A stretch of DNA of 64,000 bases, taken from NCBI GenBank assembly GCA_020444325.1, contig JAHLLD010000013.1, positions 62,001 through 126,000 of the forward strand, read 5' to 3'. Positions within the stretch are counted from its first letter, which is position 1. Every line of letters starts with the position of its first letter. The position numbers and the translations under genes were made by a program. The notes under the pieces are model-generated. The model ran no database searches. It was given only the letters and a program-made list of their open reading frames with translations, and had not been told where the DNA came from. Shown piece by piece: positions 1 through 64,000 of the stretch. This DNA is from a bacterium. GTDB taxonomy: Bacteria; Bacteroidota; Ignavibacteria; SZUA-365.

Positions 1-152
1 GCAATGGCTATCAGCACCCCGACAACGATGTTCATCACATCGCCGAAGTGTATTGTGGTAACCGCGACGGTAAGCGCAGTCAGTACAAGCAGTGCCAGAA
101 ACACCTTGAAATAGGACTTCTGTATTGTCTCGAAGCTTTCGCCAGCTGCCAT
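1..152 (-). CDS. Cytochrome c oxidase subunit IV family protein (3' end outside window)
   Basis: About 50 codons are visible, starting at the ATG whose complement lies at 150-152 and running off the left edge. The protein begins MAAGESFETIQKSYFKVF and continues into a hydrophobic helix and a second one (VMNIVVGVLIAI). This matches the small two- to three-helix subunit IV of bacterial aa3/caa3 oxidases. It lies 19 bp after the subunit III gene on the same strand, which supports the call. GGAGACAACC just upstream of the start can serve as ribosome site. It is cut by the window boundary, so nothing can be said about its C-terminus. Confidence 0.75.
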   Translation of the reverse strand, partial: MAAGESFETIQKSYFKVFLALLVLTALTVAVTTIHFGDVMNIVVGVLIAI

Positions 153-171
153 GGTTGTCTCCTTCTCGCTG

Positions 172-762
172 CTAGAAAATCAGGTAAAGGGTCGGGAAGA
201 GGAAAATCCACACGAGGTCAACGAAGTGCCAGTACAGCCCGAGTGTCTCGACGCGATGATGCATTTCCTGCGGGTATCCCTTGATGAGGGATTTCCCGAG
301 CATCCATGTCATCGGAATCAATCCCCCGATCACGTGCAGCGCATGGAAACCGGTCATCGTGAAATAACTGGCATAGAACGTATTCGTCCAGGGATAGATA
401 TCGTGACTGAACTTGGTTGCATACTCGTAGGACTTGATGCCCAGGAATCCGAAGGCGCACACGATGGTCAGCGTCAGGAAGAGGCGGAATTTCGCTTCAT
501 TCCCTTTCTCGAGTGCGAGATGGGCAAGCGCCATGGTCAGACTCGAGGTGATAAGCACCGCGGTATTGATCGTTGCAACAACCTTGTCGAGGTGATGCGC
601 ACTTTGGGTGAACACCTCGATGTTCATATTGCGCAGTACGATAAAGGCACCGAAGAAACCGGTAAAGAACATGATTTCGGATGCGAGGAATACCCACATG
701 CCGAGCTTTCCGTGGTAGATGCCCGTATCGAAACGAGAGTGACTTGCAGCAAGGGTGGACAT
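172..762 (-). CDS. ctaE: Cytochrome c oxidase subunit III
   Basis: A 196-residue integral membrane protein with about five hydrophobic helices and the COX3 signatures GMWVFLASEIMFFTGFF near the N-terminus and WHFVDLVWIFLFPTLY at the C-terminus. The length fits the short five-helix subunit III of bacterial caa3 oxidases, which lack the first two helices of the mitochondrial form. Subunit III stabilises the catalytic subunit and borders the oxygen channel. It lies 4 bp after ctaB and 19 bp before the subunit IV gene, inside one co-directional oxidase operon. Confidence 0.93.
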   Translation of the reverse strand: MSTLAASHSRFDTGIYHGKLGMWVFLASEIMFFTGFFGAFIVLRNMNIEVFTQSAHHLDKVVATINTAVLITSSLTMALAHLALEKGNEAKFRLFLTLTIVCAFGFLGIKSYEYATKFSHDIYPWTNTFYASYFTMTGFHALHVIGGLIPMTWMLGKSLIKGYPQEMHHRVETLGLYWHFVDLVWIFLFPTLYLIF

Positions 763-766
763 GTGA

Positions 767-1714
767 TCAGGCCTTGTCTATGAACATCAGGGTGAACAAT
801 GCGAGCAGATAGAAATACGATGACAGCAGCACGGTACGTGCGTTACTGTTACTGCGCTCGTAGAAAAAGCGAATGCCGGTCGTGAAAAATCCCGCTCCCA
901 GCAGCAGGGCGCCGATGAAATACAGCACACCGGTATCACCGAACACTGTCGGCAGCAGACTGAAGAGCAGGAGCATCAGTGTATATGTGAGGATGTGCCG
1001 GGCAACGACCACACCGCTTCCGTCGAGCACGGTAAGCATGGGGAAGCCGCCCCGTTCGTAATCCTTGCGGTACATCCATGCTAGCGACAGAAAATGTGGC
1101 ATCTGCCAGAGAAACAGGATCATGAAGAGCGCGAGTCCTTCGCCACCGATACTGCCCGACACCATGGCATAACCGCCAAGCGGCGGAAGTGCGCCCGGGA
1201 TGCCGCCAACCAGGGTGGAGAGTTGCGTGCGCCGCTTCATGGGGGTGTACACGGCGAGATACAGGAACACAGTCAGTGCTGCCAGAAGCGCCGTCAAGGT
1301 CTGGGCGGCAAACAGCATGGCCAGTCCGGCGGTGATGAGTGCCACGCCGAACAGCAGGGCGTTCAGCCAGCTGACGCGTCCCGAAGGAATGGGACGAAAC
1401 ATCGTGCGTTTCATTCCGCGATCAGCGTCATGCTCCATCACGTGATTGAGTACGCAGCTGCCGGCGGAAACCAGGGCGGTACCCAGCACGGTCACCACAA
1501 AGAGCAGTGCATATTCAAGCGTGAGGAAATTCCGCGGCAGCGCCAGGTAGAATCCGGCCGCCGTACTGACGACAACCATGAGGGTGATACCGGGTTTGGT
1601 CAGCTCGTAATACGCAGCGAACTGCTCGCGCAGTGACAGTGCATCGACCTGCATGGTGTTTACATGGGCCCCGTTGCCGTGCATCGGGAGAACTGTTGAC
1701 TTGTGATCTCTCAT
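767..1714 (-). CDS. ctaB: Protoheme IX farnesyltransferase (heme O synthase)
   Basis: A 315-residue polytopic prenyltransferase of the UbiA superfamily that converts heme B to heme O for the oxidase encoded around it. Visible signatures are TKPGITLMVVVSTAAGF, the Asp-rich NHVMEHDADRGMKRT (first prenyl-diphosphate/Mg2+ motif) and YRKDYERGGFPML (second motif). The start at 1714 overlaps the ctaA stop by 4 bp (ATGA), suggesting translational coupling. The first ~28 residues are poorly conserved; a later Met at about residue 21 is a possible alternative start. Confidence 0.94.
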   Translation of the reverse strand: MRDHKSTVLPMHGNGAHVNTMQVDALSLREQFAAYYELTKPGITLMVVVSTAAGFYLALPRNFLTLEYALLFVVTVLGTALVSAGSCVLNHVMEHDADRGMKRTMFRPIPSGRVSWLNALLFGVALITAGLAMLFAAQTLTALLAALTVFLYLAVYTPMKRRTQLSTLVGGIPGALPPLGGYAMVSGSIGGEGLALFMILFLWQMPHFLSLAWMYRKDYERGGFPMLTVLDGSGVVVARHILTYTLMLLLFSLLPTVFGDTGVLYFIGALLLGAGFFTTGIRFFYERSNSNARTVLLSSYFYLLALFTLMFIDKA

Positions 1715-2703
1715 GCGCCTGCCCCCTGCGGATGCAGTGCGACGGATGACTCCGCATCACTGGCGAAGCGGTAATACCTGCGGCTGCGTGCATACGTGAG
1801 AAATACAAAGGTGAACGTAAGCGCTCCTCCCATGACATGGAGCGTGTTCGGTACGATGGCTTCGCGCGTCCATATCACCGTCGCACCGAGCATGAACTGG
1901 ATGAGCACCATGCCGATAGCCAGGGCCGCAGGCTTGCGCAGCAGCTGCAGGTCGGGTCGACGAAGTATACGCACACCCTGCACAAGGATCAGTGTCGTGA
2001 CGATGAGCGCCCCGACGCGATGCGCAAACTGAATGGCCACACCGAACGTCGTGAAGTCGGGGATGATACTGCCGTTATTCAACGGGAAGTCCGTGATTGC
2101 CATTCCGCTGTATGTGTGCCGGGTAATGGCACCGAGCAGAATCTGCACAAAGGTAAAGATGACGGTGAACAGCAGGAGTTTCTGCAGGGATGACGATACC
2201 GGGACCTGCGCGGGGGCTTCCCTGCTCATCCAGCGCGGCGATGTCGCTGCGGCAATGAGCATGGTCATGAGCATGAACGACTGTGCGAGCATGGCATGGC
2301 TGACGGAGACTGCAGTCGGGAGACGCATCAGGACGGTCATACCACCGAGTACGCCCTGTACGATCACGGCGAGCAGGGCACCGGCAGTCAGCCAGCGGAG
2401 CCAGCGCCTGTCGTCGCGCAGCCAGACCCAGATCGTCACGGCGATCATGAGCATGCCGATGACAGTTGCGATCAGGCGGTGTCCGTGTTCATAGACGATG
2501 CCTCCGGTCCATTTGCTCACCGGGAAGGTGAACATGTTTTCCCCGTACGTCGTGGGCCAGTCAGGCACAGATAGACCTGCCCCGGCACTGTGCACCAGTC
2601 CCCCCTTCGTGATCAGGAGAACCGTACCCACGGCCAGGACGATGGCAAGGCGATGCAGCCAGCGGCGTGATGAGGTCGTATGTTTGTAGCTTCCTTTCTT
2701 CAT
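1711..2703 (-). CDS. ctaA: Heme A synthase (COX15/CtaA family)
   Basis: A 330-residue protein with about eight transmembrane segments in two homologous four-helix halves. It oxidises the C8 methyl of heme O to a formyl group, giving heme A. Family motifs include GGLVHSAGAGLSVPDWPTTYG after helix 1, YEHGHRLIA and VQFAHR-like segments that carry conserved heme-ligating histidines, and GAITRHTYSGMA at the start of the second half. It sits between ctaD and ctaB, so the operon carries both heme A biosynthesis steps along with the oxidase. Confidence 0.93.
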   Translation of the reverse strand: MKKGSYKHTTSSRRWLHRLAIVLAVGTVLLITKGGLVHSAGAGLSVPDWPTTYGENMFTFPVSKWTGGIVYEHGHRLIATVIGMLMIAVTIWVWLRDDRRWLRWLTAGALLAVIVQGVLGGMTVLMRLPTAVSVSHAMLAQSFMLMTMLIAAATSPRWMSREAPAQVPVSSSLQKLLLFTVIFTFVQILLGAITRHTYSGMAITDFPLNNGSIIPDFTTFGVAIQFAHRVGALIVTTLILVQGVRILRRPDLQLLRKPAALAIGMVLIQFMLGATVIWTREAIVPNTLHVMGGALTFTFVFLTYARSRRYYRFASDAESSVALHPQGAGA

Positions 2704-2707
2704 GATA

Positions 2708-4543
2708 TCAGTCCTGCGTTACCGTTGCTTCCTGCTGCTGTTCGAGACGTTTCTGATGGTGACGGTGCTGTTCGGCGAGTTCCTCGGGCGACGTCGTCTG
2801 CGGGAGATAGTCCTGCACGGCTTCGGGACTGCTGTACTCATAGGGTCCGCGATACACCTGCAGTGGACGATCAAAGTTGCCATGCGGAGGAGGCGACGGC
2901 GCCTGCCACTCGAGCGTGTTCGCTCGCCAGGGATTACGCTTGGCCTTCTGACCGCGGAACCAGCTGTACCCGAAATTGATGACAAGCAGCAACTGGGCGA
3001 AGCCGAGTATCATCGCATTGATGGTGATGAATTCATTCATCGGCTGGAACGGCTTGAGGAAATCGTAGATGGTGGGATCGTAGATACGGCGCATCATGCC
3101 GCCGATACCCAGGATATGCATGGGGAAAAACGTACCGTTGAAGCTGACGAAGGTAATCCAGAAATGCCATTTTGCCAGGCGCTCATTATACATGCGCCCC
3201 GACATTTTCGGGAACCAGTAATGCAGTCCGGCGAAAATCGCGAAGAGACTGCCGCCGAACAAGACGTAATGAATATGTCCGACAATGAAATAGGTGTCGT
3301 GAATGAAAACATCCACCGGTGTCGACGCCATGAAAATCCCGCTGAGTCCGCCGATGACGAACATCGAGACGAAGGCAACCGCATTAAGCATGGGCGCCGT
3401 GAATTCCATCTTCCCGCGCCACATTGTTCCGAGCCAGTTGAAGGTTTTAATGGCGGAGGGTACCGCGATAACCATGGTGCTCACCATGAATGTCGTACCG
3501 AGCAGCGGATTCATACCCGACTGGAACATGTGATGTCCCCAGACGATGATGCCGAGGAAGGCAATGGCGACAATCGCAAACACCATGGCCTTGTACCCGT
3601 AGAGGGGCTTGCGTGAGAACGTGGACAGCACATCAGACACCACGCCCATGCCCGGCAGAATCATGATATAGACCGCGGGATGGGAATAGAACCAGAACAG
3701 ATGCTGCCACAGCAGCGGCTGTCCACCACCCGCGGTACGCGTCATGTCGCGCGCCGGAACGATGAGATTCTCCGGAAGGAAAAAGCTGGTGTTCAGGAAG
3801 TTATCCATGAACAGCATGGACAGCGCAGACGCAAGTACCGGGGTACCGATGATGATAATGATGGCGGTAATAAACACGGCCCAGACGGTCATGGGCATGT
3901 CGAAGAGCTTCATTCCCGGTGCCCGCATATTGAGCACTGTCGTGATGTAATTGACGGCACCGAGGATTGAGGAAAAGCCGATGAAGAACAGTGCGACGAT
4001 CCAGAGCGTCTGTCCGGTGGATGCGACGGCACTCAGGGGTGGATAGGACGTCCAGCCTGCTGCGGCCGACCCTCCTTCCACAAGGAACCCGGCCATCATG
4101 AGCATGCCCGCGAGCGGGAAGAGCCAGAACGACACCATGTTGAGGAAAGGAAACGCCATGTCATCGGCACCGATCATCAACGGGATGGCGAAGTTGCCGA
4201 AAGTTCCCACGAGCAGCGGGATGACAACGGCGAAAATCATGATCGAGCCGTGCATCGTCAGCAGCTGCGTGTACCATTCCGCCGTCACCGCCCCGGCATC
4301 ATTGACCCAGGTCGATGGCAGAAACTGGCCGATCACGGGAATGGGCTGGCCGGGGTAGGCAAGCTGCCAGCGAATGAAGAGTGCGAAGGCGCCGCCGATG
4401 AAAAGAAAAATGATGGCCGTCACCATGAACTGCTTGGCGATCATCTTGTGATCGGTAGAGAATATGTAATGCCGGATGAAGGACTCGTGATGCCCGTGTG
4501 AGGCGGCGTGTCCGTGCTGTTCCGAACTGATAGCTGCTTCCAT
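2708..4543 (-). CDS. ctaD: Cytochrome c oxidase subunit I, A2-type heme-copper oxidase
   Basis: A 611-residue, 12- to 13-helix catalytic subunit. H98 (in LTMHGSIMIF) is the low-spin heme ligand. H288, H337 and H338 are CuB ligands, and HDTYFIVGHIHYV (416-428) carries the two heme histidines. At the CuB site the sequence is FWFYSHPAVYIM rather than GHPEVY. The usual D-channel glutamate is therefore replaced by the Tyr-Ser pair that defines A2-type oxidases such as Rhodothermus marinus caa3. An N-terminal His-rich stretch (residues 9-19) precedes the first helix. It lies 14 bp after ctaC. This subunit reduces O2 and pumps protons in the inner membrane. Confidence 0.96.
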   Translation of the reverse strand: MEAAISSEQHGHAASHGHHESFIRHYIFSTDHKMIAKQFMVTAIIFLFIGGAFALFIRWQLAYPGQPIPVIGQFLPSTWVNDAGAVTAEWYTQLLTMHGSIMIFAVVIPLLVGTFGNFAIPLMIGADDMAFPFLNMVSFWLFPLAGMLMMAGFLVEGGSAAAGWTSYPPLSAVASTGQTLWIVALFFIGFSSILGAVNYITTVLNMRAPGMKLFDMPMTVWAVFITAIIIIIGTPVLASALSMLFMDNFLNTSFFLPENLIVPARDMTRTAGGGQPLLWQHLFWFYSHPAVYIMILPGMGVVSDVLSTFSRKPLYGYKAMVFAIVAIAFLGIIVWGHHMFQSGMNPLLGTTFMVSTMVIAVPSAIKTFNWLGTMWRGKMEFTAPMLNAVAFVSMFVIGGLSGIFMASTPVDVFIHDTYFIVGHIHYVLFGGSLFAIFAGLHYWFPKMSGRMYNERLAKWHFWITFVSFNGTFFPMHILGIGGMMRRIYDPTIYDFLKPFQPMNEFITINAMILGFAQLLLVINFGYSWFRGQKAKRNPWRANTLEWQAPSPPPHGNFDRPLQVYRGPYEYSSPEAVQDYLPQTTSPEELAEQHRHHQKRLEQQQEATVTQD

Positions 4544-4557
4544 ATCGCTTTGTACCG

Positions 4558-5328
4558 TTACTCGTTGGTCTCTGCAGGTGCCGTGTCAAGCGACGCGAGC
4601 ACGTTAGTGTACTGTTCGTCAATCCATGTGTCGTATTCTTCCTGCGACGTGACGTCGAGAGTCGCACGCATCAGGTAGTGACCACTCCCGCACAGCTCGG
4701 CACAGGCAATCTCATATTCCCCTGTCTTGCGGCTGTTGAACCAGACATCCACCCACTGCCCGGGCACCGCATCCTGCTTGACGCGCATGTTCGGGAGAAA
4801 GAAGCTGTGAATCACATCCATCGACGAAAGGCGGACGAGCACGGTCTTGTTGACCGGGATCATCATGCTGTTGATCGTCGTGTAATCGTCTTTCCCGTTC
4901 GGGTCATCAGGATCAATGCCGAAAGGATTGGTGCTGCTGATGAATTTCTGGTCACGCCGTCCGAAGAGTCCGTCAGACCCGGGATAGCGGAAGTGCCACA
5001 TGTACGTCTGTCCCATCACTTCAACGACGACATCCGCATTCGGCGTTTTGCTCGAATACTTGATGTCCTCCCATATCCCGTCGCTGTAAAACGCGAGAAA
5101 AAGAAACAGCACAAACGGCAATGCCGTCCAGGAAAACTCCAGGAGGTTGTTGCCGTGGTAATAGTGCGCTTTCTCACCCTTGCGCTTGCGGCGATAGCGA
5201 ATGATGAAGGTGATGTATATCACATTGACGATCAAAAATATCGCAATTGAGATATAGTAAATGATGGAGAACAGGTGGTCGACACCTTCTCCAAAGATGG
5301 AGACATTTTCAGGAAGCCAATCAAGCAT
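4558..5328 (-). CDS. ctaC: Cytochrome c oxidase subunit II (CuA)
   Basis: A 256-residue subunit with two N-terminal helices (about 20-45 and 65-84) and a periplasmic cupredoxin domain. The binuclear CuA ligands are all present: H174 (in DVIHSFFLPNMRVKQD), C209, E211, C213, H217 and M220 in CAELCGSGHYLM. No C-terminal cytochrome c domain is fused, unlike many caa3 subunits II; a separate lipoprotein cytochrome c is encoded immediately upstream and may take that role. No lipobox or obvious cleavable signal peptide is visible. Confidence 0.95.
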   Translation of the reverse strand: MLDWLPENVSIFGEGVDHLFSIIYYISIAIFLIVNVIYITFIIRYRRKRKGEKAHYYHGNNLLEFSWTALPFVLFLFLAFYSDGIWEDIKYSSKTPNADVVVEVMGQTYMWHFRYPGSDGLFGRRDQKFISSTNPFGIDPDDPNGKDDYTTINSMMIPVNKTVLVRLSSMDVIHSFFLPNMRVKQDAVPGQWVDVWFNSRKTGEYEIACAELCGSGHYLMRATLDVTSQEEYDTWIDEQYTNVLASLDTAPAETNE

Positions 5329-5364
5329 GGACGTTTAACCTCGATTGCATTCGGTGCTCGTGTG

Positions 5365-5937
5365 TCACAGGGAGGATTTGAGTTCTTCTTCTGACCAGGC
5401 GCCGGATTTCGATTTCGTCGCCTCGCGCTGCTCTTTCACGACTTCAGGGGTGATCTCAGGGGCGCTGTTGCCGAAATTCGAGCGCACGAATGTCAGCACA
5501 TCCGCGATTTCCTGATCACTGAGATCGTTCTGCCAGGGCTGCATGACGCCGTTGTACTTCTTGCCTTCACGCTCAATGGGGCCGTGAAAACCGTGCAGTA
5601 CAATCCGCACAGGTAACCGAGGGTCGCCGGTCGCGATCTGAGATCCGCTCAACGGCGGATACACTCCCGGGATGCCCTTTCCGTTCATCTGATGACAGAC
5701 AGCACACTTCGCATTGAACACGCTGGCGCCCGGACCACCCGACTGCGCGATCGCGGAGACATCCTGTGCGGAGGACGATTCGTCTTCCCACTCCGGGGGA
5801 GTCTCATCATCCACGAAGGCATAGCAACCGTGGAGGAAAATCATCGCGCTGAATACAGCGAGAAAAAGCGTGTAATTTTTACGCAGTCCAAATAAAATTC
5901 GACTGGAACAGGGAAAGACGTCGTCACGAGAACTCAT
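5365..5937 (-). CDS. Mono-heme cytochrome c lipoprotein
   Basis: A 190-residue protein with a hydrophobic N-terminal segment ending in the lipobox-like FLHGC, an acidic linker, and a class I cytochrome c domain. The domain contains CAVCH (heme attachment) and NGVMQPW (candidate axial Met ligand), followed by LSDQEIADVLTFVRSNFG, the usual last helix. It precedes ctaC by 36 bp in the same direction. The likely role is a membrane-tethered electron donor to the CuA site. The Met at 5937 has no obvious ribosome site, and a start at a later codon before the hydrophobic segment is possible. Confidence 0.88.
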   Translation of the reverse strand: MSSRDDVFPCSSRILFGLRKNYTLFLAVFSAMIFLHGCYAFVDDETPPEWEDESSSAQDVSAIAQSGGPGASVFNAKCAVCHQMNGKGIPGVYPPLSGSQIATGDPRLPVRIVLHGFHGPIEREGKKYNGVMQPWQNDLSDQEIADVLTFVRSNFGNSAPEITPEVVKEQREATKSKSGAWSEEELKSSL

Positions 5938-5972
5938 TGCGGGCCAAGACTGATGTTGAAACCGTGAATACG

Positions 5973-5991
5973 TTTGATTAAGGTAATCGAA
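5973..5991. promoter_or_regulatory. Imperfect palindrome upstream of the cytochrome oxidase operon
   Basis: TTTGATTA and TAATCGAA are separated by AGG, giving 7 of 8 complementary positions in an 8-3-8 layout. It lies 36-54 bp upstream of the annotated cytochrome c start. The half-site resembles TTGAT, but the spacing is wider than a canonical Fnr box (TTGAT-N4-ATCAA), so an Fnr-type operator is only a possibility. Confidence 0.3.
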
Positions 5992-6218
5992 ACAAGCTAC
6001 GGCTTGTCCGAATTCCAGTCAAGTACACACGGGAAGATTTCAGCGATTTTCTACAATTTTCAACGGATTTGGGAAAGGGAATAGTTCCGTTGAACAAAGG
6101 AAGAATGGCCGAAAATCGCCTGTTTTCAGGGATTCAACAGATTTTCGCCTCCCCTTCTCGCTCGTCCTGATCTCCGGTTGCCGTGAAGGTAAGCAACTGT
6201 TTTGTGTGTGTTTAGAAT

Positions 6219-6247
6219 ACGCGAAACGGGATGCCTTCGGCACCCCG
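6219..6247 (-). terminator. Hairpin downstream of the Fe-S protein gene
   Basis: GAAACGGGATGCC and GGCACCCCGTTTC form a 13-position stem with one A-C mismatch and a TTC loop. It lies about 80 bp beyond the Fe-S gene stop and ahead of the cytochrome c gene. There is no long T tract on either strand, so it may be a transcript-end or processing structure rather than a textbook intrinsic terminator. Confidence 0.45.
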
Positions 6248-6328
6248 TTTCATTGAATTATTACCTCAAAAATGGCGAGGATTATTTTTCGGATTTCTTT
6301 CGTTCATGCGCCGTCTTCGTGTGACAAA

Positions 6329-7252
6329 TTAATATGCGGCGAGCTCGCGCACGGATTTGATATCTCCATCGAGCGTGAGCGTGTGCTCCTCAACCACGAG
6401 ATCCTGTCGTCCACTCATGGCGAGCGCCTGCTCAACGATCATGGACAACCCACGACAGCAGGGCACTTCCATGATAACCACGATGACCCGCGGAATGCTG
6501 CTCTCCTGGAAAATGGCGGCCAGCTTGTCTGCGTAGAGGGCCGTGTTGTCGAGTTTGGGACAGGCAACGACGACACTGCGATTGCGCAGGTAGCGCTGAT
6601 GCACTTCGGCGGACGCGATGGGACCGCAGGTGCTCATGACCAGCATTTCCTTATTGCGGAAGAACGAGGCACCGGGCTGCACAAGATGCAGCTGCACGGG
6701 CCACTGTCCGAGCTCGCTCGGAATGAGCGTCGGCGATGCCGTGGGATTCGTCGTGGGACCTGCCGTGCGCCTGAGCTCACGTGCAGCGGATCCCGGACAT
6801 CCTGCACTCACCGCCCCGGGGTGTCCGGTACTTGCAACCTGCCCCGCGTTCTCCGCCGAATGCTGCATCACGGGAATATGCACCTCCCGGTGCAGCTCGC
6901 GCTGGGCACTTCCCGGACAGCCACCTCCATGTCCGCCCTGCTCTTGCGCAGCATGGATTCCTTCATGTCTAGCCTGCGCCATTTCGTAACGGCGCACGGC
7001 TTCCATGCCCTGCGTTTCGAGAAGATGACGCCGGGTGGCTGCGTCATCGAATTCAGGGGCTTCGCGTTTTATGACTTTCAGCGCACCGGTATGGCAGACG
7101 CCGATGCAGTCGCCGAAACCGTCGCAGAACTCTTCACGCACCAGGCGGGCCTTGCCGTCAATAATCTGTATCGCACCTTCCGAGCAGCCGACCACACAAT
7201 CGCCGCAACCGTCGCACAGTGCTTCGTTGATTTCTATGATGTCTCTTGTCAT
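6329..7252 (-). CDS. Ferredoxin-like 4Fe-4S protein with GCPGS motifs
   Basis: Starting at the ATG complementary to 7250-7252, preceded by AGGAGTGTATC, this is a 307-residue protein. Residues about 1-65 form a two-cluster ferredoxin. The first set is complete (CDGCGDCVVGC). The second reads CDGFGDCIGVC, with Phe where the second cysteine would be. The middle is low-complexity and carries GGCPGSA and SAGCPGSA. The C-terminal ~120 residues hold further cysteines (STCGP, VVACPKLD, EVPCCRG) and may bind another cofactor. It follows a Crp/Fnr regulator gene and has an Fnr-type box upstream, an arrangement like that of HcpR-associated ferredoxin genes in anaerobes and facultative bacteria. The precise electron partner is unknown. 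Confidence 0.8.
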   Translation of the reverse strand: MTRDIIEINEALCDGCGDCVVGCSEGAIQIIDGKARLVREEFCDGFGDCIGVCHTGALKVIKREAPEFDDAATRRHLLETQGMEAVRRYEMAQARHEGIHAAQEQGGHGGGCPGSAQRELHREVHIPVMQHSAENAGQVASTGHPGAVSAGCPGSAARELRRTAGPTTNPTASPTLIPSELGQWPVQLHLVQPGASFFRNKEMLVMSTCGPIASAEVHQRYLRNRSVVVACPKLDNTALYADKLAAIFQESSIPRVIVVIMEVPCCRGLSMIVEQALAMSGRQDLVVEEHTLTLDGDIKSVRELAAY

Positions 7253-7278
7253 GATACACTCCTGATCAGCAATGATGT

Positions 7279-7327
7279 CTGCTGCAATATGGCGCGCGCA
7301 GGGCGCTGGAGCCTTGATTAAAGTCAA
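7279..7327 (-). promoter_or_regulatory. Predicted Fnr-dependent promoter of the Fe-S gene
   Basis: TTGATTAAAGTCAA at 7314-7327 matches the Fnr/Dnr consensus TTGAT-N4-ATCAA with one mismatch and is centred at 7320.5. A CATATT element on the minus strand (7286-7291) can act as the -10. The implied start site near 7279 puts the box at about -41.5, the class II activator position. The leader would be about 27 nt and contains the AGGAG ribosome site. Start site and activation are inferred from spacing only. Confidence 0.5.
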
Positions 7328-7339
7328 CTCAGGTCAGAA

Positions 7340-7358
7340 TTATGCAGAAACTGCATAA
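7340..7358. promoter_or_regulatory. 19-bp palindrome, copy 1 (TTATGCAG-AAA-CTGCATAA)
   Basis: A perfect 8-3-8 inverted repeat centred at 7349, about 70 bp upstream of the predicted start site of the Fe-S gene. It is the first of three copies spaced exactly 33 bp centre to centre. It differs from a Crp/Fnr box in both sequence and spacing, so it probably binds a different protein. Confidence 0.7.
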
Positions 7359-7372
7359 AATTCCGGCCACGA

Positions 7373-7391
7373 ATATGCAGAAACTGCATAA
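7373..7391. promoter_or_regulatory. 19-bp palindrome, copy 2 (ATATGCAG-AAA-CTGCATAA)
   Basis: An 8-3-8 inverted repeat with one terminal mismatch, centred at 7382 and 33 bp from each neighbour. The 14-bp segments between copies are not conserved, so the array is a set of phased sites and not a simple tandem duplication. Confidence 0.7.
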
Positions 7392-7405
7392 ACGGCGGCT
7401 CAAAA

Positions 7406-7424
7406 ATATGCAGAACCTGCATAT
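7406..7424. promoter_or_regulatory. 19-bp palindrome, copy 3 (ATATGCAG-AAC-CTGCATAT)
   Basis: A perfect 8-3-8 inverted repeat centred at 7415, only 22 bp after the end of the Crp/Fnr regulator gene in the direction of transcription. Together with copies 1 and 2 it occupies most of the spacer between the regulator gene and the Fe-S gene. The same motif recurs inside the gene at 43453-45426. Confidence 0.7.
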
Positions 7425-7445
7425 TTGGTTGCGTTGTAGTGAATT

Positions 7446-8117
7446 TCAGTCACCGGTGCAGGCGCGGAGGGCGGAGATATCCTTCAGGAAGAACCCGTTC
7501 CGGCGTTCCTCGATCAGATCACCGGATTTGAATTCTTTCAGGGTGCGTGAGAGCGTTTCGGGGATGGTGCCGATCAGGGTGGCCAGTTCTTTTTTGGTGA
7601 AGGGTATGGGACAGAAGGCGATGCCTGCGCTGTCTTCCGCGTGACGCAGAAGATAACGGGCCAGTCGCGCCTTGACATCGCGCAGGGCGAGGTCTTCCAT
7701 CGCGGTGACAAAACCGCGCAGTCGCCGTGAGTATGCATGAAGGATGCGAATCGACAGCGTGGGCTGGTCAAGCAGCAGCGCGATGAAGCGCCGACTGTCC
7801 ACACGCAGCAGCGTACACTCCGTCATGGCCACACAGGAGGCGGGATACGTCTTGACATCGAACATCGCGGCTTCAGCGATGAGATCCCCCTCCTGCTGTA
7901 TGTGCACGATAAACTCGTCCCCCGCCGGAGTAATGCGATACACCTTGCACTGCCCTTCGAGCACAGCATAGAACGCGAGGGCGTCGTCACCTTCCCGGTA
8001 CAGCACATCACCTTTCTCCAGGCTGCGCAGTGTCACGCATTCCCTGGCAAGCGCACGCTCACCCTTATCGAGAGCGGCGAAGAGAAATATCCTGTCAAAT
8101 GCTTCGTCTACATGCAT
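7446..8117 (-). CDS. Crp/Fnr family transcriptional regulator
   Basis: A 223-residue protein from the ATG at 8117 (MHVDEAFDRIFLF). Residues about 5-120 form the cyclic-nucleotide-binding-like beta-roll, with GDVLYREGD and YAVLEGQCKVYR. A long dimer helix follows, then a winged helix with recognition segment IPETLSRTLKEF. E187, S190 and R191 match the E..SR pattern that reads TTGAT half-sites in Fnr-type proteins. The N-terminal cysteine cluster of oxygen-sensing FNR is absent, so Dnr/HcpR-like sensing (NO or redox) is more likely. The box at 7314-7327 ahead of the next gene is a natural target. A 24-codon upstream extension overlaps a hairpin and is judged untranslated. Confidence 0.88.
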   Translation of the reverse strand: MHVDEAFDRIFLFAALDKGERALARECVTLRSLEKGDVLYREGDDALAFYAVLEGQCKVYRITPAGDEFIVHIQQEGDLIAEAAMFDVKTYPASCVAMTECTLLRVDSRRFIALLLDQPTLSIRILHAYSRRLRGFVTAMEDLALRDVKARLARYLLRHAEDSAGIAFCPIPFTKKELATLIGTIPETLSRTLKEFKSGDLIEERRNGFFLKDISALRACTGD

Positions 8118-8152
8118 GCGAAGAACATACTGCAGTGCAATACAAACGGCAA

Positions 8153-8177
8153 GGGCGACTCCAAAAAGGAGCCGCCC
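8153..8177 (-). terminator. Hairpin between groES and the Crp/Fnr gene
   Basis: GGGCG-a-CTCC and GGAG-c-CGCCC pair around an AAAAA loop, a strong stem with one mismatch. It lies 62-86 bp beyond the GroES gene stop on the minus strand and 36 bp before the Crp/Fnr start. It probably ends the sigma-GroES transcript or attenuates the regulator; the following bases are only moderately T-rich. Confidence 0.5.
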
Positions 8178-8238
8178 CTGGCATTTCATGACTGGTCCCC
8201 TGGATGGCGGGGCCGGTCAGTAAAATATCGTGAGCGTG

Positions 8239-8508
8239 TCAGCGAAGGATGGCGAGCACGTCGGCGCGGGAGAGAATCAGGTAATCTGTCCCGTCATAGC
8301 TGATCTCATCGCCGGCGAACTTGGCAAAAAGGATGCTGTCGCCTTCCTTGAAAATCTCCTGCAGATCTTCGTCAGTGCCGATGGCCACGACCTTGCCCAG
8401 CTGCGGTTTTTCTTTCGCGGTGTCAGGGATGATAATGCTCCCGACTTTCTGCTCTTCCTGCTCGATGCGCTCGATGAGCAGACGATCATCAATCGGTTGA
8501 ATGTTCAT
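8239..8508 (-). CDS. groES: GroES-family co-chaperonin (stand-alone)
   Basis: An 89-residue GroES fold protein. It begins MNIQPIDDRLLIERIEQEEQ, contains the mobile-loop segment KVGSIIIPDTAKEKPQLGKV, and ends SYDGTDYLILSRADVLAIL, all typical of GroES. GGAGA lies upstream of the ATG. No groEL is adjacent, which is unusual because groES and groEL normally form one operon. It follows a glutaredoxin gene (19 bp) in a cluster headed by an ECF sigma factor, so this copy may be a stress-induced or specialised co-chaperonin. It would cap GroEL encoded elsewhere. Confidence 0.9.
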   Translation of the reverse strand: MNIQPIDDRLLIERIEQEEQKVGSIIIPDTAKEKPQLGKVVAIGTDEDLQEIFKEGDSILFAKFAGDEISYDGTDYLILSRADVLAILR

Positions 8509-8527
8509 GCGTTCTCCGTTACGTGTT

Positions 8528-8773
8528 TTATTTGAGGTTCAGCAAATTATCAATTTTTGTTTTATCGAAGCCAACGATGGGACGGTTGTTAATCCACAAC
8601 TGCGGAACGCCCTGCTGGCCCGTCTTGCGCACCATATCGGCCGCCGCGCGACTGTCCCTGCTCACATCCACATCCTTGAAACGAATGCCCTGCTGCTTGA
8701 GATAACGCTTGACGTTCACGCAGTGGGGACAGGTGGGGGTGGAAAATACGACTACTCGTTGCGTCTGTGCCAT
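8528..8773 (-). CDS. Glutaredoxin-family thiol-disulfide protein
   Basis: An 81-residue thioredoxin-fold protein with the redox motif FSTPTCPHCVNVKRYL (active-site CPHC, about residues 15-18). It has the cis-Pro segment GVPQLWINNRPIVGFD and a final helix DNLLNL. CPHC rather than CPYC and the small size resemble the NrdH/YruB-like glutaredoxins of Bacteroidota and Chlorobi. It lies between the DUF6132 gene (41 bp) and groES (19 bp). It probably reduces disulfides or mixed thiols in the cytoplasm under the control of the upstream sigma factor. Confidence 0.88.
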   Translation of the reverse strand: MAQTQRVVVFSTPTCPHCVNVKRYLKQQGIRFKDVDVSRDSRAAADMVRKTGQQGVPQLWINNRPIVGFDKTKIDNLLNLK

Positions 8774-8814
8774 GGTATCAAATCCGTTCGTCTGTGAGTG
8801 CTGTTTTTTCCGAC

Positions 8815-8988
8815 TCAGCCCAGCGCCTCAACGGCGAGCAGCACGCCCATGAACGCGAAATACGGGACGGCGACTTTCGGATTGCACATGATCGGACACC
8901 CGCCGGTTACACGGCTGAGGTTTTTGCTGATCAGGTAACCCGCGCCGCCACCGAGCACGGCACCACCAAGAGCTGTGAGTATCATCAT
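8815..8988 (-). CDS. DUF6132-like small membrane protein
   Basis: A 57-residue protein starting MMILTALGGAVLGGGAGYL at 8988 (or the next Met at 8985). It has two hydrophobic segments separated by a polar loop with the conserved-looking GGCPIMCNPKVAVPYF. Small proteins with this glycine-rich helix, a CPI/CNP loop and a second helix are annotated DUF6132 in Bacteroidota and Chlorobi, often beside thiol or rhodanese genes. The frame continues upstream but those codons show no protein character. The two cysteines could face the periplasm or bind metal; the function is unknown. Confidence 0.65.
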   Translation of the reverse strand: MMILTALGGAVLGGGAGYLISKNLSRVTGGCPIMCNPKVAVPYFAFMGVLLAVEALG

Positions 8989-9151
8989 GGGTGTGTCTTT
9001 CTGTTTGCTGTTGCCTGTCGTTGCTGGAAAACGACTGCGCGATGCAGTCGTCGGGATCGGAGCATGCCGTTCTCCCGAAATCGGAATACTCACGTAAGAT
9101 GCAGGGATGTCCGGGAAGATTCAGTCGTCGCAGCCCACCACGGGACAGTGA

Positions 9152-9406
9152 TCAATCACGCTCTTCAATGCCGAGCGATTCGAGCAGCATGCGCCGCGCG
9201 TCGTCGGAGAAACAGGGAGAAGATGCGCGATACAGTCCGATCATCTTGTCTATGGAATCACAGTACGACTTGCAGTCGGGACATTTCTCGAGATGACGTT
9301 CCAGCGCGCGACAGCGTTCCGAATCGTCCTGATCTCCGAAATGTGCGCAGATGTAGTCGAGGACTTCCTCGCAGGACTCAAAATGCTGATGTACAGGTTC
9401 ACTCAT
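9152..9406 (-). CDS. Zinc-finger anti-sigma factor
   Basis: An 84-residue soluble protein with ALERHLEKCPDCKSYCDSI, matching the H-x3-C-x2-C zinc-binding anti-sigma motif (ZAS-like). Extra cysteines at its start (SCEEVLDYIC) and centre (SPCFSD) could make it redox sensitive, as in RsrA-type anti-sigma factors. It overlaps the end of the ECF sigma gene by 8 bp, the standard cognate-pair arrangement. No transmembrane helix is present, so it would act in the cytoplasm. The redox genes downstream fit a thiol-stress response. Confidence 0.85.
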   Translation of the reverse strand: MSEPVHQHFESCEEVLDYICAHFGDQDDSERCRALERHLEKCPDCKSYCDSIDKMIGLYRASSPCFSDDARRMLLESLGIEERD

Positions 9407-9980
9407 GCTCTTGCTCTTTGAAAATGGGTGTCAGTTCGCTCCGCAGAAAGGCGCGGGCCCGGTGCAGCCGCGATTTGACTGCCGGGATACTCAGGTTCGT
9501 GATATTACTGACTTCCTCGGTAGATAATCCTTCGATGTCGCGAAGAACGAAAATCACCTTGTACTCAGGTGCAAGCTTGTCGATCGCTTCGTCGAGATGC
9601 GACTTGAGATCCGCACGCTCAACGCTCGCTTCCGGATCATGCTCCCAGTGGTCGACAGCAATCTCCGGTATGGTGTTGTCATCATCGTCGAGGCTCATGT
9701 GCCGCCGCGTTTTCTCGCTGCGGGCGAGCATCAGACAGTGATTCGAGACGATGGTGTAAAGCCAGGTGGAAAACTTCGAGCGATTGTCAAACTGGTTCAG
9801 CTTCTTCAGTATGCTCAGGAAGGTTTCCTGCGTGGCATGTTCCGCCCGGTCCTGATTCCGGCAGATATTGTACGAAAAGCGAAAGATCACAGGCGCATAC
9901 GTATCCACCAGTTCCTTGATGGCGCGCTTGTCTCCGGCTTTTGCCTTCTCAATTATCCGGGCTTCTTCTTCGTTACTCAT
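9399..9980 (-). CDS. RNA polymerase sigma factor, ECF/RpoE-like
   Basis: A 193-residue sigma-70 family factor with region 2 (YAPVIFRFSYNICRNQDRAEHATQETF ... KFSTWLYTIVSNHC) and region 4 (LAPEYKVIFVLRDIEGLSTEEV ... PAVKSRLHRARAFLR), joined by an acidic linker (SLDDDDNTIPE). Region 3 is missing, as in all ECF factors. It heads a co-directional set: anti-sigma, DUF6132, glutaredoxin, GroES. These are the best candidates for its regulon, and it probably autoregulates. Confidence 0.93.
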   Translation of the reverse strand: MSNEEEARIIEKAKAGDKRAIKELVDTYAPVIFRFSYNICRNQDRAEHATQETFLSILKKLNQFDNRSKFSTWLYTIVSNHCLMLARSEKTRRHMSLDDDDNTIPEIAVDHWEHDPEASVERADLKSHLDEAIDKLAPEYKVIFVLRDIEGLSTEEVSNITNLSIPAVKSRLHRARAFLRSELTPIFKEQEHE

Positions 9981-10045
9981 GAGGTGTGATGCCGAGTACG
10001 GGAAAATGATTCATTCAAGTTTGAAATGTACGAAAATTCGCGTTT

Positions 10046-10780
10046 TTACGCATCTTCCGTGTTGAAGTCGAGGAGCCAGCCATGTTCACGCAGCCACTTC
10101 CTGTGCACGTCATGATCCGGACAGTATCGTTCGACAATGCTCCAGAAACGCCGCGAGTGGTTGAGCTCTTTCAGATGCGCAAGTTCATGGATGATGACGT
10201 AGTCGCAGACCTCCACCGGCGTCAGCATGAGCCGCATGTTCAAACTCAGCCTCCCGGTGGAGGAACAGCTCCCCCATTTGCTGCGCTGGTCGCGTATGCC
10301 TACGTGACTGTAGCGCAACTTCATCTGCCGCGCGAGGGCCTCTGCCCGAAGAGGAATATCCTGCTGCGCCCATTTGCGCAGCCAGCGTTCAAACAGATCC
10401 TGTACCACCACCGCATCCGAGCACATCTCATGCGGAAGATCCACGCGCAGTGCCTGTTTCGTGAGGCGGATTTTCCCTGATCTGCGATCCCATCCCCTGA
10501 TCTCAAGTGGCGTCCATTTCCCGCGAAGCAGAATCTGCGCACCGTCATGGTAGCGCCATTTTGGCTGTGCCGCTTCCTCCCGGCGAAATTGTTCAAGCCG
10601 ATCGAGTATCCAGCCGCCCTTCTCCCGCACCATGGCATGCAGCTCCCTGTCGGGTGTGCCGATCGGGGCGGAAATCCGAACACCGTGGCGTGCGGATACC
10701 GTCAGGCGCACATAGCGGTTGCGCCTGGTTTTTTCCACCTGGTAATCAATCGATTTCCCCTCTACGGTAAGTCGCGGCAT
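10046..10780 (-). CDS. YgjP-like (M48/WLM-type) zinc metallopeptidase
   Basis: A 244-residue protein starting MPRLTVEGKSIDYQV at 10780, one base after the stop of the methyltransferase gene. The N-terminal half matches the YgjP/DUF45 beta-rich region (RRNRYVRLTVSARHGVRISAP). The C-terminal half carries RSKWGSCSSTGRLSLNMRLML and YVIIHELAHLKELNHSRRFW, with the HELAH zinc motif and a downstream histidine-containing NHS..FW as third-ligand region. Substrates of this family are poorly known. Placement right after an O-methyltransferase suggests co-transcription only. Confidence 0.87.
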   Translation of the reverse strand: MPRLTVEGKSIDYQVEKTRRNRYVRLTVSARHGVRISAPIGTPDRELHAMVREKGGWILDRLEQFRREEAAQPKWRYHDGAQILLRGKWTPLEIRGWDRRSGKIRLTKQALRVDLPHEMCSDAVVVQDLFERWLRKWAQQDIPLRAEALARQMKLRYSHVGIRDQRSKWGSCSSTGRLSLNMRLMLTPVEVCDYVIIHELAHLKELNHSRRFWSIVERYCPDHDVHRKWLREHGWLLDFNTEDA

Positions 10781-10781
10781 G

Positions 10782-11414
10782 CTACACTCGGCGTGCGGTG
10801 CACACGAGCAGTCCATCCCTGATGGGGACATGGCTCGCATGACAGGAAGGGTCGGCAAAGGCAAGGCGGTTAAGTTCCGCCACTCCTCTGGTGGAGGGGC
10901 TGTCATCGTCCTCCAGCATACGTCCCGACCAGAGCGCATTGTCGAAGACCAGGACGCCGCCCTCGCGCAGACGCGGGAACGCCGCGCGCCAGGCATCCGG
11001 GTACTCGTGCTTGTCGATGTCGCAGAATATCATGTCGAAATCTCCTTCGATGCCGGAGAAAATCGACAGGGCGTCCCCTGTGTGGAAGGTGATGTGGGGA
11101 CGCACACCGAACTCTTCAAAAGCGGATTCCGCGTACGCACAGTTCTCCGCGTCACCGTCTGTGCAAATAATCTCCGCATCTTCGCCGAGCACCGTCGAAA
11201 ACCACAGGGCGGAGTAGCCGAACCCGGAACCCAGTTCCATGATGCGGCGCGCGCCCGTGAGCTGTGCGAGCTGCGAGAGCCAGGTACCGACGAGCGGACC
11301 AATAATCGGAAAGCCATTGTCCCGCGCGCGTTCTTCCATGCGCTGCAGCACGCTGTGCCGCTCGGGAAGCAGTTCCGTCATATATGTGTTGATTGCCGGA
11401 TTGACGATATGCAT
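10782..11414 (-). CDS. SAM-dependent O-methyltransferase (caffeoyl-CoA/COMT type)
   Basis: A 210-residue class I methyltransferase from the ATG at 11414, preceded by AAAGGAAG; an in-frame GTG five codons earlier is the alternative. Motifs: RRIMELGSGFGYSALWFS (SAM-binding loop), IICTDGDAENCAYAES (motif II acid), FDMIFCDIDKHEYPDAW (metal and catalytic region) and GGVLVFDNALWSG. The family methylates catechol-like hydroxyls in a divalent-metal-dependent reaction. The natural substrate cannot be told from sequence. Confidence 0.87.
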   Translation of the reverse strand: MHIVNPAINTYMTELLPERHSVLQRMEERARDNGFPIIGPLVGTWLSQLAQLTGARRIMELGSGFGYSALWFSTVLGEDAEIICTDGDAENCAYAESAFEEFGVRPHITFHTGDALSIFSGIEGDFDMIFCDIDKHEYPDAWRAAFPRLREGGVLVFDNALWSGRMLEDDDSPSTRGVAELNRLAFADPSCHASHVPIRDGLLVCTARRV

Positions 11415-11541
11415 GGTACTTCCTTTCACCTTCCTCCGCCGCTGACCGCCAGTCGCCGTCTCCGCATTGCAAGTAGTGAGGAATGGGTTTTTACGGCGGT
11501 CGTTTATGCGGCGGCGGCAGGAAGGTTGCGAAGACGGCGCA

Positions 11542-14500
11542 TTACTTGGCCAGAAGCATTTTCTTCGTCACCGCGCGGCTTCCGACACGCAGCTGGTAAA
11601 GGTACATGCCACTGGGCAGATCACTTCCATCGAAAATGAGGGCATGCGTGCCGGTTTCCATTGTGCCGTCGAGGGGACGCGCGACGAGACGGCCATGCAT
11701 ATCCCGCACCTCCAACGTTCCGTACCGGCCATCGAGTTCCGCGGGAATGTGATACGTCATCGTGGTGACCGGATTGAACGGGTTCGGCCTGTTACTGACC
11801 TGCAACATGTTTTTCACGTTCAACGGCTCGATGCAGTCACCGGCGATGGTAATCCATCCATCCTCCGTGAGAACGGCCACGCCCGGCTGCATCTGGAACA
11901 GGTGATGCCTGAATTCAAGCGGCTTCTGGAATACACCAAAACTTCCTTCCACGCCATCCTGCGCATGCAGACGGCATTCGAGGTACATCAGCACACCATC
12001 TTCATCCACTGCGTTCTGACTGGAGGCGCTAATCCTCACCGTCCCATCCTCCGGGTAGTCGACACTGGGCTCAGGCCAGCTGTCGAGCACGCTGCCATCG
12101 AAACTGACGGATGGTATTTCAACAAAAGCTTCGTCCGCTGCTATTGCGATGGTCAATTCCGTAAGTGAGACGTCAGCCGGATTGCTCCAGTATACCGGGA
12201 CCATGATGGATTCTCCCATGACTCCGACATTGTCTTCAGGGATACGCAGGGAGATCAAGTAAACTTCGGGCTCGACGAACACGATGGACTTACAGCTCAC
12301 GCCGGGGAATTCCCGGGAGGTCACATCGACGTCAAAGGTGGCACCAGGGGACGGTGTGGAGGAAAGCGCGCGTACACCCCAGCTGATGCTGGCTGTATTG
12401 CCTGGGGCAAGAGGCTGTCCGAGAGACTTCAATGAGGACTCACCGCTTTCAAGTAGGAAGTTCACGCCCATCGACAGCGCAGCGCTGACATCCGTGAGCG
12501 GCACATTGCCGGTATTGGTAATGCGCACGGTGTAGGAGAAGGGATTCGGATCCCATCCATTACCATTAAAGAACAGGGTGTCGGGGCCGGTACAGCTGAC
12601 GGCGATATCGACGGAGTCATTGCTGGCCGGATGGAAGAGCACGGTTTCCACGCCACAGTTTCGTACGAGATTCTCATCACTCTCGACGCGAATCGTACTC
12701 TGCGCCAGGGTGGTTCCCGTCTGCGGTATCCCGCGGCAGTTCCACGAAATCGTCGCGCTCTGACTGGGATTCAGGTCCACCCCGAGTGCCTTGGTCAACG
12801 TCTCCCCAGCTTCGAGTGCGATCTCCGAGGCAGGATTCAGTGTCCCGCGTACGTTGGTAAGGGTACGCGAACCCGTATTCGTGATCTCCGCCTTGATCAG
12901 GAATGGCTGCGGATCGTAGGCATTGGCCGATGGCTGGTACGTAATCGTGTCAATCGTCGTGCAGCCCAGTACGAAATCGGAGGGAAGAACAGGAGGCGGC
13001 GCGACGATCAGATCCGAAGCGCATTCCTTCAAACTGCCTGCCCCGACAAACTCGACGCGGATACGTTTGCTCTTGTACACCGTCGCCGTATCCCGCACCG
13101 TGCTGAGCGTCCACGTTACCTGTTTGCTCGAACCCGGCTGCAGGTTGCGGACAACCTTCACCTGCGTCTCCCCGGTCGCCAGCAGCACGCCGTTCGGCAG
13201 AATAATGCTGCAGCGCACCGAATCGACCACCACGGCGGATGTGTTGTGTACCGTGGCGGTGAGGACGGACTGATTGTACTCGCCAGTGGACTGCTCAACG
13301 AACACCGTGTCGGGCGCGATGGTGCAGTCCGCGTTAAAACCGCTCTGCTCTGCAGGCGGAATCCATACTTTCGTGCAGCAATTGAGCGGGGAATGGAAGC
13401 GCGCGGTAACATTGAAGCAAACATCGACGCTGTCGCCGGTGATACCGCGTTCCGCAACAAGTTTCCAGATGAAATAGCGGATGGCTTCTCCTGGACGAAT
13501 GGAATCGGCCGTCAAAGTCAGAGGTTGCGACGGCGGTGCGAGTCCGAGCGCACCAGGCAGCTGCACCTGTACGGCTACGTCGTACGCCGTGGCGCTGCCG
13601 CCGTTGGTCAGTCCCGCTGCCACGAGCACTGTGTCACCATTGCCCGCATCGGGCTGCTGGATGACTTCACAGCTGAGCTGCAGTGCAGCTTCGCGTGCGG
13701 CAGGGACAAAGATGATGACGGGACAGGGTTCGGTCTGCTGCAGGCTCTTGCCCTTCGATTTCACCTGCACCAGGATCGTGTCATAGCGACCAACCGTGCG
13801 CGGCACCGCTTTGAGCTGCCACATGGCCACACCGCTTCCATTGACGGGGAGCGTCGACGGAATAAGAAGCTTCGCTGCCTGCTCACCTGCCGCGAGGGTG
13901 AAATCAGGCGGCGGAAGAATCTCGGCGACGACGGAATCCGCCGGAGCAGTGCCAACATTCCTTGCCTCGAGCTGTACCGTGAAGGGCGACGGTTCATAAG
14001 CATTGAGAGCGTCATTGAACACAAGCGAGTCGGGACCGTCACAGTTGAGTTCAAGCACCGGTCCGCGAACGGCTTCGATGTAGATGATCTTTTCACACAC
14101 CACCGCGCCGCCATTCGCCGCGTACACGGTAACACGCAGCGTATCGCTGCGACTCACCGTGCGGTCAAGGACCCGGATGCGGAAGCTTGCGTCAATCCCT
14201 GCACCCGCGGCGAGCGAATCCGTGAGCAGCTTCAATGCCTGGTCCGGCGCTTCGATCGAAAAATCTTCGCCCTGCAGCAGTGCACCGTACACGCTGAGTG
14301 CCGGGTTCGTCCCCGTGTTGTCGACATGCAACTGAAGGGTGAAGGGATTCGGGATATAGCTCCCGGCGTTGTAGCGAATCGTGTCGGGACCGTCAAGCGC
14401 ACAGGCCAACGTGGGAATCGCATTCACCGTTTCAATATCGAGAGGCGTACAGCACTGCGAACCCGGATAGTTTTCGGCGGTGACATTGACACAAATCGAA

Positions 14501-16827
14501 GCCGGTGATGTCGGGCGTCCCACGGCGACAACAACCCATTTCACTTCGGCACTGTCCCCGGGCGCGATGACGGCGGAATTCGGGAAATCCTTTGTCGCAA
14601 CTTCGTTCACCTCGAGATCGAGGAAGGGTGGCAGCTGAATGTGTCCACGCGTCGTCGTCATCGGAAGGTTCGACAGGTTGCGCACTTTGGTGATGATCAG
14701 CATGCGCTCGGGGTCATATTCCCCTGTGCCGTCATCGTAGACGAGCACGCGCGTATCACCGCAGCTGAGCTGTGCTCGTACAGGCGAGGCTTCAATGAAC
14801 ACGTCCTGACAGCACACTGCGGTGTCGAGCCCTGCGGCGACCTTGATGCAGAATTTTGTCAGCTCGGATGTCGGCCGTTCAAGGGGTCGCACCATCCAGG
14901 TTACCACCCCGGTGTCGGCCCTGGTTATGCGTGAAGGACGCAGTATGGTATTCACCGGGGTTGTACTGTCCACGGCGAAACCGGGAGGAACATGAATCCA
15001 CGCAGGAACGTCATTCGCGTCCAGATCGCTGTAGTTGCGAATACGCACGGTGACGGGGAACACGTCGGGGATGTATTTGTTCAGACTGTCGCTCCAGACG
15101 ATGCGGTCAGGCATGCTGCATTCGGCCTCGAGTTTCGTCTGTGCCCGTTCGACGATCACGGTTTTACAGCAGGTCGTCACGCGGCCGCTGTCTGGCTGCA
15201 CTTCTATACAAATACGGTAAATGCGCGTCGAATCGACCGGCAGCACGCGCAGTGTGAATTCCACGAGTCCACTCTGTCCGGGTGGCAGCGGGTTCTGCGG
15301 CAGTGGCACGGTCTTCGTTCCGGACACCAGTTCCATTCCCGGGGGAACGTCAATGGTGACGAGCGTATTCTCCGCGGCAAGATTGGTATTGTTCTGTACG
15401 GCAATGCCGACACGAACGATGTCGCTGACAAATGAGCCGGTGCTCTCATCCCACTCCACGCGCAGGGAATCCCCGCAGACAATGTCGAGCCCGGGGCGTT
15501 TGAGTATCATCAGGCGATGCGTGTCGCCATCGTATTTCACGCAATCGTCGCTCTTGATATCCAGGTAATACGCCGGATACCAGAATACGGTATCCTTTCC
15601 GACAGGCGGCGTGGCATACCGGATTTTCATGAGCGTGGTTGAACCTGCGGACACGTTGAGCGGGCCCGCAACGCTGACAATAAGTGAATCCCCGACAATC
15701 TGCTGGGAAACCGTACCCTGCTCGGCGAGGAATCCGGTGGTGACCAGTTCCTGGAAGGTGAGCGGGGGACGCTCGAGGATTTTGAAATCGATGCGCCCCA
15801 CCGTTCCGGATATATCCGCATGGAAGGTGACGGGAACGAGCATATCGCCCCGCTCATAGGCGTAGGTGGAATCGAAGGTGACGGAATACGTCGGCAGATT
15901 CGGATCGAGCGGCGCATAGAAATGTACGATGACGGTATCGGCCAGTCCGCAGGCTTCGGCGATGACTTTCAGTTCGCGCCGCGTGCCGTCGGGACAATTC
16001 GAGAGATAGGAGAACGTGCAATCGTTTGCCCCGTTGGTGACATGCGACATCATCGACATGATGACGTTGGCGATGTCATCCGGGTGATCCACAGAGAGGA
16101 ATTTCCCTCCCGTGGAATCGGCAATCATCTGCATGATCTGCAGTTCATCCTGATTGTCGATGTAGCTGATCCCTATGGTGTACACCGGGATGCCGAGCTG
16201 CTTTGCAAGCGCGATAACCTGCGCGAGCGTGGCGCTGCTTTTATTGTCGCCGCCGTCGGAAATCACGACCACGGCTTTGATGGGATTCGTGCCGTTGGTG
16301 CGCACTTCATTGAGTGCCGCGATGATGGCGTCGAACATGGCCGTCTCGCCATAGGGCACGATCTTGTTGATGGCCTCATAGAGGTCATTCTGAATGGTGC
16401 TCATCGGCATGTGGGTGGTGACATCGTCACCGAAGCTGAGCAGCCCCACTTCGTCATCGCCACTGCCATGCGACTGCATAAGCTCGACAATGCGGAATGC
16501 GCCTTCCTGGATCTTGTAGAGCGGAGTGCCGGCAACGGAGCCGCTGCGATCAAGAGCGAGCGCGAGGGATACGGGGACGGTCTGCGCGGGACAGTCGAGC
16601 GTTCCCTGCATGCCTTTCAGCACACCGTTCTCATAGATGCGAATTGTCAGGGGATTGATGTTCGAGGTCTGCTGTCCTGCACAGAATGCCCGTGCATAAA
16701 CCTTGACCGACGGGAAATTGGTCGTGTCAACACGCAGGATGCGGACTTCATTCCATACCTGTGCGTTGGTGGACGCGAAGGGGAAGGCTAGAATGAGCAG
16801 AAGTGGAATGAGGAGCAATCGCTTCAT
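11542..16827 (-). CDS. Giant secreted VWA protein with repeats and T9SS sorting domain
   Basis: A 1761-residue exported protein. It has a signal peptide (MKRLLLIPLLLILAFPFAST-NAQ), then a von Willebrand A domain (about 85-260) with intact MIDAS residues D93-x-S95-x-S97 and VVISDGGDN. A beta-rich region follows, then about nine repeats of roughly 100-110 residues, each opening with a Cys-containing strand (for example LNCDGPDSLVFND) and ending with an R-x-V/I strand. These resemble DUF11/CARDB-like Ig folds. The C-terminus (SNRPNPFNPVTTMTYHIPA ... GMYLYQLRVGS ... KKMLLAK) is a type A T9SS sorting domain. It is probably a cell-surface adhesin or structural fibre. The second VWA gene at 43453-45426 is a paralogue of its N-terminus. 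Confidence 0.88.
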   Translation of the reverse strand: MKRLLLIPLLLILAFPFASTNAQVWNEVRILRVDTTNFPSVKVYARAFCAGQQTSNINPLTIRIYENGVLKGMQGTLDCPAQTVPVSLALALDRSGSVAGTPLYKIQEGAFRIVELMQSHGSGDDEVGLLSFGDDVTTHMPMSTIQNDLYEAINKIVPYGETAMFDAIIAALNEVRTNGTNPIKAVVVISDGGDNKSSATLAQVIALAKQLGIPVYTIGISYIDNQDELQIMQMIADSTGGKFLSVDHPDDIANVIMSMMSHVTNGANDCTFSYLSNCPDGTRRELKVIAEACGLADTVIVHFYAPLDPNLPTYSVTFDSTYAYERGDMLVPVTFHADISGTVGRIDFKILERPPLTFQELVTTGFLAEQGTVSQQIVGDSLIVSVAGPLNVSAGSTTLMKIRYATPPVGKDTVFWYPAYYLDIKSDDCVKYDGDTHRLMILKRPGLDIVCGDSLRVEWDESTGSFVSDIVRVGIAVQNNTNLAAENTLVTIDVPPGMELVSGTKTVPLPQNPLPPGQSGLVEFTLRVLPVDSTRIYRICIEVQPDSGRVTTCCKTVIVERAQTKLEAECSMPDRIVWSDSLNKYIPDVFPVTVRIRNYSDLDANDVPAWIHVPPGFAVDSTTPVNTILRPSRITRADTGVVTWMVRPLERPTSELTKFCIKVAAGLDTAVCCQDVFIEASPVRAQLSCGDTRVLVYDDGTGEYDPERMLIITKVRNLSNLPMTTTRGHIQLPPFLDLEVNEVATKDFPNSAVIAPGDSAEVKWVVVAVGRPTSPASICVNVTAENYPGSQCCTPLDIETVNAIPTLACALDGPDTIRYNAGSYIPNPFTLQLHVDNTGTNPALSVYGALLQGEDFSIEAPDQALKLLTDSLAAGAGIDASFRIRVLDRTVSRSDTLRVTVYAANGGAVVCEKIIYIEAVRGPVLELNCDGPDSLVFNDALNAYEPSPFTVQLEARNVGTAPADSVVAEILPPPDFTLAAGEQAAKLLIPSTLPVNGSGVAMWQLKAVPRTVGRYDTILVQVKSKGKSLQQTEPCPVIIFVPAAREAALQLSCEVIQQPDAGNGDTVLVAAGLTNGGSATAYDVAVQVQLPGALGLAPPSQPLTLTADSIRPGEAIRYFIWKLVAERGITGDSVDVCFNVTARFHSPLNCCTKVWIPPAEQSGFNADCTIAPDTVFVEQSTGEYNQSVLTATVHNTSAVVVDSVRCSIILPNGVLLATGETQVKVVRNLQPGSSKQVTWTLSTVRDTATVYKSKRIRVEFVGAGSLKECASDLIVAPPPVLPSDFVLGCTTIDTITYQPSANAYDPQPFLIKAEITNTGSRTLTNVRGTLNPASEIALEAGETLTKALGVDLNPSQSATISWNCRGIPQTGTTLAQSTIRVESDENLVRNCGVETVLFHPASNDSVDIAVSCTGPDTLFFNGNGWDPNPFSYTVRITNTGNVPLTDVSAALSMGVNFLLESGESSLKSLGQPLAPGNTASISWGVRALSSTPSPGATFDVDVTSREFPGVSCKSIVFVEPEVYLISLRIPEDNVGVMGESIMVPVYWSNPADVSLTELTIAIAADEAFVEIPSVSFDGSVLDSWPEPSVDYPEDGTVRISASSQNAVDEDGVLMYLECRLHAQDGVEGSFGVFQKPLEFRHHLFQMQPGVAVLTEDGWITIAGDCIEPLNVKNMLQVSNRPNPFNPVTTMTYHIPAELDGRYGTLEVRDMHGRLVARPLDGTMETGTHALIFDGSDLPSGMYLYQLRVGSRAVTKKMLLAK

Positions 16828-16897
16828 ACGGGCATCAGGCTAAATACAACAAACCATGAACCCGCACCTCCACTGGCAAGGCACGGTTCACAAGACG

Positions 16898-18244
16898 TTA
16901 GCGGGAGGGAGCGCCCGGGCTCCAGTCGACGACGGTATCCTCATCAAAATACGAAAAAATCTTGCTCCTGCGAGGGATTTCCCCGTCTCCTATCGCAAAA
17001 GCATCAAGAGCGGCGGACCTGTACGCGGGGAGATCCTCAACAGTGGAACTGTAGAGACGGCAGAGGACGTCATCCTGGCTGACCACGTCACCGGTTTTCA
17101 CCTGCAGCACAATGCCCGCAGTCGGATCCACGGTATCCGTGGTCTGTCGCCTCCCTGCACCGATTTCCGAGGCAAGGATGCCGAGCCGGAAGGCATCGAC
17201 ATGATGCACATAGCCGGATTGAGGCGATTGCACCTCGACAATCGCATCCGCATTGCGGTACGAGAGTGTATTTTCGAGCAGTGAGCTGTCCCCTCCCTGC
17301 GCTTCGGTGAGACGCAGCAGGTTCTCGAAGGCGAGTCCCCGGCGCACGACATCCCGTGCGATGGCCATGCCTTCGGTGACGGACTGTGCTTTACGGCCGA
17401 GATGAATCATGAGTCCTGCAAGCGCATAGGTGACTTCCATCAAATCCGGTGTCTCCCGGCCCTGCAGGCAATCGACCACTTCCACAACCTCCAGCCAGTT
17501 GCCGATTGCGCGTCCCAGCGGCTCACTCTGATCGGTGATCAGCCCCACCGTCGGCAGATCGAAATGCCGTCCCACCTGCGCAAGCAGCAGCGCCAGCTCC
17601 TCGGCCTGCGCGCGTTCACGCATGAACGCCCCACTCCCTGTTTTGATATCGAGCACGAGTGCATCTGCCCCGCCGGCTACTTTTTTACTCATGATACTGG
17701 CGGCAATGAACGGGAGGATTTCCACCGTTGCGGTAACATCCCGCAACGCGTAAATGCGCCTGTCGAGAGGGACGAGTTCGTCCGATTGCCCTGCCATGAC
17801 CATGCCGATCTCGCCGAGCTGCCTCTGCATGCCGCTCATGGGCATCCGCACGTTGAAACCGGGTATACTTTCGAGTTTATCGAGTGTCCCACCCGTATGC
17901 GCCAGTCCCCTGCCCGAAATCATGGGCACGCGCACACCCGCGGCGGCAACAATGGGGACGAGAAGCAGCGATGTTTTATCCCCCACCCCGCCCGTGCTGT
18001 GCTTATCCACTTTCACGCCCTGCACCCCGCTGTAATCGAGGCTGGCGCCGGAACGGATGAAGATATCCGTCACAGCGAGCGTTTCCTCCATGCTCATGGG
18101 CGTATAGAACGCCGCCATAAGCAACGCGGTCACCTGGTAATCGGCGACCTTCCCCTGCATGTATGCGTGGAAAAATTCCTCCAGCTCCGCGCGGGACAGC
18201 GTTCCCCCGTCACGTTTTTTCCGAATGATTTCCTGCGGCAGCAT
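16898..18244 (-). CDS. deoA: Pyrimidine-nucleoside / thymidine phosphorylase
   Basis: A 448-residue enzyme that splits thymidine or uridine with phosphate into base plus (deoxy)ribose-1-phosphate. Family signatures are clear: the N-terminal helical domain LPQEIIRKKRDGGTLSRAEL, the phosphate-binding KVDKHSTGGVGDKTSLLL, and SGRGLAHTGGTLDKLESIPGF. A C-terminal beta domain holds GYVHHVDAFRLGILASEIGAGR. The length is close to the usual 430-440 residues. It lies downstream of the nuo terminator and is probably separately transcribed. Family alone does not settle thymidine against broad pyrimidine specificity. Confidence 0.93.
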   Translation of the reverse strand: MLPQEIIRKKRDGGTLSRAELEEFFHAYMQGKVADYQVTALLMAAFYTPMSMEETLAVTDIFIRSGASLDYSGVQGVKVDKHSTGGVGDKTSLLLVPIVAAAGVRVPMISGRGLAHTGGTLDKLESIPGFNVRMPMSGMQRQLGEIGMVMAGQSDELVPLDRRIYALRDVTATVEILPFIAASIMSKKVAGGADALVLDIKTGSGAFMRERAQAEELALLLAQVGRHFDLPTVGLITDQSEPLGRAIGNWLEVVEVVDCLQGRETPDLMEVTYALAGLMIHLGRKAQSVTEGMAIARDVVRRGLAFENLLRLTEAQGGDSSLLENTLSYRNADAIVEVQSPQSGYVHHVDAFRLGILASEIGAGRRQTTDTVDPTAGIVLQVKTGDVVSQDDVLCRLYSSTVEDLPAYRSAALDAFAIGDGEIPRRSKIFSYFDEDTVVDWSPGAPSR

Positions 18245-18258
18245 GGGATGAATGTAAA

Positions 18259-18290
18259 GGAAAAAACCCCGTTATTCAACGGGGTTTTCA
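18259..18290 (-). terminator. Intrinsic terminator of the nuo operon
   Basis: On the minus strand AAAACCCCGTT pairs with AACGGGGTTTT around a GAAT loop, followed directly by a T run. It lies about 50 bp beyond the nuoF stop and just before the deoA start, so it ends the nuoA-F transcript. Confidence 0.85.
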
Positions 18291-18340
18291 GATCATATTG
18301 TAATTGCAACGCTTTTGACGAAGCGCTGCAGCACTGCGCG

Positions 18341-19597
18341 TTATCGCTGCAGTTCCGCCTCGAGTTCGGGACGGAAACGCTCGATCGTAAATTTTACCGG
18401 CCAGGCAGCGGCATCACCCAGTGCGCATACCGTATTGCCTTCAATGTTCTTCGCAACACTGTGCAGCAGGTCGAGGTCCTTCGCTTCGCCCTGTCCCTCG
18501 AGCAGGCGGTGGAGCACCTTGAGCATCCAGCCCGTTCCTTCGCGGCAGGGCGTACACTGACCGCAGGATTCCACCTTGTAGAAATGCGTGATGCGGGTGA
18601 GGATGCGTGTGATGTCCGTGTCTTCATCCATCACCATAATGCCCGCAGTACCGATGGCGGAGCCAACTTCCTTGAGCGATTCGGCGTCCATACGGATGCC
18701 TTCGAGCTGATCACCCCGCAACGGCGGCATGGAGCTTCCGCCGGGAATGACCATTTTGATTTTCTTGCCATCGGGAACGCCGCCGGCGACGTCATTGATC
18801 AGTTCGGTCAGCAGCATGCCAGTCGGCAGCTCGTAGACGCCGGGTTTGTTCACATGCCCGGAAATACCGTAGAGGATGGGACCGGGGTGCTTCTCGGCGC
18901 CGATACCCTTGTACCACTCGGGTCCCTTGTCCATGATGACGGGGATATTGGCAATGGTCTCGACGTTGTTGATGGTGGTGGGGCAGCCCCAGAGTCCGAC
19001 CTGTGCGGGGAAGGGCGGCTTGACGCGGGGATAGGGACGAATGCCCTCGATGGAGTTCATCAGCGAACTCTCTTCGCCGCAGATGTATGCGCCGGCGCCG
19101 CGATGCACGTAGATGTCGCAGGCGAAATCGGTTCCGAAGGTTTCCTTCATTTTCTCGCCGATATACCCCTTCGCGTAGGCATCCGCCACGGCCTTTTCCA
19201 CCATCTGCACCCAGGCTTCATACTCGCCGCGGATGTAAATGTAGGCCGCCTTGATGCGCAGCGCGCGTCCCGCGATGAGGATACCCTCGATCATAAGATG
19301 CGGATTGAATTCAAAAATCTGGCGGTCTTTGAACGAACCGGGTTCGGATTCATCTCCGTTGACGCAGAGATAGTTGGGTTTCTCCCCGTCTTTCGGCATG
19401 AACGACCATTTCAGTCCCGTCGGGAACGCCGCGCCCCCGCGTCCGCGGAGACCGGAGTCCTTGACGATGCCGATGATGTCCTCTGGCGTCATGCCCATCG
19501 CCTTGCGCGCCTGGGCGTAGCCGCCGTGTTGCTCATACACGTCGATCTTGTGCAGATCGGGGGTACCGGGTAGAATTACGGGCTGGTAGTCAGTCAT
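18341..19597 (-). CDS. nuoF: NADH-quinone oxidoreductase subunit F (FMN/NADH site)
   Basis: A 418-residue subunit that binds NADH and FMN and carries Fe-S cluster N3. GRGGAAFPTGLKWSFMP is the NADH/FMN glycine-rich loop, followed by NGDESEPGSFKDR and the cluster region SCGQCTPCREGTGWM with its distal Cys in NTVCALGDAAAWP. It follows nuoE by 54 bp and is the last gene before the terminator. nuoG and the membrane-arm genes are therefore encoded elsewhere. Confidence 0.95.
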   Translation of the reverse strand: MTDYQPVILPGTPDLHKIDVYEQHGGYAQARKAMGMTPEDIIGIVKDSGLRGRGGAAFPTGLKWSFMPKDGEKPNYLCVNGDESEPGSFKDRQIFEFNPHLMIEGILIAGRALRIKAAYIYIRGEYEAWVQMVEKAVADAYAKGYIGEKMKETFGTDFACDIYVHRGAGAYICGEESSLMNSIEGIRPYPRVKPPFPAQVGLWGCPTTINNVETIANIPVIMDKGPEWYKGIGAEKHPGPILYGISGHVNKPGVYELPTGMLLTELINDVAGGVPDGKKIKMVIPGGSSMPPLRGDQLEGIRMDAESLKEVGSAIGTAGIMVMDEDTDITRILTRITHFYKVESCGQCTPCREGTGWMLKVLHRLLEGQGEAKDLDLLHSVAKNIEGNTVCALGDAAAWPVKFTIERFRPELEAELQR

Positions 19598-19651
19598 ATG
19601 CTGTTCTCGCTCGTGGCGTGGGAGAGGTCTGCATCCCGAGGGACGGCATCC

Positions 19652-20125
19652 TCAGCCCTGCGCCTTCAGCTGATCAATAAGTTCGTTGATCCTGTCCGGG
19701 GTCAGGTTTTCGTGATAATCCTTGTTTACCGACATCATCGGCGCGGTGCCGCAGCTGCCGAGACATTCCGCCTCGTGGACGGAAAACAGTCCGTCGTCTG
19801 TCGTCTCGCCGATACCGATACCGATATGGTCCTTGATCGTCTTCAGCACCATGTCGGAGCCGCGCAGCATGCAGGACACGTTCGTGCAGACCTGCAGCTT
19901 GTACTTGCCGGTTTTGTGCTGATGATACATTTCGTAGAACGTCACCACGCCGAGCACTTTCTCTTCAGGGACGTCGAGCAGGGACGCCACGTAGGTCACA
20001 CCTTCGTCCGAGATATGGCCGTACTTGTCCATATACATGTGCAGTACGCCCATGACGGCGGAGAGATTGCTCGGGTAGTGGGATTTGAGTTCTTCGACTT
20101 TGCGGAGTTCTTCTTCTGTAAACAT
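19652..20125 (-). CDS. nuoE: NADH-quinone oxidoreductase subunit E ([2Fe-2S] N1a)
   Basis: A 157-residue thioredoxin-like ferredoxin subunit. The four cluster cysteines are in QVCTNVSCMLRG and EAECLGSCGTAPMM. The helical N-terminal domain (LKSHYPSNLSAVMGVLHMYMD) is typical. It passes electrons from the NuoF side of the peripheral arm. It sits between nuoD (18 bp) and nuoF. Confidence 0.95.
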   Translation of the reverse strand: MFTEEELRKVEELKSHYPSNLSAVMGVLHMYMDKYGHISDEGVTYVASLLDVPEEKVLGVVTFYEMYHQHKTGKYKLQVCTNVSCMLRGSDMVLKTIKDHIGIGIGETTDDGLFSVHEAECLGSCGTAPMMSVNKDYHENLTPDRINELIDQLKAQG

Positions 20126-20143
20126 CGAGGTGCTTGCCAGTGG

Positions 20144-21448
20144 TTATTTATCAGCTTCACCCATGACGGGATCGAGACTGCCGAGAACGGCGAGAATATC
20201 CGAAAGCAGATGCCCTTTCAGCAGCTGGGGCAGCGCCTGCAGATTGCAGAATGACGGGGAGCGGATTTTGAGTCTCCAGGGATGTCCCTCGCCGCGGCTG
20301 ACGATGTGGAAACCGAGTTGCCCCTTGGCCGATTCCACGGCATGGTAGACTTCGCCTTCAGGTGGATTCACGCCGAAGTTGACGATCATGAAATCGTGGA
20401 TAAGCTCTTCCATGCGTGTGTATATGCGTTCTTTGCGCGGGAGCACTTTCTTCGGCTCATGCGCATGGACAGCGCCTGTGGGCAGTTTGTCAATACACTG
20501 CCGCACAATTTTCACGCTTTCCTTCATTTCGGCAAGTCGGACGTAGTAGCGCGCCAGCGAATCGCCTTCCGTCTCGGTGATAACGTCGAAATCGAGCTGA
20601 TCGTACACCATGTACGGATTGTCGCGGCGCAGATCCATCGCGATGCCGGAACCGCGGAGGTTGGGACCGGTGAGTCCTATCGCGAGTGCATCTTCCCCGC
20701 TGATTACGCCTGTATTGCGGCAGCGGTCGAAGAAAATGCGATTGCGGTTGAGCAGGCGCTCGCCTTCGTTGAGGCGCTCGGGGAACTGGTCGAGAAAGGC
20801 GCTGATGGCCGCGAGCCCTTCATCGGTGATATCCTGTGCAATCCCGCCGATACGCGTGAAACTCGTGGTGAAGCGCGCGCCGACGACGAGATCGAAAATG
20901 TCATGAATTTTCTCGCGCTCGCGGAAGCACCAGAGCAGCAGCGTCATGGCGCCGACGTCCATCGCCATCACGCCGAAACCGACGAGATGCGAGGAAATGC
21001 GTGCGAGTTCGGAGAGCATGGTGCGGATATACTGCGCGCGCACCGGTGCTTCGATGCCCAGCAGTTTCTCCACCGCGAGAATGTACGCGACGTTGTTGTG
21101 AAGGGGCTGCAGATAATCGAGCCGGTCCGTATGCGTGATGAACTCGTGGTAGGTCTCGTTCTCCGCGATCTTCTCGTACCCGCGGTGCAGATAGCCTAGC
21201 TCGGGCATGGCGTTCACGATGGTCTCGCCGTCGAGACGCAGAAGGATACGCAGCACACCGTGTGTGGCGGGATGCGATGGCCCCATGTTCAGGATCATGT
21301 CGTTTTCCAGCGGATCGTCGAAACTGATGTCGGGATCCATATCCAGCAGTGCCTGCAGCAGCTGCGTGCGCTGCTCCTTCGGCGGCAGGTTCGAGGTGAC
21401 GACCGGAGTGTCGAAAAAGTCTGTTGTGCTATGTGTAGTGTCGCTCAT
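20144..21448 (-). CDS. nuoD: NADH-quinone oxidoreductase subunit D (49 kDa)
   Basis: A 434-residue subunit forming part of the quinone cavity. It contains MGPSHPATHGVLRILLRLDGE, GYLHRGYEKIAE, and the C-terminal IKIRSPSF(C)NLQALPQLLKGH..SDILAVLGSLDPVMGEADK typical of the nickel-hydrogenase-related family. It has a ~25-residue N-terminal extension compared with short forms. It starts 3 bp after the nuoC stop. No fusion with nuoC is present, unlike gamma-proteobacteria. Confidence 0.96.
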   Translation of the reverse strand: MSDTTHSTTDFFDTPVVTSNLPPKEQRTQLLQALLDMDPDISFDDPLENDMILNMGPSHPATHGVLRILLRLDGETIVNAMPELGYLHRGYEKIAENETYHEFITHTDRLDYLQPLHNNVAYILAVEKLLGIEAPVRAQYIRTMLSELARISSHLVGFGVMAMDVGAMTLLLWCFREREKIHDIFDLVVGARFTTSFTRIGGIAQDITDEGLAAISAFLDQFPERLNEGERLLNRNRIFFDRCRNTGVISGEDALAIGLTGPNLRGSGIAMDLRRDNPYMVYDQLDFDVITETEGDSLARYYVRLAEMKESVKIVRQCIDKLPTGAVHAHEPKKVLPRKERIYTRMEELIHDFMIVNFGVNPPEGEVYHAVESAKGQLGFHIVSRGEGHPWRLKIRSPSFCNLQALPQLLKGHLLSDILAVLGSLDPVMGEADK

Positions 21449-21451
21449 ATG

Positions 21452-21946
21452 CTAACCTCGTTTGGGCAACGGGATCGACCCCGGCACACCCATCATCGGG
21501 AAGTCCTTGCGCAGCGGATGATATTCGTAGTCTTCAGGCATGTATGCGCGGCGAAGATCCGGATGACCGCTGAAGTGCACCCCGATCATATCCCATGCCT
21601 CTCGTTCGTACCAGCCGGCGCCGGGAAAGACGCTGGTAATGGACGGCACGACGGCATCCTCTTCGTCCACACGCACCTTGAGGTGAATGCGCACCTTTTT
21701 CGTGATGGAGAAGAAATGATAATTGACTTCAAAACGCTTCTTGCGTGTGAAGGCGTCGAGGGCGAAGACATCCTCGCAAAGCGGGAAAGGGACATCTTCA
21801 TTGTCACGCAGCCAGGTGGCAGCGGCGACCACGACGTCACGCGACAGGACCACGATCACGTCGTCACGAAACTCGCGTACTTCCTCCACGGCATCACCGA
21901 ACTGCTCCTGCAGTCCGTTTACTACCTGTTCGACAATGCTGTTCAT
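21452..21946 (-). CDS. nuoC: NADH-quinone oxidoreductase subunit C (30 kDa)
   Basis: A 164-residue protein from MNSIVEQVVNGLQEQFG at 21946; upstream codons in the frame belong to the nuoB region. The family signature is GAGWYEREAWDMIGVHFSGHPDLRRAYMPEDYEYHPLRKDFP near the C-terminus. It joins NuoD in the connecting module next to the quinone site. Confidence 0.95.
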   Translation of the reverse strand: MNSIVEQVVNGLQEQFGDAVEEVREFRDDVIVVLSRDVVVAAATWLRDNEDVPFPLCEDVFALDAFTRKKRFEVNYHFFSITKKVRIHLKVRVDEEDAVVPSITSVFPGAGWYEREAWDMIGVHFSGHPDLRRAYMPEDYEYHPLRKDFPMMGVPGSIPLPKRG

Positions 21947-21981
21947 GTGTGTTCGCTGTTTGTTATCCCGCACAGGGGATT

Positions 21982-22488
21982 TTATGAAACGATAATCGGT
22001 TCTTTGCGGTCGCGATAATCCAGCACACTGGAACTCTGCACTTTCTTCTGCAGCTCGATCAGTGCGTTGAAGAGGTTCTCGGGACGCGGGGGACAACCGG
22101 CGGTGAATACGTCCACAGGCAGGAACTGGTCGATGCCCTGCACCACGGAGTAGCTGCGGAACATGCCGCCGGAGGAAGCGCAGGCGCCCATGGCGATCAC
22201 CCAGCGGGGCTCAGCCATCTGGTCATAAATCTTGCGGACGACATGCGCCATCTTGTACGTCACCGTACCGGCGACGATCATGACGTCGGACTGCCGGGGC
22301 GAGAAGCGCATGACTTCCATGCCGAAGCGGGAAATGTCATGGCGCGGATCGCCGGCGGACATCAGTTCGATGGCGCAGCAGGAAAGCCCCATCGGCATGG
22401 GCCAGAGGGAATTCTTGCGTGCCCAGCCAACGAGTGCGTCGAGTTTCGTGGTGAGATATCCCTCACCGAGGGCGGATTCTAATCCCAT
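21982..22488 (-). CDS. nuoB: NADH-quinone oxidoreductase subunit B (cluster N2)
   Basis: A 168-residue subunit carrying the terminal [4Fe-4S] cluster N2, with the CCAIEL pair, [11 protein letters not shown] and [10 protein letters not shown] providing the conserved cysteines. It overlaps nuoA by 10 bp, which suggests translational coupling. It ends 35 bp before nuoC. Confidence 0.96.
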
Positions 22489-22835
22489 TGCAGTGCTCCT
22501 TTCTTCAGCTCATAAATGAAGCCGACAACCAGGACGGCGACAAACACTAACATAACAACGAAACCCGGCCATCCGAGTTCCGTGAAACGCACCGCCCAGG
22601 GATACATGAACACCACTTCGATATCGAAGATGATGAAAGAGAGCGCCACCATGTAGTATTTGACCGAAAATCGGTAATGTGCGGTGCTTACAGGATCGAC
22701 ACCACTTTCGTAGGTCGTAAATTTTTCCCTGTAAGGTCGCTGGGGACCGAGCAGCCAGGACATGTTGGCAGACACCACGCCGAAGATCAGCGAGACGCCG
22801 AGGATGAGGAAAATCGGGATGTAGTTTTCGATCAT
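22479..22835 (-). CDS. nuoA: NADH-quinone oxidoreductase subunit A
   Basis: A 118-residue three-helix membrane subunit. The conserved loop [24 protein letters not shown] carries the switch-loop Cys position replaced by Val (ESGVDP instead of ESGCDP). [15 protein letters not shown] is the typical second helix. It is the first gene of the operon. No ribosome site is evident, and a 16-bp palindrome covers the region where one would lie. Confidence 0.94.
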
Positions 22836-22842
22836 ATCACAT

Positions 22843-22858
22843 AGAAACAGTTGTTTCT
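22843..22858. promoter_or_regulatory. 16-bp palindrome directly upstream of nuoA
   Basis: AGAAACA-GT-TGTTTCT is a perfect 7-2-7 inverted repeat 8-23 bp upstream of the nuoA start codon. It could be an operator or an mRNA hairpin that covers the initiation region of the first nuo gene. Only one copy was noticed in the window. Confidence 0.4.
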
Positions 22859-22914
22859 GTCAATTAACCAATGTAGGAAAAAGTCCCCATATTCACCAAT
22901 GAAATAGAAAGGGA

Positions 22915-24729
22915 TCACTGGCGATACATGGCTTCAATAAGGTCCTGGTAGCGCTCTTCCACAACCTTGCGGCGAATCTTCAAGCTGGGCGTCATCGCCC
23001 CGTTTTCAATGGTGAACGGCTCATCGAGCAGGGTGAAACGGCGCACTTTCTCAAAATTCGCCAGGTCCTTCTGCGTCGCCTGTATCGTGCCCTCGATCAG
23101 CTTGTACACCTCGTTGTGGCTGAGCAGCTCCGCGGTGTCGCGGTAGACGATGTTGCGTGCGTCGGCGTACTCTTTCAGCGCGTTGAAATCGGGGACAATC
23201 AGCGCGGTCAGAAACATGCGTTTGTCCCCGATCAATACGAACTGGTCGATGAATTCGTTGCCCGCAAACAGGCTTTCGATGGGTTGCGGCGCAATGTTCT
23301 TTCCCCCGGAGCTGACAAACAGATGTTTTTTCCTGTCGGTGATGTACAGGTATCCGTTTTCATCGAGCATGCCGACGTCACCCGTATGCAGCCATCCGTC
23401 GGCATCAATGGCCTCCTCGGTGGCTTTTTTGTTGTTGTAATACCCCTTCATGACATGGGGACCGCGGGTGAGAATCTCTCCGTCCTCGGCGATTTTCACT
23501 TCCACGTTGCTGAGCGCGTGCCCGACGGTGCCGAATTTCTGTTTGCCGAGACGGTTTGCGGCGATGACCGGACTGCTTTCCGTCAGACCGTAGCCTTCAA
23601 TGATCGCGAGTCCCACGGCCTCGAAAAACTCACCGAGTTCCCGCGGAAGCGCAGCACCGCCGCTGACGAAGTAGCGGATGCGTCCCCCGGTGCGCTCCTT
23701 GAGCGTGCTGAATACGAGCTTTTCCGCAAGCGCACGCTGCGACTTGAGCAGCACTCCCGCGCCGCCTTTCTTTTCCGCCTGCACGTACTTGCGTCCCACG
23801 GCAACTGCCCAGTAAAAGACCTTCTTTTTCGCGCCCGATCCTTTGTCGACCATACGGGCGATGCGGTTGTAGATGCGTTCGAAGAGCCGCGGGACGGCAA
23901 TGACGACGGTGGGACGAATTTCCACCATATTCTCCGCCACGGTTTCAATGCTCTCGGCGTAGGCAACAGTGGCACCGCATGACATGGCGGTGTAGTAGCC
24001 TGCCATACGCTCAAATACATGACAGAGGGGAAGAAACGACAGCAGGACGTCGCTGTCGTTGATCTCTATTGCCTCCGCGGCGGCAGTGACGTTCGCGACG
24101 AAGTTGCTGTGAGTCAGCATGACACCTTTGGGATTCCCCGTGGTACCCGAGGTGTAGATGATGGTACACAGATGCTCGGGTTTGATGAGAATCGAGGCTT
24201 CCCGCAACGCATTCGGATGGCGCCGGTGTTCTGCCAGTCCCGTGTCGAGTACCTGCTGAAAACTGATCACGCCTTCCGGAAGTTCGTCGAGTTCGTTCAT
24301 CACGATAATGTGCCTGAGCGATTTGACCTCGTCCCGGATGCGCATCACTTTGTTGAGCTGGAAGAGGTTGGAAACGACGACCACGGATGTGCCGGCGTCG
24401 TTGAGGATATATGCGACCTGCTTCGCCGTCTGCGAAGGGAAAATCGGAACATCCGCGGCACCGTGGTAGAGGCAGGCCAGATCGGTGACTACCCACTCGG
24501 GCCGGTTCTCGGCCAGCAATCCGATGCGATCGCCGTCCTTAATCCCGAGCTTCGCGAGTCCGTGATAGAACTGCGCGACCATTGTGCGCATGTCGCTGTA
24601 GCGCAGGGGACGATATTTCCCTTCTACTTTCCGAAGTATCATGGGACGTTCGTCGTGCATGTACTTGTCCGTGAGATTGAGAAACATCTCCGGAATCGTG
24701 GCGAAGGTCACAGCTAAGCTCATGATCAT
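22915..24729 (-). CDS. Long-chain fatty-acid-CoA ligase (AMP-binding)
   Basis: A 604-residue ANL-superfamily enzyme. The AMP-binding signature TIIYTSGTTGNPKGVMLTHSN is intact, as are EGYGLTESSPVIAANR and the WLHTGDVGMLDENGYLYITDRKKHLFVSSGGKNIAPQPIE hinge. It resembles FAA1-type long-chain ligases that activate fatty acids to acyl-CoA at the membrane. M1 and M3 are both possible starts. It is co-directional with pyrE upstream and nuoA downstream, with no sign of a shared function. Confidence 0.92.
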   Translation of the reverse strand: MIMSLAVTFATIPEMFLNLTDKYMHDERPMILRKVEGKYRPLRYSDMRTMVAQFYHGLAKLGIKDGDRIGLLAENRPEWVVTDLACLYHGAADVPIFPSQTAKQVAYILNDAGTSVVVVSNLFQLNKVMRIRDEVKSLRHIIVMNELDELPEGVISFQQVLDTGLAEHRRHPNALREASILIKPEHLCTIIYTSGTTGNPKGVMLTHSNFVANVTAAAEAIEINDSDVLLSFLPLCHVFERMAGYYTAMSCGATVAYAESIETVAENMVEIRPTVVIAVPRLFERIYNRIARMVDKGSGAKKKVFYWAVAVGRKYVQAEKKGGAGVLLKSQRALAEKLVFSTLKERTGGRIRYFVSGGAALPRELGEFFEAVGLAIIEGYGLTESSPVIAANRLGKQKFGTVGHALSNVEVKIAEDGEILTRGPHVMKGYYNNKKATEEAIDADGWLHTGDVGMLDENGYLYITDRKKHLFVSSGGKNIAPQPIESLFAGNEFIDQFVLIGDKRMFLTALIVPDFNALKEYADARNIVYRDTAELLSHNEVYKLIEGTIQATQKDLANFEKVRRFTLLDEPFTIENGAMTPSLKIRRKVVEERYQDLIEAMYRQ

Positions 24730-24801
24730 TCGGTATTTGTTCTGGATAATGAGGCGAGGTTATCGGAAGATACATCCCTGCCCTTGCAAGTGCAATGCGG
24801 G

Positions 24802-24856
24802 ACAGACCATGTCTGTACACCGGGCACGCAGACTGAAAACCTCATGCCCGGTGTAC
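24802..24856. repeat. Two overlapping inverted repeats after pyrE
   Basis: A perfect 12-bp inverted repeat, GTACACCGGGCA at 24815-24826 and TGCCCGGTGTAC at 24845-24856, lies 9 bp beyond the pyrE stop. It shares two bases with a second hairpin, ACAGAC-CAT-GTCTGT (24802-24816), so the two cannot form fully at once. No T tract follows on the minus strand. It could be a transcript-end or processing structure. Confidence 0.5.
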
Positions 24857-24864
24857 GGAACAGG

Positions 24865-25446
24865 CTATTTTTTTCCGGACCTGCCGGGTTTCGTGACGGG
24901 GAGTCCTTCACGACAGAGGGGACAGTCGTCGGGCTGATGCACCACCACATCAAGCGTGAGCAGCGCTTTCGCCGGAACGCCGAAATCCACCTTGCCACCA
25001 CTGCGGTCAACCAGGTACGCGAGCCCGATGATCTGCGCCCCGGTCTGCTTGACCGCGTCGATGACTTCGAAGACGCTGCCGCCTGTGGTCACCACATCTT
25101 CAACGAGAAGAACGCGATCTTCGGGTCCGAGCGCAAAACCGCGACGCAGCACCATGCTGCCATCCACGCGTTCGGTAAACATGGCGCGCACGCCGAGCTG
25201 CTTGGCAGTTTCATGGGCGAGAATGATGCCGCCGGTGGCCGGCCCGAGCACCACATTCGGTTTGTCCTCCGCATACATTTCGGCAAATCCTTCGCAGAGC
25301 TGCGCCGTGAGCCCCGGATGCTCGAGTACGCGGAACTTCTCCACGTAATGCGGACTGTGCAATCCGGATGTCAGGACAAAGTGGCCTTCGAGAAAGGCGC
25401 CGGATTCCTTGAACATTCCGAGAATTTCTTCCTGTGACTTGGGCAT
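24865..25446 (-). CDS. pyrE: Orotate phosphoribosyltransferase
   Basis: A 193-residue type I phosphoribosyltransferase starting MPKSQEEILGMFKESGAFL at 25446, with CGGAGT upstream. It makes orotidine 5'-phosphate from orotate and PRPP. The PRPP signature is VLLVEDVVTTGGSVFEVID; GHFVLTSGLHSPHYVEKFR and GPATGGIILAHETAKQLG are also present. A C-terminal tail (CPLCREGLPVTKPGRSGKK) with two cysteines extends past the core, as in a subgroup of bacterial PyrE. The TPR gene precedes it by 52 bp. Confidence 0.93.
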   Translation of the reverse strand: MPKSQEEILGMFKESGAFLEGHFVLTSGLHSPHYVEKFRVLEHPGLTAQLCEGFAEMYAEDKPNVVLGPATGGIILAHETAKQLGVRAMFTERVDGSMVLRRGFALGPEDRVLLVEDVVTTGGSVFEVIDAVKQTGAQIIGLAYLVDRSGGKVDFGVPAKALLTLDVVVHQPDDCPLCREGLPVTKPGRSGKK

Positions 25447-25498
25447 GGGTACTCCGTTGGAATTGATGTGTTTCGGGGACGCTGTCCGCTTGCGCAGC

Positions 25499-25816
25499 TC
25501 AGCCCAGATCGTCGAGTTCGTCCTGCATTTCCGAGGCGGCATGTGTCTCGCCCGCTGCGCGTGCAACTTCTATACCGTTGCGCAGCACGTTGCCAGCTTC
25601 TTCCTCGTCTCCCAGCTGCGCCAGCTGCTGTCCGAGCATATGGTACGCGGCGATGTAAGACGGGTCCCGGTCAATGGTTTCACGCAGCAGCGCAATGCCG
25701 CGGTCCGTGTCCCTGCGACTGATATGCTCGAGCGCCAGGGCGTAGCGCGTGAAACTGTCCGCGGGATCCGCGTCGAGAAGCTGCTCCAGTTTTTCCAGCC
25801 GTTCTGCGGGATTCAT
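25499..25816 (-). CDS. Small tetratricopeptide-repeat protein
   Basis: A 105-residue all-helical protein of about two and a half TPR units: ADSFTRYALALEHISRRDTDRGIALLRETIDRDPSYIAAYHMLGQQLAQLGDEEEAGNVLRNGIEVA. There is no signal peptide or membrane segment. It overlaps the end of the upstream pterin dehydratase gene by 4 bp (ATGA) and precedes pyrE. It is probably a protein-interaction adaptor; the partner is unknown. Confidence 0.83.
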   Translation of the reverse strand: MNPAERLEKLEQLLDADPADSFTRYALALEHISRRDTDRGIALLRETIDRDPSYIAAYHMLGQQLAQLGDEEEAGNVLRNGIEVARAAGETHAASEMQDELDDLG

Positions 25817-26097
25817 TGCGTGAATGCCTCGTCTATCTGTTCAGCAAGCGAAAAATCTTTGTCTGTGATCCCGTTTTCACTGTGCGTCGAAAGACTGATG
25901 ACCACCTTGTTGTAACGGATATCGATGTCCGGGTGATGGTCTGCCTTTTCGGCCAGGATGGCGATTTGCGCTACGAATCCGATGGCACGGTGAAACGACG
26001 CTGCGTCATACGTGCGGGTGATCTGACCGTCGCTGAGCGACCAGCCGGACATCTTTTCAAGGCGCGTATGTACTTCCTGCTGTGCGAGTGCAGACAT
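25813..26097 (-). CDS. phhB: Pterin-4a-carbinolamine dehydratase
   Basis: A 94-residue protein from MSALAQQEVHTRL at 26097, with GGAGATAT upstream. The family signature is AEKADHHPDIDIRYNKVVISLSTHSENGITDKDFSLAEQIDE, including the active-site histidines of the [EDKH]-x3-H-[HN] motif. It dehydrates 4a-hydroxytetrahydrobiopterin. Bacterial members are often found without an aromatic hydroxylase nearby, as here, and may act in other pterin routes. Confidence 0.9.
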   Translation of the reverse strand: MSALAQQEVHTRLEKMSGWSLSDGQITRTYDAASFHRAIGFVAQIAILAEKADHHPDIDIRYNKVVISLSTHSENGITDKDFSLAEQIDEAFTQ

Positions 26098-26176
26098 TAT
26101 ATCTCCGTCAATATGAAACATGCGGTTGTTTCAAGTCAACACGAGAGAGCCGATGATGGTTGCATCGACAATACGG

Positions 26177-28045
26177 TCAGAACTCATCGTCCTCCAGCTC
26201 CGGGAGATCTTCAAAACTCCCTATACTGTCCCACTGAACTCTGAGCAGTTTTTGCAGTTCATTCACCTGGCGCGCAACCTCGAGATTCGAGTCGTCCGCT
26301 CGCAATTCCTGCTGTTTTTTTTCGTGTTCACTCTCCACCATGCGCCGCAAGACTCGTTTATATGCATCCAGCATCACGCGACGATAATCCGTCGGCGTTA
26401 CCGTCTGCTTTCGACTCCATTCGCTGACCAGTCTGTTTTTTTCCATCAACATGTCAGCCAGCAGATTGTGCATCGGTACGTTTTCTTCCACGTAGCGCCA
26501 GAGATCGTCTGTCTTGATATGTCCTTCATGTTCCTGTTGCTCGAAAAGGACGTGCAGGAACTGGCGGATACGCGCATCACGGAAATGCCCGATGCGAATG
26601 AACTGCAATACTTCCGACTGCAGCTCCGGCGGAGCCTGCAGCAGCAGTTCACAGAACGTCTTCTCTTCCCGTGGAATGGCGGCACCATCGGCGTCCCCCT
26701 CGGGTTCGGGTGGCAGCACTTCCGTCGGCAGCTCCCGGGCCGGCTTGCGTTCCTTGCCACGGAGCTCTTTCGCCAGCTCCCTGTAGAGAACGGATTCATA
26801 AATGCCGTATTTCTCCGCAATGTGATGCACGTAAAACTCGCGGCGGATCGGATCGTCCATGCGCGCGACGAGATCGACGATGCGCCTGATCACCTGCGTT
26901 TTACCCTCCGGCGTCTCGAGTTTTCCTTCCTCACGAAAACGATCCGTGATGAAGTCGACGAAGGAAACCGCATTGTCGAGATGTGCGCGAATACCCTCCG
27001 CGCCGTGACGCCGGACATAGGAATCCGGGTCTTCCCCAACCGGCAGCTGGACGATGCGGGCGTCGCAATCCTCATCCAGTATCGTATCGATCCCTCGCAG
27101 CATGGCGTTGAGTCCGGCCGAATCCGCGTCATACAGGAAATAGAAATTCCGCGTATAGCGCGAGAGCATGTGCACCTGGTCCGGTGTCAGCGCGGTGCCG
27201 CTGGTAGAGACCACGTTCTCAACGCCGGCCTGGTAGAGGGAAAGGACGTCGGCATAGCCCTCAACGAGCACCACGGCATCGAGATCACGAATCGCGCGGT
27301 GCGACTGTGAGAGTCCGTACAGGACACGGCTCTTGTTGTAGACGGCCGATTCCGGCGAGTTCAGGTATTTCGGATGGTCGTCGGCTTCGAGCGCGCGGGC
27401 GCCGAACCCCAGCACCTTGCGCGACACGCTGATAATCGGAAAGACCACGCGGTTCCTGAAACGGTCATAGGTTTTCCCGCCGTCCTTGCGGATGATCAGT
27501 CCCGTCGCCTCAAGAATGTCATCGTCCATTCCCTGCGCACGTGCATGCTCGAGAAAATGGTGCCAGCCCTGCGGCGCAAATCCGAGTCCGAAGGTCCGCT
27601 GTGTCTCCTGGCTCCATGCGCGTCCCTCGTAATACTTCCTTCCCACCTCACCCTTCTCGCCCTGCAGGGTATCGTAAAAGAAGCGCGCCGCGAGACGATT
27701 CGCTTCATACATGGACTCGATCTGATCGCGGGTTTCCTTTGAAGGACCCCCTTCGCGATTGATGGAAATGTTGTAGCGCTCGGCCAGGGCCTCGACGGCA
27801 TCGACGAACGAAAGCTGTTCCATTTCCATCAGAAAAGTGAAGACATTCCCGCCCTTCCCGCAGCCGAAGCATTTGAATATTGCGCGCTCGGGATTGACGT
27901 TGAATGAAGGCGTTTTTTCCCTGTGAAAGGGACAGAGACCTGTGTAGTTGCGGCCCGCTTTCCTCAGACGCACGAAGCCGCTGACAACATCGACGATATC
28001 AGCGGCCGCGCGTACTTCTTCAACCTTTTCTTCGGGAATTCTCAT
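26177..28045 (-). CDS. dnaG: DNA primase
   Basis: A 622-residue primase. It has a CHC2-type zinc finger (CPFHREKTPSFNVNP...FKCFGCGKGGNVFTFLM, about 38-75), the RNA polymerase core with TOPRIM (VVLVEGYADVLSLYQAGVENVVSTSGTAL and FLYDADSAGLNA) and a helical C-terminal helicase-interacting region. It makes RNA primers for replication. Its stop lies near a short pterin dehydratase gene. The start overlaps the stop of the upstream T9SS-protein gene by 4 bp. Confidence 0.96.
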   Translation of the reverse strand: MRIPEEKVEEVRAAADIVDVVSGFVRLRKAGRNYTGLCPFHREKTPSFNVNPERAIFKCFGCGKGGNVFTFLMEMEQLSFVDAVEALAERYNISINREGGPSKETRDQIESMYEANRLAARFFYDTLQGEKGEVGRKYYEGRAWSQETQRTFGLGFAPQGWHHFLEHARAQGMDDDILEATGLIIRKDGGKTYDRFRNRVVFPIISVSRKVLGFGARALEADDHPKYLNSPESAVYNKSRVLYGLSQSHRAIRDLDAVVLVEGYADVLSLYQAGVENVVSTSGTALTPDQVHMLSRYTRNFYFLYDADSAGLNAMLRGIDTILDEDCDARIVQLPVGEDPDSYVRRHGAEGIRAHLDNAVSFVDFITDRFREEGKLETPEGKTQVIRRIVDLVARMDDPIRREFYVHHIAEKYGIYESVLYRELAKELRGKERKPARELPTEVLPPEPEGDADGAAIPREEKTFCELLLQAPPELQSEVLQFIRIGHFRDARIRQFLHVLFEQQEHEGHIKTDDLWRYVEENVPMHNLLADMLMEKNRLVSEWSRKQTVTPTDYRRVMLDAYKRVLRRMVESEHEKKQQELRADDSNLEVARQVNELQKLLRVQWDSIGSFEDLPELEDDEF

Positions 28046-29013
28046 TTCATCAGAAGCATCTTCCGCGATTGCGTGCTGCCGTTGACCAGGAAGCGTGCCG
28101 TGTAGAGTCCGGCAGGCAGTTCCTGTGCATCGAACACGACGCGATGCCGGCCGGCGTCGCGTACGCCCTCCTCGAGCACGGCGACACAGCGTCCGAGTGC
28201 GTCATGCACCGACAGGCGCACATGCTGCGCATCACCGAGCGTATAGCTCAGCGTGGTAGTGGGATTGAACGGATTCGGGTAGTTCGTCTCGAGCGTCGCG
28301 TTCATTGGGGCCGGAAGCAGCTCGGCATCAACGACCTCCACGGGCGGCAGGTCGGGATCGTACGTGACAATGGGACGAATGAAGAGTCCCGCCGATGCTC
28401 CCTCCGTCGCCAGACTGTTCTGCGAGGTGGCAGTATCCACGGTGATACTGTAGCGGCGATAGCGCTCGTATTCCGTGACGTTCGGATGCAGCAGCACGCT
28501 GAATCCATTCCAGGTGCCCTCCCCGATGGCATAGCGCTGATTGGACTTGACCTTGATTCCGACAATGAAGTCCCTGCGGGGGGAGAATATCACGGGAGGG
28601 TCGAGCTGTACGGCGAGGACATCGCGCGCGCCCGCTTCCAGCGGATTTTCAAAACGGATATTGGGACTCGGGAAACCGGCGTCGCCGAGATCGACCTTGT
28701 ACGTTTTCACAATGTTCGTCAGATGCGGGGGCACCGTCCCGTTCTCGTATACGTAGAGGAACAGCGTGTCATTGCCGGTCAGCGGCTGAAATTTCACGAG
28801 GCTGAAACCGACGAGCACCGTATGCAGCGTGCATTTTTCGGCCGGCGTAAAGCGTGCGTTGAACACCACATCGAGCTCACCCGGGAAACGGGTCACCGCG
28901 ACAAGCTGTCCATTATAAATGTCGTTGAGTCCGTCATACTGCAGCGTATCCGACTGTGCGGACGCAGTGCTCCACAGACAGACGAGAAGGACGAAGGTGG
29001 CGAAGTACTTCAT
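28042..29013 (-). CDS. Secreted protein with T9SS type A sorting domain
   Basis: A 323-residue protein with signal peptide MKYFATFVLLVCLWSTASAQ, a beta-rich central region and the C-terminal sorting domain TNYPNPFNPTTTLSYTLG ... LSVHDALGRCVAVLEEG ... GLYTARFLVNGS ... RKMLLMK. The central ~220 residues show no recognised catalytic motif. AGGAG precedes the ATG. The 4-bp overlap with dnaG is odd for a surface protein and is probably chance gene packing. The passenger would be cleaved and attached to, or released from, the outer membrane. Confidence 0.85.
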   Translation of the reverse strand: MKYFATFVLLVCLWSTASAQSDTLQYDGLNDIYNGQLVAVTRFPGELDVVFNARFTPAEKCTLHTVLVGFSLVKFQPLTGNDTLFLYVYENGTVPPHLTNIVKTYKVDLGDAGFPSPNIRFENPLEAGARDVLAVQLDPPVIFSPRRDFIVGIKVKSNQRYAIGEGTWNGFSVLLHPNVTEYERYRRYSITVDTATSQNSLATEGASAGLFIRPIVTYDPDLPPVEVVDAELLPAPMNATLETNYPNPFNPTTTLSYTLGDAQHVRLSVHDALGRCVAVLEEGVRDAGRHRVVFDAQELPAGLYTARFLVNGSTQSRKMLLMK

Positions 29014-29073
29014 GGACGCTCCTGCAATTCTGATGATCGCGTGCGTGAAAGATAATAATTTTCTGTTTCGGTG

Positions 29074-30738
<1,665 letters not shown>

Positions 30739-31671
30739 TCACGCAAATACTACGAAATCAAGGTAGAGAAATACGGCGGGTGAAACAAAAATGAAGCTGT
30801 CGAAACGGTCGAACACGCCGCCATGTCCTGGCAGCAGGGTGGACGAATCCTTCACGCCGGCGTCGCGTTTGAGCAGCGATTCGACGAGATCGCCCAGCTG
30901 ACCGATTATGCCTACGATTGCGCCGATGACCAGGGCTTCGCCGACCTGCAAATACCCGAGCAGCCATTGCTGTGCGATCAGCATACCCGCCAGGGCGGCG
31001 ACGAATCCCCAGATGGCGCCTTCCCAGGTTTTGTTGGGACTGACGCGTGGGAAAAGCTTGTGCCTGCCCATGGCGCGTCCGCCGAAATAGGCGGCAGTAT
31101 CGCAGAGCCAGATGGAGGCGAGGACGGAAATCACGGTATATCCGCCCCAGCTGTCGAGCTGCGACATCTGGGCAGCAGTGAGGTCAGCTGTCCCGAAGAT
31201 CGGACCGACATGAAATTCCAGCACACTGAAAATTTCACGCATGCCAACGGCACTGCCGAGAAACAGTCCGATATACACGGCACCCAGAACGGTAGCCGCC
31301 ACGTTGAGCAGCGGCCCCTCACGGTTGCGGAACAGCTCGATGAGCAGCACTGCCGGCATGAAAAGAAGCAGAATCCAGATGAACGCCTGCCATTGCAGGG
31401 GCCAGGGTATTCCGCCACCGAGCAGTGCGGGGATGTCGGCACTGAGCCGTTCATGGAGAAATACCAGCAGCAGCGCGAGTCCGGCGAGTATCATGGCCGC
31501 GGTCTGCGGCGCGGTGCCCTTTGCACGCGCCATGGCCGCGAATTCCTGCAGGGCAACGACCATCACAGCTGCGATGAACAGTGCCCACGCGTAGCCGCCG
31601 AGCCAGGCAAGCAGAAGAATGCCCGGAATCGCGATGACCGCGACTATGACCCGCGTGCCGGTATTACTCAC
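30739..31671 (-). CDS. cdsA: Phosphatidate cytidylyltransferase
   Basis: A 310-residue polytopic membrane enzyme that makes CDP-diacylglycerol from phosphatidate and CTP. The start is GTG at 31671, overlapping the upstream stop (GTGA). The family signature is at the C-terminus: SPNKTWEGAIWG and LGDLVESLLKRDAGVKDSSTLLPGHGGVFDRFDS, with the conserved aspartates. It directly precedes pyrG, whose product supplies CTP. Confidence 0.95.
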   Translation of the reverse strand: MSNTGTRVIVAVIAIPGILLLAWLGGYAWALFIAAVMVVALQEFAAMARAKGTAPQTAAMILAGLALLLVFLHERLSADIPALLGGGIPWPLQWQAFIWILLLFMPAVLLIELFRNREGPLLNVAATVLGAVYIGLFLGSAVGMREIFSVLEFHVGPIFGTADLTAAQMSQLDSWGGYTVISVLASIWLCDTAAYFGGRAMGRHKLFPRVSPNKTWEGAIWGFVAALAGMLIAQQWLLGYLQVGEALVIGAIVGIIGQLGDLVESLLKRDAGVKDSSTLLPGHGGVFDRFDSFIFVSPAVFLYLDFVVFA

Positions 31672-32243
31672 CCGTTGTCCTCATCCTCGTCGTCCGACGA
31701 GAGCCCTTCCTCGCTCATCAGCGCGGTAATCACATCGCGGGCTTCGTCGATCTGCGCGCGCGGCACCATAACGTTGACCAGCGCAAGTGCGCCCATGTTG
31801 GTGAAATACACGTGATCATGCTGGTTGAAGATCATCGCATTGATACCCGCGCCCTCGAGATTGGCCTTGATCATCTCGGCCTCGTAGTCGGTGGACGTGC
31901 GGTAGGCGACCACGAATCCCTGATGCAGGTTGAGGTGATCGTCGTTCTCACAGAAAATGCGTCCGTTGTGGCGGGTACTGCACTCTTCACAGACCGGTTT
32001 CCCGCAGATCACACAGCCGCCGACGGCACGGCGGTCGGGATGGTTTTCACATTCCGGGGTGTCATCACTCGGAAGATCTGACTGAAGAACTCCACAGTTG
32101 TCGCAGAAGGTATCTTCGTCCCGCACGAATTCCTTGCAGTTGGGACAGAACTTCGGGGTGCCTTCAACCAGCGGGATTCTGCAATCGATACATTCCTTGA
32201 TCCCGGGCTGATATTCTACGTGGCATTGCGGACAGTAAGGCAT
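31668..32243 (-). CDS. Zinc-ribbon / B-box-like / DUF2007-type protein
   Basis: A 191-residue protein from MPYCPQCHVEYQPGI at 32243, preceded by GGAGGT. Three cysteine sites follow: a zinc ribbon (CPQC ... CIDC), a second (FCPNCKEF ... FCDNCG) and a B-box-like unit (CENHPDRRAVGGCVICGKPVCEECSTRHNGRIFC). The C-terminus (VVAYRTSTDYEAEMIKANLEGAGINAMIFNQ) matches the DUF2007 putative signal-transducing fold. It ends with an acidic tail (SSDDEDEDNG). It overlaps cdsA by 4 bp. The role is unknown; metal binding and protein contact are likely. Confidence 0.72.
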   Translation of the reverse strand: MPYCPQCHVEYQPGIKECIDCRIPLVEGTPKFCPNCKEFVRDEDTFCDNCGVLQSDLPSDDTPECENHPDRRAVGGCVICGKPVCEECSTRHNGRIFCENDDHLNLHQGFVVAYRTSTDYEAEMIKANLEGAGINAMIFNQHDHVYFTNMGALALVNVMVPRAQIDEARDVITALMSEEGLSSDDEDEDNG

Positions 32244-32256
32244 AAGACCTCCATGG

Positions 32257-33315
32257 TTAGGATGGCCGGGGGTACTCCCGGTCGCGATGGGCTGTAAGCT
32301 GCCAGAACAGTACAAGGCTCGCAATGAACACGGCGAGCGCAATGACGCCCGTGACCGCAAGCATGGCGGCGGAGGGCGTGTTCCCCGCAGTTTCCGCCGG
32401 CAGCAGACTGTCCGCATCGAACAGATACAACGCCAGCACCGCGATAGAATTATTCACCACATGTCCGGTCATCGCGTAGACAAGAGACGAACCGCGCCAG
32501 GTTATCACGGCGAAATACGTCCCAAGCAGTGCGAGCGGCACAAAGGTGATCGGATTCAAATGAAACATCGAAAAAATTGCGCCATTGAGCAAGAAGGCCC
32601 AGCGCAATCGCATACCTTTTTCAAACGACCAGAGGACAGTGCCGCGGAACAGCACTTCCTCGCAAATCGCCGGAGTCACGGCGATTACCAGCCATACAAA
32701 CAGCGCTTCACCCGGAGAATGCATACCCAGCAGCGTGCCGTACAGCTCTTCGATGAGGTTTTCAAACTTGTCGAGCAGCGTCAGCATACTCTCTGGCAGC
32801 AGGTAATTGCGCAGGACGAACTGCTGCGCTTCCATGTACGCCTGCACGACGAACTGCAGTGAGACGACGCCGACGACGACCAGCAGCAAAGGACCAATAC
32901 GCGGCATGTTCAGCCGAAGCGCCTGTCTCCAGTCCCACCGCATCAACTTCAAGAGAAGCACCGACGGTACAAGGAGGAAAAGAAACTGCGAGAACATGGT
33001 CACGAGACGCATTCCCTGCACATTCTCTTCACTGCCGAGTCCGAACAGAAGAAAACTGATGATCCCACCCAGAAGCTGATAGGAAACGAATACAATGATG
33101 AGAACAAGAAAACCGAAGAACACGGGATGCATGCCTGAAGAGACTGCGATTCCGCCAGGCATTCCGGTCTGCATCACCCCGCCCGGGCCCTGGAGAGAAC
33201 TGCGGTCATTCAACGCACCATCGCCCTGCTCCTGCGCGGCATGCTCCTGATCCTGCACGGCATGCTCCTGATCCTGCACCGGATCTTCTCTTTCCTGCGG
33301 CTCGTGCTCAGTCAT
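32257..33315 (-). CDS. CPBP-family intramembrane protease (CAAX-like)
   Basis: A 352-residue membrane protein with about eight helices. The ABI/CAAX protease motifs are visible: EEVLFRGTVLW (EExxxR), FSMFHLNP (FxxxH) and a third region near HVVNNSIAVLAL. The hydrophilic N-terminal ~45 residues are rich in Gln/Asp/Glu/His and contain a seven-residue repeat (VQDQEHA) encoded by a 21-bp tandem duplication. It overlaps the upstream DHS-like gene by 8 bp. Targets of bacterial CPBP proteases are mostly unknown. Confidence 0.88.
   Translation of the reverse strand: MTEHEPQEREDPVQDQEHAVQDQEHAAQEQGDGALNDRSSLQGPGGVMQTGMPGGIAVSSGMHPVFFGFLVLIIVFVSYQLLGGIISFLLFGLGSEENVQGMRLVTMFSQFLFLLVPSVLLLKLMRWDWRQALRLNMPRIGPLLLVVVGVVSLQFVVQAYMEAQQFVLRNYLLPESMLTLLDKFENLIEELYGTLLGMHSPGEALFVWLVIAVTPAICEEVLFRGTVLWSFEKGMRLRWAFLLNGAIFSMFHLNPITFVPLALLGTYFAVITWRGSSLVYAMTGHVVNNSIAVLALYLFDADSLLPAETAGNTPSAAMLAVTGVIALAVFIASLVLFWQLTAHRDREYPRPS
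33238..33279. repeat. Two exact 21-bp tandem repeats in the CPBP gene
   Basis: GGCATGCTCCTGATCCTGCA plus C is repeated exactly at 33238-33258 and 33259-33279. A degenerate partial unit lies just before it. The unit is seven codons, so changes in copy number would lengthen or shorten the hydrophilic N-terminus without a frameshift. Confidence 0.85.
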
Positions 33316-34276
33316 GGCCCTCTCCCGCGGCGCCGGTAATGTGTCTGCGCACCATCGCCGCCAGCAACGGAATCATCAGTTCATGATGGCCGGTGAACAC
33401 GTACCCGCGTCCCGCTCCGAGCGTGGGACGCGTGACGACGTTCATGTTGGGACGGTAATGCTGTATCATATCGAAATTCGCAGCACTGAATCCGCGGGCG
33501 TCATGCCCGAGATTGCGCACGATGGTCAGTGCCTTGAGGAACACTTCGGGCAGGATCACGGCGGAACCGACGTTCATGACTACGCTGCGTTCACGAAGAT
33601 CCTTTACTGAATGCGCGAGCACACGAAAATCCCTGAAACTCATTTCCCCGGTGACCGCACCGTCCATGCTCGGCTGCTGATGAACGATGTCAGTGCCAAT
33701 GGCGGCATGGACGCTGACGGGCACGCCGAGCCGTACGCCGGCGGCAAGGATACTGTACGACAGGTAGTCCGGCGCAGTGTCGATAAGTGCGCGTCCGATG
33801 GCTTCCCCGAAACCGCAGTCATGCGCATCGCGTGCGGCCGCGAGGCTGCCGTTGATGAAATCTCCTGTCTCCTTCCACATCCCGAAGCTGCCGTCCTGCA
33901 AATTCGTTGCGACGTCTTCGGACGTCACCCCGAACAGGGCGGATTCGGAATCGTGAATGGCACCGGCACTGTTGAGCGCCACATGCGTCACCACCCCACG
34001 TTCCATCAGATCGATCACCAGCGGAGCGAGTCCCACCTTGATGACATGCGCACCCATCATGAGAATACAGGGCTGTCCGGCGGCATGCGCCACACCCACG
34101 ACGTCGGCGAATGCGCGCAGCTCGCGGGCTTTGAGAATATTCGGCAGGGAGGCGAGAAATACGCCGAAATCATCTGTTCCGTCGAACGGCTTTGCGCAAT
34201 CCTGCAGGTTCACCTTGTTGCTGCGCAGCTTGACGGACTGCGTCCGTATGTCGTCGAAATTCAACTGGGGAAACAT
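33308..34276 (-). CDS. Deoxyhypusine-synthase-like protein
   Basis: A 322-residue soluble protein that I place tentatively in the deoxyhypusine-synthase-like (GSU2085-type) group. The pattern MMGAHVIKVGLAPLVIDLMERGVVTHVALNSAGAIHDSE, followed by GVTSEDVATNLQDGSFGMWKE and a C-terminal MNVGSAVILPEVFLKAL ... GHHELMIPLL, fits a Rossmann-like NAD-binding protein of this type. Bacteria have no eIF5A, so hypusine formation is not its role. The classic DHS active-site lysine motif is not evident. It overlaps the CPBP gene by 8 bp. The assignment is from memory of the family pattern. Confidence 0.5.
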   Translation of the reverse strand: MFPQLNFDDIRTQSVKLRSNKVNLQDCAKPFDGTDDFGVFLASLPNILKARELRAFADVVGVAHAAGQPCILMMGAHVIKVGLAPLVIDLMERGVVTHVALNSAGAIHDSESALFGVTSEDVATNLQDGSFGMWKETGDFINGSLAAARDAHDCGFGEAIGRALIDTAPDYLSYSILAAGVRLGVPVSVHAAIGTDIVHQQPSMDGAVTGEMSFRDFRVLAHSVKDLRERSVVMNVGSAVILPEVFLKALTIVRNLGHDARGFSAANFDMIQHYRPNMNVVTRPTLGAGRGYVFTGHHELMIPLLAAMVRRHITGAAGEGHD

Positions 34277-34422
34277 GTACTACTCATGTAGGTGTGAGGA
34301 GACGGTCCCGAAGGACCCGGGAGTCCGTGGGTTCGACAGCACAAAGTACGAAAAAAGTCTTTCTTCCGGCATGTCACGGCTGAATCGCGAAGATCGCCAG
34401 GCTGACACGCCCACGCGAGGTA

Positions 34423-34465
34423 CAAAAAGAAGGCGCGCCGTCTCCGCGAAGGGTGAGGGCGCGCC
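34423..34465 (-). terminator. Intrinsic terminator after the DUF3108 gene
   Basis: On the minus strand two copies of GGCGCGCC (34458-34465 and 34432-34439, each self-complementary) form an 8-bp GC stem with an 18-nt loop, followed by TTCTTTTT. It lies 23 bp beyond the DUF3108 gene stop. Confidence 0.75.
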
Positions 34466-34487
34466 GGGGAAAAGTTCGTTTGCCGCG

Positions 34488-35303
34488 TCAGTTGATACGG
34501 GCCTTGATCGGCCCCCGAATCCCCTTGTACTCGGTAAGTTCGGAAGTAATGGATCCGATGGGGATTTCCGCATCGACCTGCACGGGGATTTTTCTTTCAT
34601 CATCGGTCATCCAGACGAGGATGCGCCCCGATGCCTTGAACAGTCCACCTTCTTCCATCACCGGTTCGAGGACGATGGTACGGAACGTTCCCGCCTCCAC
34701 CTCCACCGTTTCCTTGCCGTGATAAACCACGGTGAGTGTGTAGGTGCTGTCCTTGTAGAAATTCTTCAGCTCTACCTTCTGACCCTTGCGCATGCGACTG
34801 TAATCATAGGTACGCATGTAGTAGAATGCGGAAAGCACATCCTGCGTAAAGGCCGGCACGGGATACTTCCCTTCGCTTGTATACGCAATTTCCTTTTCGT
34901 GATCGAAACGGGCGCTGAAATCACGCTTGTAGCCGCCTTCGCGTATCCGCTGGATAAATTTCCATGGGAACAGGCCCTCCGCATCGATATGGGATTCATA
35001 GCGGTCACGCACCTGGTACAGGGCGTCGAAAAACGAGGTGGATTTGACAAGGAACTGGACATGGTAGCATTTCCGGCCTTTCTGCCACGAATAACGTGGA
35101 ATGGCCATGCGCGCTTGTCCCGCAGTGACGAAGCCATAATTCACATCGAATATGAGTTCCTCGCCAACCGTGAAGGCAGACTGGTCGATTTCCCTGAATC
35201 GCGGCGGCTCGGCGCTGCTGTTTCCCGTTTTCTGTGCCATAAGCGTGGGAAAGGCGAGCGTGAGCTGCAGCATGATAAGCGATGTATAGACGAGCAGTTT
35301 CAT
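34488..35303 (-). CDS. DUF3108 domain-containing exported protein
   Basis: A 271-residue protein from MKLLVYTSLIMLQLTLAFPT at 35303, with AAGGAGG upstream. A signal peptide (cleavage near LMAQ-K) precedes a beta-rich domain: FTVGEELIFDVNYGFVTAGQARMAI, then SFFDALYQVRDRYESHIDAEGLFPWKFIQRIREGGYKRD. These are the usual DUF3108 features. DUF3108 proteins are periplasmic and often lie near envelope genes, as with the glycosyltransferase here. Function is unknown. Confidence 0.83.
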   Translation of the reverse strand: MKLLVYTSLIMLQLTLAFPTLMAQKTGNSSAEPPRFREIDQSAFTVGEELIFDVNYGFVTAGQARMAIPRYSWQKGRKCYHVQFLVKSTSFFDALYQVRDRYESHIDAEGLFPWKFIQRIREGGYKRDFSARFDHEKEIAYTSEGKYPVPAFTQDVLSAFYYMRTYDYSRMRKGQKVELKNFYKDSTYTLTVVYHGKETVEVEAGTFRTIVLEPVMEEGGLFKASGRILVWMTDDERKIPVQVDAEIPIGSITSELTEYKGIRGPIKARIN

Positions 35304-35434
35304 GATAATCCTCCTTGGGCTGCCCATTATACCGCCTCCTGTCTGTCGTGGTTCCCGATTGTTGACCTGTTCATGTATAGTGCCGAATTCCCCGCTGCGA
35401 GACAAGACCAATCGCGATGCGCCGCGACGAACTC

Positions 35435-36463
35435 CTATCCCTGACCCGCGAGCAGATCCTGTGCAGCCTCGGCGGCGTCACTGGCTTCGATGCGCAGCAT
35501 GTCGTCATGCTGCGGGCAGGAAGATGACGCACAGTCGGTACAGTCTTCCGCCAGGGGTGGGGTGAGGACGCGAACATGGTGTCCGAGGGGACCCCAGCGG
35601 CGGGGATGACAGACACGTTCGAAAGGGTAGAGTCCCAACACCGGGGTGCCCACAGCGGCGGCAAGATGCAGGGGGCCGGTGGAATTCGCAACGCAGAGCG
35701 CCGCACCGGAGAGTACCGCCGCGAGCTGTACCAGACTGAGTGATGAGGAGATGGGTCGTGCATATCCCGCGGACTGCGCAACGACACGTTCCTGCAGCTT
35801 GCGTTCTGAGGGGGTGCCGGTAACGATGGAAATGAGATCCTCGTCTTTGCCCAGCATTTGTGCCAGTTCCGCGAATCGCTCCGGCGGCCAGTCTTTCGCC
35901 GAACCTCCGCTCCCGGGGTGCAGCACGACGAAACGTTGTCCCTCTTCAATCCCTGCTGACGCGAGTTCATGGCGCGCTTCCTCACGCAGGGCGTCAGGAA
36001 TGAGGAGCTGCGGAAGTAATGCTTCCCCCGCTTCTATCCCCGCATTGCGGAGCAGACGCAGATTGTAATCTCTCTCATGCAGCAGGGATGGGTGCCGGTG
36101 TTCCTTCCTGCGATGCGTAAAGAGGAAAGAGTACCAGCGGTAAGCGATGCCCGCGCGAATGGGAATACCGGCCAGGCGGGCTGCAAAGGCGAGCCTGGGA
36201 CGCGGATAGGCAAAAAAGGCGGCATCGAAACGCTGTGCACGCAGGGTACGCGCAAACGTCTGGATGCCGCCTGTCAGATCACGAGCGGGAATGCTGATGA
36301 CGTCGTCGACGAAGGGACAGAGCGCAACAAGGCTGCTCGTGTACTCCTGCACAACGAAGGTGATGCGGGCAGCGGCGTCATGCCGTCGGAGCGCTTCCGC
36401 CATGGGAAGCGTCAGCATGAGATCGCCAATGCGATCAGTGCGGAATATGCAGTAATGCGCCAC
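35435..36463 (-). CDS. Glycosyltransferase family 9 (heptosyltransferase-like)
   Basis: A 342-residue GT-B enzyme. The N-terminus has the GT9 opening FRTDRIGDLMLTLPMAEALRR. The C-terminal half has FVVLHPGSGGSAKDWPPERFAEL and the donor-site region CVANSTGPLHLAAAVGTPVLGLYPF. GT9 enzymes add heptose or related sugars to lipopolysaccharide core in the cytoplasm. The TPR gene upstream ends 15 bp before its start. Confidence 0.9.
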   Translation of the reverse strand: MAHYCIFRTDRIGDLMLTLPMAEALRRHDAAARITFVVQEYTSSLVALCPFVDDVISIPARDLTGGIQTFARTLRAQRFDAAFFAYPRPRLAFAARLAGIPIRAGIAYRWYSFLFTHRRKEHRHPSLLHERDYNLRLLRNAGIEAGEALLPQLLIPDALREEARHELASAGIEEGQRFVVLHPGSGGSAKDWPPERFAELAQMLGKDEDLISIVTGTPSERKLQERVVAQSAGYARPISSSLSLVQLAAVLSGAALCVANSTGPLHLAAAVGTPVLGLYPFERVCHPRRWGPLGHHVRVLTPPLAEDCTDCASSSCPQHDDMLRIEASDAAEAAQDLLAGQG

Positions 36464-36478
36464 CGTTCCGCACCGGGA

Positions 36479-37078
36479 TCAGAGCTGCTTCATCATTTCC
36501 TTTGCACGCATGGCGTCCTGCGAATCCGGATACTTCGCAATCAGCTCTTCCCAGATTGCGCGTGCTTCCTCCTTGTTGTCGGCCACAGCAGCGAGGGCAC
36601 CGAGGTTATACATGGCCGTGGTGTTCTCCGGTTCGAGTTTCAGCACACGGCGTGTAATATTCTCGGCTTTGTCTTCCTGCTTGGTCTCAAAATACGCCAC
36701 CGAAAGGTCGAGCATGGCGGCAGTATTCTTCGGTGCAGCCTTGATGTAGCGTTCGAAAAGCGGCAGGGCGTTTTTTGCCTGATGGGCGTCAAGCAGCATG
36801 CGTGCGTACACGAGCACGTCGCTGGTATCGCTGGCATCCTGCGCTTCGATTTTATCACCGAGTCTCTTGAATTCGGCCATGAAATCGCCGCGGACATTCC
36901 CGGCGCCCGGATTTTCATCGCCCCCCATATTTGGTACGTCAGGGTGTCCAGGAGGCATTTCTCCTGCCGCCGGCGGCTGCTGCTGCGGCGCTTCATTTTC
37001 ATCCGGCAGCAGCAATACGATGACAATAATGGCCACCAGCGCCACACCGATGATCATATAAAGTTTTGATGCGTTCAT
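36479..37078 (-). CDS. Membrane-anchored TPR protein
   Basis: A 199-residue protein from MNASKLYMIIGVALVAIIVIVLLL at 37078: one N-terminal helix, a Pro/Gln-rich linker (NEAPQQQPPAAGEMPPGHP) and three to four TPRs, including ALPLFERYIKAAPKNTAAMLDLSVAYFETKQEDKA and PENTTAMYNLGALAAVADNKEEARAIWEELIAKYPDS. The topology suggests an N-in anchor with the TPR part in the periplasm, a layout common in cytochrome-biogenesis-like and envelope adaptors. The specific partner is unknown. Confidence 0.82.
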   Translation of the reverse strand: MNASKLYMIIGVALVAIIVIVLLLPDENEAPQQQPPAAGEMPPGHPDVPNMGGDENPGAGNVRGDFMAEFKRLGDKIEAQDASDTSDVLVYARMLLDAHQAKNALPLFERYIKAAPKNTAAMLDLSVAYFETKQEDKAENITRRVLKLEPENTTAMYNLGALAAVADNKEEARAIWEELIAKYPDSQDAMRAKEMMKQL

Positions 37079-37268
37079 ATGTACTTCCTTCTTGTCTTGC
37101 GTAAGAGCATGTAAACATGCATTATCAGAACGTAATGATACGAAAAAAGCGGGAGAAGCGGAGGCGCGGGACGCCCGCGATCCCGTTCCCCGCCTTTTCG
37201 TCCATTTCGCCAAGTCGCCCGGACTTGCGATATTGGGATACCCCGTTTCAGTAATTATTTCAAAATCC

Positions 37269-37877
37269 GTGCCGCAATCCCCGCTCATTCTCGCTTCCCG
37301 TTCTCCGCGCAGGAGTGCCCTGCTGCGACAGATCGGCCTGGAATTCACCTGTCTCCCCAGCAGCGTGGATGAGATTCTCGATGAAACCGTGTCGCCGGCC
37401 GACCACGTCACCATCCTTTCAGAACGCAAGGCGCGGGATGTGGCGTCCACACTGGACGAAGGTGTGGTTGTCGGCGCTGATACCATCGTCGTTCTTGACG
37501 GGGAAATCATCGAGAAGCCCGCTTCTCCCGACGAAGCGGTACAGATGCTGCAGCGACTCAGCAACGCCCGGCATGAGGTGTTCACGGGCTACGCACTCGT
37601 GGACGCTGCGACGCAGCGCACGCTCACCCGCTTCGAACGGACGGAAGTCTGGTTCCGCCAGCTCGCTGAAGAGGAGATCTCCTCATACGTGCAATCGGGC
37701 TCGCCGATGGACAAAGCGGGAGCGTATGGAATACAGGACGATTTCGGCGCCGTCTTCGTTCGCAAAATTGTCGGGGATTACTATAATGTAGTGGGGCTGC
37801 CCCTGTGCAGCTTTTACTGCAGTTACCGAACATTCACCAAGCAGGGACCCGAGATCAATGGGTGCACGCTGGCGTAA
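37269..37877 (+). CDS. maf: Maf-like nucleoside triphosphate pyrophosphatase
   Basis: A protein of about 202 residues, taken from the GTG at 37269 (VPQSPLILASRSPRRSALLRQIG); no ATG lies close, so the exact start is uncertain. Maf motifs are intact: ASRSPRR at the N-terminus, VVGADTIVVLDGEIIEKP with the catalytic Asp, and GIQDDFGAVFVRKIVGDYYNVVGLPL. Maf proteins hydrolyse non-canonical or methylated (d)NTPs, probably dTTP/UTP-type here. The last 20 bp overlap the next gene. Confidence 0.87.
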   Translation: MPQSPLILASRSPRRSALLRQIGLEFTCLPSSVDEILDETVSPADHVTILSERKARDVASTLDEGVVVGADTIVVLDGEIIEKPASPDEAVQMLQRLSNARHEVFTGYALVDAATQRTLTRFERTEVWFRQLAEEEISSYVQSGSPMDKAGAYGIQDDFGAVFVRKIVGDYYNVVGLPLCSFYCSYRTFTKQGPEINGCTLA

Positions 37878-38829
37878 GAAAATATTTTTCTCACTCGCCT
37901 TTGGTGCGCTCGTCTGGATCGCACTGACCATTTACGCGGATTTTGATGATCTGCTCGCAGCATTTGCGGAGTTCAACTGGGCCTGGGCGCCGCTGATCCT
38001 CTGCTGCACGTTTATCAACTACGTGTTCCGCTACTGGAAATGGGATTATTACACCGCCACGCTCAATGTGCGACCGAAACGTTCGGAAAACATCATCATA
38101 TTTTTCACGGCGTTTACCATGGCGGTGACACCCGGGAAATTCGGCGAAGTGCTGAAATCCTACCTGCTCAAGCAGGTGAACGGCACCCCGGTGCGTGTAT
38201 CCGCCCCGATTGTGATTGCCGAACGCCTCACGGATTTTATCGGACTCATCCTCCTGCTTATCATCGGCGCCTATGTCTTTGACATCAGTCGCGTGGCCGT
38301 TATCGCCTTTGCAGTCTTTTTCGCACTGGTCACCGCCCTGCTTGCGTGGAGGCGCGGCTCTCTCAAAATGATCGCACTGTTCGGCCGTCTCCCCTTCTTC
38401 AGTCGCTTCATTGAACATGCGGAAAGCGCCTACGAAAGTATGTATGTCATGCTGCGTCCCCGTCCCCTCCTGGTCACCATCCTTCTCAGCGTGGTGTCCT
38501 GGTTCTTCGAATGCTTCGGGTACTACATCGTACTGCATGTCTTCGATGCGCCGCCGACCGTGCTCAAGGCCACGTTCATCTATGCATTTTCCACCGTCGT
38601 CGGCGCGGTGAGCATGCTGCCGGGGGGACTCGGAACCACTGAGGGCAGTTTGACCGGACTCGCGCAGCTTGCAGGCGCCACGCCTGATGTCGCTGTCGCT
38701 TCTACATTTATCATCCGCAGCGCCACGCTGTGGTTCGCCGTGCTGCTGGGCATCATCGTCACTTTCGCGTTCCAGCATCGCCTGCATGTCAACCTCGACG
38801 AGATCGATCTCGAAAACATAGAGAGCTGA
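37858..38829 (+). CDS. LPG-synthase-type (UPF0104) flippase-like membrane protein
   Basis: A 323-residue protein with about eight transmembrane helices. The conserved cytoplasmic loop FTMAVTPGKFGEVLKSYLLKQ and the MLPGGLGTTEGSLTGL motif match the lysylphosphatidylglycerol synthase membrane domain family (TIGR00374-like). There is no soluble aminoacyltransferase domain, so it is probably a lipid or glycolipid transport protein rather than an LPG synthase. It overlaps maf by 20 bp. Confidence 0.87.
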   Translation: MGARWRKKIFFSLAFGALVWIALTIYADFDDLLAAFAEFNWAWAPLILCCTFINYVFRYWKWDYYTATLNVRPKRSENIIIFFTAFTMAVTPGKFGEVLKSYLLKQVNGTPVRVSAPIVIAERLTDFIGLILLLIIGAYVFDISRVAVIAFAVFFALVTALLAWRRGSLKMIALFGRLPFFSRFIEHAESAYESMYVMLRPRPLLVTILLSVVSWFFECFGYYIVLHVFDAPPTVLKATFIYAFSTVVGAVSMLPGGLGTTEGSLTGLAQLAGATPDVAVASTFIIRSATLWFAVLLGIIVTFAFQHRLHVNLDEIDLENIES

Positions 38830-38861
38830 CAACCACATTACGCAATTAGGGAGATTGCATC

Positions 38862-40847
38862 ATGCGTACCGCTATTCTATTGCGGACAGGACTACCATTC
38901 CTGTTCGCCATCTGCTGTTGTGCCGCAGCTTCGGCGCAGCAGCATACCATTGACCCAACCCTGCTCGAAGCATTCATTGATCCCGAGCAGGAGGACGATC
39001 TCGAGCAGATACTTGACGACCTCACCGCATTGCAGGAGCAGCCGCTCTGCCTTGCCTCTGCCACACGGCACGACCTGGCCGCCCTGCCTTTCCTCGATGA
39101 AAGCGACGCGGCTGCTATCATCACAATCATGAATGACAGTGTCCCATCGTGGGAGGCGCTGCGTCGTGTCTTCTCAGGTCAGCCCGCGCAGTTCACCCTG
39201 CTTCGCGCATGCGCGAGATTGCGCTGCGATGAAGCAATGGAAATGCATATGGGATTGCGCAGCCGGTTCCAGCAGGAAGATCTCCCGCGCCAGGGATACC
39301 TTGACGGCAGCTATACCGGATCACGCGCCCGTCTCCTGCAGCGTTTCAGGATGTCCGTCGGCAGAAATGTGCATGCGGCCGTACTGCTGGAGAAAGATCC
39401 CGGTGAGCGCATGCTCACCGATCACTATGCCGGGTATCTCAGCGTGGAAAACATCGGCGTGCTGCGCAAACTCGTACTCGGAGACGCAGCGGTGACTGCG
39501 GGACAGGGACTGGTATTCTGGCAGTCGTTCGCCATGTCCAAATCGTCGCAGGCCACCGGCGTGGCGCGCCGTCCCTCCCTGCTGCGCGCGCGGGTGAGTT
39601 CGAGTGAAGGCGGGGGCTCGCGGGGTGTCGGACTGCAGCTGAATCTCGCTCCGGCTGACCTGGTTCTGCTGTTCTCGAGCACGTCGCGGGACGCAACCAT
39701 CGACGAAGAAAGTGGGACCGCGGGGAGTTTCGGTGAAGATGGACTGCATCGGACGGAGAGTGAGCAGCAGCGCAGATCCCGTGTCCATGAGCAGCTCGCC
39801 GGGATGCACCTGCTGCTCAGCGACATCGCTCCCGGATTGCAATGCGGTACCTCCATGCTGGCCGCACGCTATTCCGTCGCCTCGCTTGCGTCGAGTCCTT
39901 TCTCCTTCGAAGGCGACCGGGCATGGACAGGCGGACTGAACCTGCGATGGTCGGGAGCTTCGGCAACCATCTACGGTGAAGCGGCCCTTGCACATACGCA
40001 CGCTGCCGCCTTCGTCGCAGGCACGGAACTGCAGCCGCATGCGCATGCGCGTCTTGCGTTACTGTATCGGCGCTATGACGCAGGCTTTGTCAGTCTGCAG
40101 GGAAACGCCTTCGGTGAACGCAGCGGCAATACGCAGAACGAGGAAGGACTGTACTGTGGTCTCCGCCTCCGACCGTATCCCCGGCTGCGTGCCGACATCT
40201 GGGTCGACATTTTCCACTACCCCAACAGAACAGCCCTGCTCGATCTCCCCGCTTCGGGCAGTGAAGCATCATTTGGTCTCAGCTGGCGTCCCTTCACGCG
40301 CACCGAGGCCGCTCTCCGTGTTCGCAGCGAACGGAAAGACCGGGAAGTGGCCGCGACCGATGCGCTCGGACGCGACACGCGCAGTCTGACGTCCCGCAAT
40401 AGCACGACGCTGCGTCTTCAGCTCGACCACCGCAGTGCGGAGAACTGGCTGCTGCGTCTGCGGGCCGATTATCATCATGTTTCCTGGGACAGCTGGCTGC
40501 CGTCCTCCGAAGGCTACATGGCAGGTGTGGATCTGCGCTGGCAGGCCACAGAAAGTGTAAAGCTTACGGCAAGCTGCTGCGCGTTTCACAGCGGCGACTG
40601 GGAATCGCGGCTGTACCGTTTTGAATACGACGTCCGCGGTCTCATGCGCAGCATTGCCTGCGATGGTGACGGGTTCCGCAGCTATCTGCTTGTCGACGTT
40701 GCCGTCGCACCACGCATCACTATCGGGGCACGCTATGCACTGCTTGTCCGTGAGGGAGTTCAGAAGATCGGCAGCGGGCGCGACGCCGTAGAGGGAGACC
40801 GCCTGGGGATACTCTCGCTGCAGCTCGACTGGGAATACGGACCATGA
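38862..40847 (+). CDS. HhH-domain outer-membrane beta-barrel protein
   Basis: A 661-residue protein with a signal peptide (MRTAILLRTGLPFLFAICCCAAASAQ) and AGGGAGA upstream. Residues about 50-115 contain helix-hairpin-helix-like segments (ATRHDLAALPFLDESDAAAIITIMN ... SWEALRRVF). The remaining ~530 residues alternate polar and nonpolar strands rich in Arg, Gly and aromatics, ending LGILSLQLDWEYGP, which fits an outer-membrane barrel. The family is seen in Bacteroidota, often named ComEA-like. A role in DNA binding at the cell surface is possible but not shown. Confidence 0.7.
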   Translation: MRTAILLRTGLPFLFAICCCAAASAQQHTIDPTLLEAFIDPEQEDDLEQILDDLTALQEQPLCLASATRHDLAALPFLDESDAAAIITIMNDSVPSWEALRRVFSGQPAQFTLLRACARLRCDEAMEMHMGLRSRFQQEDLPRQGYLDGSYTGSRARLLQRFRMSVGRNVHAAVLLEKDPGERMLTDHYAGYLSVENIGVLRKLVLGDAAVTAGQGLVFWQSFAMSKSSQATGVARRPSLLRARVSSSEGGGSRGVGLQLNLAPADLVLLFSSTSRDATIDEESGTAGSFGEDGLHRTESEQQRRSRVHEQLAGMHLLLSDIAPGLQCGTSMLAARYSVASLASSPFSFEGDRAWTGGLNLRWSGASATIYGEAALAHTHAAAFVAGTELQPHAHARLALLYRRYDAGFVSLQGNAFGERSGNTQNEEGLYCGLRLRPYPRLRADIWVDIFHYPNRTALLDLPASGSEASFGLSWRPFTRTEAALRVRSERKDREVAATDALGRDTRSLTSRNSTTLRLQLDHRSAENWLLRLRADYHHVSWDSWLPSSEGYMAGVDLRWQATESVKLTASCCAFHSGDWESRLYRFEYDVRGLMRSIACDGDGFRSYLLVDVAVAPRITIGARYALLVREGVQKIGSGRDAVEGDRLGILSLQLDWEYGP

Positions 40848-40887
40848 GGCGTCCATGCTTCAGTGCAACCGGGGAAACGGACCGTGT

Positions 40888-41991
40888 TCAGCTGTCGCGT
40901 TCTTCTTCGCTTTCGAGAATCTGGAGGTAGTTTCGATACCGGAGGGGATGGATGTCTTCACGTTCCACTGCGGCCTTGACACCACAGTCGGGCTCATGCG
41001 TATGCGAACAGGAGGGGAAACGGCATTCGTCGGCATACTGCAGGAATTCCGGGAAGTACGTATGCAGATCGGTCGCGTCGAACTGGAACAGCCCGAATTC
41101 CCGTATCCCCGGTGTATCGGCGATCCACCCCCCTTGAGGCAGCGGGAAGAGTGTGCTGCGCGTCGTCGTATGCATACCGCGCTGACTCTGATCGCTCAGT
41201 TCGCTGATCTTCTCATCGACTTCAGGAATCAGGGCATTGAGCAAACTGGTCTTCCCCACCCCGCTGTGCCCTGAGAATGCGGAAAGCTTTCCTTTCACTT
41301 CCGCGCGCAACGCGTCGAGTCCCTCATCAGTTACACAACTGGTGAGCACGACATCATATCCTGCGTCATGGTACATGGACTGCAGTTCGTTGATAAAGTC
41401 CATACCGTCTTCATCGGCAAGATCGATTTTATTGATGCAGATCAGCGCATGTACCCCGCCCATCGCTGCCGCGACCAGGTAGCGGTCAATGAGTCCGGGA
41501 CGCAGCAGTTCATCCGTCGCCGCCGCGGTGACGATGATTTGATCGATGTTGGCGACCAACACCTGTGCGTATTCCGCATCGCGTATCGACGAACGCAGCA
41601 GGTACGACTCGCGCTCATACACATGGGTGATCACGGCTTCATCGTCGCCGCTGGACAGGTAGCGCACACGGTCACCGATGGCAAGCAGTGTCGTATCGGG
41701 ATTTTCCGTCGTGGTGGAGCGGCGGGGACGCGCGCGCAATTCTTCATCCCCGTCCAGCAGTACGGCATGGGTCCCCCCGGTCTGCAGCACCAGGGCGTCG
41801 CGCTCTTCTTCCTGGGATACGAGATGGAATTGCCGTGGTGCAGATCGTTTGCGGTCGAGCTGATCGTCGTCATTTTCCCCTTCCCCGTCATACGACCAAC
41901 GGCCGGTCCCTTTGCGCCATTGCTTTGCAATGTCTTTGCGCTTGTGCACCTGGCGGTGCACCTTCTTCCGCTTTTTCTGCTCGTCGCTCAT
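40888..41991 (-). CDS. rsgA: Ribosome small-subunit-dependent GTPase A
   Basis: A 367-residue circularly permuted GTPase: OB domain, then G4 (CINKIDLADE), G1 (FSGHSGVGKTSLLNALI) and G3 (DTPGIREFGLF), followed by a zinc-binding domain (ADECRFPSCSHTHEPDCGVKAAVERE). It matures the 30S subunit. The first ~60 residues are a highly basic, then acidic, extension (KKRKKVHRQVHKRKDIAKQWRK) longer than in most RsgA. It follows the hydrolase gene by 6 bp and converges with the barrel gene. Confidence 0.94.
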   Translation of the reverse strand: MSDEQKKRKKVHRQVHKRKDIAKQWRKGTGRWSYDGEGENDDDQLDRKRSAPRQFHLVSQEEERDALVLQTGGTHAVLLDGDEELRARPRRSTTTENPDTTLLAIGDRVRYLSSGDDEAVITHVYERESYLLRSSIRDAEYAQVLVANIDQIIVTAAATDELLRPGLIDRYLVAAAMGGVHALICINKIDLADEDGMDFINELQSMYHDAGYDVVLTSCVTDEGLDALRAEVKGKLSAFSGHSGVGKTSLLNALIPEVDEKISELSDQSQRGMHTTTRSTLFPLPQGGWIADTPGIREFGLFQFDATDLHTYFPEFLQYADECRFPSCSHTHEPDCGVKAAVEREDIHPLRYRNYLQILESEEERDS

Positions 41992-41997
41992 TGCCGC

Positions 41998-43338
41998 CTA
42001 TTCATCCTGATCCTCCGGCGCACCAAGCGACTTGCACCAGGTGCTCAGGTCCTCGATGAGTTCGGGCATAACATGCCCTTCCTGCTCATAATTCCATGGC
42101 CCCGGCCTGGCATCGGTACGGATGAAAATATGGTAGGCGTCAGGGTACGTGCGGAAGGTGACATTGTCTTTCCCCTCCAGCCATTGCTTCCAGAGCACCA
42201 TCTCCATCTGTGAGGATTGATAATCCTTGCTCCCGCGCGCGATGAACATCGGGACCTGAAGCTGCCGGGCAAAGGCTTTCTGATCACGCTTGTGCAGGTC
42301 ATAAAAATACGATGCCGGCATGTGCAGCAGCATCTTGCTTTCCATCAGTGTCTCTTCCTGGATTTCCCTGCTCTTCTTGATCGCATTGTCCAGTTTGATT
42401 TTCTCGGTGGGCGAGAGCGTGTCCTGCTGTGAGGCGATGAAGCGAAGCTGATCGGCAATCACAACTTCGAGGGGACGCGCGGTGGGTGCCAGCATGATAA
42501 CGCCGTCAACCGATGGCATGTGCGCGGCGATTTCCGGGCTCAGGCTCGCGCCGAGGCTGTGTCCGAGAAGGATAAGATGCGTGGTGTCGCATTCCGGGCG
42601 GTCGCGCAGCAGTTCGAGTGCCAGGATGGCATCATCGATGGTTTCTTCCTGCACGGTGATTTTCAGCGGGTTCAGCTCCCGCGCGTACTGCCGCGTGCGC
42701 TTGACATAGCGCAGCACCATCACACCCCGGCTCGCGAGACCCCAGGCCAGGTCACGGAACATCTTGTTTCCCGCGATTGTCTCGTCCTTATCGTTGGGAC
42801 CGGAACCATGCACGAGCACGACGCCTGGGAACGGTCCATCACCTTTCGGTACACTCACCACGCCAGGCAGGGGATACTCTTTTCCCACATTTACATCCAC
42901 CTCGGTGAAGGACGTCGTGTCGGCATACGGAGGGATGGGAAAACTGTATTGCCGGCGAATCGGATTCAGCCAGAATCCGCCGATCAGGTTGCTGGAATCC
43001 ACCACCATGCGCACATCAATACTGTCTTTTTCCAGGTACAGCCGCCGGACGACATTTGCGTAGCTGCCATTCGGCACGGCAGTGTTCTGCCGGTGGCGGA
43101 GAATCTTCCCGGCTGAGGCCTGCAGGCGGTCGAGCAGCTCACCCCATTTCTCGACGGTGATTTTCTCACGCAGCGTTTCATGTTCGAGCGCCTCGACCTT
43201 TTCCCACTGGCGATTGATCAGGGCGTCGAGGAAGACCTCCGCGGTGTGCTGCTGCTCAGCAGACTGCGCATGCAGCAGCGAAGCGGCGGGCAACATGGTT
43301 GCCGTCAGAATACATATGAAAAAAAATCGGTGTGTCAT
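41998..43338 (-). CDS. Exported alpha/beta hydrolase with DUF3887-like N-domain
   Basis: A 446-residue protein from MTHRFFFICILTATMLPAAS at 43338, with a signal peptide. Residues about 25-130 form a DUF3887-like helical and beta domain (HTAEVFLDALINRQWEKVEAL). The hydrolase part has FPGVVLVHGSGPNDKDETI (oxyanion region), the nucleophile elbow LLGHSLGASLSPEI and a late GSKDYQSSQ segment plus DAYHIF, which holds the catalytic His region. It is likely a periplasmic esterase or peptidase-like enzyme of unknown substrate. It lies between the VWA gene and rsgA. Confidence 0.85.
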   Translation of the reverse strand: MTHRFFFICILTATMLPAASLLHAQSAEQQHTAEVFLDALINRQWEKVEALEHETLREKITVEKWGELLDRLQASAGKILRHRQNTAVPNGSYANVVRRLYLEKDSIDVRMVVDSSNLIGGFWLNPIRRQYSFPIPPYADTTSFTEVDVNVGKEYPLPGVVSVPKGDGPFPGVVLVHGSGPNDKDETIAGNKMFRDLAWGLASRGVMVLRYVKRTRQYARELNPLKITVQEETIDDAILALELLRDRPECDTTHLILLGHSLGASLSPEIAAHMPSVDGVIMLAPTARPLEVVIADQLRFIASQQDTLSPTEKIKLDNAIKKSREIQEETLMESKMLLHMPASYFYDLHKRDQKAFARQLQVPMFIARGSKDYQSSQMEMVLWKQWLEGKDNVTFRTYPDAYHIFIRTDARPGPWNYEQEGHVMPELIEDLSTWCKSLGAPEDQDE

Positions 43339-43452
43339 TATTGACCGGTACTGGTGTGACATCGTCGCCGCTCGTGCGCGGCGCTGCTTGTGCAGAAAGA
43401 TACAGTGTGACGGCGTGCAGGGAAAGAGTCCGCAGATCTTCATGAAATGGCA

Positions 43453-45426
43453 TCAGGGAATGATGATCAACGGGAAACTCCCGCGCACACCCGCTTCGGG
43501 ACATGCGAGCATATAGCTCCCGGCAGGAAGTGCGTCCAGCCTCAGTTGCAGCACGTTCTCACCGCGCTGCAGCGAATACGTCTCTGAGAGCCTGGTGCGT
43601 CCCAACGCATCGCGCAGCTGCAGTGTGACTTCCTTCGCCTCGAGGCTCTCCGCGGTGAGCGACACGATGCCCTTCGCCGGCTGAGGCCATGGAGCGGAGA
43701 GAAACACACCGCTCAGAACGACGACATTGTTGTAGCAGGAATCGCGTACGACAATCATGCCATCCCCTGTTCGGATTTCCACTGCGGCATTGATCCTGGC
43801 ATCGTCCAGCAGTCTCACGGGGATGCGGTATCCCGCATCGGGAAACACGCGAAGCGGCAGCTGTACAGGGAAATATGCAGAATCTGCATATCCCTGCAGC
43901 TCAAGCTGCAGCTGTTCCGCATTATGCACTTTCTGCATATTTGCGCGCGCAACGCGCCATCCCGGCGGCAATCGCAGCGCCGTGGCATCAAATGGGGGCA
44001 CAAATACGGCCTGATCAGCCGAAATTTCGGCCGTCAGGGTGATGCGCTGCAGCTTTTCCGGCACATCAAGCGGCAAAACATGCAAATGGAGCCAGCCCTC
44101 TCCACCGCGGTCGATGCGCACGGTATCGAGCTGCATGACACCCGATGCGGAATATGCACTTTCTGCATATCGCAGGCAGCCGTTCGCGGAACGGGAAATC
44201 GTGCCCGCCAGCCGAGGCTGCTCACCCGCAGCATAATGAAGCTGAAAGCGGGCAAGGAGATAATATCCGTCCTGCAATCCGCTCGCCGGGGGCTGCACCG
44301 ACACTTCGAGCGCTCCCCCTGTCTGCGAGAAACCGGTCACCCATTGCAGGGCTTCCAGCTGCATGGCACGCATGCCGCTGAGTGGAATGCTGAGGGTGAA
44401 ATCCCCGGGCTGCAATCCTTCACGCAACTCAACACCCATTGCCACCGTTGTCACCGTATCGTCATCCCATGGCTCCGCGGGCGAGAACCAGACGTTGAGC
44501 GGCAGAAGATCTCCTTCGCGGTATGGCAGCGTAACCTCCTGACGCTGCCAGAGCGTGTCACCGCTGGCAAGGATATAGCCAATCTCGAATTGCCGGGTTT
44601 TGCCGTTCGCGCAGCTGCGTCCCGTCGCAGACAGCGTGCACCAGAGGCGCATGGTATCAGGCCGCAGGATGTCGTTGTATATGGAATCGACAGCACCGGG
44701 CACGTCATGTTCAAGCATGAAACCACCCGTCGCCCTGGTCAGTGTCTCCATGGCCTGCACGCCTTCTTCCCTGTTACGCAGCAGGAGCACGTATATGGGG
44801 ACGTTGTCAACCGCTGCGCGTCCGCGCACCTGTTCCAGCGTCCTGCCGTACCAGCTGGTGTTGTTGTATCCGTCCGTCACGAACACCACCGCGCGCCGGC
44901 TTCCGCTGCCCTGCCCCACGGCGTCTTCGATGGCATTGTGCATGCATTCATACAATGCCGTACCGTTGAAGGGCCACTGTGCGACGCTGAGTCCGTCAAC
45001 CGCCCGCTGCAGGGACGCGCTGTCACGCGTCATATCACGTTCATGATCGATGCCGGTGGCGAACGCCCAGAGGGAAGCTTCTGCTTCCTGATCGGTAAAG
45101 CGCATACGCGCGAGAAAGGATTTCGCAATCTGAATGGCAGGCGGAAAATTCGCATCGAGGCTGCGTTCGATGCCCAGGGCGATGGAGGGGGTTTCCACGG
45201 GTACGGGGGGACAGTCCAGGCGCACCGGCAGCAGACTCCCGTCCTCACGCAGCACGATACGCGCTTCCTCCGGTGGATACACCGCTCGTCCACCCGCAGT
45301 GACGCGCAGGGAAAGCGTGATGGCAGGATACGCGGAAACATCGAGGCCACGTATTTCCAGGCTGTTCTGAGCCGCGGCGCCTGCCACGACCACACAGAGC
45401 AACAGTACTGTCAGAGAAGCGCGCAT
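43453..45426 (-). CDS. VWA-like secreted protein with degraded MIDAS
   Basis: A 657-residue protein from MRASLTVLLLCVVVAGAAAQ at 45426. Its N-terminal ~270 residues align by eye with the giant VWA protein at 11542-16827 (EIRGLDVSAYPAITLSLRV against EVRILRVDTTNFPSVKVYAR). The MIDAS DxSxS is replaced by E87-R-S89-L-D91, so metal binding is doubtful. VVFVTDGYNNTSW is kept. The C-terminal ~75 residues (VTLQLRDALGRTRLSETYSL ... LPAGSYMLACPEAG) resemble a T9SS sorting domain but end FPLIIIP instead of a basic tail. Three 19-bp palindromes lie inside the coding region. Confidence 0.77.
   Translation of the reverse strand: MRASLTVLLLCVVVAGAAAQNSLEIRGLDVSAYPAITLSLRVTAGGRAVYPPEEARIVLREDGSLLPVRLDCPPVPVETPSIALGIERSLDANFPPAIQIAKSFLARMRFTDQEAEASLWAFATGIDHERDMTRDSASLQRAVDGLSVAQWPFNGTALYECMHNAIEDAVGQGSGSRRAVVFVTDGYNNTSWYGRTLEQVRGRAAVDNVPIYVLLLRNREEGVQAMETLTRATGGFMLEHDVPGAVDSIYNDILRPDTMRLWCTLSATGRSCANGKTRQFEIGYILASGDTLWQRQEVTLPYREGDLLPLNVWFSPAEPWDDDTVTTVAMGVELREGLQPGDFTLSIPLSGMRAMQLEALQWVTGFSQTGGALEVSVQPPASGLQDGYYLLARFQLHYAAGEQPRLAGTISRSANGCLRYAESAYSASGVMQLDTVRIDRGGEGWLHLHVLPLDVPEKLQRITLTAEISADQAVFVPPFDATALRLPPGWRVARANMQKVHNAEQLQLELQGYADSAYFPVQLPLRVFPDAGYRIPVRLLDDARINAAVEIRTGDGMIVVRDSCYNNVVVLSGVFLSAPWPQPAKGIVSLTAESLEAKEVTLQLRDALGRTRLSETYSLQRGENVLQLRLDALPAGSYMLACPEAGVRGSFPLIIIP
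43873..43891. repeat. 19-bp palindrome, copy 4 (ATATGCAG-AAT-CTGCATAT), inside a gene
   Basis: A perfect 8-3-8 inverted repeat, the same family as copies at 7340-7424. On the coding strand it encodes YADSAY within the VWA-like protein. Confidence 0.75.
43922..43940. repeat. 19-bp palindrome, copy 5 (TTATGCAC-TTT-CTGCATAT), inside a gene
   Basis: An 8-3-8 inverted repeat with two mismatches, centred 49 bp from copy 4. It is read in a different frame from copies 4 and 6 and encodes NMQKVHNA. Confidence 0.65.
44152..44170. repeat. 19-bp palindrome, copy 6 (ATATGCAC-TTT-CTGCATAT), inside a gene
   Basis: An 8-3-8 inverted repeat with one mismatch, 230 bp from copy 5. It encodes YAESAY, nearly the same peptide as copy 4. 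Confidence 0.7.
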
Positions 45427-45467
45427 GCCGGAAACTACAAAGATGGAGGAAGGAAAGCCATGCCGGG

Positions 45468-46184
45468 TCAGTGTGTCCCTGTCTGCCGCAGCCACTGTTC
45501 AAAATCCGCGATGCGCTCGGGCGTACCGAGATCACTCCAGTACGCTGCGCTTTCGAAGCCCTGGAGCTCCGCGCCCGCAGCCATCGCCTGACGGTAAATA
45601 TCGAAGATGTCGGCGAAACCGCGGGGGAAATCCGTACGGAACAGCGCGGGACTGATCACATGCACACCGCAGAAACCGCGCTGCATTGCGTCGGCGGGTG
45701 GGAGCTGCGTTTCGTCAAACCAGCTCTGCTTGCCGAGAAAGCGCCAGTCGCGGTCGAAAAGTACGGGACGGCTGGTGGGACGTTCATTGACGAGAAGGGT
45801 GGCCAGCGCACCGCGCTCCTCATGCCGCGCGAGCATGGGACGAAGGTCCTGCGCGGTGAACGTATCCGCGTTACACACAAGGAAGCTGCCATCGCCCGCG
45901 AGATGCTCTGCGGCGTTGAGTATGCCTCCTCCCGTCCCCAGTATGTCGCGCTCATGGACAAGTGTCAGCCGCATGCCGAAATCCTGCTGCTCGAGCCACG
46001 AGGCAATCTGCTTTGCGCGATGATGGAGATTGACGATCACCTCGCTGCACCCGCTGCGATGCAGTGTTTCGAGAGCCAGGGAAATCATCGGCCTGCCACC
46101 GGCATGCACAAGCGGTTTCGGAAGCTCGGGGATATGCCCGGCGAGCCGCGTTCCGAATCCGGCGGCAAGCACCATGCCTTTCAT
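45468..46184 (-). CDS. murU: MurU-like sugar-1-phosphate nucleotidyltransferase
   Basis: A 238-residue GT-A-fold transferase: MKGMVLAAGFGTRLAGHIPELPKPLVHAGGRPMI is the NTP-binding signature, with VCNADTF as the metal-binding Asp region and a C-terminal YWSDLGTPERIADFEQWL. The family includes MurNAc-1-P uridylyltransferase (MurU) and mannose-1-P guanylyltransferases. The AmgK-like kinase two genes upstream makes the MurU role (UDP-MurNAc salvage in peptidoglycan recycling) the best fit. It overlaps the RapZ(C) gene by 4 bp. Confidence 0.82.
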   Translation of the reverse strand: MKGMVLAAGFGTRLAGHIPELPKPLVHAGGRPMISLALETLHRSGCSEVIVNLHHRAKQIASWLEQQDFGMRLTLVHERDILGTGGGILNAAEHLAGDGSFLVCNADTFTAQDLRPMLARHEERGALATLLVNERPTSRPVLFDRDWRFLGKQSWFDETQLPPADAMQRGFCGVHVISPALFRTDFPRGFADIFDIYRQAMAAGAELQGFESAAYWSDLGTPERIADFEQWLRQTGTH

Positions 46185-46576
46185 TGCCAGCGCTCCCGTT
46201 CGGTATGTTCGACCGTACAGGTGTAGCCATGCAGCCGCAGCATGCGTGCCGCATACTCGACGCAGAATACCGAGCGATGCTGCCCCCCCGTGCAGCCGAA
46301 TGAAACCTGGAGATGTTCAAATTTCCGCGCGTTGTACAGACCGGCGGCATGTTCGATCATCGCGATCGCATGCGAGAGAAAGACGGCGGTTTCGGGCTGC
46401 TTCTCCAGGTACGCTCGCACCGCGTCATCGAGTCCGCTGACATGTCTGTACTGCGCCTCCCGGCCGGGATTGGGCAGGCAGCGCGCATCGAACACAAACC
46501 CCCCGTGATTGCCGTGGGGATCGACGGGGATACCGCTGCGGTGATAGCCAAAGGAATAAAGCGCAATGGTGAGCAT
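46181..46576 (-). CDS. Stand-alone RapZ C-terminal-domain protein
   Basis: A 131-residue protein that matches only the C-terminal half of RapZ: ALYSFGYHRSGIPVDPHGNHGGFVFDARCLPNPG, then LQVSFGCTGGQHRSVFCVEYAARML and a terminal VEHTERE. The Walker P-loop domain of full RapZ is absent. In E. coli the RapZ C-terminal domain senses GlcN6P and binds GlmZ RNA. Here it is wedged between the kinase (1-bp TGATG overlap) and MurU-like genes (4-bp overlap), which suggests amino-sugar sensing in the cell-wall recycling pathway. Confidence 0.85.
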   Translation of the reverse strand: MLTIALYSFGYHRSGIPVDPHGNHGGFVFDARCLPNPGREAQYRHVSGLDDAVRAYLEKQPETAVFLSHAIAMIEHAAGLYNARKFEHLQVSFGCTGGQHRSVFCVEYAARMLRLHGYTCTVEHTERERWQ

Positions 46577-47649
46577 CAGGACTCCGGGAATTCGAGATGA
46601 AGGGCGTCAGGCTGACCGCTGATATCGAGCAGCAGTTTCTGCAGGTTCGGAAGGTTCTCCATGATCTCAGCCTCCCTGACAAGCATGGCAAGGCTCTGCA
46701 GACGCGAAGGAATCAGAGTGAGAAAGGACGGCTTGTTCTTGTTGAGCCCGAGATTCCCGAATGCGCCGAGCGCCTGCAGCAGGCGAAGAACAGCGAATCC
46801 TTCAAAGAGACGGGCGAAGCTGCGCCGTTCTATCGAAATGCGCCGTTGCACACCGTCCATGTAATGTTCAAGCAGACGCTGCCGTATGTCCCGCGGGAGG
46901 CGTCCCTTGCTGTCAAACAACAGGGCAGCCACATCATATTGCAGCGCTCCGCGTCGGCCGGACTGAAAATCGATGAACCATGGCGCGCCGTCACGAACCA
47001 TGATATTGCGGGATTGAAAATCCCTGTACAGAAAGAACCTCCGCTCAGACTCGAGCAGCAATGAAATCAGGCGCTCCCCGTCGCGGACATATGCGCTGCT
47101 GTCGTATGGGATACGAACGAGCGGCTCGAGAAACATCGATCGAAAGTACGCGAGATCGAAGCGCATGGCATCGGTCCCGAATTCAGCGGTCTGGTAGCAA
47201 TAGGAATAGTCGACAGCATCAGCGGCATCGATCTGGAAGCGGAGAAGATCATCGAGGACGTCGCGATACATTTGTTCCGCTGCGGCATCGATGCCATCAC
47301 CTTCGCGATGCGAGTCCAGCCATGCCGCCAGCGTTGTTTCCCCGAGATCCTCTTCGAGATAACACCGCTCCCGCGGGTCGACGGCATGGATTTCGGGTAC
47401 AGGGAGTCTGGAAGCTCTGAATCCTCTTGCAAAAGCGATAAACGCGCGATTTTCTTCGAGGGACGGTCCCATGACCCCGATCGCGGAATTGCCACCCCCA
47501 CGAATACGCAGAAGTTTACGGTCTGAAGCATCCCCCTTGAGCAGGACCGCAGCTTCTGCAGATGCGCCAAAGGTATCGTGGAACGCCTGTTCCAGCCAGC
47601 GCAGGTCTTCGTCCTGCACACCGCTGTGTTCAAGCCCCGGGGTTATCAT
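46576..47649 (-). CDS. amgK: AmgK-like amino-sugar anomeric kinase (APH fold)
   Basis: A 357-residue aminoglycoside-phosphotransferase-fold kinase. Catalytic D210 and N215 lie in LYRDFQSRNIMVRD, and the metal-binding Asp in WFIDFQSGRRGALQYDVAALLFD (D228). VLLKGDASDRKLLRIRG is the N-lobe strand region. AmgK phosphorylates MurNAc or GlcNAc at C1, and MurU then makes UDP-MurNAc. The presence of MurU two genes on supports this over generic APH. It overlaps the DUF885 gene by 4 bp (ATGA). Confidence 0.8.
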   Translation of the reverse strand: MITPGLEHSGVQDEDLRWLEQAFHDTFGASAEAAVLLKGDASDRKLLRIRGGGNSAIGVMGPSLEENRAFIAFARGFRASRLPVPEIHAVDPRERCYLEEDLGETTLAAWLDSHREGDGIDAAAEQMYRDVLDDLLRFQIDAADAVDYSYCYQTAEFGTDAMRFDLAYFRSMFLEPLVRIPYDSSAYVRDGERLISLLLESERRFFLYRDFQSRNIMVRDGAPWFIDFQSGRRGALQYDVAALLFDSKGRLPRDIRQRLLEHYMDGVQRRISIERRSFARLFEGFAVLRLLQALGAFGNLGLNKNKPSFLTLIPSRLQSLAMLVREAEIMENLPNLQKLLLDISGQPDALHLEFPES

Positions 47650-49403
47650 CGCGCGGCAACCGGCGGCGATGGTGCAGGGAGCTTCATCAGCATGGGATGA
47701 TATTTCGGGTTGATGGTGCCGAACGAAAGCAGGCGGTCATGAAACGCGCGGAGCGAGAACTGCTCCCCTTCCGCGGCCTGCACGCGGTCGCGCAGCTGAC
47801 GGATTTTCATGTTGCCATAGAAATACGTGCTGAGCTGCACACTGGTCAGACAGGCCCGCCTCCACTTGCCCGCGGCCTCTCCCTCTTCCTGGAAACCGCG
47901 GCGCATCATCAGATCCATCGCTTCTGCTTCGCTCATCCCGCCACGATGAATGCGCTGGTCAATAATCGCATTGATCAGGAGGCGGAGATACATCTTGAGC
48001 TGCTGCATGTGCATGGCCTCACCACCAAAGCCTGCGTCCGCCATGAACTGCTCACAGTATGTCGCCCATCCCTCTGCGAAGACGCCGCTGGGAAACACGT
48101 TGCGCAGCAGTGTCGGTGTCTCGGCATGATTGGCGGTCACGAGCTGCAGGTAGTGCCCTGGCATGGCTTCGTGGACAACCAGATCTTTGAGCATATGCGT
48201 GTTGTACTCACGATAGAACGACGCCCTGCGGCTTTCCGGCCAGTGTTCTGGCGTCGGAGCGATGGCAAAGAAGGTCTTCCCGTTTTTCTCGAGTGCCCCG
48301 GGGGAATCACAGTACGCGACGGCGACACCACGCTGGAACTCAGGCATGACGATGATATCGAGCGGCTCTTTCGGCACCGTCACGAGCTGATGTTTGAGAA
48401 CAAACGCCCTGGCTTCCTCAAGCGTCGTTTCCGCCAGTCCGACAATGGTGCTGTCGCTGGGGTGGTCCTGCGCCAGCAGGTCGAGCACAGCGCGGATGCG
48501 TTCTCCGCGTTCCGCGGGAAGCGGAGCTTCCGGCATAAGCTTCGCATACAGTGAGGATGCGACCCGGTCCATTTCCTCCGTCGTAACGTCGAGCAGTCGC
48601 TCTGCCTCTTCAAGCAGTTCCTGTGGCGCGAGGTCGGTATCGAGTTGCAGCGCGAACTTGCGGCTGTACAGCTCCTCTCCCAGGCGGAAATCCCCTGTCG
48701 ACCTGTCCAGGAGTTCATTTCGCAGCCAGAGCTCATAGGCTTCCAGCTCCTGCACCGCCGCGTCACGTGCAATGGATACGGAGTCACGCAGTGCCGGAGG
48801 CAGCGAATCGATGAAGGGCTGCATGGTGACTTCCAGCAGGGCGATACTTCCCGCATTCTGCAGGATGGCTGTCTGGGTATGGATGAGCGGTGGATGCTGC
48901 AGATTCACCCGCGCACACCCCAGGACGTGCTGCATCGCGTTCATCCGATGCATGGCCGAGCGCATACGCTGTTCGAGCGGGATGCCGTCGCGCGCGATGA
49001 GCAAATAGATCGCATCACTGGCGTTGTAATCCAGCGGATTCCATTGCCATTCCCGCAGTTCCTCGATTTCGAAAATCCCTTCGTCGAGCACGTGCTGAAA
49101 AATGTCATAGTCGATCATGTGCTCGGGCGAAAGCGTCTCCACCCTGATGCTGCGGAGGGTATCGCGGTAGGCGCGGTAGAGTGCCGCAGCTTCGGCATAT
49201 CCTTCGGCAGTGCAATCATTGAGAAGATCGTCAAAGCGATGGTCGCCCAGCGCCGTGGCCGCTTCGGGGAAGGTGGCGAGATACTGCTGCAGGAAACGAT
49301 CTGCCAGCGCCTCGAAGGCGCGGTCTTCGTCACTGCGCGAGTCGCTGCTGCATGAGAACAGGAGCAGCAGGACGGGAAGGAGGAAGAGAAGGGTGCGTTT
49401 CAT
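47646..49403 (-). CDS. DUF885-family lipoprotein metallopeptidase
   Basis: A 585-residue protein with signal MKRTLLFLLPVLLLLFSC (lipobox Cys at 18) and an Asp/Ser-rich start. The DUF885 zinc motif is HEAMPGHYLQLV (HExxxGH, around residue 410), preceded by the DIIVMPEFQRGVAVAYCDSPG strand and followed by EGWATYCEQFMAD. DUF885 proteins are predicted cell-envelope carboxypeptidases or peptidases. It heads the AmgK-RapZ(C)-MurU set, fitting a role in wall turnover, but this is inference. Confidence 0.87.
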   Translation of the reverse strand: MKRTLLFLLPVLLLLFSCSSDSRSDEDRAFEALADRFLQQYLATFPEAATALGDHRFDDLLNDCTAEGYAEAAALYRAYRDTLRSIRVETLSPEHMIDYDIFQHVLDEGIFEIEELREWQWNPLDYNASDAIYLLIARDGIPLEQRMRSAMHRMNAMQHVLGCARVNLQHPPLIHTQTAILQNAGSIALLEVTMQPFIDSLPPALRDSVSIARDAAVQELEAYELWLRNELLDRSTGDFRLGEELYSRKFALQLDTDLAPQELLEEAERLLDVTTEEMDRVASSLYAKLMPEAPLPAERGERIRAVLDLLAQDHPSDSTIVGLAETTLEEARAFVLKHQLVTVPKEPLDIIVMPEFQRGVAVAYCDSPGALEKNGKTFFAIAPTPEHWPESRRASFYREYNTHMLKDLVVHEAMPGHYLQLVTANHAETPTLLRNVFPSGVFAEGWATYCEQFMADAGFGGEAMHMQQLKMYLRLLINAIIDQRIHRGGMSEAEAMDLMMRRGFQEEGEAAGKWRRACLTSVQLSTYFYGNMKIRQLRDRVQAAEGEQFSLRAFHDRLLSFGTINPKYHPMLMKLPAPSPPVAAR

Positions 49404-49485
49404 GGGAGTCCGGATAAAAAAACGGGATCATCGAAAGTACGTGAATTTCCGGTGATCCCACAAGCGTACGTGCTGCAAGCAACGA

Positions 49486-52263
49486 TTAACGAATACGAAT
49501 CACTACGATAGTGATGTCATCGTTCTGTTCAGCCCCGTTGCGGTGCAGTTCGACTTCATGGATGAGCATGTCCTGCAGTTCCGCCGAAGTTTCACAGCGT
49601 GCCTGCTGCACAATTTGAATCACGCGGTCTTCCCCGAACTCATGCTTCTCCGCGTCCATCGCTTCCGTCAATCCATCGGAATAAAGCAGAAGCAGTCCAT
49701 CCTCCCGCAGCGGGAATGTCTTTTCTTCCAGGGCCCGCTCGAACACCTCGCCGGGTTCGAGACCGAGACCCATCCCGTCCGATCCGAGGAAGCGCATTTC
49801 CCCATTGAGATCCACAAGGGGCTGCGTATGACCCGCACGGCACACGGTCACAGTCCCTGCATCGAGGTCGAAAAGGGCGAGGATCATCGTTATGAAGGAA
49901 TTGCGTTCCATGCCTTCGTAAATGAGACGGTTGACGCTGCTGAGAATTGAGCGTGGCGTGTCGTACTGCTGCGCGGCAAAGCGGATCATTCCCTGCACTT
50001 TCGCCATGTACAGCGCAGCGGAAACACCCTTGCCGGACACGTCGCCGACGGTAACGAGAAGCCTGTTGTTCGGCAGCTCGATATAGTCGTAATAATCGCC
50101 GCCCACAGTCATGGCGGGAATGGAGATTCCAGCGATATCGAGGCGATCAATCGGGGGATTGGTTTTCGGCAGCAGTCCCTGTTGTATGCGCTGTGCGATC
50201 TTGAGCTGCTCGGCAATTTTCTGCTTATCGATTTCAGAGCGATGCAGACGTGCATTCTCGATTGCGATGGCCGCCTGGCTGGCGACGGTCGAGAGCAAGT
50301 CCATATCCTCCTGTGAATACACGCTTCCGCTCATCTTGGGTCCCACATTGATCGCACCGATCATGCGGTCCTGCAGGAACATGGGCACCATCAGAATAAT
50401 GCCTGACGCTTCGAGTTTCTGTCTGTCGACCTCGCTCGTGATGCGTTCATCTTCATCGAGATGGGCAACGGAAAACGGAGCCCGCGTTTTCTTGAGCAGC
50501 TGCAGAATACCGCCTTCCTGCGCCGAAAACTCCACGAACTCTTCAGGGATGTTTTTACTCAGCACATTGCATCCGTTGTCGCCGTCACAGAGTCCGACCG
50601 ACACTTTCTCGACATGCATGGTGGATGCAATCCGGTTGACCACGCTGCTCAGAATCTGCTCGAGATTGATCTGCCTCGGCAGTTCATTGCTGAATTCGAG
50701 CAGTGCCTTCTGGTAATTGTAACGCTCCCTGTAAAAAAGCCTGTCGATGCCAAGCTGCACTCGCTGTTTGAGAGGATCGAACAACAATGCGATGGCGATG
50801 AAGGCAACCAGGGTAAGCAGCTGATTGTCCGTTTCCCCCAGCACATTACCGAGCAGGCTTCCCAGACCGAACACGACGCCGAGATAGATCGCAGCGATCG
50901 CCGCCGTGATCAGACCGTACATGAGGCTGCGCTTGACGATCACCGTAAAGTCCATCAGTCTGTATTTGATGATGGAGTACCCGAATGCCGGCGGAATGCC
51001 GATGACCAGCAAAGCGGGAATCAGCAGATACGGTTGCAGAAAGATGGCGAATCGGTACGTCGTCGTGAGGATGAGGATATACAGGAACGCTGCGATACCG
51101 ATGAAAACGGACTGCAGGATGGGACGCAGCTGAACGCGACGATCGGGTTCGACCTTCCGGTAATAGCTGTGGATGAACAGTCCAAGTCCCGTCAGGAAGA
51201 ATGCATACGGCAGGATTTCCGCCACCGCCACAAGTTCCTTCCCGAGGACCAACCCCAGATCTCGCTGAAAATAAAACGCGAGGGAATACAGACTGGCAAG
51301 TGCCGTCGTTCCGTAGAGAACGGGCATCAGCCACCGGCGCTGTGTGATGGCGCGACGAACGGGGAAGAACAGGAAGAAGCTGATAAAGGTCGGTGGGGCC
51401 AGGGCCCGTGCCAGCAGGTTGATCGATCCCATGGTGCGTACTTTCCACAGCGGGTCGTAGTAGTCACTGATGGCCAGCGTCGACATGCCGAAGAAGAACA
51501 TGGCGAATATGCCAAACCTGGCAAATTTTCGCTGAATGCTTCCCTGGGGACGCGCCATGACCACGAGATATCCCACGAGCAGAAAACCGAGTCCGAGCAG
51601 AAACTGCGCGAGGTAAGGATAGTTGAAAGTTTTCCGCACACTGACGTTGAATGTGCGCAGCTGACCGTCGCGATCGACCAGGAACCTGGCGGTGGATCCC
51701 GCTTCGTGCATGTTCAGGTAATACTGCGGTCCCCTCGGATTATTGACACTCACGCCGTCGATACGGAGCAGCACGTCGCCATCTTTCACCCCGGCACGAT
51801 CCGTGACGCCGTCCTGCACAATGTCGGTGATGACCATGGTTTCAAAAATGCGATCACGCAGCAGAACGCCAAGGGTGTCTTCACCCTCGTGGCGCGTCAG
51901 CAGAATCTGCCTGCTGCGGTGGTCACGTTCAATGCCCAGCTGCACGCTGTCGCTGCGTGGCGACGCATCGAGAATGGGACGAATATCGGTGGTGCGGGAC
52001 ACCGGGACGCCATTGACGGAGGTGATAATGTCACCAGGTTCGAGTCCGCCCCTGTCTGCAGCTCCCCCTTCAGAAAGGTGATATACGTGAATACGTGTGG
52101 TGTCGGAGTACAGCTGCTGCCACTTGCACTGATCATTGCTCGGTACACGCCACACCATGATGTGCATGAAATTGTACGATGTCACCGCGAGCACCAGCAT
52201 CGCGAACACCGTATACATCAGGCGGATCCAACTCGTTGATATGCCATTGAGGGTATTGCGCAT
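49486..52263 (-). CDS. PDZ-PDZ-membrane-GAF-SpoIIE phosphatase
   Basis: A 925-residue sensor phosphatase. An N-terminal helix (about 14-38) is followed by two PDZ-like domains (about 55-125, GGLEPGDIITSVNGVPVS; and 130-212, GVKDGDVLLRIDGVSV), a seven- to eight-helix membrane region (about 215-490), a GAF domain (about 540-690) and a C-terminal SpoIIE/PP2C phosphatase (about 700-925). The last contains MTVGGDYYDYIELPNNRLLVTVGDVSGKGVSAALYMAKV and LLLLYSDGLTEAMD. The PDZ part should lie outside the cytoplasm, making this a possible sensor of envelope peptides. The phosphatase probably acts on an anti-sigma antagonist. Confidence 0.9.
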   Translation of the reverse strand: MRNTLNGISTSWIRLMYTVFAMLVLAVTSYNFMHIMVWRVPSNDQCKWQQLYSDTTRIHVYHLSEGGAADRGGLEPGDIITSVNGVPVSRTTDIRPILDASPRSDSVQLGIERDHRSRQILLTRHEGEDTLGVLLRDRIFETMVITDIVQDGVTDRAGVKDGDVLLRIDGVSVNNPRGPQYYLNMHEAGSTARFLVDRDGQLRTFNVSVRKTFNYPYLAQFLLGLGFLLVGYLVVMARPQGSIQRKFARFGIFAMFFFGMSTLAISDYYDPLWKVRTMGSINLLARALAPPTFISFFLFFPVRRAITQRRWLMPVLYGTTALASLYSLAFYFQRDLGLVLGKELVAVAEILPYAFFLTGLGLFIHSYYRKVEPDRRVQLRPILQSVFIGIAAFLYILILTTTYRFAIFLQPYLLIPALLVIGIPPAFGYSIIKYRLMDFTVIVKRSLMYGLITAAIAAIYLGVVFGLGSLLGNVLGETDNQLLTLVAFIAIALLFDPLKQRVQLGIDRLFYRERYNYQKALLEFSNELPRQINLEQILSSVVNRIASTMHVEKVSVGLCDGDNGCNVLSKNIPEEFVEFSAQEGGILQLLKKTRAPFSVAHLDEDERITSEVDRQKLEASGIILMVPMFLQDRMIGAINVGPKMSGSVYSQEDMDLLSTVASQAAIAIENARLHRSEIDKQKIAEQLKIAQRIQQGLLPKTNPPIDRLDIAGISIPAMTVGGDYYDYIELPNNRLLVTVGDVSGKGVSAALYMAKVQGMIRFAAQQYDTPRSILSSVNRLIYEGMERNSFITMILALFDLDAGTVTVCRAGHTQPLVDLNGEMRFLGSDGMGLGLEPGEVFERALEEKTFPLREDGLLLLYSDGLTEAMDAEKHEFGEDRVIQIVQQARCETSAELQDMLIHEVELHRNGAEQNDDITIVVIRIR

Positions 52264-52600
52264 ACGTCGGCAGCGATGGTTCAGCAGTGAGACAAGAAAT
52301 CTTTATAGCGATGCCTGAAAGTACGATGCAGAACGCATTATTAAAATCTGGAAATTCATCCCTTCTCCGTCGGGATGGTCCTGCACGCAATCCAGGATTG
52401 AAATGATGACCTGTACTTTTCAACCTACGTGGAAAACCTCCCACAGTTGCATTCCAAGGCAGGGAAATACGCCTGCCACGATGAGGGATGTCCCCTGTGT
52501 CTGCACCCTGTCCTGCTGCAAAGCGCGTGGCTGAAATATTTGCCATTTTGCGGTCTATTCCGCAGATTATTTTCCATCCCTTCAACCAGGAGGCGTCTGC
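52264..52600. other. 337-bp divergent intergenic region
   Basis: It separates the SpoIIE phosphatase gene (minus) and the symporter gene (plus) and must contain both promoters. AGGAGG lies about 10 bp before the symporter ATG. I see no gene, hairpin terminator or clear operator in it. Confidence 0.6.
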
Positions 52601-54205
52601 ATGGCCTCAACGCTCGCGTTCCCCGATCTGCTGATCGTCGTGTGCTACATTCTTCTCGTCATCGGCATCGGCGTGTACTTCACGCGGAGGGGAACGACGC
52701 GGGTCGACTATTTCCTCGCCGGAAGAAATATCGGCTGGCTGGCGATCGGCGCATCCCTTTTCGCGACGAATATTTCGAGTGAGCATTTGCTGGGACTCGC
52801 GGGAACGGGGTCCAAATCCGGTCTTGCCGTGGGACATTTTGAATGGCTGGCCTGCCTGATCGTGCTGTTGCTCGGCTGGGTATTCACGCCATTCTATCTC
52901 AAGTCGGGCGTGTTCACCATGCCCGAGTTCCTCGAGCGGCGATACGGAAAAAGTGCCCGGTGGTATCTGAGCGTCATTTCCATCGTTGCGTATGTACTGA
53001 CAAAAATTTCCATTTCCCTCTACGCGGGCGGAATCCTCTTGAACGCCGTGGTGGGATGGGACATGTACACCTCCGCTGTCGTGATCGTGCTTATCACCGG
53101 CATCTATACCGTGCTCGGCGGACTCAGCGCCGTGATCTATACTGATCTCGTGCAAATGTTCATTCTCATCTTCGGGTCTGTTGCGTTGACAGTGATTGGA
53201 CTCGATCGTGCCGGGGGCTGGGATGCCGTGGTGGCTGCGACGCCCCCGGATTTCTGGCATATGTTCAAGCCCATGAGCGATCCGGATTTTCCATGGACCG
53301 GCATCGTTTTCGGCGCCCCGATACTGGGGATCTGGTACTGGTGCACGGATCAGTATATCGTGCAGCGCGTGCTCAGCGCCCGCAATCTCGATCATGCGCA
53401 GGCGGGTACGGTTTTCGCCGGTTTCCTGAAAATCCTCCCCGTATTCATCCTCGTGCTGCCCGGCGTGGTGGGGTACGCACTCTCGGGCGGTGAAGTCACG
53501 GGCGATGCGAGCTTTGCCTGGATGATCACCACACTGCTTCCGGAGGGACTCCGCGGATTGGTCGTGGCAGGACTGCTGGCTGCGCTCATGTCGTCGCTCA
53601 GCGCAATGTTCAACTCCACGTCCACCCTCTTCACCATGGATATCTATCAGAAGCTGCGTCCCGACGCAGGCGAGAAGAAAACCGTTCGCGTGGGACGGCT
53701 GGTCACGGTCGCGATGGTAGTGCTCGGACTACTGTGGATTCCGTTTATTGGTTTGCTGAGCGATGAGCGTATGTACGTGTATCTGCAGAGCGTCCAGGGC
53801 TACATTTCTCCACCCATCGCCGCGGTTTTCCTCTTCGGCATTTTCTGGCGGCGCGTGAACGCGAAAGGCGCCATGGCTTCCCTGCTGACAGGACTGTTTC
53901 TCGGTGCATTCCGCTTCATACTTGAAATCGCGCACAAACTCGATCCATTTCACAACCCGGTGCTAGTGACCATGGCGACGGTGAATTTTCTTCATGTCGC
54001 AATTTTCCTGTTTATTGTCTGCTCGCTCGTCCTCGTGGGCGTCTCACTCGCAACAGCCGCCCCCGACCGCAGCCGGCTGGTTAATCTCACATTTTCGGAA
54101 ACACCCCGGGAGGCAAGCCGCAGCAGCGCCATGCGTCGCGTCAATATCGCGATGTCCACAGTGCTCGTCATCCTCCTCCTGCTGCTCTGGTGGCAGTTCC
54201 GCTAA
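52601..54205 (+). CDS. Sodium/solute symporter (SSS family)
   Basis: A 534-residue carrier with about 13-14 transmembrane helices. Typical SSS features are ARRGTTRVDYFLAGRNIGWLAIGASLFATNISSEHLLGLAGTG at the N-terminus, GGLSAVIYTDLVQM and the C-terminal LAALMSSLSAMFNSTSTLFTMDIY sodium-site region. It is closest in style to the SglT sugar subgroup. The GH31 gene starts 17 bp downstream, which supports a sugar substrate released by that enzyme. Confidence 0.92.
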   Translation: MASTLAFPDLLIVVCYILLVIGIGVYFTRRGTTRVDYFLAGRNIGWLAIGASLFATNISSEHLLGLAGTGSKSGLAVGHFEWLACLIVLLLGWVFTPFYLKSGVFTMPEFLERRYGKSARWYLSVISIVAYVLTKISISLYAGGILLNAVVGWDMYTSAVVIVLITGIYTVLGGLSAVIYTDLVQMFILIFGSVALTVIGLDRAGGWDAVVAATPPDFWHMFKPMSDPDFPWTGIVFGAPILGIWYWCTDQYIVQRVLSARNLDHAQAGTVFAGFLKILPVFILVLPGVVGYALSGGEVTGDASFAWMITTLLPEGLRGLVVAGLLAALMSSLSAMFNSTSTLFTMDIYQKLRPDAGEKKTVRVGRLVTVAMVVLGLLWIPFIGLLSDERMYVYLQSVQGYISPPIAAVFLFGIFWRRVNAKGAMASLLTGLFLGAFRFILEIAHKLDPFHNPVLVTMATVNFLHVAIFLFIVCSLVLVGVSLATAAPDRSRLVNLTFSETPREASRSSAMRRVNIAMSTVLVILLLLLWWQFR

Positions 54206-54222
54206 ACCCCCGCAAGAGAATT

Positions 54223-56670
54223 ATGAAACAGCGCATCACGTTCACACTTCTGCTCCTGCTCCTCGTTGCCCCCTTCACCCGGGCCGATCGCTACACTTTC
54301 CTCGGTTCGTACACCTCCCATTCGACGACGGACCGCACACTTACCGTGCAGGCGACCAACAATGTACTCAAACTCACCCTTGTCGACAGCGCTATCGTTC
54401 GGGTGCAGGTCGGCAGGGACGGTGTCATACAGGATATCCCGAGCTACGCGGTGGTGGCCGGCGAAAACCCGCTTCTGCGCTGGGACATTGAGGACCATCC
54501 GGGCGACCTGACACTGCGTTTTCCCGGCGGCAGCATCGTCCTCGAGAAATTCCCCGTCCGCCTCATACTGCGCGATACGCGCGACAGCGTGCTGATCGAG
54601 GACGCCCCCGCGTTCGGTCACGCATGGGACGGGAAAGAGGTGCAGGTCTGGAAACGGCTGCACGATGACGAAAGATTCTATGGGCTGGGAGAAAAGACCG
54701 GGGGACTCAACAAACGCGGGAGCAACTGGACGATGTGGAATTCCGACGTGCCCGGATACGGGGAAGCGCAGGATCCCCTGTACGTCTCTGTTCCGTTTTT
54801 CATCGGTGTGCGTGATGTCGGTGCATACGGCGTCTTTTTCGACAACAGCTATCGCAGCACGTTCAACCTCGGCGCGGCCAGCGACCGGGTGTTTTCCTTC
54901 GGTGCAGAAGACGGCGAGATGAATTACTACCTGTTCAGCGGCCCCGCCCTGCCGGATGTGGTCAGACAATACACGCATCTGACCGGTCGTATCCCGCTGC
55001 CCCCGATGTGGGCATTCGGGAATCAGCAGTCGCGGTGGAGTTACTATCCCGAATTTGAAGTGCGGGATATTGCGCAGAATTTCAGAAACCGGAAACTCCC
55101 CTGCGATGTCATATATCTCGACATCCGCTACATGGATCGTTTCAAGGTGTTCACATGGGACAGCAGTGGTTTCGCGGACCCCGCCGCATTGCTCGCGGAC
55201 CTCGAGGATGATGGTTTCAAGATCGTCCCCATCATCGATCCCGGTGTAAAAATCGAAGCGGGTTACGAGGTCTATGAGGAGGGGGTACGCAACGGATATT
55301 TTGCACGCTACCCGGATGGACAGCTGTACAGCGGCGAGGTGTGGCCCGGCTGGTGTCATTTCCCCGATTTCACAAGCAGTACCGTACGCAGCTGGTGGGG
55401 CGCGCATTATGCGGACATGGCGGCGATGGGTGTGGACGGCTTCTGGAACGACATGAATGAACCGGCGGTCTGGGGCCGGGAATTTCCTCTGCTCGTCGAG
55501 TTCGACGACGAAGGACGGGAATCCACGATCAAGAAAATCCACAATGTTTACGGTCTGCTCATGGCCAGAGCTTCGTATGAAGGCCTCCTTGCAGCACGGG
55601 CCGATACGCGACCATTTATCCTTACCCGCGCCGGCTTTGCGGGGTCGCAGCGATATGCGGCGGTGTGGACAGGCGACAATCGCGCACGTTGGGAAGATCT
55701 GCGCCTTGCGTTGCGCATGTGCCAGGGACTCGGACTTTCCGGCATGGCGTTCTGCGGCCCGGATATCGGCGGCTTCATCGGGCATCCCACGCCGGAACTC
55801 TACGTACGCTGGATGCAGGCGGCGGTATTCACGCCGTTCATGCGCACACACAGTCACCTGGACACGCCGGATCAATCTCCGTGGTCGTTTGGAGAATGGT
55901 CCGAAGATATCGCACGGCATTACCTGAATCTGCGCTACGAAATGCTCCCGTACATGTACTCTGAATTCCACCGTGCTTCGCAGGACGGCACGCCGTTCAT
56001 GCGCCCGCTGTTCTATGATTTCCCGAAGGACGCCGCATGCTACAGCAGTGCGTGGGAGCACAGCTTCATGGCCGGACCTTCCCTGCTCGTCGCCCCCGTG
56101 GTGGAGGCGGGAGCGCAGTCACGTGAGGTCTATCTGCCCCCCGGCAGATGGATCGATGCGTGGACAGGCGAAAGTCATGAGGGAGGACAGAGCATCCTGG
56201 TGAAAGCCCCCATGGAGCGCCTCCCGTATTTCTACCGGGCAGGTGCCATCATTCCGCGACGCAATGTGCAGCAGTATACCGGCGAATCCCCGATGACGGA
56301 GCTGATCCTCGATATCGTCCCGAAGGATCAGGCGCGGTACACGCTCTATCTCGACAGGGGTGACGGTTTCGGCCACCTGCAGGGTGAATTTGATGAGATT
56401 CACTTTTCCCTTTACAATGACGGACTTTCCTGGGTGATCCGCACCGAGAGCAGTCCGGGCCGATATGCTGCAGCGATTAAAAGCATCCGCTTTCGCATTC
56501 TCGGTTCCTCGACCATGCCGCGCGGCGTGGCAATCAACGACGAAGCGCTGCTGTTTGAAAACGAAGAGGAGCGCGAACAGGCACATGTGCTGCAGGATGT
56601 CGGTGCGCACCGTTTCGAAATCAGCCTGCCCTTCCGAACCGGCAGCCAGGTCTATCGATTTGAGTACTGA
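54223..56670 (+). CDS. GH31 alpha-glucosidase-like glycosidase
   Basis: An 815-residue exported enzyme from the ATG at 54223 with signal MKQRITFTLLLLLLVAPFTRA. The GH31 core has the nucleophile motif GFWNDMNEPAVWG (Asp near 410) and the acid/base region GPDIGGFIGHPTPELY (Asp near 514). N-terminal beta domain (DSAIVRVQVG...) and C-terminal beta domains are present. Family members cleave alpha-glucosides or alpha-xylosides; specificity cannot be told here. It is probably co-transcribed with the symporter, forming a small sugar-uptake unit. Confidence 0.92.
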   Translation: MKQRITFTLLLLLLVAPFTRADRYTFLGSYTSHSTTDRTLTVQATNNVLKLTLVDSAIVRVQVGRDGVIQDIPSYAVVAGENPLLRWDIEDHPGDLTLRFPGGSIVLEKFPVRLILRDTRDSVLIEDAPAFGHAWDGKEVQVWKRLHDDERFYGLGEKTGGLNKRGSNWTMWNSDVPGYGEAQDPLYVSVPFFIGVRDVGAYGVFFDNSYRSTFNLGAASDRVFSFGAEDGEMNYYLFSGPALPDVVRQYTHLTGRIPLPPMWAFGNQQSRWSYYPEFEVRDIAQNFRNRKLPCDVIYLDIRYMDRFKVFTWDSSGFADPAALLADLEDDGFKIVPIIDPGVKIEAGYEVYEEGVRNGYFARYPDGQLYSGEVWPGWCHFPDFTSSTVRSWWGAHYADMAAMGVDGFWNDMNEPAVWGREFPLLVEFDDEGRESTIKKIHNVYGLLMARASYEGLLAARADTRPFILTRAGFAGSQRYAAVWTGDNRARWEDLRLALRMCQGLGLSGMAFCGPDIGGFIGHPTPELYVRWMQAAVFTPFMRTHSHLDTPDQSPWSFGEWSEDIARHYLNLRYEMLPYMYSEFHRASQDGTPFMRPLFYDFPKDAACYSSAWEHSFMAGPSLLVAPVVEAGAQSREVYLPPGRWIDAWTGESHEGGQSILVKAPMERLPYFYRAGAIIPRRNVQQYTGESPMTELILDIVPKDQARYTLYLDRGDGFGHLQGEFDEIHFSLYNDGLSWVIRTESSPGRYAAAIKSIRFRILGSSTMPRGVAINDEALLFENEEEREQAHVLQDVGAHRFEISLPFRTGSQVYRFEY

Positions 56671-56822
56671 GGAATGCGATTGATCTGGTGAGCGCGAAGA
56701 CACCAAGACGCGAAGACACGGAGGGGCGTTCATAAAGAGGAGGAATCGAGGGGAATGCGTCAAGAATTTGAGATGGATTCTTTATGTTTACTGCACGCAA
56801 CAATCCAGCACCTGCACAGGCG
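56671..56822. other. Intergenic region with a CGCGAAGACAC direct repeat
   Basis: CGCGAAGACAC occurs at 56693-56703 and 56709-56719, in the context AGACACCAAGACGCGAAGACACGGAGG. Such ACACGAAG-like intergenic runs are dispersed in many bacterial genomes and on the opposite strand give spurious peptides such as RVLVSSR. A ribosome-site-like AGAGGAGG lies a little further on. Confidence 0.6.
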
Positions 56823-57863
56823 ATGATGATGACAAGCCCCGTTTCACTTACGACATGGACAGCAAGGGTCCTCAGGGCCGTATTCTTCAGTGCCCTGCTG
56901 CCTGCGCTGCTGCAGGCACAGGACGTGGAGTTCAGCGGATTCGGCGCAACCGGCGTGCGGATATATGACAGGAACCCCGTCGCGGAATTCAATCAGGATT
57001 ATTTCTACGAAGGGAAACTCCAGGCCGATATTTCGCTTTCCAAGGACATTGAAGCCCAGTTGGACTTTCGAGGGAAATCCGATGAGCGCGAAGTGGTACT
57101 GCGTGAGTTCTCCGTCAAATTCGAGTATTTCAGATACGCACGCGTCAAGATTGGCAACGTGAAGAAACCCTACAGTATTGAGGGGCTGGCTGATCGCGAT
57201 GAATATATCCCTGTATTCGACAGCTATATCCATCGGCGTAACGAGCAGCTGGGCTATGCGGGCCGAAATGTCGGACTGCTGGTTTATTACAATTACAAAG
57301 ACAAACGTCCCGAATTTCCATTCTCCTACGCTGCCGGCGTGTTCCGCAACAACTCCTACGTGACCAGCGCCTATGCCAGGGGAAGCTGGCACAGCAACGC
57401 GTTCATCGCATCACTTGGTTATGCCCTGCTCTCGCGCTCGGGTGACGACGCCATCACCACGCATGGTTTCTCGGCTGATGCCGGGCTTGTCGGGAAATGG
57501 GCGGAGTCAAGACTCGAATTGTTCTACGCGCAGGATCCGGAAGAAGGAATCCGCCGCAGACTGATGAATCAGGATCCTTCGGTCAATACCATGGGACTCC
57601 GTTCCCTCTCCGCATTGCGTTTCGACATCGACGGTGATGTGGTTGAGATGCTTGAACCGCATCTGATGGTTACCTGGTACGCACCGGATGCGGAAACGAC
57701 GGAATACCATACCCTCGAAATTCTGCTCGGTATCAATGTATTCCTTGACGACGATGTGCGCCTGCGACTCGCTGCAGACGGCCTGCTGACCAAGGACAGG
57801 TATTCCGACAGCTACAGCACCCACGGTTCCGTGTTCGCAACTGAAGTGTTCGTGCGTTTCTGA
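56823..57863 (+). CDS. Porin-like (OprO/P-type) outer-membrane protein
   Basis: A 346-residue exported protein from the Met run at 56823; a Met at 56784 gives a longer but less typical signal peptide. The signal ends LLPALLQAQ-D. The mature part has an OprO/OprP-like opening (EFSGFGATGVRIYDRNPV...YEGKLQADISLSKDIEAQLDFRGK) and a GNVKKPYSIEGLADRDEYIPVFD segment typical of phosphate-selective or pyrophosphate-type porins. It is aromatic-rich and ends in FVRF, as expected of barrels. Its stop overlaps the next start by 1 bp. Confidence 0.75.
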   Translation: MMMTSPVSLTTWTARVLRAVFFSALLPALLQAQDVEFSGFGATGVRIYDRNPVAEFNQDYFYEGKLQADISLSKDIEAQLDFRGKSDEREVVLREFSVKFEYFRYARVKIGNVKKPYSIEGLADRDEYIPVFDSYIHRRNEQLGYAGRNVGLLVYYNYKDKRPEFPFSYAAGVFRNNSYVTSAYARGSWHSNAFIASLGYALLSRSGDDAITTHGFSADAGLVGKWAESRLELFYAQDPEEGIRRRLMNQDPSVNTMGLRSLSALRFDIDGDVVEMLEPHLMVTWYAPDAETTEYHTLEILLGINVFLDDDVRLRLAADGLLTKDRYSDSYSTHGSVFATEVFVRF

Positions 57864-59020
57864 TGCGCAGGCTGAAGATCATAGCGAGTGCGTTACTCAC
57901 GGCGAGCGTTGTCCTGTTGCTTGCATCGTGCGATACAGTCAACGACAGCAATCCCGCCTCCGCGATCACCGACATTCCGGTGCTGGATGCATATATCCCT
58001 CCGGATCGGTACGCCGAGCTCCTCAGCAACCGCTGGAGCGACGAAGAGGCGGCAATCGATATTTTCGTGGGGAGTACGCAGTACCGTGGCAGCGTCGAAC
58101 CGCAGGGAGCCGGATCCCGCTATCACAGCCGCTGGTCGTTCAAACTTGAGCTCGATGACGACAGTCCGCTTCTTTCCGGCCTGCGCACCAGCAATCTCAG
58201 CGCACAGACTTTTGATCGGAGCCGCCTGCGCACCATGCTCGCCACAGAGGTGTTTGCCGCCATGGGGTTCCCTGTGTTCGCATTCCATCCCGTCTACCTG
58301 AAAATCAATGGACAGAACCTCGGGCTTTACCTTCAGATCGAACGATTCGAGCATCCCTGGTTTGACAAGCATGGAGTGCCTGTATACGAACTGATCAAAA
58401 CGGGCTTCGGGGCGCGCTTCACGTACGATGGCGGCCTGCATCTCGCGCAGTTCTTCCGTAAGGAAATCCCCGACGACGACAACCTGAACTCCTTCGGCGA
58501 TTTTATTCACGCTCTCGACAAAGCCGATCCCGATCATATTTTCGAGGATGTCGGTCCATGGCTCGATATCCCACAGTATCTCCGGTATCACGCCGCAGCC
58601 TCCGTTCTCAACCATGTCGACGGCTTCACGAACAATCTCTATTTCTACCGCGCCGCACCTGGCGCCCCCTACAGCGTCATTCCATGGGATTTCGACAAAA
58701 TCATGTACGAGGAGCACGAAGTCGGACTGATCGGTGAAAACGACATCATCAGGAAGCTTCTGCAGAACGATTCCTGCGTCACACTTTATAAAGACGCGAT
58801 TCGCCATGTCATAGACAGTGTCGTCGTGCCGGAAAAACTGTTTCCACAACTCGATGCCTTTGCAGCCCGCATTGCATCTGCCTACACCCTCGATCCGAAG
58901 CTCGGACAGGTGGGGGTTTCCCTTGACCATGAATCCAATCGGCTTCGTGCGTATCTTATAAGTAGATGCAATTATTTTCGCGCGAATCTCGACGCGATCA
59001 CTCGCCTTCCCCGAAAGTAG
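57863..59020 (+). CDS. CotH-kinase-like lipoprotein
   Basis: A 385-residue lipoprotein with lipobox LLLASC (signal MRRLKIIASALLTASVVLLLASC). The CotH features are a beta-rich N-part (RYHSRWSFKLELDDDSP), ARLRTMLATEVFAAMGFPVFAFHPVYLKINGQNLGLYLQIERFEH and the active-site-like PYSVIPWDFDKIMYEEHE. CotH-type proteins phosphorylate secreted or spore proteins. It overlaps the porin gene by 1 bp and lies 7 bp before the first PAP2 gene. Confidence 0.83.
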   Translation: MRRLKIIASALLTASVVLLLASCDTVNDSNPASAITDIPVLDAYIPPDRYAELLSNRWSDEEAAIDIFVGSTQYRGSVEPQGAGSRYHSRWSFKLELDDDSPLLSGLRTSNLSAQTFDRSRLRTMLATEVFAAMGFPVFAFHPVYLKINGQNLGLYLQIERFEHPWFDKHGVPVYELIKTGFGARFTYDGGLHLAQFFRKEIPDDDNLNSFGDFIHALDKADPDHIFEDVGPWLDIPQYLRYHAAASVLNHVDGFTNNLYFYRAAPGAPYSVIPWDFDKIMYEEHEVGLIGENDIIRKLLQNDSCVTLYKDAIRHVIDSVVVPEKLFPQLDAFAARIASAYTLDPKLGQVGVSLDHESNRLRAYLISRCNYFRANLDAITRLPRK

Positions 59021-59027
59021 TACGAAC

Positions 59028-59894
59028 GTGAATACAGCACAGCAAGGTTGTTTCTCCCGGCATGCAGGACTCCTGGTTCTGCTGCTTCTGCTGTTCTCAC
59101 CCGTACTCAATGCACAGTACCGTGAATCCCCGACAAAGGCAGTCCGCCTGTACAACCATGTCACGGATGCAGCGGAGGACGTCTTCTCGTGGTACGATGC
59201 CCCCATCTATCTCGTGTACCTCGTCAACAGGTATGATTTTATTCCGCAGGACGACAAACCGATTATCCTGCAGGCCTCCGCGGCGGAGGAGGAACTCGCC
59301 CGCAGCGTTGCGGCGCCAGGAGGCTCTCCCGGCAGCATGGATCCGTTCACCATCCCGCATATTCTGCTGGCCGGGAGGCTGGCATGGTGTACGGTCACCG
59401 AACTCACACAGGACCAGGCGGATACCCGTCCCGCACTGCGGCACACGCTCGGGATGTACAAGGCTCTCATCTACACCCAGGTGAGCACGCAGATGGCCAA
59501 GAACCTCATTTCCCGCGACCGTCCCGACCGTTCAGATAACAAGAGTTTCTTCAGCGGACACACCTCGACAACCTTCGCCGTCGCCAGCTACCTGCAGCGT
59601 GAACTCGATGCATCCATCATGCACTCGGCCTCGCTGGCAACGCAGCCGCTGCTCCGTTCACTGCTGCGCACGGCGGCCTTCTCGGTGCCTTACGGCTGGG
59701 CCACGTACGTGGGATACAGCCGCATGCGCGACAACCGTCATTACCTCGTTGATGTGCTTGTCGGTGCGGCCATCGGCACACTGATCGGCAATGTCATTTA
59801 TAACGAGGTCGCTGACGACGAACAGCGGCTGCCGGTTATTGGACTCGCATTTGCCGGAGATACACCCGCCCTTTCGCTGCAGCTACAATTCTGA
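59028..59894 (+). CDS. PAP2-family membrane phosphatase, copy 1
   Basis: A 288-residue protein beginning at a GTG (59028) with a signal-like N-terminus. All PAP2 motifs are present: KNLISRDRP (KxxxxxxRP), FFSGHTSTTFA (SGH) and GYSRMRDNRHYLVDVLVG (SRxxxxxHxxxD). It could hydrolyse undecaprenyl pyrophosphate or lipid phosphates on the periplasmic side. It is homologous to the next gene, which suggests a tandem duplication. Confidence 0.85.
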   Translation: MNTAQQGCFSRHAGLLVLLLLLFSPVLNAQYRESPTKAVRLYNHVTDAAEDVFSWYDAPIYLVYLVNRYDFIPQDDKPIILQASAAEEELARSVAAPGGSPGSMDPFTIPHILLAGRLAWCTVTELTQDQADTRPALRHTLGMYKALIYTQVSTQMAKNLISRDRPDRSDNKSFFSGHTSTTFAVASYLQRELDASIMHSASLATQPLLRSLLRTAAFSVPYGWATYVGYSRMRDNRHYLVDVLVGAAIGTLIGNVIYNEVADDEQRLPVIGLAFAGDTPALSLQLQF

Positions 59895-59947
59895 CCATAG
59901 ACGTGGATTTGCCTTTCCCCCTGCTTCCACAGTTGCGATACTTCGGT

Positions 59948-60790
59948 ATGCCCAAAATCGTCGCACTTCTCATTTTTCTTCCGCTACTCTCTGCCGCTGC
60001 TATTGCACAGCAGCGCGATGGAACGTTGCAGCGGCTGACGGAAGACATCAGTACATCCGTGTCGGATGTGACTGAATGGTACGACGTACCCGTCGTGTTA
60101 CTTTTCCTGGCTCGAAACAGTTACAAGGCGGACAATCCTTCGACGAAAATCATCTCCCTCCCTCCCCTGTCTTTTGAGCGCGAACTTGCCACGCAATTCC
60201 CCGCAACCTCATCCGCCTCTCCCGGGAGTATGGATTCCTGGCTGCTCCCGAACCTGATTTTCACATCGCGCCTTCTCTATGCGGTTGGGAACAACCTGAC
60301 GGGTGAAGCGGATATGCGCAATACCTATGCGCATGCGTGGACGTTCTATAAAGTGCTCATGTACAATCACATCGCCACAGAGCTGATCAAGAACACCGTA
60401 AGACGAAGCAGGCCTGACGAGACAGATACGAAAAGTTTTTTCAGCGGACATACTTCCACGGCCTTTGCAACGAGTTCTTTTCTCGCACGTGAAATCTCCG
60501 ATGCCATTGCCGGCTGGGATGCCGTACAAGACGACGGCACGCTGCGCATTTCGCTGCAAAGCGCGACCTACGTTCTCCTCTACGGCTGGGCAGGATATGT
60601 AGGATACAGCCGCATGGCTGACAACAAGCATTATCTCACGGACGTACTTGTCGGTGCGCTCGTGGGATCTCTCGTGGGCAATCTGCTGTACGACGCCTAC
60701 TTTACCGGGGAAGGGGTTGCAGGACTCCCGCAAATCGGTGCTGGTGTTGTGGGAGAACAACCCGCCATCACCCTGCTCTACAGGTTTTAA
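59948..60790 (+). CDS. PAP2-family membrane phosphatase, copy 2
   Basis: A 280-residue protein from the ATG at 59948 (MPKIVALLIFLPLLSAAAIAQQ), a signal peptide. KNTVRRSRPDETDTKSFFSGHTSTAFATS and GYSRMADNKHYLTDVLVGALVGSLVG carry the three PAP2 motifs. It resembles copy 1 over the whole length, including the N-terminal VTEWYDVPVVL segment matching VFSWYDAPIYL. Divergence of signal peptides suggests an old duplication. Confidence 0.86.
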   Translation: MPKIVALLIFLPLLSAAAIAQQRDGTLQRLTEDISTSVSDVTEWYDVPVVLLFLARNSYKADNPSTKIISLPPLSFERELATQFPATSSASPGSMDSWLLPNLIFTSRLLYAVGNNLTGEADMRNTYAHAWTFYKVLMYNHIATELIKNTVRRSRPDETDTKSFFSGHTSTAFATSSFLAREISDAIAGWDAVQDDGTLRISLQSATYVLLYGWAGYVGYSRMADNKHYLTDVLVGALVGSLVGNLLYDAYFTGEGVAGLPQIGAGVVGEQPAITLLYRF

Positions 60791-60800
60791 GTGAGAAAAG

Positions 60801-60841
60801 ACGCGTGCGCTACTCCCATGGCAGCACGCGTTTGACGTGCA
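60801..60841. terminator. Inverted repeat between convergent genes
   Basis: ACGCGTGC (60801-60808) and GCACGCGT (60834-60841) are perfect inverted repeats with an A-rich stretch before and TTT after. They span the 19-bp gap between the second PAP2 gene and the LamG gene, so the element may terminate transcription from both sides. Confidence 0.5.
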
Positions 60842-63800
60842 GCAGTGCGCCGTCGATATCGTCCGAAAGATTCCCATCCTGCCCGGGACATTCATCCATC
60901 ATCCATGATGCCTTCAGTCCGTCACGAGGCAGTTCCCCTTTCCCTGACCACTGCTCGATTTCTTTCGTGGTAAGCAGTCTGTTCCACAGATGGAGTCCTG
61001 CATAGCAACGGGTATGATTCAACGCGGGATGATAGTAATCGTAGTACGCCGCATCGAACTGCAATTCCTTATCGAACAGGAACCCTACCTGCATCCCTTC
61101 AAAATTTCTGTGCCAGTCGTAGGGAGGATTACGTGTAGTACGGATGGTATCGATAACCTTGCCATCGATAAACAGTCGCATGCGCCCTGCGGCTTCAACG
61201 AGCATGACGGCAGAATGCCATCCCGTATCGATGTCAATACTTCTGCGGTCGACACGCGTGTAGGTAAACATTTCCTCCAGACTGATCCAGCCTTCCGGTC
61301 GCCTGCTGTAATAAAAGTGTATGGCCTGCTGACTGGTCTGCTGGAAGCGTAACCCAATGGACGCATCGCCGAAGCGCGGCAGCACAGGCCGCATGCAGGC
61401 AAGGTACCGTCCCGCGAGAAGCTGCAGTCCCTTCGACCTCTCATCTGGCAACACGACAGACTTGCAGTCGGGAGTTGTCGCGAACCCCGGGATTGCGGAA
61501 CGGACGAGGGATGGGCGGTTCTTCGGTTCCCCTGAGTGGGCCCGTTTGTTCGCATTGAACACAATGGATTCCACCGCGTTGTCCATGTTCCAGTATCCTG
61601 CGAGTTCAGGTGACTCCGCAGGCAGGGGCTGATGCATGGTCTCCCGAACTTCACTGATTGTGCGGAAACTGTGCCAAACGCGCATTTCATCGATATCACC
61701 ACGGAACAGCAATGCGTCACCCTTGTCATTGAGGTAATGGCTGCCCCCGATGGAAACATCCGGATGTGAAATTCCCTCCATGATGAAATCGGTGACCTGG
61801 TCATCAACCACCTCTCCGTTCAGATAGATGGCAATACGTCTCTGTGGCAGAGACACCGCAAGGGCGATGTGGTTCCAGCTGCCTGCATACAGACGCTGCC
61901 GCGGATCGATACTGAAACGGATAGCGGAGCCCACACGATAGTACAGACTGTTCAGCGTGTTGAAACCCAGGATAAGATCCTCCACCCTTTTATCACGTTC
62001 ACCGACATAGCCATTGACGAGCAGCAGGAAATTCCTGTCTTTCTCGGCCGGACGGAACCAGCACTCGAACGTGAATTCCCTGGAAGGAGCTGTTGCGATA
62101 TCAAAGGCGGTGCTGCGGTTCCCAAAGCGCAGGAGGTCATCCTCCCCATCGAAATGCAATGCATACCCGGATGCCAGGGGGATACCGGCGGCTCCCTGCA
62201 AATCCAAGTTGTAGAGTTCTTCTCCACTCCCTGCGTCCGATATGACAAGGCGCGCCCGTTTCTGTGGCGCTACGCTGAGTGGCGCAAACATGACGGAAAA
62301 ACTGTGCTGTCGGGCGGAGGCAACGCTCAGAATCCTGTCGCCGCTGTTGATATACCAGTCTGTTGAATCCGCCCCGGTGATGTTCAGGACGACTTCCAAT
62401 GGCGACGGCGTCATGTTCCATATATCGACGGTCCGCGTGAATCCATCCCCCAGCTCAATATCCCCGAACGGCAGTACCGGCTCACGAATCTCCTGTCCAT
62501 CCCGGAAACACCACGGGGTGTTCGCGCGTGGATTGTACACAATGGAACTGTTGTGAACGATGAGTCCGCGCGTCAACTCGAGGTTCGGATAATCATAAAG
62601 CGTTTCGTAGATCAGGTACCCGGTACCGACGAGAACGAAAAGAAAAATCAGTGACAGCAGAAAAATGTTGCCATGGAGGATAAAATGTTTCGCTCGCTCC
62701 ATGCGGCTGCGCGACGAGATATCGAACACCCCCGGAAGTTCAGGCAGACTCTGTACGTCAGAGACACCGATAACTTCGAGCATCCGGTTCGGGTATTCCC
62801 GCTGCATCATCTGCACGGCATACAGGGCAGCTTCGCGATGGGCCGAAGGGATGACGATTTTTTCCAATGGCGAATGAAATACGAGGCGCAGCTTGGCCTC
62901 GAGACTGTCCCACGCCCCGGGAAGGACAGCACCATCCTCGTCAATACTCGCTGAGCACGCGGTCGTTGGTGCAAGCTCCCATCGTTCCGGCAGGTTCTGT
63001 CGCTGTGTTCGCTCCGCGAGAAGTCCCGCGACCGCTGCAAGTCCAAGCGACCCGCCTACAAGTTCCGCACTGCTTTCATGCACGGAAAAATTATAGCGTA
63101 CATCCACACTGCTGTGCGGGAAGCGTGATGCGATGATGGAAGCGCTGAGAACTTCAGCGCGCTGCAACTGTTCCATTGTGTCGCGGCCGCTGTCGCCAAG
63201 AAGGTTGCCGAGATGACTGTCACCGGGTCGGCCCTCCTGCGCGATGACGTCCATGGGCAGCACACGTCCCGCCGAATACGTACCGTAGCTCTCTTCCTCC
63301 AGGAGGATGACGGAAACGGCGTTGCGCCGTTCACGGAATGCCCCCCACGTGGCCAGCGCCTGCGACAGGAGAGCCAGTTCCCCGTGTTCACGTTCGCGCA
63401 GAATCCCCACATAGGTTTCAAACAGGCCATAGCCTGTTGTGGAAGATCCGAAGATGCGCGTCCATCCCTCCGCTTCCAATGGCTGTGAAACGAAACCAAT
63501 GCCAAGCAGATAGGTATGCAGTTCCCGGAGACTGGAAACGAACGCGTGCGAAAGCAGTACCTGCTCGAGCGCCTGATTGAAGGCCTCGGGAAGTCCCTGC
63601 AGCCGTTCTCCCCAGGATTGCCTGCGCACGAGCAGCAGGAAATCGTAGGCATCTACCCACACAGAAGGGGGAAAACTGCGGATATAGGGAAGGCGCACCA
63701 GTTCAATAAAAACCGGCGCAAGGAAACCAATGTACCCTGAAAGCCATGAATCCGGCAGTTCACGGGTGTGGCTGAAGAACTGCGTAATAAGGAGAAATCG

Positions 63801-63902
63801 TTTCTGTGGGGATGAAGTCTGCCACAGGCTGCGCTCGAGCGCGCGGGCCGCAGCGTCGAGTTCCGCTGGAGTACGAATATACCCTGTCAGATTCTCCGGC
63901 AC
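60810..63902 (-). CDS. Lon-like (S16) / TM / ASH-like / double LamG protein
   Basis: A 1030-residue protein starting at GTG 63902. No ATG is in frame upstream, and no clear ribosome site is seen; an open frame that ends TGA at about 63976 may be the end of a preceding gene. Residues about 190-385 look like a Lon-type peptidase domain: VRYNFSVHE, GGSLGLAAVAGLL with candidate S285, then SASIDEDGAVLPGAWDSLEAKL with candidate K337, and KIVIPSAHREA. No AAA+ motifs exist. A single helix follows (about 408-431). Outside there is an ASH/Hydin-like beta domain (488-570) and two LamG-type domains (about 578-760 and 800-1000, with GYALHFDGEDD and TFECWFRP). The N-terminus should be cytoplasmic. Confidence 0.75.
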   Translation of the reverse strand: MPENLTGYIRTPAELDAAARALERSLWQTSSPQKRFLLITQFFSHTRELPDSWLSGYIGFLAPVFIELVRLPYIRSFPPSVWVDAYDFLLLVRRQSWGERLQGLPEAFNQALEQVLLSHAFVSSLRELHTYLLGIGFVSQPLEAEGWTRIFGSSTTGYGLFETYVGILREREHGELALLSQALATWGAFRERRNAVSVILLEEESYGTYSAGRVLPMDVIAQEGRPGDSHLGNLLGDSGRDTMEQLQRAEVLSASIIASRFPHSSVDVRYNFSVHESSAELVGGSLGLAAVAGLLAERTQRQNLPERWELAPTTACSASIDEDGAVLPGAWDSLEAKLRLVFHSPLEKIVIPSAHREAALYAVQMMQREYPNRMLEVIGVSDVQSLPELPGVFDISSRSRMERAKHFILHGNIFLLSLIFLFVLVGTGYLIYETLYDYPNLELTRGLIVHNSSIVYNPRANTPWCFRDGQEIREPVLPFGDIELGDGFTRTVDIWNMTPSPLEVVLNITGADSTDWYINSGDRILSVASARQHSFSVMFAPLSVAPQKRARLVISDAGSGEELYNLDLQGAAGIPLASGYALHFDGEDDLLRFGNRSTAFDIATAPSREFTFECWFRPAEKDRNFLLLVNGYVGERDKRVEDLILGFNTLNSLYYRVGSAIRFSIDPRQRLYAGSWNHIALAVSLPQRRIAIYLNGEVVDDQVTDFIMEGISHPDVSIGGSHYLNDKGDALLFRGDIDEMRVWHSFRTISEVRETMHQPLPAESPELAGYWNMDNAVESIVFNANKRAHSGEPKNRPSLVRSAIPGFATTPDCKSVVLPDERSKGLQLLAGRYLACMRPVLPRFGDASIGLRFQQTSQQAIHFYYSRRPEGWISLEEMFTYTRVDRRSIDIDTGWHSAVMLVEAAGRMRLFIDGKVIDTIRTTRNPPYDWHRNFEGMQVGFLFDKELQFDAAYYDYYHPALNHTRCYAGLHLWNRLLTTKEIEQWSGKGELPRDGLKASWMMDECPGQDGNLSDDIDGALLHVKRVLPWE

Positions 63903-64000
63903 GTCAGCGGCACCAGGGAGGCTGCGCGTACCTGCGAATTTTTCCTGAAGGCTCCGATTCCGTGAACATCATGCGTCAACCAGTGTCACTTTCATCGGTT

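Follow-up and report, generated by a model that had tools for sequence, protein, structure and literature searches.

This locus raises the question of why one palindrome should recur six times within 64,000 nucleotides of bacterial DNA, in intergenic sequence as well as inside a gene. That whole stretch, which we call the window, spans positions 62001-126000 of contig C13 in a 4.65-Mb assembly of 25 contigs (G000). Three intergenic copies (site 1, TTATGCAGAAACTGCATAA, 7340-7358; site 2, ATATGCAGAAACTGCATAA, 7373-7391; site 3, ATATGCAGAACCTGCATAT, 7406-7424) follow one another at a spacing of exactly 33 bp between a Crp/Fnr-type regulator gene that adjoins the triple (7446-8189, minus strand; Pfam cNMP_binding and HTH_Crp_2) and a 4Fe-4S protein gene whose true start lies to the left of the triple (6329-7327, minus strand). 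The remaining three lie in a minus-strand gene for a secreted-type protein (43453-45495), where they are read as YADSAY (site 4, ATATGCAGAATCTGCATAT, 43873-43891), NMQKVHN (site 5, TTATGCACTTTCTGCATAT, 43922-43940) and YAESAY (site 6, ATATGCACTTTCTGCATAT, 44152-44170). The VWA domain of this protein scores just above the Pfam cut-off (24.4 bits against 23.8) and its C-terminal type IX secretion match is weak and below the cut-off (22.2 bits against 27); orthologues are present in the related genomes G003 and G002 at 47-50% identity. We judged this VWA-like gene to be a bystander, outside the palindrome system, and the Crp/Fnr-type and 4Fe-4S genes were considered bystanders as well. The initial annotation had given the positions of the six copies and the peptides of the three genic ones correctly. 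It was also right that the window holds no other copy, since we found no seventh at up to three mismatches, and right that six exceed chance, a shuffled window being expected to hold 0.07. The symmetry that it described, two eight-base arms around three central bases, is perfect only in the copies at 7406 and 43873; in the other four, variation falls on the innermost arm base or on the outermost base, positions which are variable in the genome-wide alignment too.

The whole genome contains 315 copies of the core TATGCA-N5-TGCATA and a single copy of the reversed pattern used as a control, so that the proposed excess over chance extends far beyond the window. The consensus, mismatch, half-site, offset and genic counts that follow were made on a sample of 855,756 of the 4,646,367 bases (contig C1 in full, 80 kb from C2 and the window). 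Sites aligned from this sample gave the consensus AAWTATGCA-SWWWS-TGCATAWTT, in which the core takes up 17 bp and the preference extends over about 23 bp. Conservation at the TATGCA positions is 97-100%. At the inner S, G accounts for 78% and C for 16% of cases, almost every base of the central three is A or T, and the A/T preference of the flanks is stronger at intergenic sites. A variant half, TATGCG, is tolerated and recurs both here and in the related genome G004. We counted 66 exact copies and eight with one mismatch, background being reached from two mismatches on: the ratio of observed to expected by base composition was 2326 at no mismatch, 7.3 at one and 1.28 at two, a 320-fold drop in enrichment from the first step to the second. 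The half-site word TATGCAG is not enriched outside the sites (110 occurrences, 131.7 expected), and where one half is perfect the other matches at 6/6 positions in 110 cases, at 5/6 in seven and at 4/6 in nine, the last being the level of the control offsets. Since half-sites are not enriched alone and the second half is either perfect or near background, the palindrome itself is the unit and is present on an all-or-none basis. No report of the motif was found in the open-access literature that we searched, where the matches listed for the letter string concerned animal cells or a human virus. The site family is thus real and striking, chromosome-wide and, as described below, restricted to one lineage.

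The initial annotation had suggested a dispersed palindromic element that inserts in genes, and a mobile or templated element of the REP/BIME, MITE or RPE-like kind would indeed account for the high copy number, the near identity of the copies and their restriction to one lineage. We searched for orthologues at 22 of the sample's 45 genic sites and obtained a usable alignment for 17; of the 40 alignment rows one was dropped for a flank identity under 0.4, and repeats from overlapping loci were merged to leave 31 site-genome comparisons at 16 sites, three of them with one mismatch, against orthologues from three congeners. The alignment was free of gaps near the site in 28 of the 31, while the relatives' sequence differed from the core at 2 to 10 of its 12 positions. 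Sites 4-6 of the window are likewise gapless against the G002 and G003 orthologues of the VWA-like gene. Because the alignments with the orthologues (in G002-G004) are gapless, the genic copies were made by substitution and not by insertion, and on these alignments insertion is excluded for the genic copies tested. At C1:69904 the relative has the identical peptide, YAKLAY, coded TACGCGAAACTGGCCTA, so that the palindrome was made by synonymous changes only. The flanks of the copies are unrelated, as are most of the spacers between neighbouring copies. One array (L412), a real duplicate whose spacers are alike at 10 of 12 positions, may have arisen by tandem duplication, and the genome does hold a separate REP-like family, yet taken together these observations make the insertion of a mobile element scarcely credible as the source of the motif. 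That other family is a GC-rich palindrome, CGTCCCCACGC-NNN-GCGTGGGGACG, found mostly as pairs about 87 bp apart, which looks like an ordinary REP/BIME-type repeat; it occurs on C1 at 127588, 127675, 130770, 130902, 138440, 138527, 165264, 165351 and 206724, and also in L353, L380, L403 and L413.

The sites have left their mark on the proteins in which they fall. In alanine racemase and in a glycosyltransferase most of the seven residues at the site have changed, and core positions overall differ from the orthologues at 5.66 of 12, against 3.81 of 12 for neighbouring codons (32 comparisons taken with no identity cut, p=1e-4); these comparisons share genomes and genes and are not independent, which makes such p values optimistic, and the excess may be inflated if sites sit best at variable protein positions. 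Judged from these alignments, the DNA word would seem to have prevailed over the protein word where sites fall in genes. Two of the reading frames account for 26 and 17 of the 45 genic sites, and the third, which would encode two cysteines, for only two. Repeats at the protein level are excluded as the sole cause of the copies by the use of two main frames, by the intergenic copies and by the synonymous-only site. Genic triple arrays at L048:3444-4889 (minus strand) and L057:11655-13010 (plus strand) force an 11-residue repeat upon the protein, which in an AMP-binding enzyme reads YAERAYSKAED-YAETAYSRAGD-DAETAY. The ATG of the palindrome seems to be the start codon at L032:2773-4428 (minus strand; MQKLH..., a secreted protein), L058:10034-10906 (plus strand; MQFLH..., a lipoprotein) and L407:3708 (MQNVH..., an RsmG-like protein).

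Genes make up 86% of the sample and contain 45 of its 74 sites (p=1e-7), the 29 intergenic ones being 3.7-fold denser, which means that sites avoid genes yet are common inside them; these figures are approximate, as the gene calls came from a purpose-written hexamer script. The intergenic density, the palindromic dimer site and the occurrence of several sites at or just before start codons are all compatible with a regulatory role, in which the sites would be operators of an ordinary global regulator of transcription whose regulon is very large. However, 45 of the 74 sites are genic, and there is no preference for divergent promoters or convergent ends: divergent intergenic regions, 30% of the intergenic length, hold five of the 29 sites, and convergent regions, 14% of that length, also hold five. 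The neighbouring genes (32 at 18 clusters or arrays of this genome, and ten beside G004 sites) are unrelated and lack a common theme, housekeeping and surface genes both being represented (UvrB, RF-1, a tRNA synthetase, a NifU-like protein, an aldo/keto reductase, a serpin and others). Regulons, moreover, show graded sites, while those described here are all-or-none, and we consider this explanation improbable. Along the chromosome there is one cluster per about 15 kb. On C1 the distances from one cluster to the next follow an exponential distribution (p=0.48), as in Poisson-like spacing, and site density is even across the eight large contigs compared (p=0.58), each of which carries the GAAAC class. 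The orientation of the AAA centre shows an apparent relation to the replication or coding strand: AAA lies on the coding strand in 31 of the 45 genic sites, and in intergenic sites it is divided 15 against 14 with respect to the G-rich strand. Ten successive GAAAC-type sites in C2:182815-438091 have it on one strand; elsewhere the strands are mixed.

The 33-bp spacing seen in the window is a general property of the motif. At an offset of 33 bp to either side of the known sites, 32 of 148 places match at least 10 of the 12 core positions, against none of 148 at each of the offsets 31, 32, 34 and 35 in the 74-site sample; a single 32-bp pair (C2:213224/213256) lies outside that sample. When runs of three sites were searched for, 22 arrays came to light: 21 triples and an array of four (C9:175959). 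Arrays are nevertheless not obligatory, since 44 of the 56 clusters in the sample are single sites, with six doubles and six triples. We asked whether the arrays arose by tandem duplication of a 33-bp unit and rejected the idea: adjacent spacers are only slightly more alike than those of other arrays (4.5 against 3.7 of 12 positions, p=0.011), L412 being the sole duplicate. As adjacent spacers are not copies, apart from that one array, the 33-bp spacing must be kept by function rather than by duplication. A distance of 11 bp separates the half-sites and one of 33 bp the dyads. The midpoints of the spacers, 16.5 bp from both dyads, have a GC content of 79% in 41 array spacers, compared with 50-65% at equivalent positions flanking neighbourless sites (142 flanks). 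A and T at the dyad and at 9 to 10 bp on either side of it, with G and C at 4 and 16.5 bp, would be as expected for DNA bent by a protein. Partial sites are not enriched at 33 bp to either side in the sample, though cooperative binding should permit weak neighbours.

We put at roughly one in two the probability that the copies are recognised by a sequence-specific DNA-binding protein which acts over the whole chromosome of this species. The protein is most likely lineage-specific, cooperative and DNA-wrapping, with one dimer site per copy. The two half-sites, separated by 11 bp, would probably be bound by a symmetric dimer, and with dyads spaced at 33 bp successive dimers would then sit on one face of the helix, an arrangement that would lead to cooperative binding; the phased A/T and G/C positions, from the dyad to the spacer midpoint, would probably favour the bending of DNA around the complex. 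Because the sites ignore gene orientation, promoters and gene function, an architectural or chromosome-marking role in nucleoid organisation, segregation or division timing may be proposed in preference to gene regulation, and selection on the DNA may have overridden protein sequence at the genic sites. Function is the weakest step in this proposal, architecture being deduced from the indifference of the sites to genes. The strong maintenance of 315 sites, each of which would add little to architecture, is puzzling and favours drive, to which we return below.

The Lrp/AsnC (FFRP) family is the most attractive source of such a protein by its geometry, with which the 33-bp phasing and the phased base composition agree in that respect only. 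Its sites are palindromic dimer sites with an AT centre, lying two or three helical turns apart from centre to centre, and in Ss-LrpB three dimers wrap about 100 bp, according to the available portion of the published account (PMC2995911). Unlike the motif, however, Lrp sites form imperfect clusters, which lie at target promoters. The single Lrp of this genome is the orthologue of those in the ten other genomes aligned, and its upstream region holds an AT-rich inverted repeat instead of the motif; being family-wide and having an upstream region with no motif, it does not confirm the Lrp family as the binder. The Crp/Fnr-type protein encoded beside the triple of the window (7446-8189) was rejected because its recognition helix reads ETLSR, which we take to be FNR-type and to go with TTGAT half-sites, and does not fit TATGCA. 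A BlaI-type repressor beside an array on C5 has a different inverted repeat upstream (TTACTA/TAGTA). DnaA was set aside because canonical DnaA boxes are present separately; they form a cluster near 627.7 kb of C1, about 21 kb from parS.

The likeness in kind to parS and matS, which the initial annotation had drawn in proposing binding sites for a regulator or a chromosome-organising protein, fits the data: parS and matS are palindromic chromosome-organising sites, and those described here are palindromic, exact, chromosome-wide, both genic and intergenic, and arranged in a 33-bp geometry that is probably cooperative. They are neither parS nor matS itself. The 16-bp parS consensus, TGTTTCACGTGAAACA, is present in few copies near the origin and differs from that of the 315 copies, and this genome has its own two canonical parS at C1:648616 and C1:648661, just after yidC, which also speaks against ParB as the binder; a letter-pattern search of the fetched stretches revealed no clear ParB. 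Three single palindromic sites of the TATGCA family occur within 470 bp after the parS pair. Whereas matS is confined to the terminus domain, the sites here are on all large contigs and not in one domain. Many scattered palindromic sites are likewise found for Noc (NBS) and SlmA (SBS), which are dimeric binders with a chromosome-wide, non-transcriptional role in the available part of a published account (PMC4726725), the corresponding binder here being putative. Those systems differ in having about 70 and 24-52 sites, against 315 here, in their consensus and perhaps in their depletion near the terminus, none of the eight contigs compared here being depleted; no 33-bp arrays are reported for them in that part of the text (PMC4726725). 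A nucleoid-occlusion system of this type has a binder of the ParB or TetR family, which delays division.

The motif is narrowly distributed. When 197 genomes of the class were searched with the less strict core ATGCA, more than three copies were found only in this genome (285) and, weakly, in the congener G004 (7); none of 60 relatives scanned with the full core has more than three, and in 395 genomes of the phylum eight others have one copy each. Two exact words in G001 are in coding sequence and look like chance. In a further collection of other genomes, which may omit this one and those near it, the two-copy array pattern was found in no stretch and the single word in 68 stretches, one copy in each. 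A phage origin was also dismissed: 117 viral stretches hold the word, with one palindrome in each of the 80 listed. G004 has 19 occurrences of the looser word ATGCA-N5-TGCAT and one of the reversed control; the half-sites of the former are flanked by TG in 14 of 38 cases and by AT in nine. Two pairs are 33 bp apart and three are 51 bp apart. The latter (L114 19608-19704, L115 1291-1356 and L118 6839-6904) have an extra ATGCA half-site between the palindromes, a layout with 51-bp spacing that is conserved in three intergenic regions and constitutes a variant geometry. This rarer, more degenerate version of the TGATGCA type suggests that G004 has a related system, and the sites that the two genomes have in PabB fall within one and the same variable linker. 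Orthologue identities place this genome closer, in most segments, to G002 and G003, which have no motif, than to G004; the system is therefore patchy, having been gained twice or lost in between.

The main rival to a chromosome-wide binding protein is a putative DNA-transfer signal spread by molecular drive, which could resemble the DUS/USS known from Neisseria and Haemophilus or could serve in packaging or mobilisation. Site-bearing DNA would be transferred more often, and recombination would impose the site wherever sequence bears it, which explains strong maintenance with no function at each site and also neighbours with no functional bias. As set out in the available text of one study (PMC1939737), uptake sequences originate gradually by point mutation in existing sequence, lie within reading frames in 65% of copies in H. 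influenzae with an excess in non-coding DNA, and show a 92-fold drop from no mismatch to one; the in-place origin, the tolerance within genes that make up 86% of the sample, the intergenic excess and the 320-fold drop observed here follow the same population pattern. The single, non-palindromic enriched word of uptake sequences (PMC1939737, same text) was not found, the unit here being a palindrome whose half-site is not enriched. Nor does uptake have a role for exact arrays at 33 bp whose base composition is phased. At about 15 kb from cluster to cluster, the sites are also sparse for uptake signals, which run at about one per kb. We therefore regard transfer drive as unlikely, though deserving of serious attention.

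It appears very unlikely that the sites are the target of a methyltransferase or restriction system or arise as its by-product, which is what has been proposed for the highly iterated palindromes (HIP) of cyanobacteria. The 6-N5-6 core with its 12 fixed bases and the 33-bp phasing are far longer than methyltransferase targets, and copy number here is in the hundreds. HIPs do offer a precedent, in that they are species-specific, abundant and replaceable by other HIPs along with new methyltransferases, and HIP1 resembles the motif in being a lineage-specific, massively over-represented palindrome with no assigned function and quick replacement between relatives (PMC4390886, in the part available). 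HIP1, however, is 8 bp long with many one-off variants, while the motif is bipartite, all-or-none, phased and 17-23 bp long. In scale and kind the motif may be said to recall Noc and SlmA sites, HIP1 and uptake sequences, and it belongs in full to none of them.

To our knowledge, few systems with dispersed, chromosome-wide recognition sites have been described, and the present sites combine an unusually sharp sequence with an unusually regular geometry and restriction to one lineage. Returning to the chromosome-wide binding protein, with transfer drive as its alternative, we tentatively offer a fuller account that we find plausible: a recently gained, lineage-specific chromosome-marking system, based on a DNA-wrapping protein that counts 33-bp steps (up to four dimers) or on drive, would, after the split from the nearest sampled congeners, have made in place more than 300 exact 17-bp sites, rewriting peptides of conserved enzymes, and a sister species would carry a related low-copy system with a shifted word. 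An array of three sites with 33-bp spacing would make a simple affinity bait for the protein. Since the system is restricted to one lineage, comparisons between sister species allow its origin to be followed, and it would provide a testbed for deciding whether selection for an architectural role or transfer drive is what fills genomes with words of this kind. In either case it would be an instance of selection or drive at the level of DNA visibly overwriting protein sequence.

Follow-up and report, generated by a model that had tools for sequence, protein, structure and literature searches.

A Lon-type peptidase domain without an AAA+ module in a predicted single-pass membrane protein encoded in a three-gene unit with an anti-sigma-like protein

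The locus described here raises the question of what a protein may do in which a Lon-type peptidase domain without an AAA+ module is joined, through one membrane helix, to two LamG domains. The gene for this protein, here called C, lies near one end of the window (the whole stretch of 64 000 nucleotides that was analysed, G000:C13:62001-126000), and a first-pass annotation had read it either as a one-component transmembrane device, in which binding outside the cell controls proteolysis inside, or as a catalytically altered scaffold. Full-length homologues of C number 18, with identities of 30–66%, and 21 of 61 related genomes carry homologues of its N-terminal part; the closest named relative in a single-sequence query is from an uncultured Ignavibacteria bacterium MAG (66% identity over residues 5–440). 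The features of C and of its two partner genes, A and B, are collected in Table 1.

Table 1. Features of genes A, B and C; positions are those of the window, or of L006 where so marked
Feature	Position	Strand	Remarks
Gene C (Lon-TM-ASH-LamG-LamG protein, 1030 aa)	60810..63902	(-)	Intact ORF, GTG start
N-terminal helical domain, residues 1-190	63333..63902	(-)	Occupies the place of the AAA+ module in Lon
Lon (S16)-type peptidase domain, residues 190-395	62718..63335	(-)	Profile against PDB Lon, E 1.3e-9; hhalign prob 97.5%
S285 in GGSLG, predicted nucleophile	63048..63050	(-)	Invariant 57/57; aligns with LonB active-site column
K337 in SLEAK, predicted general base	62892..62894	(-)	Invariant 57/57
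Single transmembrane helix, residues ~408-431, predicted N-terminus inside	62610..62681	(-)	Hydropathy and family K/R bias
ASH/choice-of-anchor-D-like beta domain, residues ~474-570	62193..62483	(-)	Cep192_D4 E 7e-4, choice_anch_D E 6e-5; both below curated cut-offs
LamG domain 1, residues 603-752	61647..62096	(-)	Laminin_G_3 E 4.5e-17 (HMMER)
LamG-like domain 2, residues ~821-1030	60813..61442	(-)	Weak here, E 0.012
Gene B, 3' end (163-aa ZAS, anti-sigma-like protein)	63969..64000	(-)	Rest beyond window, L006:5969-6460
Gene A	L006:6550-7710	Same as B, C	386 aa as called

Peptidase domain and membrane topology of C

Searched as a single sequence against the HMMER families, C of the window matches no Lon family. 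The profile of 32 homologues over residues 190–395, in which S285, G324 and K337 are invariant, matches 46 different Lon sequences with solved structures in the PDB, the best of them being LonB from A. fulgidus (1z0e), while the Lon proteins of E. coli and of mitochondria are reached with E values of 1e-4 to 1e-2. Alignment of the same segment by hhalign to the Lon-fold proteins of its own genome gave an E value of 7e-12, with an unrelated control profile at a probability of 0.1%, and single homologues match Lon families directly (L064 to LonB with E 3.4e-6 and L121 to Lon_C with E 0.008). Family searches matched no AAA+ domain in C, and a Walker A pattern run over the cytoplasmic part of the C homologues hit only one of them (L061), at a place inside the Lon active-site loop. 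The Lon-type domain without AAA+ noted in the first-pass annotation was thus borne out: by profile and dyad the peptidase segment of C belongs to the S16 fold family, and, because the AAA+ module is absent, C is not a member of the ATP-dependent Lon proteases (LonA, LonB and LonC) as these are recognized from sequence. The columns of the Ser–Lys dyad, S285 and K337, do not vary in any of the 57 C homologues, although the identity of their Lon domains falls to 18%, a degree of conservation that is hard to explain without catalysis. C is therefore predicted to be an active protease, and the intact dyad argues against the altered scaffold that had been offered as the other option.

The N-terminal domain has no relative in Pfam or the PDB; a match to 7unh (E 0.004) was set aside, as this entry is a designed protein. 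In an AF2 model of residues 1–440 built from a two-sequence alignment, the N-terminal domain is helical, with a pLDDT of about 80 over residues 10–110, whereas the pLDDT is 48.9 overall and below 50 in the Lon region. No usable match was obtained with Foldseek from this low-confidence model, nor with VIA from the poor models of C and A.

The window C has one strong transmembrane peak, at residue 413, with four Lys and Arg residues upstream of it and one downstream, and a strong hydrophobic helix directly follows the Lon domain in all true C homologues that are long enough to judge. More Lys and Arg residues stand before the helix than after it in 53 of 60 scanned sequences, a scan that took in three non-members and a few fragments. 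By the positive-inside rule, this bias predicts a cytoplasmic Lon domain and beta-domains that lie beyond the inner membrane, an arrangement that agrees with the single helix and the inside–outside layout first proposed. The LamG assignment also held: the second domain is weak in the window protein but scores E 5e-7, above the curated cut-off, in the orthologue L047.

On the other strand, two tandem related genes of the PAP2 superfamily (288 and 295 aa; 59028-60790, +) converge on C. They are preceded by a gene for a lipoprotein-like protein of the CotH-kinase family (E 7.7e-39; 57863-59020, +), and the order of the CotH-kinase gene followed by the PAP2 pair is kept in the relative L015. The 359-aa gene adjoining the CotH-kinase gene (56784-57863) has no Pfam match.

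A conserved three-gene unit

The neighbour beyond position 63902 proved to be conserved: it is B, followed by A, and the order A-B-C is kept within the family of the window as well as in distant families. In the window's own unit the three genes lie on one strand, with intergenic gaps of 66 and 89 bp. The real start of A lies probably some 40 codons after the called one, since a terminator-like hairpin (L006:7666-7644) stands at the start of the called frame and the homologue in L015 begins later. Across 395 genomes, drafts all within the phylum, C was matched in 44, and in 38 after six weak matches (E 1e-8 to 3e-6) had been dropped as ordinary Lon, the one of these that was checked (L139) being a canonical Lon. 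A occurs in 52 of the 395, including 37 of the 38 genomes with C (Fisher p 1e-38), and the two genes lie within 5 kb of each other in 30 of these 38, with three of the other eight cases falling at contig ends. Mechanical gene calls overlooked some genes, such as A in L129 and L130, which were recovered. A few C genes sit apart from A and B. The notion of a one-component device was not sustained, as C belongs to a conserved unit with the ZAS protein B and with A.

Variations in the number of Lon-TM genes were also seen. Beside a single A-B pair, the Lon-TM gene is duplicated or triplicated in tandem in L049, L050, L051, L067, L124 and L125, as if several ectodomains fed one output. In L122 (G390:C24:9000-28900), four Lon-TM genes stand within about 14 kb, and the genome, G390, is one without a detectable A.

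B starts with a helical segment and the zinc motif H-x3-C-x2-C (HxxxCxxC) of ZAS proteins, which is present in the window B and most of its relatives, and a second conserved domain (LAA...RVxxD) follows. The best PDB match of the B profile is RsiW (E 9e-4), followed by the anti-sigma entry 3hug (E 0.19), which we take to be RslA, and NCBIfam searches with distant members gave anti-sigma matches, all of them below threshold. Judged from these matches, the zinc domain of B is of the anti-sigma (ZAS) type, and B is a putative inhibitor. The zinc ligands are lost, and the ZAS-like N-terminal segment is kept, in B of L120, L123-L125, L133, L137, L190 and L193.

A forms a family of proteins with a length of about 340 aa, which a poor single-sequence model (A of L015, pLDDT 44.5) shows as mostly helical. 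An hmmscan of 18 members against Pfam and NCBIfam and a profile search of the PDB found no relative. Sigma factors of its own and related genomes, at first 17 and then a larger set, were compared with A by hhalign; the best match, of DLAxD..AELF with region 2, scored above column shuffles and not above the reversed control. Because the reversed profile scores equally well, A is not called a sigma factor. From its genomic context, we infer that A is the regulated output held by B.

Ectodomain exchange and a proposed mechanism

The LamG domains had been proposed as the sensor of the protein; such an ectodomain is indeed present, while the generality of this layout did not stand, as LamG is the ectodomain of only one clade and an FG-GAP/beta-propeller type, the commonest in C proteins, is found elsewhere. 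The LamG-bearing proteins form a single clade in the Lon-domain tree, which the distant L071 joins (support 0.96 without L071 and 0.89 with it), consistent with one ectodomain exchange; the window's own family contains both types, with FG-GAP in L067, L068 and L070.

Where A lacks C, the next gene usually encodes a B of 440–550 aa consisting of a ZAS domain, a transmembrane helix and an ectodomain. In a comparison of profiles, the latter aligns along its full length, in 335 columns, with the homologous FG-GAP-type ectodomain that 34 C proteins carry (prob 100, E 1.6e-62). A profile of the FG-GAP ectodomain has matches in 46 genomes of the phylum, nearly all in open reading frames which, classed by size, correspond to Lon-TM or ZAS-TM proteins. 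An exception is a frame of 863 aa (L189:1549-4140, -) with a ZAS-like start, a transmembrane helix and two tandem FG-GAP-type ectodomains. On stretches with the Lon protein, B is soluble in all 33 A-B pairs, whereas on stretches without it B is anchored by a transmembrane helix in 15 of 18, the three exceptions being L193, where Lon lies elsewhere in the genome, L159, with a 498-aa B that has the matched ectodomain and a weak helix, and L154. The last (G152:C2) has A and a soluble-type B, and its genome has no Lon-TM protein at the threshold used. The simplest reading of this exchange is that the membrane link and the sensor have moved from B to the Lon protease, so that the sensor would act on B via the Lon domain.

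The occurrence of C in one operon with the anti-sigma-like B suggests that signals from outside switch genes on through the cutting of B. In the mechanism that we propose, C would be a single-pass receptor-protease, with its LamG/ASH ectodomain outside the inner membrane and a cytoplasmic Lon domain of the Ser–Lys type. At rest, A would be held by the ZAS domain of soluble B; a ligand or a change in the envelope, felt by the ectodomain, would alter the assembly of C, much as CalpL is oligomerized by a second messenger; the Lon domain would then cut B in an ATP-independent manner, and the freed A would act, most likely on gene expression. We give an even chance to this course of events, from a signal at the ectodomain through the cutting of soluble B to the release of A, in which the role of B as the substrate and the control of proteolysis by a ligand are proposed by analogy with known systems. 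Against it count the failure of A to match sigma factors better than the reversed control does, the loss of the zinc ligands from B in many genomes, and the C genes that stand apart from A and B or, in G390, occur without A. The wider proposal, which we hold more tentatively and rate somewhat below even, is that C stands for an undescribed class of transmembrane receptor-proteases. In these, the ectodomain would signal across one helix to a motor-less Lon domain in the cytosol, and the cutting of a ZAS inhibitor by that domain would release A, a member of a new family of non-sigma regulators, the ectodomain being alternatively wired straight to the ZAS protein in related genomes.

The Lon domain may instead be an active protease with A or another protein as its substrate, to which B would serve as an adaptor. 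The second conserved domain of B could serve such recognition, and B need not be the substrate in the A-B pairs that exist without Lon; against this, B is soluble beside Lon and held in the membrane otherwise, which points to B as the entry point of the signal, and in both precedents it is the inhibitor that is cut (PMC11417357, PMC10028731), so that we regard a substrate other than B as unlikely. A second alternative dispenses with cutting altogether: the Lon domain would be a switch, in which the ligand alters the hold of the Lon fold and the N-terminal domain on B, or on A, and the protein would stand in for a tethered ZAS domain. The plain ZAS-TM-ectodomain proteins seem to do the job with no protease in the same protein. 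Moreover, RadA and ComM-like proteins contain Lon-fold domains that do not function as proteases and would be precedents for such a switch. It is nevertheless distinctly improbable in view of the invariance of the dyad among such divergent homologues. That C is a general membrane quality-control or adhesion protein, which binds glycan or matrix through LamG or FG-GAP domains and degrades unrelated proteins beside genes that are there incidentally, is very improbable, for although these are general binding domains and several further LamG-like proteins occur in this genome, the operon and the co-occurrence are kept across most families carrying C and the ectodomain family of the FG-GAP type seems limited to this system.

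If the receptor-protease mechanism is correct, bacteria would have receptors with a cytosolic protease of their own, which pass an outside signal to gene control in one covalent step, with no need for a cascade of periplasmic and intramembrane proteases, and A, which about one-eighth of the genomes in the sample encode, would be a new output protein. That one ectodomain occurs in some proteins with a ZAS anchor and in others with a Lon domain is a natural experiment, which makes the mechanism directly testable.

Comparison with known systems

A literature search, in which most subscription journals lay outside the coverage, found no description of the layout of C, and its parts can be compared with several known systems. 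The membrane-bound archaeal LonB (AfLonB) has the peptidase fold and the Ser–Lys dyad in common with C, but possesses an AAA+ unfoldase and has no ectodomain. S16 proteases of the SepM/YlbL type have one transmembrane helix and no AAA+ module, as does C, with their peptidase and PDZ domains outside the cell, whereas the peptidase of C is predicted to be inside and its binding domains outside. In the DegS/RseA/RpoE system and other cases in which anti-sigma factors undergo regulated proteolysis, a signal from the envelope finally leads to the degradation of such a factor, as is proposed for C; however, the first protease domain and the sensor are periplasmic there and further proteases finish the process, while in C the protease would be cytoplasmic and is covalently tied to the ectodomain.

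Closer likenesses are found in CRISPR-associated cascades. In type III-E CRISPR, CASP-sigma is inhibited by Csx30, which Csx29 cuts independently of ATP (PMC10028731), so that a triggered protease frees a transcription factor by cutting its inhibitor, as C is proposed to do, although Csx29 is a soluble CHAT cysteine protease triggered by RNA. In a type III CRISPR system, the Lon protease CalpL, which has no AAA+ module, oligomerizes when its sensor binds ligand and cuts the anti-sigma protein CalpT, whereby CalpS is released (PMC11417357). Like CalpL, C combines a Lon protease domain lacking AAA+ with a predicted sensor and has two partners, one of them a protein of the anti-sigma type. CalpL senses cA4 within the cell through a SAVED domain, whereas C has a beta ectodomain across one transmembrane helix, an extra helical N-terminal domain and, in A, a partner that is no recognizable sigma factor, the Calp system having an ECF sigma factor in this role. 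No SAVED or CARF sensor was found on C, the C-terminal part of which consists of the helix with LamG or FG-GAP domains, and none of the neighbourhoods that were read showed a CRISPR context. PADLOC returned one weak CARF_LON match, over the Lon part of one C homologue. A reading of the locus as a defence system was set aside, PADLOC having given nothing for the window proteins. If the proposed mechanism holds, the CRISPR Calp cascade would be a single branch of a broader scheme that joins a motor-less Lon domain to exchangeable sensors.
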